Of a stretch of 32,250 nucleotides of DNA, positions 1-32,250 are shown piece after piece. The position numbers were made by a program, and so were the translations under genes. The notes below the pieces were generated by a model that worked only from the letters and a program-made list of their open reading frames with translations, searched no databases and was not told the origin of the DNA. Numbering within the stretch: the stretch's first letter is position 1; each line of letters opens with the position of its first letter. The DNA is from Planctomycetota bacterium (GTDB lineage Bacteria > Planctomycetota > PUPC01 > DSUN01), in contig VGYV01000009.1 in the NCBI GenBank assembly GCA_016872855.1, forward strand, positions 1-32,250, in the 5' to 3' direction.

Positions 1-376
1 AATTCGCCGAACTCGGGCCGTGCTCGGAAGCCAAAGACTGGCTGAAGCCAGGACTCCGAACGCGTTCGTTCCTTGTTTGGAGTCCTGCCTTCAGGCAGTC
101 TTGGCTTTCCGCAACAGAAACTACGTAGAGTTGGCAGCGCAACTCGCCACACGAGCCCTTGGCAACGGCGAGGAACTGGTGGAACTCCTTGTCGCCCCCC
201 CTTTCGAACCCCTCCGCGATGTTGGACATCACGGATACGGCAGCGCGGCGAATCTGGTCACGCAGCCCGAAGTCACGGCTGAAGCCGCCGGCCGACGTGA
301 GTTGGTAGATCGCCCTGGTCAGTTCGCGCGCCTTCTTCCAGGCATCCATGTCCTCGAACCGCTCGATCTTGCCCAT
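1..376 (-). CDS. Four-helix bundle protein (23S rRNA IVP family), 3' end altered and off the window edge
   Basis: Reading leftward from ATG at 376 (a second ATG lies at 379; AAGGAG sits just upstream and suits 376 better), the protein begins [20 protein letters not shown] and contains [18 protein letters not shown], the signature of the small four-helix-bundle family first found inside 23S rRNA intervening sequences. The family's biochemical role is unknown. The frame is open to base 1, about 125 codons, already near normal family length. From about residue 88 the expected last helix is replaced by residues encoded by a palindromic element at 26-110 (including DCLKAGLQT). The true C-terminus is therefore lost or remodelled. 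The gene follows pstB on the same strand after a 74-base gap but has no obvious role in phosphate uptake. The family assignment is firm; whether the protein still folds is uncertain. Confidence 0.8.
26..110. repeat. Palindromic element with two hairpin-bearing arms
   Basis: The arms 36-61 (+) and 75-100 (-) share the pattern GACTnnCTGAAGnCAGGACTCC followed by nAAC, and the flanks 26-35 and 101-110 are also near-inverted copies. Each arm holds its own small hairpin with a TGAA loop. The centre is about 13 bases. A third single arm of the same family lies at 16503-16530. The element lies within the open frame of the four-helix-bundle gene. Confidence 0.8.
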
Positions 377-417
377 CATCCGCTCCTTCCTGTCTGCACT
401 TCCGACCTTGGGCTCTT

Positions 418-452
418 GACTTTCGACTTTGGACTTTCGACTTTCGACTTCT
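418..452. repeat. Heptamer tandem repeat, about five GACTTTC units
   Basis: Five 7-base units follow one another at 418, 425, 432, 439 and 446 (GACTTTC, GACTTTG, GACTTTC, GACTTTC, GACTTCT). They fill most of the gap between the pstB stop at 454 and the four-helix-bundle start at 376-379. On the gene strand the unit reads GAAAGTC. The repeat has no spacers and no coding role. Confidence 0.85.
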
Positions 453-453
453 C

Positions 454-1215
454 CTATCCGAATCGCCCCGTGATGTAGCCTGCGGTGCGGTGGTGGGCGG
501 GGTTGGTGAAGAGCTGCTGGGTGGGGCCGATCTCGATGAGTTCGCCCATGAGGAAGAAGGCCGTGCGGTCGGAGGCGCGGGCGGCCTGCTTGGTGTTGTT
601 CGTGACCAGGATGATCGAGTAGCGTTCGCGGAGAATGGCGAGGGCGTCCTCGATCTTGGCGGTGGAGATGGGGTCGAGGCCGGAGCACGGCTCGTCGAGG
701 AGGAGCACCTCGGGGTGGAGGGCCAGGACGCGCGCGAGGCACATGCGCTGCTGCTGGCCGCCGGAGAGGTTCAGCGCCGAATCCTTCAGTCGGTCCTTCA
801 CCTCATCCCACAGGAAGGCGTTCTTGAGGCTCTCCTCGACCAGTTGGTCGAGGCGTTCGCGGTCGCGGGTGCCGGCCAGGCGGGGGCCGTAGGCGATGTT
901 GTCGTAGACGGACCAGGGGAGCGGGACAGGGACGGCGTAGACCATACCGACGCGGCGTCGGAGGTCGGGCACGTCAGTATCGGGGGCATAGATGTCCTGC
1001 CCGTCGAGGAGGACGCGGCCGGTCTTGGAGAAGGCGGGTTCGAGGTCGTTGAGGCGGTTGAGGGAGCGGAGGAAGGTTGTCTTGCCGCTGCCTGCCGGGC
1101 CGATGATGGCGAGGCGCTCGCGTGGGAACACCTGGAGGGAGATATGCTTGAGGGCTGCGGCGGGGCCGAAGGACACGCAGAGGTCTTCCACCGACAGCTT
1201 GGGGTCCGTGGCCAT
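454..1215 (-). CDS. pstB: Phosphate ABC transporter ATP-binding protein PstB (atypical Q- and H-loops)
   Basis: This cytoplasmic ATPase of the PstSCAB importer powers phosphate uptake. It has 253 residues, the usual PstB length. Walker [10 protein letters not shown] is near residue 40, the ABC signature LSGGQQQR near 150, Walker [14 protein letters not shown] near 171, and the family-typical TAFFLMG near 219. Two switch residues differ from the usual PstB. The Q-loop normally reads VGMVFQKP but here reads VGMVYAVP (Ala for Gln). The H-loop normally reads VTHN but here reads VTNN (Asn for His). It starts 3 bases after the pstA stop and is the last pst gene; no phoU follows. Identity is secure from operon and sequence; full ATPase activity is not certain. 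Confidence 0.93.
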
Positions 1216-1218
1216 CGC

Positions 1219-2055
1219 TCAGCGCCCCTTTGCGATGAAGCGGCGCATCAGCCAGTAGGCGAAGAGGTTGATGGCCAGGATGAGGACGATGAGGACGGAG
1301 GCTGTGGCGTAGGCCCTTGGCATGGAGATGCCCTCGGTGGCCAGGATGTAGAAGTGGAGCGAGAGGGTGCGGGTGGAGTCGAAGATGCCCTCGGGCATGC
1401 CCAGGGCGGAGCCTGCGGTGAGCATGACGGCGGCGGTCTCGCTGATGCTGCGGCCAACGGCTAGCACGATGCCGGTGGTGATGCCGGGGAGGGCGGAGCG
1501 GAGGACGACGCGGGTGACCATCTGCCAGCGGGTGCTGCCGAGGCCGAAGCTGGCCTCGCGGTAGGCGCGGGGCACGGCGCGGATGGCCTCCTCGCTCGTG
1601 CGGATGATCGTGGGCAGCACCATGAGCGCCAGGGTGAGGGCGCCGGAGAGGATGGAGAAGCCCATGCCCAGCGTGATGGTGAAGAACACGAAGCCGAAGA
1701 GGCCGAAGATGATGGAGGGGATGCCGGCCAGGCAGTCGGCGCCGAAGCGAATGACTGCGGTGAGGCGCCCCTCGCGGGTGTACTCGGTGAGGTAGACGGC
1801 CGTGGCCAGGCCGACGGGCGCGGCGATGAGCACGGCCAGGCCCGTGATGTAGGCGGTGCCGACGAGCATCGGGAAGATGCCGCCCTCGCGGCCCATCGAG
1901 CGCGGGGCCTCGGTGAGGAACCCCCACGAGACGTGGGGCAGGCCCCTCAACAGGATGAAGGCGATGATGCCGAGCAGCACGGCGATGGTGGCGCCCGCGA
2001 GCGCCCACATCAGGCCTACCGCCGCGCGCTGGGTGGCCGCGGGAGAGAGCCTCAT
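1219..2055 (-). CDS. pstA: Phosphate ABC transporter permease PstA
   Basis: This inner-membrane permease subunit pairs with PstC to form the phosphate channel. The chosen ATG at 2055 overlaps the pstC stop as ATGA, giving 278 residues starting MRLSPAATQRAAVGLMWALA. There are about six hydrophobic segments. The permease coupling region reads EEAIRAVPRAYREASFGLGS, the EAA-type loop that contacts PstB. LAGIPSIIFGLFGF and TTGIVLAVGRSISETAAVML are typical of PstA. The open frame extends much further upstream antisense to nothing useful, so the longer start is rejected. Confidence 0.94.
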   Translation of the reverse strand: MRLSPAATQRAAVGLMWALAGATIAVLLGIIAFILLRGLPHVSWGFLTEAPRSMGREGGIFPMLVGTAYITGLAVLIAAPVGLATAVYLTEYTREGRLTAVIRFGADCLAGIPSIIFGLFGFVFFTITLGMGFSILSGALTLALMVLPTIIRTSEEAIRAVPRAYREASFGLGSTRWQMVTRVVLRSALPGITTGIVLAVGRSISETAAVMLTAGSALGMPEGIFDSTRTLSLHFYILATEGISMPRAYATASVLIVLILAINLFAYWLMRRFIAKGR

Positions 2056-2918
2056 CGGTGGCCCCCTCCCGCCCGGCGCCTGGAGAGCACGAGCGCGGCG
2101 GTGTTGAGGAGCATGATGATGACGAAGAGGACGACGCCGGTGGCGAAGAGCGCCTTGCGGTGGTCGCCCGCTGCGTAGTTCATCTCGATGGCGATGTTGC
2201 TCGTGAGCGTGCGCACGGAGTCGAGCGGGCCGTGCGGGACGGCGATGGTGTTGCCGGCGACCATGATGACGGCCATCGTTTCGCCGATGGCGCGGCCCAT
2301 GCCCAGGATGATGGCGGCGACGATGCCCGAGCGGGCGGCGCGGAGCATCACCATGTGCGTCGTCTGCCACTCCGTGGCCCCCAGGGCGAGCGAGCCCTCG
2401 TAGTAGGGGCGCGGCACCGCCTGAAGCGCGTCCACCGAGATGCTGATCACGGTCGGCAGCACCATGATGCCCAGCACGACGGAGGCGGCCAGGACGGAGA
2501 GGCCCGAGCCGCCCAGATGCTCCCGGATGAAGGGGACGAGGACGACGAGGCCCATGAAGCCATAGACGACTGAGGGGATGCCGGCGAGCAGCTCGATGGC
2601 CGGCTTGAGGAGGCCGACCAGGCGCGGCGGGCAGAACTGCGTGAGGAGGATGGCCACGCCCACGCCGAAGACCACGCCGATGGTCATGGCCCCGGCCGTG
2701 ACGGCCAGGGAGCCGACGATCATGGGGAAGATGCCGAAGCGCGGGGCCAGCCGGTCGAGGGGGCGCCATTCGTCTGAGAGAATGAAGTCCCTCAGCCCCG
2801 CCTTCACCATCAGGGGGAAGCCCTCCTTGAAGATGAAGGCGGTGATGAGCGCCAGCCCCGCGATGGCCGCGAAGGCCATCACGGCCAGCACCACTCGGAT
2901 GAGCCTCTCGGTCCTCAC
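2052..2918 (-). CDS. pstC: Phosphate ABC transporter permease PstC
   Basis: This is the second inner-membrane permease subunit of the Pst importer, 288 residues. It starts with GTG at 2918, which overlaps the pstS1 stop as GTGA, so translation is probably coupled. The N-terminal transmembrane segment is near residues 8-30. ELLAGIPSVVYGFMGLVVLV and the EAA-like loop DALQAVPRPYYEGSLALGAT are diagnostic, as is GMGRAIGETMAVIMVAGN near residue 207. A periplasmic stretch with DEWRP lies between the first and second segments, as in other PstC proteins. Confidence 0.94.
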   Translation of the reverse strand: MRTERLIRVVLAVMAFAAIAGLALITAFIFKEGFPLMVKAGLRDFILSDEWRPLDRLAPRFGIFPMIVGSLAVTAGAMTIGVVFGVGVAILLTQFCPPRLVGLLKPAIELLAGIPSVVYGFMGLVVLVPFIREHLGGSGLSVLAASVVLGIMVLPTVISISVDALQAVPRPYYEGSLALGATEWQTTHMVMLRAARSGIVAAIILGMGRAIGETMAVIMVAGNTIAVPHGPLDSVRTLTSNIAIEMNYAAGDHRKALFATGVVLFVIIMLLNTAALVLSRRRAGGGHR

Positions 2919-3709
2919 TTGGCTCGGACCAGCCCTTCTTTCTCCAGGATCGCCTGCGCGGGTGGGGAGAGGACGAAGTCAATGAACTTCTGCGCCGCGT
3001 CGCCCGGCTTGCCCTTCACGACGAAAAGGAACGGCCGCACGAGCGGGTACTTGCCGGCCAACACCTCCTCCGCCGTCGGCTTCACGCCGTCCACCGTCAA
3101 GGCCTTCAGCTCCCCGTGCACCTGGCCGAGCGACATGTAGCCAATGGCGTCCTCGTTGCCCTTCACGAGTTGCCTCACCGCGCCGTTCGAGTTCTGGGTC
3201 TTGGCCGCGCGCGCGATGCGCGCCGCGCCCATCACCAGGTGCTCGAAGGCCTCGCGGGTGCCCGAGCCCTCCTCGCGGGTCACTAGGGTGATCGCCTTGT
3301 CCTCGCCCCCCACGTCCTTCCAGTTGCCTATCTTGCCCTCGTAGATGTCGCGGGCCTGTTCGCGGGTGAGGCCGCCGACCTTATTGGCCTGGTTCACCAC
3401 AATCGCGATGCCGTCGCGCGCGATGGTGATGGTGGTGAAGCCAGTCTCCTCGGGCTTCAGCGAGCGGGAGCACATGCCGATCTGCGCGTAGCCGTCGGCC
3501 ACGGCCTTGATGCCCGCCGTGGAGCCGCCGCCCTGGACCTCCACGTAGAGGCCCGGATTGTTGCGATTGAACTCCGCCGCGAGCTCCCCGGCGAAGGGCT
3601 CGACCGAGGTGGAGCCGACCACCCGCACCACCTCACCCTTGCCGCCCCCACACCCGCCACACAGGGCAACCAGGCCCATCGCCGCCGCGGCGAACCACAA
3701 GTGTCGCAT
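2915..3709 (-). CDS. pstS: Phosphate-binding lipoprotein PstS (copy 1)
   Basis: This extracytoplasmic solute-binding protein delivers phosphate to PstCA. ATG at 3709 follows the purine-rich AGGAGAGGA and gives 264 residues, beginning with a signal peptide and a lipobox-like LCGGC, so it is probably lipid-anchored. Phosphate-binding family motifs are GSTSVEPF near residue 34, the SRSLKPEE segment, and TREEGSGTREAF, which contributes the Gly/Ser/Thr/Arg phosphate cradle. It overlaps pstC by 4 bases at its 3' end. At its 5' end it lies inside the 3' end of the paralogous copy 2, in a different frame. Confidence 0.92.
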   Translation of the reverse strand: MRHLWFAAAAMGLVALCGGCGGGKGEVVRVVGSTSVEPFAGELAAEFNRNNPGLYVEVQGGGSTAGIKAVADGYAQIGMCSRSLKPEETGFTTITIARDGIAIVVNQANKVGGLTREQARDIYEGKIGNWKDVGGEDKAITLVTREEGSGTREAFEHLVMGAARIARAAKTQNSNGAVRQLVKGNEDAIGYMSLGQVHGELKALTVDGVKPTAEEVLAGKYPLVRPFLFVVKGKPGDAAQKFIDFVLSPPAQAILEKEGLVRAK

Positions 3710-4502
3710 AGCGCATCCTCTCCTGCTCAATCAACAGTTGAGCCTCGGGCGACCGCGCGAAGTCCAGGAACCGCCGGGCCGCCCCGCTTGGCGCGCCCCG
3801 CACCACGAACAGGAAGGGCCGCACCAGGGGATAACTGCTCCGCTCCGCCGCCGACCGCGGCGGCGCCACGCCGTCCACAGCCAGCGCCTTCAGCCCCAGG
3901 CCCACCTGGCTCAACGACATGAGCCCGATCGCGCACGGGTCGTGCTTCACCACCTCCTTCATCGCGCCACTGGACCCCTGCACGAGGGCCTTGGGCGTAA
4001 TGTGGACGTTGCCCATCACTTGCCGAACGAAGGTGTCGAGCGTCCCCGAGCCCTCCTCCCGCGTGATCACGCGGATCGGCAGGTCGGCCCCGCCCACCTC
4101 GCGCCAGCTCGCTGCCCGGCCAGAGAACACGTCCCGAAGCTGCGCACTCGACAGCCAGGCGAGGGGATTCGAGGGGTGAACAACCACCGCGACGGCATCC
4201 TGGGTGAAGGCGATAGGCAGGAACCCGGCTTCCCCCGGATCGTCGGCGTGCAGCCGGCGGGAGCAGGCACCGATCTCCGCGATGCCGTTCGCCACGGCCA
4301 GCAGCCCGTGCGTCGAGCCGCCCCCGTGCACCTCCACGTGCACGCCCGGCTCGCGCCGCTGGAACTCCTCCGCCAACAGCTCCGCGAAGGGCAGAATCGA
4401 GGTCGAGCCCACCACATGCACGGCCTCGCTCCGCTCGCGCCCGCACCCCGCGCACACGAGGGCGGCGAGCGCGATTGCCGAACCAACCCCCAGCACCCTC
4501 AT
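3633..4502 (-). CDS. pstS: Phosphate-binding lipoprotein PstS (copy 2, operon-first)
   Basis: This is a second PstS paralogue, first gene of the operon. ATG at 4502 lies 8 bases after GGAAGGAG and is followed by a signal peptide ending in a lipobox-like VCAGC. GSTSILPF, GGGSTHGLLAV, a CSRRLHADD segment and TREEGSGTLDTF mark the phosphate-binding fold. It gives 289 residues. The conserved fold ends around LLIEQER, but the frame continues about 25 residues (MRYATLVVRRGG and on) across the start of copy 1, so the genes overlap by 77 bases out of frame. A lost stop codon after tandem duplication would explain this. The two copies may differ in affinity; that is inference. Confidence 0.88.
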   Translation of the reverse strand: MRVLGVGSAIALAALVCAGCGRERSEAVHVVGSTSILPFAELLAEEFQRREPGVHVEVHGGGSTHGLLAVANGIAEIGACSRRLHADDPGEAGFLPIAFTQDAVAVVVHPSNPLAWLSSAQLRDVFSGRAASWREVGGADLPIRVITREEGSGTLDTFVRQVMGNVHITPKALVQGSSGAMKEVVKHDPCAIGLMSLSQVGLGLKALAVDGVAPPRSAAERSSYPLVRPFLFVVRGAPSGAARRFLDFARSPEAQLLIEQERMRYATLVVRRGGDGPGCPVWRVWGRQG

Positions 4503-4531
4503 CCCATGCACTCCTTCCCCGCCCCTTCTCG

Positions 4532-4560
4532 ATCTTACAGGACGGGGGCCGCTCATGCAA
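4532..4560 (-). promoter_or_regulatory. Sigma-70-type promoter of the pst operon
   Basis: On the minus strand the -35 TTGCAT (4555-4560) and -10 TAAGAT (4532-4537) are separated by 17 bases, about 30 bases before the pstS2 start. No clear Pho-box direct repeat was recognised. Confidence 0.55.
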
Positions 4561-4591
4561 GTCGTTGCGGTGGGTGGAGTTCGCACGGGGT

Positions 4592-4620
4592 TTGACGTGT
4601 GCCGCAAGGTGTGGTATCAC
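4592..4620 (+). promoter_or_regulatory. Sigma-70-type promoter for the 4676 gene
   Basis: The -35 TTGACG (4592-4597) and -10 TATCAC (4615-4620) are separated by 17 bases and lie 56 bases before the ATG at 4676. It diverges from the pst promoter 31 bases away. Confidence 0.7.
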
Positions 4621-4675
4621 TACAGCAGCCGCCGGGTGGGACCCATCTGCGGCTGTACCAGGGGCTCGACGCGAC

Positions 4676-5965
4676 ATGGCTCCCGGGAAGAGAACGAGAC
4701 TCCGAGCGCCGGCCGGCCCGCCGGCGGACCCCCAGACGGCCACGATCTACGCGATGATGGCCCAGGCCGACAAGCTGTACAAGCTGGGGCGGTACCGCCG
4801 CGCCCTGGCTGTGTGCCAGGAACTGGCCCGCTTCGACCCCAAGAATGCGCTGCCCGAGCAGATGATTGAAGGCTGCCGCCGCGAGTTGCGCACGCGCAGG
4901 CTCGTCCTCATCAGTGTCCTGGCGGCCCTGGCAGCGGTTGGCGTGGCCGTCGCCCTCGTCTACAACCACCTCAGCTACATCCGTCCTTCTCCCTACCCCG
5001 GCACCGTCCGCCTGCGCGAGCGCCAGGCCCAGGCCTTCGAGTTCCGCTCCCCACTGGGCTACCACAAGTCGCTCGAGTACGCGTGGCAGCTCCTCGATGG
5101 CGACGGCAAGCCCGTGCCCCCCACCGAGGAGGGCACGCTCGCCCCGCGCGAGGGGGCGCCCTGGGCGCGCACCTACACGCCGGCCTACAGCCTGGTGCGT
5201 GGCGACGCCGGCACCCAGCCGGTCGTCCGCCGAATCGTCGCCGCAGGCACCAGTGCCTCGGGCCGCGAGGCGCTCCGCGCCGAGTGGGTGGTCGAGGTGG
5301 TGAACGCCCCCCTTGCGCCGCGGGTCCTGAGCATCAGCCCGCCGACCGACGACCCGCTCGCCATCGTCGCGGGCCAGGGCGAGCGCACCTTCCGCGTCGA
5401 GGCCGCCGATGGCGACGGCGCGGCCGACCTCCTCTACGAGTGGTCCGTCGCGGGAAAGGCGGTCCACAAGGGCCGAGAGCCGGCGTGGACATACCGGCCG
5501 CCCGCCGACGCCTTGCCGCCCGGCACCACGGGCCGCGAGGTTCCCCCCGCGCCGCCTGTCCCGCTCGTCTGCCAGGTCTCGAACCGCTACGGCGAGCCGA
5601 TGCCGGCCACCGTCCAGTGGAGGCTCCGATTCGTCCGCTCCAACGCCCCGCCCCAGCTCATCAGCTTCGAGCCCGAGATGAGCGACCTCGTGCGCATCCT
5701 GGAAGGCGAGCGCCGCTCGGTCACGGTCACCCCCTACGACCCCGATGACAAGGCGGAGACTCTCACCTACGTCTGGGATTGCGGCGGCAGGGTGATCTCG
5801 CGGCGCCCCAAGTGCCCCCTATGGTTCCCCCACGACTTCACCGACAGCGAGAGAACGGTTCGCCTCACCCTCACCGTCACCGACCCCTGCGGCGCCACGG
5901 CAACGCGTTCCTGGCAGCTTCACGTCGTCAACGCCCTTCCCCCCACCAGCCCGCCCTCCTACTGA
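4676..5965 (+). CDS. Single-pass membrane protein with TPR-like N-terminus and Ig/PKD-like ectodomain
   Basis: The start at ATG 4676 was chosen because the promoter at 4592-4620 lies inside the longer open frame. The protein has 429 residues. Residues 23-57 form a TPR-like helix pair (ADKLYKLGRYRRALAVCQEL). A transmembrane segment spans about 76-97 (LVLISVLAALAAVGVAVALV). The rest, about 330 residues, is outside the cytoplasm and is made of beta-rich Ig/PKD-like modules. Two of these hold the pattern LxYxWxxxG with acidic residues (DGDGAADLLYEWSVAG, DPDDKAETLTYVWDCGG). No catalytic motif is seen. A structural or partner-binding role at the envelope is likely, with the short TPR facing the cytoplasm. 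The product is not a recognised named protein. Confidence 0.8.
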   Translation: MAPGKRTRLRAPAGPPADPQTATIYAMMAQADKLYKLGRYRRALAVCQELARFDPKNALPEQMIEGCRRELRTRRLVLISVLAALAAVGVAVALVYNHLSYIRPSPYPGTVRLRERQAQAFEFRSPLGYHKSLEYAWQLLDGDGKPVPPTEEGTLAPREGAPWARTYTPAYSLVRGDAGTQPVVRRIVAAGTSASGREALRAEWVVEVVNAPLAPRVLSISPPTDDPLAIVAGQGERTFRVEAADGDGAADLLYEWSVAGKAVHKGREPAWTYRPPADALPPGTTGREVPPAPPVPLVCQVSNRYGEPMPATVQWRLRFVRSNAPPQLISFEPEMSDLVRILEGERRSVTVTPYDPDDKAETLTYVWDCGGRVISRRPKCPLWFPHDFTDSERTVRLTLTVTDPCGATATRSWQLHVVNALPPTSPPSY

Positions 5966-5980
5966 ACTCCCGCCGCCTGC

Positions 5981-6009
5981 TTGACACCCTTCGGCAGGGC
6001 GGCTATCAT
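5981..6009 (+). promoter_or_regulatory. Strong sigma-70-type promoter
   Basis: Consensus -35 TTGACA (5981-5986), a 17-base spacer and -10 TATCAT (6004-6009), 34 bases before the ATG at 6044. The spacer contains a small CCCTTCGGCAGGG hairpin-like sequence. Confidence 0.8.
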
Positions 6010-6043
6010 GTGAGGCGTTGCCGCGTGGGGGCATGTTGCAGGC

Positions 6044-9007
6044 ATGGCCGACGACCTCTACACCGAACTCCTCGGCATCCCGCCAGGGCCGCGCCCGCCG
6101 AACCACTACGCCCTCCTCGGCCTGCCCCTCTTCGAGCACGACACCCACGCCATCCACGAGGCCGTCCTCACCCAGACGGCCCAACTCAAGCGCTACGCCC
6201 TCCACCCCGACCCCGACCGCATGCGCCGCGTCCAGGAATTGCTCAACGAGGTCAACGGCGCCGGGGCCACCCTCCAGGACCCCAACACCAAGGTCCCTTA
6301 CGACGCAGAGCTTGCGTGGCAGTTAGGGGTCGCACTCCCGGTGGCTGAGCCCCCTGCGGCTGAGGAGTTCGCTGAGGCGGCGCCTGCCCGCGCGCCGGAG
6401 GCTATGCGCCCGCTGGAGCTTGCGCCGGAGCCGGAGGCCGTCGCGCCTCCGCCCGAGCCCGCGCCTCAGGCGCCGCCCCCAGCGCACGAGCCGGCCCCGT
6501 CGCTCCTGCGAGCGGCGGTGGCGGACCTCCTGTGGCGGCACTGGGGCTGCGCTCTCTTCGCCCTGGGCATCATCCTGGCCATCTGCCTGCCGCTTGCCTT
6601 CTGGCACCCCTCCCCCAAGCCGCAGACCGGCGCCAACGTCGGCACTGCCACCCCGCCGGCCGCACCGAAGTCAACGACGCCGGCTATCTCCGAGCCAAAG
6701 AAGAAGGTGGTCCCGAACTGGCCCTTTGACGCAGCAGAGGCCCGGCGGCGCCAGGAGGCCGCGGCGAACGCCCTGGGGGTGAAGGTGGAGGAAGTGGTGG
6801 ACCTCGGCGGGGGGGTGACCCTGGACCTTGTCCTCATCCCGGCCGGCGAGTTTGTCATTGGCAGCTCGCCGGGCGAACGGGGTCGCTTTTCCCCTGCGGT
6901 GCAGAAGTCGGTGAGCATCGAGAGGCCCTTCTACATGGGGAGGCATGAAGTCACGCAGGAGCAATGGCAGGCCATCATGGGCAGGAGTTCCACCCGCTTC
7001 ACCAGGACAAAGAACCCCGTCGAGAGAGTGATGTGGCACGACTGTTGCGGCCTCCTCGCGAAGTTGAATGAGAAGCTGCCGGGCAGATGCTTCCGCTTGC
7101 CCACGGAGGCCGAGTGGGAGTGGGCCTGCCGGGCCGGAGCCGCCACCCTATTCTGCTTCGGCGACTCGGATGCGAACCTTGGCGACTACGCATGGCACCG
7201 GTCGAACTCAAGCTCGCGCACCCACCCGGTGGGCGAAAAGAGGCCCAACGCCTGGGGCCTCCACGACATGCACGGCAACGTGTGGGAGTGGTGCGCATCG
7301 CCCTTTTCCGACCGCTACGACGGCAGCGAATCGAAGGGTGAAGACGCTTCTGCCCCCCGGGGCCGGGGCCGTGTCTCGAGAGGCGGCTCCTGGGCCAACG
7401 CGCCCAGAGACTGCTCTTCCGCGTCCCGGTGCGGGTCCGAGCCCGGCACCTGGAGCGCCAGCTCCGGATTCCGGGTCGGATGCTCTGTGGGGTCGTCCGG
7501 GGCCCCCGCACCCACGAAGCTGGTGGCGCCTGTGCCAGAGCCGAAGGAGTCTACGCCGAAGGACGTCGTCAAGACAGGTGGCGACTGGCCGTTCGGTGCC
7601 GCTGAGGCCAGGCTGCGGCAGGCCGAGGCCGCGAAGGCGCTGGGGACCAGCGTGGAGCAACGGGTCGTGCTCGGCGGCAGGGTGAGTCTGCACCTCGTCC
7701 TTATCCCCGCCGGCCAGTTCGTCATCGGCAGCCCGGCGGGCGAGGAGGGCCGCTATCCAGGAGAGGATCAGAAGACCGTGACCATCGAGAAGCCCTTCTG
7801 GATGGGGAAGCATGAGGTCACGCAGGAGCAATGGCAGGCCGTGATGGGCGATGATGCCGCGCGCTTGACTGGCACGAAGAATCCGGTGGGGGGTGTGAAC
7901 TGGGACGATTGCCGGGCATTCCTTGCCAAGTTGAACGAGAAGATGACGGGCTGGAGCTTCCGGCTGCCTACGGAGGCGGAATGGGAGTGGGCTTGTCGGG
8001 CCGGCGCCGCGACCCGCTTCTCCTTCGTGGACTCGGACGCCAACCTTGGCGACTACGCCTGGTACGACGCGAACTCGAAGTCGCGCACCCATCCGGTGGG
8101 TGAGAAGAGGCCCAACGCGTGGGCCCTCCACGACATGCACGGCAGCGTGTGGGAGTGGTGCGCCTCGCCTTACGCCGAGCCATACGACGGCAGCGAATCG
8201 AAGGGAGAGGACGCTCCTTCGCGTCTCCGCGTCGTGCGGGGCGGCTCGTGGCGCACCGCGCTGAGGGCCTGCCGGGCCGTGCGACGGGGCAGGTTCACCC
8301 CTGTGTACCGGGACAGCCACCTTGGGTTTCGGATCGCGTGTTCCGCGGGGGCATCTGGCGTGCCCGAGGCTACGAAGGCGGCGGCGCCCGAGCCAGAGCC
8401 CAAGGAGCCTTCGCCGAAGGCCACAGTTGAGAAGCCGATCCTCGACGTGCCCGCGTACCTTGCGCAGTGGGAGGCGCCGCCCAACGTGGCCCGGCTGCTA
8501 CGTGACGTGAAACAGGAGAAGGACTGGACGCTTCGCGCCCGCGCGGCCAAGGACCTGGGCCGCGCCGGCCAGCAGTGCGCGATCAATGGCCTCATCGAGG
8601 CCCTGCGGGACCAGGAGTGGTACGTGAAGGCCAGCGCCATCACGGCCCTGGCGGACATCGGCGACCCCATCGCCCTGCCGCACATCAGCCCCCTCACGAA
8701 GGAGTCGCTCCCAGTCATCTACGACCAGGCCGCCCGCGCGTGCCGCACGCTCGCGGCCGCTCCGCGCGACAAGTTCGCCGTTGCCTGGAAGCTGGTTGAC
8801 ACCCAGGCCGTGAGCCGCGACCTCGCCGCCGCGCTAAGTCTGGGGGGCATGGAGGAATCACCAGTCGTCTCTCGTTACCGGATCGCCATCATCGAGACCC
8901 TAGCCCTTCTGGATGCAAGGGGGCGGTGCCAATCATACGCGCCCTTGCCGGGCGAGCAAAGGACCCTGCGGTCCGCAAGGCCGCCGCCGAAGCGGTGGAG
9001 ACGCTGA
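6044..9007 (+). CDS. J-like / FGE-FGE / HEAT membrane protein, N-terminal part of a frameshifted gene
   Basis: The 987-residue frame starts MADDLYTELLGIPPGPRPPN. Residues 1-95 resemble the J-domain-like module of planctomycete signalling proteins (HYALLGLP, LLNEVNGAGATLQDP, YDAEL). A Pro/Ala-rich linker and a transmembrane helix (about 167-187) follow. Two FGE/SUMF1-type domains span roughly 223-482 and 512-766. Each opens with a WPFxxAEARxRQ motif and carries EVTQEQWQA, RLPTEAEWEWACRAGAAT, GLHDMHGNVWEWC and RGGSW. The catalytic Cys pair of true formylglycine-generating enzymes is not intact: only the second Cys position is kept (GGSWxxxxxxC). These are therefore probably binding or structural modules. 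Residues about 800-960 are HEAT-like (RAAKDLGRAGQQCAINGLIEAL). The last about 30 residues are out-of-frame and not HEAT-like; the true continuation is the frame at 8926. Confidence 0.85.
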   Translation: MADDLYTELLGIPPGPRPPNHYALLGLPLFEHDTHAIHEAVLTQTAQLKRYALHPDPDRMRRVQELLNEVNGAGATLQDPNTKVPYDAELAWQLGVALPVAEPPAAEEFAEAAPARAPEAMRPLELAPEPEAVAPPPEPAPQAPPPAHEPAPSLLRAAVADLLWRHWGCALFALGIILAICLPLAFWHPSPKPQTGANVGTATPPAAPKSTTPAISEPKKKVVPNWPFDAAEARRRQEAAANALGVKVEEVVDLGGGVTLDLVLIPAGEFVIGSSPGERGRFSPAVQKSVSIERPFYMGRHEVTQEQWQAIMGRSSTRFTRTKNPVERVMWHDCCGLLAKLNEKLPGRCFRLPTEAEWEWACRAGAATLFCFGDSDANLGDYAWHRSNSSSRTHPVGEKRPNAWGLHDMHGNVWEWCASPFSDRYDGSESKGEDASAPRGRGRVSRGGSWANAPRDCSSASRCGSEPGTWSASSGFRVGCSVGSSGAPAPTKLVAPVPEPKESTPKDVVKTGGDWPFGAAEARLRQAEAAKALGTSVEQRVVLGGRVSLHLVLIPAGQFVIGSPAGEEGRYPGEDQKTVTIEKPFWMGKHEVTQEQWQAVMGDDAARLTGTKNPVGGVNWDDCRAFLAKLNEKMTGWSFRLPTEAEWEWACRAGAATRFSFVDSDANLGDYAWYDANSKSRTHPVGEKRPNAWALHDMHGSVWEWCASPYAEPYDGSESKGEDAPSRLRVVRGGSWRTALRACRAVRRGRFTPVYRDSHLGFRIACSAGASGVPEATKAAAPEPEPKEPSPKATVEKPILDVPAYLAQWEAPPNVARLLRDVKQEKDWTLRARAAKDLGRAGQQCAINGLIEALRDQEWYVKASAITALADIGDPIALPHISPLTKESLPVIYDQAARACRTLAAAPRDKFAVAWKLVDTQAVSRDLAAALSLGGMEESPVVSRYRIAIIETLALLDARGRCQSYAPLPGEQRTLRSARPPPKRWRR

Positions 9008-9861
9008 CCAGGGAGAGCGTGCTACCCGGGACACCGCGGGCAAAGAGCGGAGCGTGGGAGGTCCACACGGACTGGCCATTCGACGAGGCCGAAGCCAGGC
9101 GCCGACAGAGGGCCACCGCCGAGGCACTCGGCGTGACGGTCGAACGGGACGTTGACCTAGGCGACGGCGTGAAGATGGCCATGGTTCTCATCCCCGCCGG
9201 CCGGTTCAACATCGGCAGCCCCCCGGGCGAGGAGGGTGAGGCCGGCCAAGACGATCGGAAGCGGGTCACAATTGGCCAGCCCTTCTGGCTCGGCAAGTGT
9301 GAGGTCACACAAGAGCAGTGGGAAGCAGTCATGGCGAACAACCCAAGCCAGCTCAAGGGCGCGAAGAGGCCGGTGGACAACGTGTCCTGGCACGATTGCC
9401 AGGCCTTCCTCCAGAAGCTCAGCGCGCGTGCAGCACGCACGGGCGCGGCTGTGCCGCCGTTCCGCCTGCCGACGGAGGCGGAATGGGAGTACGCCTGCCG
9501 CGCCGGCGCCGCCACGGCCTACCACTGGGGCGGCAGCAGCGATGCCCTGGCAGACCATGCGTGGTGGTCTGGCAACTCCAGCCGCTCAGCGCAGCAGGTG
9601 GGGCGCAGGAAGCCCAACGCCTGGGGCCTGCACGACATGGCCGGGAACGTGTGGGAGTGGTGTGCCAGCCCATATGCAGAAACGTACGACGGAAGCGAGC
9701 AGAAGGGCGCAGAGGCGCAGGGCGCCCACCGTGTCCTGAGGGGCGGCTCGTGGTTCAGCGTGGACCCGGAGTCGTTCCAGTGCGCCTCCCGCCTCCACCG
9801 CGCACCCGCGACCCGCGCCCTCGACTACGGTCTTCGTGTGGCCAGGAGTGTCGCAGAGTAG
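8926..9861 (+). CDS. FGE/SUMF1-domain C-terminal part of the frameshifted gene
   Basis: This frame can be read from GTG 8926 (VPIIRALAGRAKD) and holds the end of the HEAT block plus a third FGE-like domain, about 311 residues. The domain opens DWPFDEAEARRRQ, as the other two do, and has KCEVTQEQWEAVM, FRLPTEAEWEYACRAGAAT, GLHDMAGNVWEWCASPYAET and LRGGSW. The second catalytic-Cys position seen in the upstream domains is not at the same spacing here. There is no convincing ribosome site before 8926, which argues that it is not an independent gene but the end of the 6044 gene. Confidence 0.8.
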   Translation: MPIIRALAGRAKDPAVRKAAAEAVETLTRESVLPGTPRAKSGAWEVHTDWPFDEAEARRRQRATAEALGVTVERDVDLGDGVKMAMVLIPAGRFNIGSPPGEEGEAGQDDRKRVTIGQPFWLGKCEVTQEQWEAVMANNPSQLKGAKRPVDNVSWHDCQAFLQKLSARAARTGAAVPPFRLPTEAEWEYACRAGAATAYHWGGSSDALADHAWWSGNSSRSAQQVGRRKPNAWGLHDMAGNVWEWCASPYAETYDGSEQKGAEAQGAHRVLRGGSWFSVDPESFQCASRLHRAPATRALDYGLRVARSVAE

Positions 9862-9873
9862 GCACTTGCCGCT

Positions 9874-9943
9874 TTGCCCCCTCTCCCACTGGGAGGGAGT
9901 TGGAACTCCCCCTCTCCCTTTGGGAGAGGGTTGGGGTGAGGGG
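9874..9943. repeat. REP-like palindromic repeat with CCCTCTCCC hairpins
   Basis: A perfect hairpin of 9-base arms (CCCTCTCCC at 9910-9918, loop TTT, GGGAGAGGG at 9922-9930) follows a degenerate copy of the same hairpin near 9880-9899 and is followed by TTGGGGTGAGGGG. It sits just after the stop at 9861 and before the next promoter. It has no T-tract, so it is not a standard intrinsic terminator, though it may still stop or protect the transcript. Confidence 0.75.
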
Positions 9944-9969
9944 CGCCGCCGGCAGAGGCCGCGCGCCCG

Positions 9970-9998
9970 TTGAAGTTCCGCCCGCAAGCGTCTACACT
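9970..9998 (+). promoter_or_regulatory. Sigma-70-type promoter for the GH123-like gene
   Basis: -35 TTGAAG (9970-9975), a 17-base spacer and -10 TACACT (9993-9998), 52 bases before the ATG at 10050. A ribosome site AGAGGAG lies 8 bases before that ATG. Confidence 0.6.
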
Positions 9999-10049
9999 GG
10001 GGGGAGGCAGGGTCTACCCATCCACCGCGAGGCCGAGAGGAGTCCGACG

Positions 10050-13000
10050 ATGTGGCACCGAGCGCTCTCCTTCGTCTGGGCCGCCGCGTGTTGCTGCGCG
10101 GCCGCGACGCTGCCCAATCCCTCATTTGAGGACGGAGACGCCGCGCCCACGGGCTGGCGCCTCCAGGGCAAGGGGGCCTGGGAGAAGACGGGCCGCACCG
10201 GCGGCCGCTCCGTGAGTGTCACCGGCACAGGCAAGGACGACGGCTACTGGCGGACGACTGACTTCGCGTTCGAGCCTAACACGGTCTACCGCCTGGCTTT
10301 CTGGACGAAGGCGGAGCGCGCGACCGGCGGCTGTGTCACCTCCGGCCCCAGCTTCTGCAACCGCGACTTCCCGGCCCAGCCCGGCTGGCAGCGCCACGCC
10401 TTCTGCTTCCTCTCGCCCGGCGAGGTCGCGGATGCCTATCTCCGCTTCGGCCAGTGGTGGGCGCCAACCACCGTGGCCTTCGACGACGTCGAGCTGAAGC
10501 CCACCCAGGCCGTCTACGAGCGCGTCGGCCCCGGCGCCCGCGCGGCCGCGGGGGGCGCCAACGTCGTCATCAACGTCGTGGCCGGACCAGGCGGCGTCCA
10601 GATCGCCGGGCTGCCCGGCCAGGAGGGCGGCATGGTTCTCGGCGAGGGCGAGGAGGTCGTGGGCAACCGCTACACCTTCGCCGCGCCGCTCAATGGCGAG
10701 GGGGCCAACCACTCGCGGCCGCTGGACTCCTTCCGCTGCGGCTTCAACTCCAATCGCTGGACCTTCAGCGGCGGCTCCGAGGTCGTCTACCGCCACGAGC
10801 TGCCTCCGCACCGGCAGATGGCGGCCGCCATCGAGGCCAACTGCAACCACCACACGGGCGGTGCCGGCATCATCGAGGTCGGCCGCGACCCACGGAACTG
10901 CACGCAGGTCGCCCGCTTCGACAAGGTTGGCCGCGTGAAGGCCGAGGTGCCCAAGGACCTCCTCCCCGCCCAGGCGCTCTTCGTGCGGCTCCGGGGCGAG
11001 GAGGGCGCCGGCTTCCAGATCAACGAGTACACCTACTCGGCTACCCTCGACACCGACCTCGGCGACTTGCGGGGCGATACCGCCTACCTCGACATCCACA
11101 CCGCCGACACAGGCTTCCCCGTCACCGTCCTCTCCCTGCCCAGCGCCGCGCCGGGAAGCGGCTGGACGGTCTCGATCAAGAACATGACGGGCCAGCCGGC
11201 TAAGTTCGCGCTCAAGGCTACTGTGACCGATGAGAGCGGGCGCGAGGTGGCGCAACAGGGGGGAGCTTCGGCCTCCGCCTCGATCTCCATCGCGGTCGGC
11301 GGCATCGGCGGGCCAGGCGTCCCGCAGCCGATTCAGGAGCAGACCACGCAGATGCGCGCCGGCGGGCCGCTCCGCACGCCGGGCAACAACACCGTCACGC
11401 TCGTCGTCACGACCGACGGCCGCGAGGTCTTCAAGGCCAGCGCCCTGCGAAAGGTATCGGTCCTCGACGATGCCTCGTACGGCCACTTCCTCGGCAATCT
11501 GGACCCCGTGGAGTTCTGGTGGTGCGAGGGCGCGTACAAGGTATCCCAGACCCGCGCTCTGCCCACGCCGCGGGCGGGGAAGTCCATTCCCGTGACGCTC
11601 CATGCAGCGCGGAATGAGTACGAAGCCGCGCAGCTCGTCCTCCGCGCGAAGGCCGACCTGAAGAACCTGCGCATCGCCGTCCCGCAACTGAAGAGCATAG
11701 ATGCTGCCCTCGATCCCAAGCACATCCGCGTAGACCGTGTGGCCTACCTCCGCGTCACGAGGCCGACTGATGCCGCGGGCGTCCGCGGCTGGTGGCCCGA
11801 CCCATTGCCCCCCTTCGAGCAGGGCTGCACCCTGGAGGCCGGCCGCAACCACCCGCTCTGGATCACCGTCTATGTCCCTCCCGATCAGCCGCCCGGCGAC
11901 TACTCCGGCTTCCTCAAGCTCTCTGCCGAAGGCTGGTCCACCGAGGTTCCCGTCAATCTTCGCGTCTACGACTTCGCCCTGCCCAAGTCCACCCGCCTCC
12001 AGACGGCCTTCGGCCTCGACCACGGCAACATCCGCCGCTACCACAACCTCGAGACCGAGGCGGAGCTGCGCAAGGTCCTCGACCTCTATCTCGCCAACTT
12101 CGCCGCCCATCGCATCGCCCCATACACCCCCGCCCCGCTCGACCCCTTCAAGGTCGAGTTCTCCACCGGCCCCTGGGGCGGCGGGACGATTGACACGAAG
12201 GACCCGAAGGAGGGCAAGCAATGCCTGCGCGTGGACGACACGAACGCGAAAGAGAGCGTCGTCGCCCTCCACACCAAGCCGATCTCGGTTGACATCAGCG
12301 AGCGCTACGGCCTTTCATGGTGGGCAAGGACCGCGAAGCCGAAGCAAGAGTATCTCGTCACTCTTCAGCAGTACGATGCAGCCGGCCAGTGGATTTTGGG
12401 CAACAACATTGACTTTCCCCGCGAGGGCACAGGCGAGTGGAAGCTCGAGAGGGTGTGGATTGCAGGCGAGAACGTCGACTTCCCGCGTCCGGACACGCCC
12501 GAGTGGAAGCAGGGCCTGATGGCGTTGCCCGCCAAGGCCGGCAGGCCATTCAATCCGAAGACCAAGACCGTGCGCCTCGCACTGCGTCCAGTTCCATGGA
12601 GCGACGAGGGCGAGGCCCTGGGCACTGCCTGGTTCGACGGCCTCTCTTTCGAGAAGGCCACGCTGAGTAACGTCCACCTGAGGGACGGGACTGGTAGGGA
12701 GTGGGACGAGGTCAAGTTGGCATGGGGGCCCAACCTCATCGCCGATGGGGGCTTCGAGCAAGGCGCGGGCGAGCTGAAGGCGACGATTGACTTCGCCGCC
12801 TTCGACCGCGAGTGCGAGAAGTGGCTCGGCGAGGGGGGCTTCAACGCCCTCATGGTCGGCCTCAAGGGCATGGGCGGCGGAACCTTCCACTCCCGCCACC
12901 CAGGCCGCATCGGCGGATTCGCCCAGGGCACGCCTGAGTACGACAAGCTCATGGTCAGCCAGGGCCGCCAGCTCGTCGAACACCTCAAGGCCAAGGGCTG

Positions 13001-13808
13001 GCTCGACAAAGCCTACATGTACTGGTTCGACGAGCCGGACCCGAAGGACTACGCTTTCGTGGTCGAGGGGATGAACATCATCAAAAAGGCGGCGCCCGGC
13101 CTCACTCGCATGCTCACCGAGCAGCCCGAGCCGGCGCTGTTCGGCCACGTGGACCTCTGGTGCCCCGTCGTGAGCCAGGTCAAGGCCGACGTCATCGCCG
13201 AGCGGCGGAAGGCGGGCGAGCGCTTCTGGTGGTATCTCTGCTGCGGCCCCCACGCCCCCTACATCGGCCTCTTCATTGACCACCCGGCGGTGGACCTCCG
13301 CGTCTGGGCCTGGCTCAGCCGCAAGTGGGGCGTCGAGGGGCAACTGATCTGGACGAGCAACTACTGGACCAGCTCCGCCGCCTTCCCGCCGCCCGACATG
13401 CAGAATCCCTGGCAGGACCCGATGAGCTACTGCTCGGGCTACGACTTCACCCCCGGCAAGATCGGCTACTGGGGCAACGGCGACGGCCGCTTCCTCTACC
13501 CGCCCAACCGCGATGTTAAGGCCGACAAGGCGAAGCACCTCGAAGGCCCCATCAACTCGATTCGCTGGGAAATGCTCCGCGAGGGGATCGAGGACTACGA
13601 GCTCTTCGCCCTCCTCGACACCCTCATCGCCAAAGCCAAGGCGTCTGGCAAGGCCATCGCCCTCCTCCCCGAAGCCGAGAGCCTGGCCATCGTCCCCGAC
13701 TCCGTGATCAAGGACGACCGGACCTACTCCAAAGACCCCCAGCCCCTCCTCGCCCACCGCCGCAAAGTGGCCGAGATGGTGGAACGACTCAGTGTGGCGG
13801 CGAGATAG
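10050..13808 (+). CDS. Secreted GH123/DUF4091-type glycoside hydrolase with carbohydrate-binding modules
   Basis: The 1252-residue protein has a short signal peptide (MWHRALSFVWAAACC) and a CBM-like beta-sandwich from about 25 to 155 (NPSFEDGDAAPTGWRLQGKG, FDDVELKP). A large beta-rich middle region follows, then the GH123/DUF4091 N-terminal sandwich near 510-640 (HAARNEYEAAQLVLRAKADL) and the catalytic barrel to the end. Barrel motifs are YMYWFDEPDPKDY, WAWLSRKWGVEGQLIW and REGIEDYELFALLD. Asp994-Glu995 in FDEP match the Asp-Glu pair used by GH123 enzymes for substrate-assisted hydrolysis of beta-N-acetylgalactosaminides. A second CBM-like domain (about 705-890) is inserted between the first barrel segment and the rest. 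The actual substrate is unknown; other DUF4091 proteins are uncharacterised. Confidence 0.88.
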   Translation: MWHRALSFVWAAACCCAAATLPNPSFEDGDAAPTGWRLQGKGAWEKTGRTGGRSVSVTGTGKDDGYWRTTDFAFEPNTVYRLAFWTKAERATGGCVTSGPSFCNRDFPAQPGWQRHAFCFLSPGEVADAYLRFGQWWAPTTVAFDDVELKPTQAVYERVGPGARAAAGGANVVINVVAGPGGVQIAGLPGQEGGMVLGEGEEVVGNRYTFAAPLNGEGANHSRPLDSFRCGFNSNRWTFSGGSEVVYRHELPPHRQMAAAIEANCNHHTGGAGIIEVGRDPRNCTQVARFDKVGRVKAEVPKDLLPAQALFVRLRGEEGAGFQINEYTYSATLDTDLGDLRGDTAYLDIHTADTGFPVTVLSLPSAAPGSGWTVSIKNMTGQPAKFALKATVTDESGREVAQQGGASASASISIAVGGIGGPGVPQPIQEQTTQMRAGGPLRTPGNNTVTLVVTTDGREVFKASALRKVSVLDDASYGHFLGNLDPVEFWWCEGAYKVSQTRALPTPRAGKSIPVTLHAARNEYEAAQLVLRAKADLKNLRIAVPQLKSIDAALDPKHIRVDRVAYLRVTRPTDAAGVRGWWPDPLPPFEQGCTLEAGRNHPLWITVYVPPDQPPGDYSGFLKLSAEGWSTEVPVNLRVYDFALPKSTRLQTAFGLDHGNIRRYHNLETEAELRKVLDLYLANFAAHRIAPYTPAPLDPFKVEFSTGPWGGGTIDTKDPKEGKQCLRVDDTNAKESVVALHTKPISVDISERYGLSWWARTAKPKQEYLVTLQQYDAAGQWILGNNIDFPREGTGEWKLERVWIAGENVDFPRPDTPEWKQGLMALPAKAGRPFNPKTKTVRLALRPVPWSDEGEALGTAWFDGLSFEKATLSNVHLRDGTGREWDEVKLAWGPNLIADGGFEQGAGELKATIDFAAFDRECEKWLGEGGFNALMVGLKGMGGGTFHSRHPGRIGGFAQGTPEYDKLMVSQGRQLVEHLKAKGWLDKAYMYWFDEPDPKDYAFVVEGMNIIKKAAPGLTRMLTEQPEPALFGHVDLWCPVVSQVKADVIAERRKAGERFWWYLCCGPHAPYIGLFIDHPAVDLRVWAWLSRKWGVEGQLIWTSNYWTSSAAFPPPDMQNPWQDPMSYCSGYDFTPGKIGYWGNGDGRFLYPPNRDVKADKAKHLEGPINSIRWEMLREGIEDYELFALLDTLIAKAKASGKAIALLPEAESLAIVPDSVIKDDRTYSKDPQPLLAHRRKVAEMVERLSVAAR

Positions 13809-13811
13809 GGC

Positions 13812-13840
13812 TTGCCAACCACATCTCCTCAGCGTAACAT
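13812..13840 (+). promoter_or_regulatory. Sigma-70-type promoter of the OLD/DUF763 pair
   Basis: -35 TTGCCA (13812-13817), a 17-base spacer and -10 TAACAT (13835-13840), 90 bases before the ATG at 13930. Between them lies a dyad, GTACC (13894-13898) and GGTAC (13905-13909) around a 6-base loop, which could be an operator or a small hairpin in the leader. Confidence 0.5.
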
Positions 13841-13929
13841 GGGAGTGCAGAGGGGAAGACTCCAGGTTCGACGGCTGAACGGCCAATGCGCCCGTACCGC
13901 TGATGGTACCCACGAGTGGGGGTGTGAGG

Positions 13930-15957
13930 ATGGTCATCGGGAGCGTTGAGGTAAAGCGCTTTCGCTCGATACGCGACACGCGGCTGGATTGTGACGCACT
14001 GACGGTTCTGGTGGGCAGGAACGGGGCAGGGAAATCCTCGTTCCTTCACGGCCTGCGGCTCTTCTATGACATTGCCGCTCCCGTCACTGAGGAAGACTTC
14101 TTCGCGAGGGACACCAGTGCGCCAATCGAGATCAGGGTAACCTATGGGGGGCTGCGTGACGTCGAGAAGAGCGAGTTCCGTCCGTACCTCCATGGGGAGA
14201 CCCTCACCGTGACCAAGCGGATCTGGATTGAGAATGGTCGAGTTGAGCAACGTTACTACGCCGCGTCACCCCAGATCCGCGAGTTCGCTGAAATCCGCAG
14301 GCTCCCTGGTAAGAGGGAACGACTGTCCGCCTGGAGGGAGCTTGTGGAAAGTGGCACATTGCCGCAACTGTCGGGTGCCGCGAGGAGCGCCGATGACGTC
14401 GAGCGCTTCATGAGCGAATACGAGACCCTACATCCGGAGCTTCTGGTCGCGATTGAGCGAGAGGAGCAGTTCTTCGGCCCGAGAAATGTAGGCGGTGGCA
14501 AGCTGGACAAGTACACCAAGTATGTCCTGGTGCCCGCCGTCCGTGATGCATCGGAAGAGACCGGGGGCCGCAAAGGCGCCGTATACCAGTTGATCGATAT
14601 GATCGTGCTCAGAAAGGTCAACATGAGGGAAGATGTCCAGCAACTGAAGGCCGACTTCGAGCAGAGGGTCAAGCGGGTGTATAGCTCCGAGAACCTCACC
14701 GAACTCCCCGAGCTGGGGGACTCGATCAGCGCAACTCTTGCACGATTCGCTCCCGGGTCGAGGCTTAACCTGAAGTGGGGCGAAGTGACCCCGCCAGAGG
14801 TGCAGCTTCCTGCGCCAAGGACTACGCTGGTCGAGGACGACTTCGAGGGTGATGTGGACCGCAAGGGTCATGGACTTCAAAGGGCCCTCATACTGAGCCT
14901 ACTGCAACACTTGGCAGTGCTGACTGGGTTGGAACGGCCATCCGTGGGAGGCGGCAATGAGACAGCTGCAACGCTGGGGAAGACAGGCACTGAAGCTTCG
15001 CGGGGTCCTGACCTGATCTTGGCTATCGAGGAGCCAGAGCTGTATCTGCATCCATCGAGGTGCCGGTACTTGGCGGGGCTGCTCCTCAAGCTGGCGTCGC
15101 AATCATCCACAAGTCCAGATCCGAGCAACCAGATCATCTACACGACCCATTCACCCTACTTCGTCGACCTGGATCGCTTTGACCAGATCAGGATGGTTAG
15201 GAAGAGCGCTGGCGCCGCGTCGGTTCCTGAGACTGTCACAAACAGCTACAGCAAGGAGGACGTGATAGGGGAACTCGCACGCATTGGTGAGACCGATCCG
15301 TTGTCCTTCTCAACCGCGGGCTTCGTCGCTCACTCGAGGCCAGTGATGACCACCGTAGTCAGTGAGGGCTTCTTCGCCGATGTGGTCGTTGTGGTGGAGG
15401 GGTGGTCTGATGTTGGCGTGCTGTGGACGATCCAGGGGATTCTCGGCAAAGACTGGGCGCAGCTTGGCATCAGCGTAGTCCCTGCCGGAAGCAAGACCTC
15501 ACTCGACCGCCCGGTGATTGTGTTCAGAGGATTTGGCATCCCAACCTACTTCGTTTTTGATACTGACTCTACAGAGGACAAGGACAAGGTTGGCGCCCTC
15601 AAACATGCCAAGTATTGCCTGAGGCTCGCAGGTTCCGACCAGGCAGGTTTCCCTGGCACCCAGGTGCATGGTACATGGGCTGCCCTTGACCCGGATCTGG
15701 AATGCGTGATCGAGTCCGCTGTGGGTACGGCAGCATACCGGGAATGCAGGGCACAAGCGACCGTCGAACTCGGGTACTCTCGGCCTGAGAAGGCAATCAA
15801 GAATATCGAGGTGGCTTGCCGGATGGTGGCGCTGCTGTATGAGAGAGGCCACAGGGTCCAGCAGCTTGAGGAGCTGGTTGAAAAGGTGACCAGCCTGCAC
15901 CCGAGCCACGCGCGAGAGCAGCCCGGAAACCATGGGGCGCCAAGAGTAGGGACATGA
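13930..15957 (+). CDS. OLD-family ATPase/TOPRIM nuclease
   Basis: This is an ATP-dependent nuclease of the overcoming-lysogenization-defect type, about 675 residues. The N-terminal SMC/RecF-like ATPase shows VKRFRSIRDTRLDCD and Walker A GRNGAGKS (29-36), a signature-like KGHGLQRALILSLL near 317, and Walker B LILAIEEPELYLHP near 362. It then has IIYTTHSPYFVDL with the H-loop His. The C-terminal TOPRIM domain has VVVVEGWSDVGVLW near 486-499 (metal-binding Glu) and FVFDTDST near 540 (the Asp-x-Asp pair). ATG 13930 starts the conserved fold; ATG 13903 and GTG 13924 are possible. Its stop overlaps the next start as ATGA. Base use is less GC-rich than the neighbours (35 of 60 at 14881-14940, against 41 of 60 at 16021-16080), suggesting transfer. 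No GajB-like helicase is adjacent. Confidence 0.87.
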   Translation: MVIGSVEVKRFRSIRDTRLDCDALTVLVGRNGAGKSSFLHGLRLFYDIAAPVTEEDFFARDTSAPIEIRVTYGGLRDVEKSEFRPYLHGETLTVTKRIWIENGRVEQRYYAASPQIREFAEIRRLPGKRERLSAWRELVESGTLPQLSGAARSADDVERFMSEYETLHPELLVAIEREEQFFGPRNVGGGKLDKYTKYVLVPAVRDASEETGGRKGAVYQLIDMIVLRKVNMREDVQQLKADFEQRVKRVYSSENLTELPELGDSISATLARFAPGSRLNLKWGEVTPPEVQLPAPRTTLVEDDFEGDVDRKGHGLQRALILSLLQHLAVLTGLERPSVGGGNETAATLGKTGTEASRGPDLILAIEEPELYLHPSRCRYLAGLLLKLASQSSTSPDPSNQIIYTTHSPYFVDLDRFDQIRMVRKSAGAASVPETVTNSYSKEDVIGELARIGETDPLSFSTAGFVAHSRPVMTTVVSEGFFADVVVVVEGWSDVGVLWTIQGILGKDWAQLGISVVPAGSKTSLDRPVIVFRGFGIPTYFVFDTDSTEDKDKVGALKHAKYCLRLAGSDQAGFPGTQVHGTWAALDPDLECVIESAVGTAAYRECRAQATVELGYSRPEKAIKNIEVACRMVALLYERGHRVQQLEELVEKVTSLHPSHAREQPGNHGAPRVGT

Positions 15958-17111
15958 AACGCGGCTTTGCCAATCTTCCGCTGCATGGGGGGAAGGCGCC
16001 AAGGTGGCTGTTTGCCCGGATGGTGAAGATGGCGGGGGCCATCGCGGAGGTGGTCTGCCAGGAGTTCGGGCCGGAGGAGTTGCTCGCGCGGCTGTCGGAC
16101 CCCGCGTGGTTCCAGGCGTTCGGGTGCGTGCTGGGGTTCGACTGGCACTCGAGCGGTGTGACGACGACGGTGTGTGGGGCGCTGAAGGAAGGGACAAGGC
16201 CATTCGCCCGCGAGGCCGGGCTGTTCGTGGCGGGGGGCAAGGGGGGCCGCTCGCGCAGGACGCCGCAGGAGATCGAAGAGGCGTGTCTGGCGACGGGGCT
16301 CGACGCCGCTCCGCTTGTCTACGCCTCGCGGATGTCGGCGAAAGTGGATTCCGCGGCGCTTCAGGACGGCTATCAGATTTACCAGCACTGCTTTCTCTTC
16401 ACGCGGGGTGGGCGCTGGGCGGTGGTGCAGCAGGGGATGAATGAGGCGAACGGCTATGCCAGGCGCTACCACTGGCTGGCGGGGGTGGGGGAGGTGAGAG
16501 AAGACCGCCTGAAGGCGGGACTCCAAACGAGCCAGAAGACGTTCGATTTCGTGTGCGAGCCGCACGCGGCGATTGCGGCGGAGGCGACGGGCACGGTGCT
16601 GAACATGGTGGCCCGCGAGAGCGACAAGGCGCGGGATTCGTCAGCCGAGGCGGCAAGGCTGCACCCAGACAAGCTGCTCGCCGAGGTGGCGTCGCTTCAG
16701 ACCCTCACGCTGCCCCGCCGCCACGAGGTGCTGCTGCGCGACATCAACCCCGAACATCTTCACAAGGTGCTGCTGACCACCTACGAACAGCAGCCGAGCG
16801 ACTTCGAGCGCCTGCTGGGCCTGCCGGGGGTGGGGCCGAAGACGATTCGCAGCCTCGCCCTCATCAGCGAGTTGGTGTATAATGCCCCCGCGAGCCAGCG
16901 CGATCCTGCGGCTTACAGCTTCGCCCACGGGGGGAAGGATGGCCATCCCTATCCCGTCAGCCGCGAGGTCTACGACAAGTCGATTGATTTCCTCCGCGAG
17001 GCGGTGAACCAGGCGAAGGTGGGGTTGACCGACAAACGGGAGGCGATGCGAGAGCTCAGCGCGTTCCTCGCGCAGTGGCGAGGCCGTGAAACGCCCCCAT
17101 TCGGGGGCTGA
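15954..17111 (+). CDS. DUF763 family helix-hairpin-helix protein with an in-frame palindromic insert
   Basis: This 385-residue protein carries the DUF763 hallmarks MKRGFANLPLHGGKAPRWLF, CVLGFDWHSSGVTTTVCGAL, LFVAGGKGGRSRRTP, LVYASRMSAKVDSAALQDGY, RWAVVQQGMNEANGYARRYH, LGLPGVGPKTIRSLALISEL and YSFAHGGKDGHPYPV. GVGPKTIRSLA is a helix-hairpin-helix, so DNA contact is likely, but the family has no established activity. Its ATG overlaps the OLD nuclease stop, so the two are probably translated together. Between RYHWLA and FVCEPHAAI the protein carries about 15 extra residues including DRLKAGLQT, encoded by the same palindromic element seen at 36-100. The last codons form a GCCCCC-ATTC-GGGGGC hairpin. 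Confidence 0.9.
   Translation: MKRGFANLPLHGGKAPRWLFARMVKMAGAIAEVVCQEFGPEELLARLSDPAWFQAFGCVLGFDWHSSGVTTTVCGALKEGTRPFAREAGLFVAGGKGGRSRRTPQEIEEACLATGLDAAPLVYASRMSAKVDSAALQDGYQIYQHCFLFTRGGRWAVVQQGMNEANGYARRYHWLAGVGEVREDRLKAGLQTSQKTFDFVCEPHAAIAAEATGTVLNMVARESDKARDSSAEAARLHPDKLLAEVASLQTLTLPRRHEVLLRDINPEHLHKVLLTTYEQQPSDFERLLGLPGVGPKTIRSLALISELVYNAPASQRDPAAYSFAHGGKDGHPYPVSREVYDKSIDFLREAVNQAKVGLTDKREAMRELSAFLAQWRGRETPPFGG
16503..16530 (+). repeat. Third arm of the palindromic element, translated inside DUF763
   Basis: The segment has the GACnGCCTGAAGGCnGGACT core followed by CCAAAC, matching the arm at 75-100 read on its minus strand. The reading frame is the same in both genes (D-x-L-K-A-G-L-Q-T). 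Confidence 0.85.
17093..17108 (+). terminator. GC-rich hairpin at the DUF763 stop codon
   Basis: GCCCCC (17093-17098), loop ATTC and GGGGGC (17103-17108) end one base before the TGA. There is no T-tract, so termination is possible but unproven. It has the same loop as the hairpin at 17169-17184. Confidence 0.45.
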
Positions 17112-17128
17112 TGTCTGTTCCCCGCCTT

Positions 17129-17184
17129 CCCAGGGCTCCCGTTGGTCGCCCTGGGCTACGGCTGGCTCGCCCGCATTCGCGGGC
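17129..17184. repeat. Intergenic two-hairpin repeat (CCCAGGG and GCCCGC stems)
   Basis: CCCAGGG (17129-17135) pairs with CCCTGGG (17149-17155). A second hairpin GCCCGC (17169-17174), loop ATTC, GCGGGC (17179-17184) follows and is succeeded by CTACAAG. It fills most of the 95 bases between the DUF763 stop and the metallophosphoesterase start; no promoter was seen there. Confidence 0.7.
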
Positions 17185-17206
17185 TACAAGGATAAGGAGC
17201 AACGCT

Positions 17207-18085
17207 GTGAGGCTTCGGCGCAGAACCTTCCTCTCGTGGCTTGCGGCGCTTCCAGCAGGCGCGCTCGGACTGGCAGCCGAGGAGCCGGCGAAGCCCCTGT
17301 TCACCTTAGCCATCGTGTCGGATACGCATCTGGGCAAGGGAGGGGAGGGGCCGGCCAAGGGGCTGGCCGCCATCGTCGAGGAGATCAATGCCTCGAACGC
17401 CGAGTTCACGCTGTTCCTCGGCGACCTGGTGGACACGGGGGCGAAGAACGAGGAGCACTACCCCAAGTGGCTTGAGATCACGAAGGGCCTCAAGAAGCCC
17501 TTCCACGCAATCCCCGGCAATCACGACCCGGTCGAGTTCTTCAGGAAGTACATCCGCGCCGAGACCGACTACGCCTTCGACCATAAGGGCTTCCGCTTCG
17601 TGCTCTTCAACGACACCGAGCCCGGCTCGCACGACGGCGTCGTGACGCCCGAACAGCTCAAGTGGCTTGCCGACCAGGTGGAGGATGCGGCGGCGAAGAA
17701 GCTGCGCGTGTTCCTGTGTGCCCACATCGCGGGGCACCCGAACAAGCACCCGGATGTTGGCTGGTGGGTGCGCAAGGGCGAGAAGGAGCTCGAGGCGCTC
17801 CTGATGGCCAAGGGGGGCAAGCCAATCGTCGCCTTCCTCAGCGGCCACTTCCACTGCGGCCTGCGGGGGTGGAGCGACAGGGGCGGGGTCCACGAGATCG
17901 TCTTCCCCTCCGCCCTTTGGAACGGCGACCGCAAGCTGGAGACGGCCCCCGGCTTCGCGGTGAAGGAGCATCGCAAGGGCTACGCATTCGTCGAGGTTCA
18001 CGCCAGGGAGCTTCGCGTGCGCTACAAGCCGCTCGGCGCGCCGGCCGGCGGCGCCCTGACGCTCGCGCTGCCCGAGAGCAAGTGA
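17207..18085 (+). CDS. Exported calcineurin-like metallophosphoesterase
   Basis: GTG 17207 is preceded by AAGGAG and gives 292 residues. The N-terminus RLRRRTFLSWLAALPAGALG looks like a Tat signal, so a folded, metal-loaded enzyme is exported. The dinuclear metal site is complete: SDTHLG, GDLVDTG, GNHD, HIAGHP and GHFH, in the usual order. It would hydrolyse a phosphomono- or diester; the substrate is unknown. A longer upstream frame would run through the palindromic repeat at 17129-17184 and was rejected. The radical SAM gene follows after 22 bases. Confidence 0.9.
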   Translation: MRLRRRTFLSWLAALPAGALGLAAEEPAKPLFTLAIVSDTHLGKGGEGPAKGLAAIVEEINASNAEFTLFLGDLVDTGAKNEEHYPKWLEITKGLKKPFHAIPGNHDPVEFFRKYIRAETDYAFDHKGFRFVLFNDTEPGSHDGVVTPEQLKWLADQVEDAAAKKLRVFLCAHIAGHPNKHPDVGWWVRKGEKELEALLMAKGGKPIVAFLSGHFHCGLRGWSDRGGVHEIVFPSALWNGDRKLETAPGFAVKEHRKGYAFVEVHARELRVRYKPLGAPAGGALTLALPESK

Positions 18086-18107
18086 GCGGGCCGAGGAGGC
18101 CGAGACG

Positions 18108-19211
18108 GTGGAACGGCGGTCTGAGCCAAGATGGAAGCGGAAGGTCGCGCGCTGGCTCCGCAAGCGGCTGGGGCCGCTGGTTGAGCGCACCCGTTACGCG
18201 CTCCCGCCGCGCGCGATCGGCCTGGAGATCACGCGGACGTGCAACCTGGGCTGCCGCGTGTGCCCGCGCCGGGAGGCCATGCCGCCGCCCAAGGACCTCA
18301 CGGTGGACGAGGTGGGGCACGTGCTGGCCCAACTGCCGCGGCTGAGGCTGCTCAACATCGTGGGCTTTGGTGAGCCGCTGACCAGCCCGCATTTCTTCGA
18401 CATCCTGGGCCTCGCGGATTCCCGCGGCATCGAGGTAGCCTTCACCACCAACGGCACGCTGCTCGACGCGGCGCGCATCGAGCGGTTGCCGGCGTGCGTC
18501 AGCTACGTCTACGTGTCGGTGGACACCCCGGTGCCCGAGAAGTTCGAGGAGCTTCGGTCCGGCGCCCGCTTCGAGGCGGTCCACGAGAACCTGCGCGCCC
18601 TGCGGCGGCTGCGGCCCGACCTGCGGCTCGCCCTCCAGGGCGTCCTGACGCGGGCGACGGTGGTGGACGCAGCGGCGCTCGTGCGCTTCGCGGCCAGCGT
18701 GGGCGCCCGCACGGCCAGCTTTCTCCACGTGGACCCGATTGGCGAGGAGAATGGCCGGGAGAGCGTGGTGGGAGAGGCGGGCGTCGCCGCCTGTCTCCAG
18801 GAGGCGCGCGAGGCCGCGCGCCGGCTCGGGTTGCACATCACGGCCCCGGAGGCGGAGCCACGCCTGCGGACGTGTCGCGCCCCGTGGCGCGAGCCGCACA
18901 TCGCGGCCGACGGCACGATACGGGCCTGCTGCTTCATGACCCGCAGCCCGGGCGCGGCCACGGAATGCCTCCTCGATGAGCCCCTGGCCCTGCCGCTCGA
19001 CCAGTACGTCGTCGGCAACGTCCTCCGCGACGGGTTCCGCGCCCTGTGGAACAGCCGCACGTTCCGGCTGGCCCGCCGCAGCGTGCAGCGGGCCGAGCGG
19101 GTGGGCGGCGCCTCGCTCGAGGAGCTGCGCGAGCGGCGGAAGCGGGTGGACCTGTCGGCGCGCTTCGCCTACTGCGCCGTGTGCCTCTGGCGCTGGGGCT
19201 GCGCCTGCTGA
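18108..19211 (+). CDS. Radical SAM protein with SPASM-like C-terminus
   Basis: The GTG start at 18108 follows GAGGAGG at a good distance; 367 residues. The radical SAM cluster motif CNLGCRVC (Cys45, 49, 52) binds the S-adenosylmethionine-cleaving [4Fe-4S] centre. GFGEPLTSPHFF and FTTNGTLL are the next barrel motifs. The C-terminus has CRAPWREPHIAADGTIRACC and a terminal YCAVCLWRWGCAC, a SPASM/twitch-like pattern that would hold auxiliary clusters. Such proteins modify peptides or proteins (maturases, sulfatase-maturing types). No precursor peptide or sulfatase gene is adjacent, so the substrate is unknown. Confidence 0.88.
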   Translation: MERRSEPRWKRKVARWLRKRLGPLVERTRYALPPRAIGLEITRTCNLGCRVCPRREAMPPPKDLTVDEVGHVLAQLPRLRLLNIVGFGEPLTSPHFFDILGLADSRGIEVAFTTNGTLLDAARIERLPACVSYVYVSVDTPVPEKFEELRSGARFEAVHENLRALRRLRPDLRLALQGVLTRATVVDAAALVRFAASVGARTASFLHVDPIGEENGRESVVGEAGVAACLQEAREAARRLGLHITAPEAEPRLRTCRAPWREPHIAADGTIRACCFMTRSPGAATECLLDEPLALPLDQYVVGNVLRDGFRALWNSRTFRLARRSVQRAERVGGASLEELRERRKRVDLSARFAYCAVCLWRWGCAC

Positions 19212-19213
19212 GC

Positions 19214-19242
19214 TTGCGGCGGCGGGGCGTTCGGCCTACACT
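19214..19242 (+). promoter_or_regulatory. Sigma-70-type promoter for the Gfo/Idh gene
   Basis: -35 TTGCGG (19214-19219), 17 bases, -10 TACACT (19237-19242), 48 bases before the ATG at 19291. The -10 is identical to that of the GH123-like gene. Confidence 0.5.
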
Positions 19243-19290
19243 CGTGGTGGGAAGGGGAGACCAACTTCCGGGCGGAGAAGGAGGACAGCG

Positions 19291-20616
19291 ATGGGCGCGC
19301 GAATGCGGCGGCGGGCGTTTCTCCGGAGAAGCGCGCTGGCAGGAGCGGGGCTGTGGGTGGTCCGCAGCAGCGTGCTCGCGGGCGAGAAGGCTCCGAGCGA
19401 AAAGCTCAACATCGGTGTCGCGGGCGTGGGCGGACGCGGCGGAGGGAATATGGGCGCTGTGGCGGGCGAGAACATCGCAGCGCTCTGCGATGTGGACGAG
19501 CGCCGCCTCGCCGAGGCAGCCAAGCGCTTCCCAAACTCCAAGACCTACCACGATTGGCGCCAGATGCTCGACCACGCCGGCCTCGATGCCGTCGTGTGCA
19601 GCACCACCGAGCACACCCACGCGCCGATCATCCTCGGTGCGCTCAAGCGGGGCCTTCACGTCTTTTGCGAGAAGCCGATTGCCCACACGCCCGAGGAGGC
19701 GCAGCTCGTCCGCAAAGCCTACCTCAAGCTCAAGGGCAAGGTGTCCACCCAGCAGGGCACGCAAATCCACGCCGGCGACAACTTCCGCCGCGTCGTCGAG
19801 CTCATCCAGGCCGGCGCCATCGGCACCATCCGCGAAGTCCACAACTGGTGCAACCGCGTCCCTCTCGGCCCACGCGAGCGCCCGAAGGACGCCCACCCCG
19901 TCCCCCCCTACCTCCACTGGGACCTCTGGCTCGGCCCCGCGCCCGAACGCCCCTACCACCCGACCTACTTCGCCGGCGGGTGCCTGTGGTGGGACAAGTG
20001 GTGGGACTTCGGCAACGGCACCATCGGCGGCATGGGGCCGCATATCATGGACCTCCCCTACTGGGCGCTCGATCTGGGGATTGCCAAGACCGTCGAGGCC
20101 GACTCCAATCCCAAGGGCGGCTACCCCGAGGTCTACCCCGAATGGCTCAGCATCAAGTGGGAACACCCTGCGCAGGGCAACCGCCCGGCGGTCACTATGT
20201 ACTGGCACGACGGCGGCAAGAGACCGCCGAGCCCGCCTGACGTTGACCTCGCCCAGTGGGGCGGCGGCCTGGGCATGTTCTTCATCGGCGAAAAAGGCCA
20301 GTTGCTCGCCAGCTACGACCAGCATGTCCTCCTGCCCAAGAAGCAGTTCGAAGCCTTCCAGCCGCCCCCCAAGACCATTCCCTCCTCCATCGGCCACCAC
20401 AGGGAGTGGCTTGAGGGCGCGAAGAAGGGCACGATCCCACCCTGCAACTTCGACTACGCCGGCGTGATGACCGAGAACATCATGGCCGGCATAGTCTCCT
20501 GCCGAGTGAAGCAGAAGCTCGACTGGGACACCGAGGAGCTTCGCGCGACGAACTGCCCCGAGGCCGACAAGTTCATTCGCAAGGCCTACCGCAAGGGCTG
20601 GGAGCTCCAGACGTAG
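19291..20616 (+). CDS. Tat-exported Gfo/Idh/MocA family oxidoreductase
   Basis: ATG 19291 follows AAGGAGG; 441 residues. The twin-arginine signal RRRAFLRRSALAGAG means it is exported with its cofactor bound. The Rossmann nucleotide-binding site is GVAGVGGRGGGN, followed by CDVDERRLAEAAKRF. The family motif EKPIAHTPEEAQ carries the Lys/Pro of the active site, and GGMGPHIMDLPYWAL contains the catalytic-region His. Secreted members of this family are abundant in planctomycetes and oxidise or rearrange sugars with a tightly bound NAD(P); a related fold removes N-acetylgalactosamine from glycans. The substrate here cannot be told. Confidence 0.92.
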   Translation: MGARMRRRAFLRRSALAGAGLWVVRSSVLAGEKAPSEKLNIGVAGVGGRGGGNMGAVAGENIAALCDVDERRLAEAAKRFPNSKTYHDWRQMLDHAGLDAVVCSTTEHTHAPIILGALKRGLHVFCEKPIAHTPEEAQLVRKAYLKLKGKVSTQQGTQIHAGDNFRRVVELIQAGAIGTIREVHNWCNRVPLGPRERPKDAHPVPPYLHWDLWLGPAPERPYHPTYFAGGCLWWDKWWDFGNGTIGGMGPHIMDLPYWALDLGIAKTVEADSNPKGGYPEVYPEWLSIKWEHPAQGNRPAVTMYWHDGGKRPPSPPDVDLAQWGGGLGMFFIGEKGQLLASYDQHVLLPKKQFEAFQPPPKTIPSSIGHHREWLEGAKKGTIPPCNFDYAGVMTENIMAGIVSCRVKQKLDWDTEELRATNCPEADKFIRKAYRKGWELQT

Positions 20617-20639
20617 CGGGCTGGCGAAGAGGAATGGAA

Positions 20640-22403
20640 ATGTGGCGAACGGGGGTGGCCCTGTCGTGGGGCATTGCGCTCGCGGCGGTGGCGGGTGAGG
20701 CGGCGAAGGAGCCGCCAGGGCCAGGACCGGAGGCCGGGCGCGTGTGGCGCCTTGAGGAGCAGCCGCTCAAGCCCACGCGCGGCGAGGTCCTGTCCCAAGT
20801 GGTCAGCGAGGACGGCTGCCACGTGGCCTGCGTGAGCCGCGTGGGCGACAAGGTGCTGGTCACGCTGGACGGCGAGCCAGGGCCTGAATGTGACGGCATC
20901 AAGGGTGATCCGTACTTCGAGTCTGACGGCCAGCACCTGGTGTACGAAGCTGTGAATGGGGGCAAGGCGTTCGTCGTCGTGGACGGCAGGCCAGGGCCGG
21001 AGCATGACGAGATTGGCGTCCTGCAAGTGGAGCACAGCAACAATCGGGCGCGTGTGGCGTACCAGGCCGCCAGCGGGGGCAAGTGGTTCGTGGTTGTGGA
21101 CGGCCAGGCCGGGCCGGGATACGACGAGATACCAGGCGGCCTGCGATTCGGCAAGGACTGGAAGCGAATGGCCTACTTAGCCAGGGAGGGTGCAAAGAGG
21201 TTCGCGGTGGTGGACGGCCGGCCAGGGCCTGCGTATGACGACGTCGATCCCTGGAGCATTGAGTTCAGCGGGGACGGGAGGCGCGTGGGCTACGTGGCGG
21301 CGAAGGGGGGGCAGTGGTTTGTCGTGGTGGACGGCCAACCCGGGCCGGCGCATGACCAGATCCTGTTGCGCGTCCCCGTGTTCAGCGCGGACGGCGCGCG
21401 TGTGGGCTACATCGCACGGCAGGGCGCGAAGCGGTTCGTAGTTGTGGACGGGCGGCCCGGGCCGCTGCACGACGAGGTCAAGCAAGGCAGTCTTGAGTTC
21501 GCCCCGGACAGCAAGCGGTTTGCCTATACCGCCAGGGAGGGCAGCAGGTGGTTTGTCATCGTGGACGGTCGCCCGGGTCCGGCGTGCGACGAGGTCGAAG
21601 AGGGTCTTCCCCTGTTCAGCGCAGACGGGAAGCGCTTTGCATACGCAATCCGCAGGGGCGCCAAGTGGGCGGTCGTGGTGGATGGCGTGCGCGGGCCACT
21701 GTTCGACGAACTCGCCGGTCACGGCCCCATACTGAGTCCCGACGGGAAGCGTGTCGCCTACGCGGCCAGAAGGGGCGAGAAGTGGGTGGTCATGGTGGAT
21801 GACGAGCGGAGCCCGGAGTACGGCGGTGTGGGAGCCGGCGACCCCGTGTTCGGCCGCGACGGAAGCCGGGTGGCCTATGCTGCCCAGACGGACGGGAAGT
21901 GGGTCGTCGTGGTGGATGGCCGGCCCGGGCCGCACTGCGATGGGGTGCTCGAGAACACGCCTGTCTTCAGCCCGGACGGCAAGCGTGTGGCCTATGGCGC
22001 GGAGAGCGACGGGAAGTGGTTCGTCGTCGTGGATGGCCAGCCGGGGCCGCGGTATGACGGGATCATGGTGAACAGTCCCGTCTTCAGCCCCGACGGGAAG
22101 CGCATTGCCTACGGCGCCCAGAGAGGGGAGAAGTGGCTCGTGGTCGTGGACGGCCAGCCGGGGCCGCGCTACGAAGGGATTGGGGAGGGCGGCCCGCAGT
22201 TCAGCCCCAATGGCAAACACGTCGTCTACGCTGCGAGCAAGGGCGACAAGTGGGTGGTCGTGGCCGAGGGCAAGCCCGGGCCGGAGTACGACCGCATCCT
22301 CGACTACGGGCCGCGCATCCACCCGAACGGCGTGGTGGAGTACCTGGCCGAGAAGGACCGCCAACTCTATCGCGTGAAGCACGTGCCTGATGCGCTGTTC
22401 TGA
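20640..22403 (+). CDS. Secreted protein of thirteen 38-residue beta-propeller repeats
   Basis: ATG 20640 lies 6 bases after AGAGGA; ATG 20634 is an alternative only 0 bases from it. A signal peptide (MWRTGVALSWGIALAAVAG) precedes thirteen repeats of about 38 residues with the consensus KWFVVVDGxPGPxYDxI, about 5 variable residues, then PVFSPDGKRVAYxAxxG. This is the WD40-like/PD40 (TolB-like) blade pattern. Thirteen blades would suit two propellers of six and seven. Middle repeats are most alike, outer ones more diverged; repeat 9 has lost the GPxxD core (DDERSPEYGG). There is no catalytic motif. A binding or scaffold role outside the cytoplasm is likely. Confidence 0.88.
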   Translation: MWRTGVALSWGIALAAVAGEAAKEPPGPGPEAGRVWRLEEQPLKPTRGEVLSQVVSEDGCHVACVSRVGDKVLVTLDGEPGPECDGIKGDPYFESDGQHLVYEAVNGGKAFVVVDGRPGPEHDEIGVLQVEHSNNRARVAYQAASGGKWFVVVDGQAGPGYDEIPGGLRFGKDWKRMAYLAREGAKRFAVVDGRPGPAYDDVDPWSIEFSGDGRRVGYVAAKGGQWFVVVDGQPGPAHDQILLRVPVFSADGARVGYIARQGAKRFVVVDGRPGPLHDEVKQGSLEFAPDSKRFAYTAREGSRWFVIVDGRPGPACDEVEEGLPLFSADGKRFAYAIRRGAKWAVVVDGVRGPLFDELAGHGPILSPDGKRVAYAARRGEKWVVMVDDERSPEYGGVGAGDPVFGRDGSRVAYAAQTDGKWVVVVDGRPGPHCDGVLENTPVFSPDGKRVAYGAESDGKWFVVVDGQPGPRYDGIMVNSPVFSPDGKRIAYGAQRGEKWLVVVDGQPGPRYEGIGEGGPQFSPNGKHVVYAASKGDKWVVVAEGKPGPEYDRILDYGPRIHPNGVVEYLAEKDRQLYRVKHVPDALF

Positions 22404-22436
22404 GCACTTGACCCCGCACGCGGACGTGAGGCCCCT

Positions 22437-23672
22437 GTGTCAAGCGTTCGGCCACGAATCGGCAATCTCCTGCTGTGGCTTGTGGCGTGCAGCCTGGCCG
22501 CCTGCTCGCGCCCACGCCCGGCTACGCTCTGGCAGCCGCGCGAGTTCCTGATCGCGCTGCGTGGGGCGCCGCCGCCGAGGCCGCAGTTCTACGCCCAGGT
22601 GGCCCAGGCGGGGTTCAACGTCATCGCCGACGGCGTGGGCTCGGACGCGCTAGACCTGGCGCGCCGCCACGGGCTGAAGGTGATGCTGGGCCAGCTCGGC
22701 CTCGACCCCCACACGCTGCGCGACCGCGGCAACGAACGCGGCGTGGCCGAGGCGGTCCGCCGCTTCCGCTCGCATCTCGCGCTCTGGGGCCACTTCGTGG
22801 GCGACGAGATGCTCGAGGGCCAGCTCCCCGAAATCGTGGCCCTGGCCGCCTTCGCACGCGAGCACGACCCCGCGCACCCGCTCTTCATCAGCCTGCTGCC
22901 GTGCGACGCCTGGGTCGGCCCCGCCCTAGCGACGGGCGACTACGCGGGCTACGTCGAGCGCTTCGTCGCCGCCGTGCGGCCCGGCCTCCTCGCCTTCGGC
23001 CACTTCCCCTTCCGCGAGAAGGCCGACAGCGAGTTCTACTTCGAGAACCTCGAGATAGTCCGCCGCGCCGCCCTCGCCCACGGCCTGCCCTTCTACCCCA
23101 CGCTTCAGGCGGCGAGCTGGCCGGGCATGCGGCCGCCCACCGAGGGGGAGCTGCGGTGGCTCGTCTACACCTCTCTGGCCTATGGCGCGAAGGGGATCGT
23201 GTGGTTCCGCTACTGGGGCGCGCCCCTCGGCAGCAAGGACGGCATCGTGGAGCCCGATGGGCTGGCCACGGAGCGCTACCGCGCCGTGGCTGCGCTCAAC
23301 GCCGAGCTGCGCGCCCTCGGCCCCGAGCTGATGCGCCTGCGCTCCGCCGCCGTCTGGCACACCGGCCCCACGCCTGTCGGGGCCGGGCGGCTCCCAGTCC
23401 ACGGCCGCGTAGCCTCGGTCGAGGGCGGGGCATTCGTCGTCGGAGAGTTTGAACGGGAGAGGGGCGAGCGGCACGTCTTCGTCGTGAACAAGGACGCCGC
23501 CCGCGCCGTGACGGCCAAGCTCATCCTCAACCGTCCGTGCCGGGCCTTGAGCTGGCTCGACCCTTCGACCGGCCGCTGGGCCACCCAGGCCGCCACGGCC
23601 GACCGCTTTCAGACCGCCGCCGAGTTCTCCCTCCCCCCTGGCGGCGGCCGCCTCTTCCGCCTCGGGCCGTGA
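22437..23672 (+). CDS. Lipoprotein, glycosidase-like TIM barrel of unknown substrate
   Basis: The frame starts with GTG at 22437 and has 411 residues. A signal peptide ends in the lipobox LAAC, so the protein is anchored at Cys23. The body reads like an alpha/beta barrel of clan-A type glycosidases: FYAQVAQAGFNVIADGVGSD, LALWGHFVGDEMLEGQLPEI (an Asp-Glu in strand-4-like position), LLAFGHFPFREK and YTSLAYGAKGIVWFRYWGAP. A small beta-sandwich follows (RHVFVVNKD, LNRPCRALSWLDP). No specific GH family could be assigned. It follows the propeller gene after 33 bases and is probably co-transcribed. Confidence 0.75.
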   Translation: MSSVRPRIGNLLLWLVACSLAACSRPRPATLWQPREFLIALRGAPPPRPQFYAQVAQAGFNVIADGVGSDALDLARRHGLKVMLGQLGLDPHTLRDRGNERGVAEAVRRFRSHLALWGHFVGDEMLEGQLPEIVALAAFAREHDPAHPLFISLLPCDAWVGPALATGDYAGYVERFVAAVRPGLLAFGHFPFREKADSEFYFENLEIVRRAALAHGLPFYPTLQAASWPGMRPPTEGELRWLVYTSLAYGAKGIVWFRYWGAPLGSKDGIVEPDGLATERYRAVAALNAELRALGPELMRLRSAAVWHTGPTPVGAGRLPVHGRVASVEGGAFVVGEFERERGERHVFVVNKDAARAVTAKLILNRPCRALSWLDPSTGRWATQAATADRFQTAAEFSLPPGGGRLFRLGP

Positions 23673-23683
23673 GGGATGGGGTT

Positions 23684-23710
23684 GGCGTGCGAGTATGCAC
23701 ACCCTACGCC
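23684..23710. repeat. GCGTGC-AGTAT-GCAC palindrome, copy 1
   Basis: GGCGTGC and GCACACC flank GAGTAT and are followed by CTACGCC. It occupies nearly all of the 31 bases between two convergent genes and may act as a two-way terminator. A close copy is at 26476-26503. Confidence 0.65.
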
Positions 23711-24813
23711 GGGGCGCGCCTCTTCCCAGCCTTCACCAGCGCCACCACGTGCAGCGCCGCGGCCGCGGCCAGGCACAGGTTGGCCAGGATGAACCCCACC
23801 GCGGCCTTCAGCTCCACCCCACCGCCCATGGACCTCCCGAGCGGGTCGCCCAGCACGTCCTCCATCCCCGGCATCCCGCGCGAAGGCGCGGGCATGGCTG
23901 CGGCGCCGCCGCGCGTGTCCTTCGCCACCTCCCCCTTCAGGTCGCTGTCGAGCTTGAACATCAGCGCCATGAGGAGCGCAATGGCGGCTGCGGCGGCGAT
24001 GATGCCGATCAATGCCCCCGGCTTGCGCGGCACGAAGCTCAACGCCAGCCCCAGCACCGCCGCCACCGCCGCCATGATGGCCAGCGGCTCCGCCTTCACG
24101 TCCTTCTCCATGTCGCTCGGCCTGGTCCTCACCGAGGGCGCGGGGGCGCCGCCGAACAAGTCACCCACCCCCTTCGTCATTCCCCCCATCATGTCCCCCA
24201 TGTCGCCAAGGATCTTCGCCTTCCCGCCCGTCACCAGCGTCAGCCCAGTGAGCGACGTCACTGTCTGCCTTCCGACCCCGGGCATGCTGCACGTGATGTG
24301 GAAGAACGGCAGGAAGAAGCAGAGGAGCGCGGCGGCAAAGCCGCCGGCGCCCATCAGCCGGAACGGGCCGTCCCCGCCCCCCACACGCTGCGCGCTGTAT
24401 CGGCCGGGTGGTGGCGGCGCCCACGCTCCCGGTGCGGGCGGAGGGGGCGGCGCGGCCGCCGGCGCCGGCGGCGGGGCCTGCGCGAACGCTTGCGGCGGCG
24501 GACCCGGCGGCGGTGGGGGAGGCGGAGGCGCGGACTGCGGTGGCGGGGGCGGCGCCGCCGCAGGCATCGGGGGCGCGGGTGGGGGCGCGGCCGGCCCGGG
24601 CGGCGGAGGGGGCGGCGCGGGCCGCGGTGGAGGGGGGGCCGCCTCAGCGGGCATCTGCGGCAGCGTGAACTTCGTCTGGCACTTCGGGCAGCGCGCCGAC
24701 TTCCCAGCCGTCTCGGGCGTGATGTCGAACGCCAGCTTCCCGTGGCAATGCGGGCACAGGAACTTCGTTGCCGCCTCCTTTCGCCTTGCGGCCACGGCAT
24801 GCCCCCACCCCAC
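23704..24813 (-). CDS. MJ0042-type zinc-ribbon membrane protein with long poly-proline linker
   Basis: The 369-residue frame starts with GTG at 24813. The zinc ribbon is FLCPHCHGKLAF and ARCPKCQTKF (CPxC twice). About 90 residues made almost wholly of Pro and Ala follow, then hydrophobic segments (AALLCFFLPFFHITC; IMAAVAAVLGLALSFV; IGIIAAAAAIALLMALMF; a last one near the C-terminus). The start is doubtful: a consensus promoter ends at 24822, which would place the GTG almost at the transcript start. A strong AAAGGAGG (24774-24781) lies 5 bases before an ACG at 24768 that would begin xKFLCPHC, the usual start of this family. Role unknown; many PVC bacteria have such proteins. Confidence 0.82.
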   Translation of the reverse strand: MGWGHAVAARRKEAATKFLCPHCHGKLAFDITPETAGKSARCPKCQTKFTLPQMPAEAAPPPPRPAPPPPPPGPAAPPPAPPMPAAAPPPPPQSAPPPPPPPPGPPPQAFAQAPPPAPAAAPPPPPAPGAWAPPPPGRYSAQRVGGGDGPFRLMGAGGFAAALLCFFLPFFHITCSMPGVGRQTVTSLTGLTLVTGGKAKILGDMGDMMGGMTKGVGDLFGGAPAPSVRTRPSDMEKDVKAEPLAIMAAVAAVLGLALSFVPRKPGALIGIIAAAAAIALLMALMFKLDSDLKGEVAKDTRGGAAAMPAPSRGMPGMEDVLGDPLGRSMGGGVELKAAVGFILANLCLAAAAALHVVALVKAGKRRAPA

Positions 24814-24821
24814 GCCCGCGC

Positions 24822-24850
24822 ATCCTACCGAGCCGCCGCCCCCGTGTCAA
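24822..24850 (-). promoter_or_regulatory. Consensus sigma-70-type promoter of the zinc-ribbon gene
   Basis: -35 TTGACA (24845-24850), a 17-base spacer and -10 TAGGAT (24822-24827) on the minus strand. Confidence 0.7.
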
Positions 24851-24907
24851 GTTTGCTGCACGGGCGAGGGCGGGAAATCTCCTACGGTCAAGACGACTGC
24901 GTTCTCA

Positions 24908-25000
24908 GCCTCCGAAGGAGGCGGTGGAGTACAGCCCACGGCGATGCTCGGAGAGCCGTGGGGCAGCAAGCCACCCGCGGCCCAGCCCCCGAAGCGGGGC
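24908..25000. repeat. Three-hairpin intergenic repeat
   Basis: Stem 1 is GCCTCC, loop GAA, GGAGGC (24908-24922). Stem 2 is CCCACGGC (24935-24942) with GCCGTGGG (24955-24962). Stem 3 is GCCCC (24985-24989) with GGGGC (24996-25000). It lies just beyond the M81 stop at 25024, in the 210-base gap, in a head-to-tail arrangement with the zinc-ribbon promoter. Its layout, outer GCC-GAA-GGC hairpins around a central stem, resembles multi-hairpin repeats known from PVC genomes; that link is from memory. Confidence 0.65.
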
Positions 25001-25023
25001 GGCGGAACCAATGGAATCAGGGG

Positions 25024-26451
25024 CTACTCAGGGGCGAGGCTGGGGTCGAAGGCGGCATCCGCGTCGAACGGGAAGGCGGGTCTCGGGCGGCGAGTGAAGT
25101 GCAGACGCTCGATGCGCATGTCGCCGGCGCCAGGCGTGAGGAGCATGATGTAGCGCGGCGCGATGCGCGTGAGGCCGGGGAAGAGATAGCCCTCTTTCAC
25201 GACGACCAGCTTGTACCTCAGCGGGTCAATGCAGCAGGCATCGAAGTGGCTGGGGTCAGTGAACGCTGTCGGCCCCTCGGCCAGCACGGCCTCGATGCCG
25301 CCGACGCGGACGACCGCCCAGCGGTGCTTCGGCACCAGGCGCACGACCTGGGCCTCGGCCTCGAGCGGCGGGCCGTGCCGCTTCTCAATCGTCGCGCCGA
25401 TCGCGAGGCGCAGCATTGTCCCCTCCCCTGCCTCGAAGCACTTCTCGACCGCAGGCCGGTCGTTGAGGCCGGCGACCACGGCGTTCACAACCTCGCGCTC
25501 GACGAGGTGGCGGAGCACGATGGGCAGATCGCCCGGGGCGCTCGCCGTCACATTGTCGCCGCTATCGGTGAGGAACACGGTCGGCTCGGGGGCATCGAGC
25601 GCCCGGGTCACGCCCTCCTCCAGGTCAGCCGTCTCGCAGCCGAATGTGAAATCGCGTCGCGCGTCCCATATCGCGCGGGCGAGGTGGACCGCCGCGGCGC
25701 GGGCCGCGGCCCGCGAGCCATCCCCCGTCACCATCACGGCCATCCCCGTGTCGGGCGAATCTGTCCACGCGCAGCCCACGAACAGGGTCGCCGCTAGAAT
25801 CCACTCCTTGCGCCCTGCGATGCCCTCTCGCTCGACCCGCCGCGCCTCCTCGACCAATGAGCCGAAGGGCTCAGCGGTGGTCATCGCCTTCTCGCCGGGC
25901 AGGATGATGGGAACCGGCAGCACGTAGGACACGGGCCGCACGTGGCCGCGCAGCGTGTCGAGTAGGATGCGGCCGGCCAGCTCGGCCGTCTCCGCGCCGT
26001 CGGTGTGCGGCGCGGTCTTCAGGCCGACCAGGATGTCGCCGAACTCCCCCATTCGGGCCGGGATGTTGCCGTGCAGGTCGAACGTGCAGGCGATGGGCAC
26101 ATTCGGACCGACCAATTCACGGACATCTCCCACGAACACTGTCTCCGCCGGCCCGACCCCCTCGGCGTACATCGCCCCGTGGAGCCGCAGGAACACGGCA
26201 TCCACCGGCATCGCGGCGCGGAGCGAATCGAGCACGCGATTCATCGCCTCGCGGCACGCCGCCCCATCCACCGTCCCACCGCCGGCCGGATGCGCGGCCA
26301 CGCCCGGCACCACCTCGATCCCCGCCCCCTCCCAGCCCGCCAGTGGCCGCCGGCTCGCCTCGCCGAACCGAAACGCCGTGGTCTTCACGGGATGAAACGT
26401 GTTCGTCTCGTGCGCGAAGGCGCCGACGAAGACGCGCTTTGTCGCTGACAT
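25024..26451 (-). CDS. M81 family metallopeptidase (MlrC / microcystinase C-like)
   Basis: 475 residues starting MSATKRVFVGAFAHETNTFH, the family N-terminus. The zinc-site region is ACTFDLHGN (Asp125, His127) and TAPHTDGAETA (His149). RLHGAMYAEG and FLTDSGDNVTASAPGD are also family hallmarks. MlrC of sphingomonads opens the last linear peptide of microcystin breakdown, but planctomycete relatives lie among sugar-degrading genes and their substrate is unknown. No signal peptide is seen, so it is cytoplasmic. It follows the GH28-like gene after 48 bases that hold a palindromic repeat. Confidence 0.9.
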   Translation of the reverse strand: MSATKRVFVGAFAHETNTFHPVKTTAFRFGEASRRPLAGWEGAGIEVVPGVAAHPAGGGTVDGAACREAMNRVLDSLRAAMPVDAVFLRLHGAMYAEGVGPAETVFVGDVRELVGPNVPIACTFDLHGNIPARMGEFGDILVGLKTAPHTDGAETAELAGRILLDTLRGHVRPVSYVLPVPIILPGEKAMTTAEPFGSLVEEARRVEREGIAGRKEWILAATLFVGCAWTDSPDTGMAVMVTGDGSRAAARAAAVHLARAIWDARRDFTFGCETADLEEGVTRALDAPEPTVFLTDSGDNVTASAPGDLPIVLRHLVEREVVNAVVAGLNDRPAVEKCFEAGEGTMLRLAIGATIEKRHGPPLEAEAQVVRLVPKHRWAVVRVGGIEAVLAEGPTAFTDPSHFDACCIDPLRYKLVVVKEGYLFPGLTRIAPRYIMLLTPGAGDMRIERLHFTRRPRPAFPFDADAAFDPSLAPE

Positions 26452-26475
26452 GATGCTCTCCCGTCCAACATTCTC

Positions 26476-26503
26476 GCGTGCAAGTATGCACGCCCTACGC
26501 TAC
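26476..26503. repeat. GCGTGC-AGTAT-GCAC palindrome, copy 2
   Basis: GCGTGCA (26476-26482), loop AGTA, TGCACGC (26487-26493), followed by CCTACGC. It makes up most of the gap between the GH28-like and M81 genes. It matches the copy at 23684-23710. Confidence 0.75.
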
Positions 26504-27834
26504 CGCTGCTCGACCGCGTCGTCGGGCACGCCCGGGGCTGAGGCGGCGAGCTTTCGCACCTGGCTCAGGTCGCACTTCTCCACCACGATCTGTCGCGTGG
26601 CCGCGCCCTTGAGCCGCAGAAGCAGGTCCACGGGCGACTTGGGCGAGCAGGCACGGAGTGTCGCCCGCTGCACGTCGGCAGAATGGATCATCGCGGCGGC
26701 GCCCGGCGAGAACTGGGCGTCCAGGCCGTCCATCACGATGTCCTGCGCGTCGTCGAAGGCCAGGGCGTGACGCAAGTCGGGCTTGTCGGTGCGGAGGGTG
26801 AGATTCGTGAACGTCACGCCGCGCACGTGGCGGCAGTAGAAGCCGTAGGCGGGCAGGTTGCCGAACATCGTGCTCTCGGGATAGTCCTTCTCGCGTTCGG
26901 GCACCTGCCGCGTCGCCTCGTCGCGGGTCCCGCCGCCCTCGAAGCCCAAGCTGACGTTGCTCAGCGTCACATTCTCGATCGGGTGGCCGGGCAGGCCGGT
27001 GATGGAGCAGCCGATGTTCGAGGTCCCCGTGGCCGTGATGTTGGCGAGCTTGACGCCGCGGAAGGTGCCCACGCCGGGCTTGGCGCCCTTGCCGTACACG
27101 CGAGCGCGATTGCCGAGCCGCAGGAAGATGGGCACCGAGACGCCCTCGATTGCCACGTCGCTCACCGTCACGTCCTCGAGCCGCCCGCCGTCCACGATCT
27201 CCAGCGCGATGCCGGCCAGCCCGCGCTGGCGGCCGTGGACCGCCTTGGACTCCTTTGGCGACGCGACCTTGCAGCGGGCGATGGTGACGCCGACGAATCC
27301 GCCGCCCGACTCCGTGCCCATCTTGAGCGCGTTGCAGTGGCTGCTCACGACGCAGTCGGTGATCGTCACGTCGTGGCAGGGCTCGCTGCTGAGGCTCTTG
27401 AGCACGATCCCGTCGTCGTCGGAGTCCACGCGGCAGCCGCTGATGGCCACGTCGTGCAGGTGCTCGCCGTGGAGCAGGTTGCGGAAAACTGGCTCGCCCG
27501 CGGCCTCGCGCCCCTCGGCGTCGGTGGGCGGGCCGAAGTAGTCGTTGAGATCGCGGCTGCCCAGCAGCGTGGCGCCCTCGTCGAGCTCGAGCGCCACGCC
27601 GCTCCTGAGGCGCAGCGCGCCCGACAGGAACGCGCCCTTGGGCAACCGCACGGTGCCCCCGCCGCCCGCGGCACAGGCGTCAATCGCCCTCTGGATGGCC
27701 GCCGTGCAGAGCGTTCGCTCGTCGGGCTTGGCGCCGTAGTCCACCGGGTTGAGCACGGTCTCTCCTCCTGCGGCCGGGCCGGCCGCGATCAGACAGAGCA
27801 GAGCGAGAAGGAGTGAAGGGGCAGGAGAGGCCAT
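26500..27834 (-). CDS. Secreted GH28-like (polygalacturonase-type) right-handed beta-helix protein
   Basis: ATG 27834 begins one base after the stop of the upstream gene and gives 444 residues with a signal peptide (MASPAPSLLLALLCLIAAG). VNPVDYGAKPDERT-like sequence and ACAAGGGGTVRLPKGAFLSG are the GH28 N-terminal signature. The active-site region reads VDSDDDGIVLKS and SSHCNALKMGTES, then repeats of VTLSNVS/VTFTNLT type. The Asp-Asp pair is present, but the usual GHG is replaced by the SHCNALK form seen in distant bacterial members. A pectin-type uronide is a guess; activity is not assured. The frame extends upstream antisense-free to 28374 but the signal peptide sets the start. Confidence 0.86.
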   Translation of the reverse strand: MASPAPSLLLALLCLIAAGPAAGGETVLNPVDYGAKPDERTLCTAAIQRAIDACAAGGGGTVRLPKGAFLSGALRLRSGVALELDEGATLLGSRDLNDYFGPPTDAEGREAAGEPVFRNLLHGEHLHDVAISGCRVDSDDDGIVLKSLSSEPCHDVTITDCVVSSHCNALKMGTESGGGFVGVTIARCKVASPKESKAVHGRQRGLAGIALEIVDGGRLEDVTVSDVAIEGVSVPIFLRLGNRARVYGKGAKPGVGTFRGVKLANITATGTSNIGCSITGLPGHPIENVTLSNVSLGFEGGGTRDEATRQVPEREKDYPESTMFGNLPAYGFYCRHVRGVTFTNLTLRTDKPDLRHALAFDDAQDIVMDGLDAQFSPGAAAMIHSADVQRATLRACSPKSPVDLLLRLKGAATRQIVVEKCDLSQVRKLAASAPGVPDDAVEQR

Positions 27835-27835
27835 T

Positions 27836-29137
27836 TCACTGGCTGTCCTTCGGCGCCGCAGCGGGGCCGTAGCGGGTGGGGTCGAGGATGGCGGGGATGT
27901 CGTCGGGGCCGGGGGCGGTGCCGTCCTTGCCCTTCTTCGCCCACTCGGGCTTGAGCTGCCAGGCCTTCTGATCAACGAAGAGGTCAGCGACCTCGGAGTG
28001 CTTCTCGAAGCCCTTGGCCCGCATGTCGTCGAGGGAGAGCTTGTCGCGCCTGGCGGCGTACTCGCCGAATTCGTAGCGGGGCGCGGCGTCGTAGAAGTTG
28101 AAGTCCATGAAGGCCAAGTGCGGCTTGTCCCCCTCGGTGACGAGAGCGCTCTTCTTCTCGTAGAAGGCGAGGATGGGCTTGCCGCCGGAGAGCACGACGT
28201 TGTTCCAGAGGCGGTTGTTCCAGATGCCGCCCGCCCATGCCCCTGCCAGGGTGTCGGCGCGGACGAGGTTGTCGTGAATCTCGCAGCCATCGCACGAGGC
28301 ATGGAGGCTGACCTGGCCGTCCACCACGTTGTCGTGGATGAAGTAGCGGCCGGGCTTCCCCTGGTTGTTGCCATAGAACTGCACCTGGTTGCGGGTGAGG
28401 AAGTTGCGGCGATAGGTGTTCTCGATGCCCGAGTCCTTGTCGAAGATGCCCGCGGTGTTCGAGTGGATGTGGTTGTCCTCGATGATCATCTTGGTGGTGC
28501 GGTAGAGCTTGATGCCGGCGCTGTTGGGGCTGCGGCCCGTCACGCCCTCGATGACGCAGTGGTGGACGCGGCACTCGCTGGCGCCCTCGATGCGGAGGCC
28601 ATCGTGGTTATCCCCGGTGTCCACGTGGACGCCCTTGATGTGGCAGTAAGCCACCTCGACGCCTGTGCCGCCGATGCGCCCGGCGGCGTGGGGGCCGGGC
28701 TCGATGGTGAAGCCCTGATACGTGACGGATTGCCCGCCGGCTAGCACGGGCTGTCCGCCTCCCGCATGGATGAGGCGCACGGCCTCGCCCGGCTGCGCGC
28801 GGAGGACGATGCGTTTCTCGGCGGTGCCCGGCCGCGCAGCGCGCAGGTAGCCGAGCCAGTAGTACTTGCCTTCGAGAGTCTTCAGCTTGTAGTCGCCGCC
28901 GCGGAACGTCAGCGTGTCGCCGGGCTGGAGGGCCTCGATGGCCTTGCTCTTCAGCTTCTCGCTCGTCGGGTCGGGCAGATCGGCGATGCCGAACGGCTCG
29001 GCCGCCGTCCCCGCGCCCGACCCGGGCTTGTTGGCGACAAAGTACTCCGTCGCCGCGGCCGACAAGGCCAGAACCAGGCAGCCCGCTGCGACCGCACACG
29101 CGGATGTCCGGGACAGCATTGCTCTCGTTTGTCCCAT
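27836..29137 (-). CDS. Secreted right-handed parallel beta-helix protein (pectate-lyase-like)
   Basis: ATG 29137 lies 8 bases after GGAG; 433 residues with a signal peptide ending near LALSAAATEYF. The body shows the YFVANKPGSGAGTAAEPF start common to beta-helix lyases and then helix rungs such as VHHCVIEGVTGRSPNSAGIK and MIIEDNHIHSNTAGIFDKDS, ending near GGKPILAFYEK. Polysaccharide lyase PL-type or carbohydrate-binding roles are both possible; no catalytic triad could be named. It is the first gene of a same-strand run with the GH28-like and M81 genes. Confidence 0.85.
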   Translation of the reverse strand: MGQTRAMLSRTSACAVAAGCLVLALSAAATEYFVANKPGSGAGTAAEPFGIADLPDPTSEKLKSKAIEALQPGDTLTFRGGDYKLKTLEGKYYWLGYLRAARPGTAEKRIVLRAQPGEAVRLIHAGGGQPVLAGGQSVTYQGFTIEPGPHAAGRIGGTGVEVAYCHIKGVHVDTGDNHDGLRIEGASECRVHHCVIEGVTGRSPNSAGIKLYRTTKMIIEDNHIHSNTAGIFDKDSGIENTYRRNFLTRNQVQFYGNNQGKPGRYFIHDNVVDGQVSLHASCDGCEIHDNLVRADTLAGAWAGGIWNNRLWNNVVLSGGKPILAFYEKKSALVTEGDKPHLAFMDFNFYDAAPRYEFGEYAARRDKLSLDDMRAKGFEKHSEVADLFVDQKAWQLKPEWAKKGKDGTAPGPDDIPAILDPTRYGPAAAPKDSQ

Positions 29138-29166
29138 CGCCGTGCTCCGATGACACCCCCGCCGCC

Positions 29167-29195
29167 ATCATGCTCGCCGGCCTGGGGAATGTCAA
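29167..29195 (-). promoter_or_regulatory. Sigma-70-type promoter of the beta-helix/GH28-like/M81 genes
   Basis: On the minus strand, -35 TTGACA (29190-29195), 17 bases, -10 CATGAT (29167-29172), 30 bases before the ATG at 29137. Confidence 0.65.
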
Positions 29196-29219
29196 ACACG
29201 CATCAGATTCTCCCGAGCC

Positions 29220-29248
29220 TTGACATAAGGCCAGGGACGGGGTACATT
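29220..29248 (+). promoter_or_regulatory. Consensus sigma-70-type promoter of the HEPN/MNT pair
   Basis: -35 TTGACA (29220-29225), 17 bases, -10 TACATT (29243-29248), 38 bases before the ATG at 29287. Its -35 is 24 bases from the divergent -35. Confidence 0.75.
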
Positions 29249-29286
29249 CGTGTGCGTCAGAGGCAATCGCGCCGGAGACGCAGCGA

Positions 29287-29679
29287 ATGACCAGGGAAGA
29301 GATGATCGAGTATCGGGTCGAGACCGCTGCGCACGACTACCCCACGGTGCAGCACCTCTACGACAGCGGCGACTACGGTTGGTGCCTCTTCGTGGGCCAC
29401 CTGGTGATCGAGAAGCTGCTGAAGGCGTGCTACGTCAAGCGCCACGGCGTCCAAGCGCCGAGGATACACAGCCTCCCGCGGCTGGCCGAGTTGGCCGAAC
29501 TCCAGGTGGATGCGAGCAGGAATGCGACCCTGGTCCGCCTGACCCAGTTCAGCATGCGCGGCAGGTACCCCGACGCCAAGCGGGAGTTCTACAAGCGGGC
29601 GACGAAGGAGTTCACGACCGACCAGTTGAGGGCCTTCGAGGAGATACGCAAGTGGCTCCTGACGACTGTATCCGGATGA
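29287..29679 (+). CDS. HEPN-domain protein (HepT-like partner)
   Basis: 130 residues, starting at ATG 29287 after GGAG. The helical HEPN pattern is clear: AHDYPTVQHLYDSGDYGWCL, HLVIEKLLKACYVKRHG and the loop APRIHSLPRLAELAEL, then QFSMRGRYPD. The His in RIHSL and nearby Arg fit the Arg-x-His type feature of this family, though the exact RNase motif spacing is not certain. HEPN proteins next to MNT genes form type VII toxin-antitoxin or nucleotide-sensing pairs. It overlaps the next gene by 4 bases (ATGA). Confidence 0.87.
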   Translation: MTREEMIEYRVETAAHDYPTVQHLYDSGDYGWCLFVGHLVIEKLLKACYVKRHGVQAPRIHSLPRLAELAELQVDASRNATLVRLTQFSMRGRYPDAKREFYKRATKEFTTDQLRAFEEIRKWLLTTVSG

Positions 29680-29978
29680 TTCGCCCCACGATTGAGCGTT
29701 ACATCGAAGCGCTGCGAAGCCACGGCATCCAGCCGCAGAAGGTCTACCTCTATGGCTCCTACGCCAAGGGCACGCCCCGGGAGGAGAGCGACATAGACCT
29801 GGCCATCGTGTCCGAGAACTTGACGGGCGACCGGATGGACGACGAGTTCGAGCTGATGTGCCTCACGCGGGACGTGGACACGCGCATCGAGCCGCACTCC
29901 TTCCGCCCGGAGGAGTTCACCCCGGACGACCCCGAGGTGCAGGACATCCTGAAGACCGGCGTGCCGGTCCTGGGCTGA
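29676..29978 (+). CDS. MNT-type minimal nucleotidyltransferase (MntA-like)
   Basis: ATG 29676 overlaps the HEPN stop; 100 residues. The catalytic motif is YLYGSYAKGTPREESDIDLA: Gly27-Ser28 and the metal-binding Asp39 and Asp41. RIEPHSFRPEEF near 72-83 is the typical downstream segment of this family, with an acidic residue at 74. In known pairs this enzyme adds AMP to the HEPN toxin and silences it. Here that is inferred from the family and layout. Confidence 0.9.
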   Translation: MIRPTIERYIEALRSHGIQPQKVYLYGSYAKGTPREESDIDLAIVSENLTGDRMDDEFELMCLTRDVDTRIEPHSFRPEEFTPDDPEVQDILKTGVPVLG

Positions 29979-29990
29979 CCTCTGTCCCAT

Positions 29991-32250
29991 CTATTCCGGC
30001 TTGAGCGCTGCGCGGAGGCCGTCGAGCTTCGAGCCGTCGGGCTTGCGGAGGCGGGCAGCCATGCCCCAGTCGCCCGTGCCGTTCCACACCTTCACGAGGA
30101 GCGCGTTCCAGCCCTTCTTGAGAGCGACCTCGGCCTTGTCCTTCCCCGCCTCGAAGCTGCGCGGCTGGTTAGCGTTGAGGACCAGTGCGCCGTTGACCCA
30201 CACCTTCGCCCCGTCGTCGCTGCCGAACTCCAGCCGCGCCTTCTGGTCCTCGGGCGACCAGACGTGGGTCCGCAGGTAGGCCGCGGCATTCGATCTCCCC
30301 TCGTACTTCTTGTCCAGGTCCATGTGGAACGGATCGAATCGGCGCTCGCCGCCACCGGGGGGCATGATCTCCCAGAGCACACCCTTCGCGTCGGCCTCCT
30401 CAGGCGGAAAGGCCACGTCGTGGAGGCCGGGGCCGTCCTTGCCGCTCTTGGTGTAGGGGCCGGAGACCTCCCAGGCAGTGATGTAGTCCTCGAACTTCTC
30501 AAGCTGGTCGAGGGCGTCCTGGGCCTGCTTCTTCACATCGTCGTTGGGCGTGGCATTGAGCAGCTTCTTCAGGGCGGCCTTTGCCGCGTCGGGCTGGCTG
30601 CCGATGAGGGAGCTTGCGACCTTGACGGCGGCGACGGCAGCCTCGGACTTGAGCGCCTCGTCGGAGAGGAAGGGCTCGACCAGCTTGAGGGCCTCGGGGC
30701 TGGGCACGTTGCCCATCGCGCCGAGAATCTCCTTCTTCTCCTCGGGGCGGCGGGCCGCCTTCATCGCGTCGCCGAGCAGCGCAAGCTTCTCAGCGGTCGG
30801 CCGCTCGCCCAGCAACGCGAGCACCCGCAGGCAGCCACGAAGCGCAAGCACGTGATGCGCCATGCTGTCCGTGCCCCTCGCCACCTCCAACAGGTCGGCG
30901 GCCACCGAGCCGTCGGGCCAGTCGGCCAGGGCGCGCACTGCCGCGTCCTTCACCTCGGCGTTGGCATCCTTGAGCGCGGCGCGGACGGCCTCCAGGGCCT
31001 TCGCGCCGCCGAGCTTACCGAGGACGCGCAGGAGTGCGCCGCGTGCCGGCCCGTCGGCGTTCCGCAGCGCGCCGAGGACGGGGCCGCTCCGCTTCGCCTC
31101 GTCCTCGATGCGGCCAGCCACGGTGCTCACGGCCCTCTCGGCCCCAGGGCGATCCTTGTCATCCGCCTTCACGAGCAAGGCGACCAACCCGTCCAGAGCC
31201 TCGGCGCCCGCGTAGCTGCCAAGGGCCTTGAGGGCCTCGGAGCGGACGGCATCCTCCCTGTCCTCGGCAGACTTGAGGAGAGCGGGCACGGCCGCCTCGT
31301 CCTTGCGGGCGGCGAGGGTGCGGAGCAGTTCCACCCGCAGCGCGGCATCCGCGCCGGCCATCGCCTTCACGATGGCCTCGGTCACCGCCTTGCCGGGGAT
31401 GCGGGCGGCGGCCGCGCGGGCAGCCTCCTGCTCCTTCCCCTGTGCCTTGGCGAGAGCAGCGATGAGCGGGGGCAGCGCGACCGCATCGCCGACCCTAGCC
31501 AGGCCCTCGTAGGCGGCGATGCGGACCGCCTCGTTGGCGTCCGTCGCTGCGGCGATGAGCGTCGGCACGGCGGCCTTGTCGGCCCGCCCCGCGAGGAGCT
31601 TGAGGAGCACGACCTTCAGCTCGGGCTTCGCGCCCTTCATCTTCTCGGCCACCGCCGCCTTCACGGCCTCGGCCGGCATCAGGTCCAGCGCCTCCGTCGC
31701 CGCGCCACGAATCTCGGGGTCCTGGTCCGCAAGTGCATCGAAGATGACCGACATCTCGGCCGCGCCGCCGGCCCGCCCGACGCCGATCAGCGCGCCGCAC
31801 TTCACGTAGTCCTCCGCCTCGAGCAAGTTCTGGTAGAGCTTCAGCGCCCCCTGCCTATCGTCCTGCTCAACCAGCCGGTCGGCCAGGAGGAGGTAGCTCA
31901 CGATGGCGATGCGCCAGACGCGCCGCGACGCGCCCTTGCTGGCGCCGGCGATGAGGCCGGCGGCGGTCCTGTCGCCGATTCGGGCCAGGGCCTCGATGGC
32001 GGCGAGCTTCACCGTCTGGTCGTCGTCGCCCACGAGCTTGATGAGCGCGGGCACGGCCGCCTTGTCGCGCCGCTCGCCGAGCGCGTTGATGAGGCCGACG
32101 CGCCACTCCGCACCCTCGGCGCGACCGAGGGCCGCCCTGAGGGCCTCCACGGCCTTCGGGCTCGGATTCTTGAGCAGAACGCGGCGCGCGTGCTCGCGCA
32201 CCGAGGGCAGCTCCGTATCCTTCACATCGAGCAGCTTCGCGGCCGGGGCC
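29991..32250 (-). CDS. HEAT-repeat protein with C-terminal beta-sandwich domain, 5' end outside the window
   Basis: The reading frame is open to base 32250 (GTG 32225 is only internal), so the N-terminus is missing. At least 752 residues remain. About 560 of these are HEAT-like repeats of 30-35 residues with patterns such as DKAAVPALIKLVGDDDQTVK and AAIEALARIGD. The last about 150 residues (TAWEVSGPYTKSGKDG, FGSDDGAKVWVNGALVLNAN, LLVKVWNGTGDWGMAARLR) resemble a PA14/galactose-binding-like sandwich common in PVC extracellular proteins. A scaffold role outside the cytoplasm is likely. It converges with the MNT gene after only 12 bases. Confidence 0.85.
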   Translation of the reverse strand, partial: APAAKLLDVKDTELPSVREHARRVLLKNPSPKAVEALRAALGRAEGAEWRVGLINALGERRDKAAVPALIKLVGDDDQTVKLAAIEALARIGDRTAAGLIAGASKGASRRVWRIAIVSYLLLADRLVEQDDRQGALKLYQNLLEAEDYVKCGALIGVGRAGGAAEMSVIFDALADQDPEIRGAATEALDLMPAEAVKAAVAEKMKGAKPELKVVLLKLLAGRADKAAVPTLIAAATDANEAVRIAAYEGLARVGDAVALPPLIAALAKAQGKEQEAARAAAARIPGKAVTEAIVKAMAGADAALRVELLRTLAARKDEAAVPALLKSAEDREDAVRSEALKALGSYAGAEALDGLVALLVKADDKDRPGAERAVSTVAGRIEDEAKRSGPVLGALRNADGPARGALLRVLGKLGGAKALEAVRAALKDANAEVKDAAVRALADWPDGSVAADLLEVARGTDSMAHHVLALRGCLRVLALLGERPTAEKLALLGDAMKAARRPEEKKEILGAMGNVPSPEALKLVEPFLSDEALKSEAAVAAVKVASSLIGSQPDAAKAALKKLLNATPNDDVKKQAQDALDQLEKFEDYITAWEVSGPYTKSGKDGPGLHDVAFPPEEADAKGVLWEIMPPGGGERRFDPFHMDLDKKYEGRSNAAAYLRTHVWSPEDQKARLEFGSDDGAKVWVNGALVLNANQPRSFEAGKDKAEVALKKGWNALLVKVWNGTGDWGMAARLRKPDGSKLDGLRAALKPE

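Follow-up and report, generated by a model that had tools for sequence, protein, structure and literature searches.

A family of GGAG/GTAG-headed REPs in a Planctomycetota genome, with copies inside predicted genes and inside a MITE

The presence of one palindromic sequence within two unrelated reading frames raises the question of whether mobile DNA has been tolerated as coding sequence, and of what kind of element could have brought it there. In the window analysed here (the whole stretch of 32,250 nucleotides, contig C9 of the assembly), the original prediction placed one arm of such a palindrome in a four-helix-bundle protein and another in a DUF763 protein. Both arms proved exact, as did their readings: the minus-strand arm at 81-100 (-), GACTGCCTGAAGGCAGGACT, is translated as DCLKAGLQT in a minus-strand ORF of the PF05635 four-helix/23S-IVP family, and the plus-strand arm at 16503-16522 (+), GACCGCCTGAAGGCGGGACT, as DRLKAGLQT in the DUF763 frame (PF05559). 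There is a third arm, GACTGGCTGAAGCCAGGACT, at 36-55 (+). Shuffled versions of the window are expected to yield 0.01 arm matches, and in none of 100 shuffles were there three or more. The genome-wide search that had been proposed as a check, carried out over 8.88 Mb in 1143 contigs with up to two mismatches, returned 860 matches to the arm GACYGCCTGAAGGCRGGACTCC and none to the reversed pattern. The shuffles and the genome matches, together with the absence of the DUF763 insert from orthologues described below, led us to reject the reading of the two copies as chance or artefact. A search of the window against Rfam matched no family. It should be borne in mind that the assembly is fragmented, with 89.5% completeness and 5.8% contamination.

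Read on the opposite strand, the repeated unit is GGAG-TC-CTGCC-TTCA-GGCAG-TC, that is, a covarying stem of 5 bp with a TTYA loop, headed by GGAG or GTAG. All unit counts and gene placements that follow derive from the 2.34 Mb of the genome that were read (about 26%), in which a scan for GGAGT/GTAGT-headed hairpins found 235 units. A second scan, blind to the head, recovered 296 GC-rich hairpins with a 5-bp stem and a TTYA loop, in 236 of which GGAG (186) or GTAG (50) stands at a constant distance; the commonest head is hence a variant of the published GTAG. The stem positions left unconstrained in the search are complementary, which points to compensatory change: pair 2 is C-G in 205 cases, G-C in 54 and something else in 2, and pair 4 is T-A in 99, G-C in 68 and C-G in 66, with one subfamily of 38 copies showing a G.G mismatch at pair 4. 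Inverted pairs (REPINs) are spaced by 42-44 nt, and inverted doublets hold 172 of the 235 units, the singlets presumably being REPIN remnants. The doublet in the window, composed of the left-arm unit GGAGTCCTGCCTTCAGGCAGTC at 79-100 (+), whose minus strand is translated as DCLKAGLQT, and the right-arm unit GGAGTCCTGGCTTCAGCCAGTC at 36-57 (-), with head GGAG, stem CTGGC/GCCAG and loop TTCA, is predicted to fold at -29.8 kcal/mol (hairpin z = -7.7). Head, covarying stem, inverted doublets and long fold are the anatomy of REPs and REPINs.

The placement of the units relative to genes, which were called with an ad hoc codon-usage gene caller, is strongly skewed. Only 42 of the 235 lie inside genes (24 in number), while 188 are intergenic and 5 supply the stop codon of a gene; the intragenic share is thus about 18%, against 80% expected at random. 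By reading frame, the intragenic units are distributed as 14, 13, 9, 5, 1 and 0 over the six frames; the sixth frame, in which the hairpin contains TGA or TAA, never occurs inside a gene. The peptides DxLKAGLQT, GVPPSGG, RPPEGGTPN and RSAGFSP recur according to frame. With these counts, a preference for the DxLKAGLQT frame was rejected as not real. Since five of the six frames are used in genes, the agreement in frame between the copies in the window, to which the original prediction had attached meaning, carries no signal and is roughly a one-in-four coincidence (chance about 0.27). Spacings divisible by three account for 10 of 15 REP pairs within genes, compared with 15 of 81 between genes (Fisher p = 0.0004).

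Genes for LpxK and FolC, for a PFL-like enzyme and for several glycosidases are among the REP carriers. A four-unit REP stretch in the PFL-like enzyme adds about 38 residues relative to 5i2a, and in FolC the REP falls within about 25 surplus residues that do not align. In LpxK (L116:8006-8033) the REP region aligns to 4ehw without a gap, and therefore looks like a replacement of residues rather than an addition. Comparison of a REP-bearing phosphodiesterase with the PDB gave no match. We also observed that the stretch in the PFL-like glycyl radical enzyme (L139:4731-4844) is a REP array with a 30-bp period that encodes EDGLKAALQT three times. The REP-bearing proteins are presumably made and functional.

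The clearest case in the window is the DUF763 gene (15954-17111, +; PF05559, E 6.5e-129), which is open and intact and present in a single copy in the genome. That other DUF763 proteins pass directly from the RYHWL region to the EPH region, as had been predicted, was confirmed in 18 orthologues from the phylum, all of which run RYHWL(G/S)-SKVxxFVxEPH and lack the 17-residue stretch containing EDRLKAGLQT; a native origin would have predicted these residues throughout the family, and their absence favours insertion. The 51-nt insert, GVGEVREDRLKAGLQTS, occupies 16482-16532 (+), EDRLKAGLQTSQK being a stretch of the DUF763 protein, and includes a single REP unit, GGAGTCCCGCCTTCAGGCGGTC, at 16503-16524 (-), the complement of which the gene reads as DRLKAGLQT. 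The repeat accounts only for the EDRLKAGLQT portion and a few flanking bases, the repeated unit spanning about 16498-16531, and the preceding 18 nt lie outside it. That the DUF763 residues are native and match the repeat by chance is scarcely credible, given that they are missing in the 18 orthologues and that 29-39 bp at this site are nearly identical to dozens of other loci. As far as sequence comparison goes, the reading of this copy as a REP insertion tolerated in frame holds. More generally, the idea of a dispersed palindrome translated as coding DNA is borne out by the DUF763 insert and by the at least 24 genes with copies.

The copy in the four-helix-bundle gene is of a different nature, and its presumed equivalence to an in-frame REP had to be abandoned. 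The native part of this gene (PF05635/TIGR02436) spans 122-379 (-) and covers positions 1-79 of 106 in the Pfam model and 2-73 of 109 in TIGR02436; it is interrupted after ...GELRCQLYV, where the paralogue on C520 continues with an ordinary C-terminus. A genome search with the ORF retrieved N-terminal paralogues and dozens of matches to the last 40 residues alone. The tail beyond ...GELRCQLYV is MITE sequence: positions 36-100 are the inner portion of a longer repeat at 1-121 (-), which comprises the first 121 of the 141 bp of a MITE (a 19-bp terminal inverted repeat, the REPIN and about 34 bp) and is cut by the contig end. Alignment of the copies places the terminal inverted repeat, GTTTCTGTTGCGGAAAGCC, at 103-121 (-), next to the 6-bp target site TACGTA at 122-127, the second copy of which is located past the end of the contig. 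Because the MITE fills the end of the ORF and the contig starts within it, tolerance by the four-helix protein is unproven. Just 5' of this gene, at 415-450, imperfect heptamer repeats (GACTTTC/GACTTTG) are translated in one frame. Neither the four-helix gene nor an ATPase/OLD-like gene at 13903-15957 was recognised by a codon-usage model built from this genome, and both may thus be recent acquisitions.

Elsewhere in the genome, the full layout of the MITE is a 19-bp terminal inverted repeat, the REPIN, 34 bp and a second 19-bp terminal inverted repeat. A blastn comparison of window positions 1-200 with the other contigs yielded 27 complete copies, 23 of which measure 141 bp and most of which are flanked by perfect 6-bp target duplications (e.g. 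TACGTA, TACCTA, TAGTTA). There are 122 matches to the terminal repeat genome-wide and about 60 MITE copies; among the MITE loci (L193-L220), variants of about 120 bp and other lengths exist, and many contigs of the assembly end inside a MITE. A search for an autonomous parent with the same terminal repeats covered 2.34 Mb and the first 100 places listed, and found no long pair.

One MITE, on contig C73 (L159:14356-14483), has the same termini and a target duplication CAAGTA (reported strand), but its REPIN, GTAGGGACAGGCGGCTCGCCTGTCC / GTAGCGACAGACGGCTCGTCTGTCG, belongs to another family; this REPIN likewise sits immediately behind the left terminal repeat. This arrangement indicates that the REPIN is separable from the MITE and suggests that REPINs are exchangeable MITE cargo. 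The further proposal that one set of hairpins travels as such interchangeable cargo through two unrelated mobilisers, a RAYT and a DDE-type transposase, is rather speculative, and we regard it as doubtful. The footprint of the MITE with its duplication is 141+6 = 147 bp, a multiple of three, and four of its frames are open; the REPIN-MITE chimera could accordingly be a translatable MITE. The frame-neutrality of the MITE is at present a matter of arithmetic alone, none of the 27 complete copies being clearly inside a gene on both sides. Among our findings, this combination of a REPIN with a MITE is the least familiar.

With regard to mobilisation of the REPs themselves, the genome contains 19 matches to Y1 transposases. 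One of these, a RAYT on contig C808 (L078), scores 85.1 against NCBIfam NF047646 (cut-off 80) and weakly (25 bits) against Pfam PF01797; GTAGTTCGGCCTTCAGGCGGTC, a family member with a GTAG head, lies 3' of it, and its 5' side is lost at the contig end. A RAYT from a Verrucomicrobia MAG, G064 (L236), which is 48% identical to L078, has G[GT]AGT[AC]CCGCCTTCAGGCGG doublets on either side. This pair of loci makes it likely, on comparative grounds, that RAYTs move these REPs. No REP of the GGAG family was detected within the flanking DNA examined at the other 18 of the 19 Y1 transposase loci, and general hairpin scans around RAYTs brought up other REP families. Contigs of the same genome (L085-L164, L251-L290) also contain several other GTAG/GGAG hairpin families, with loops of 3 nt, e.g. 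GTAGCCGCAACCGTCCCGGTTGCGG and GGAGTGCGGCGACGCAGTCGCCGC, one of these families bordering the RAYT locus L068. Variants of the arm occur in 22 named genomes of Verrucomicrobia, Planctomycetota and Acidobacteria, at 1-40 copies each; within the organism's own class and phylum, one genome of the same family has 6 copies and 57 others have none. By GyrB, the nearest named genomes are the two named Planctomycetota (54 and 53%); Verrucomicrobia reach 48-52% and Acidobacteria 48-51%, a comparison that is suggestive only.

Taken together, we consider it quite probable (roughly 0.85) that the arms belong to one abundant REP family of the GTAG superfamily that spread as REPINs, the DUF763 copy being a survivor and the copy at 36-100 the cargo of a MITE. 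Under this proposal, REPINs would be mobilised in trans, most probably by a RAYT acting via a single-stranded hairpin, and the copies would survive mainly between genes. An intragenic copy would survive only where its length does not shift the frame and the hairpin is stop-free in the frame read, as is possible in five of the six; the DUF763 copy would be such an intragenic survivor, and the copy at 36-100 would have arrived with a 141-bp MITE that inserted into the four-helix-bundle gene with a 6-bp duplication.

It might instead be argued that the intragenic REPs are not tolerated debris and have been selected, the peptide or the mRNA hairpin tuning the protein or its expression. In-frame tandem arrays such as the threefold DGLKAALQTE of the PFL-like enzyme, as well as the location of copies in enzymes that are expected to matter (LpxK and FolC), would agree with this; the host genes, however, are unrelated and use five frames, genes are strongly avoided (18% versus 80%), and slippage in multiples of three explains the growth of arrays without selection. 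We therefore deem selection improbable, and the notion that the MITE is the spreading unit somewhat more so. In the latter scheme, a DDE transposase that recognises GTTTCTGTTGCGG would move everything and the REPs would be internal debris, in accordance with some 60 MITEs bearing perfect 6-bp target duplications and with the fact that the copy first noticed lies in one of them. The proportions are nevertheless unfavourable, with 122 matches for the terminal repeat and 860 for the REP; the terminal repeats of the MITE are missing from most REPINs and from the DUF763 copy, and the MITE at L159 pairs the same termini with a REPIN of another family.

An element of the Rickettsia type (RPE/CGTC-tagged), finally, would share the lifestyle of a palindrome tolerated in frame within genes, and yet we find it very unlikely here, because the heads are GGAG/GTAG, not CGTC, and a RAYT accompanies the REP, CGTC repeats having been described without an associated transposase (PMC3733652). 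Heads and RAYT association led us to discard the CGTC superfamily as a candidate.

The preferred reading, a REP family spread as REPINs, provides an environmental, probably planctomycetotal lineage with a family of 860 arm matches, a likely RAYT and at least 24 predicted translated insertions. The many natural insertions of one peptide of about 10 residues in known enzymes (LpxK, FolC) make it possible to measure what it costs proteins to harbour a mobile hairpin. These results also call for caution when DxLKAGLQT or GVPPSGG recurs as a motif in the proteins of PVC bacteria, since such motifs represent repeat DNA and not domains.

As to known systems, the Rickettsia palindromic elements put forward as precedent do resemble the present family in being translated in frame within unrelated proteins, but differ in head motif and mobiliser. 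A closer and previously published parallel is provided by the intragenic GTAG-REPs of the verrucomicrobium Opitutus terrae. GTAG REPs were described in PVC bacteria by Di Nocera et al. (2013; PMC3733652), who found the most intragenic units in O. terrae, more than half of the inserts being dimers or groups that encode 20-30 residues, and stop codons supplied by REP ends. Our family resembles those elements in having a tetranucleotide head, a short stem that covaries and dimers in inverted orientation, in reaching hundreds of copies, in being inserted in frame into many genes and supplying stop codons, and in its PVC host; it differs in a mostly GGAG head, a TTYA loop and a 5-bp stem, a separation drawn from the published description, the main text of that paper giving GTAG with GTGG/GYRG variants and no GGAG. 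With the RAYTs and REPINs of Nunvar et al. (2010; PMC2817692) and Bertels and Rainey (2011; PMC3116915) it shares inverted doublets at fixed spacing, a long hairpin and, in the verrucomicrobial genome, a RAYT flanked by its REP, although published REPINs are described as extragenic and about 18% of the units here lie in genes. The 141-bp element is a typical MITE in being non-coding, with 19-bp terminal inverted repeats, a 6-bp target duplication and about 60 copies, and is unlike MITEs in carrying a complete REPIN as cargo and in that its parent transposase was not found in the 2.34 Mb or the places listed. Hence, the REP family is new while its kind is already known, in-frame intragenic REPs of a PVC genome having been published in 2013, and the less familiar features are the mostly-GGAG head and the union of REPIN and MITE.
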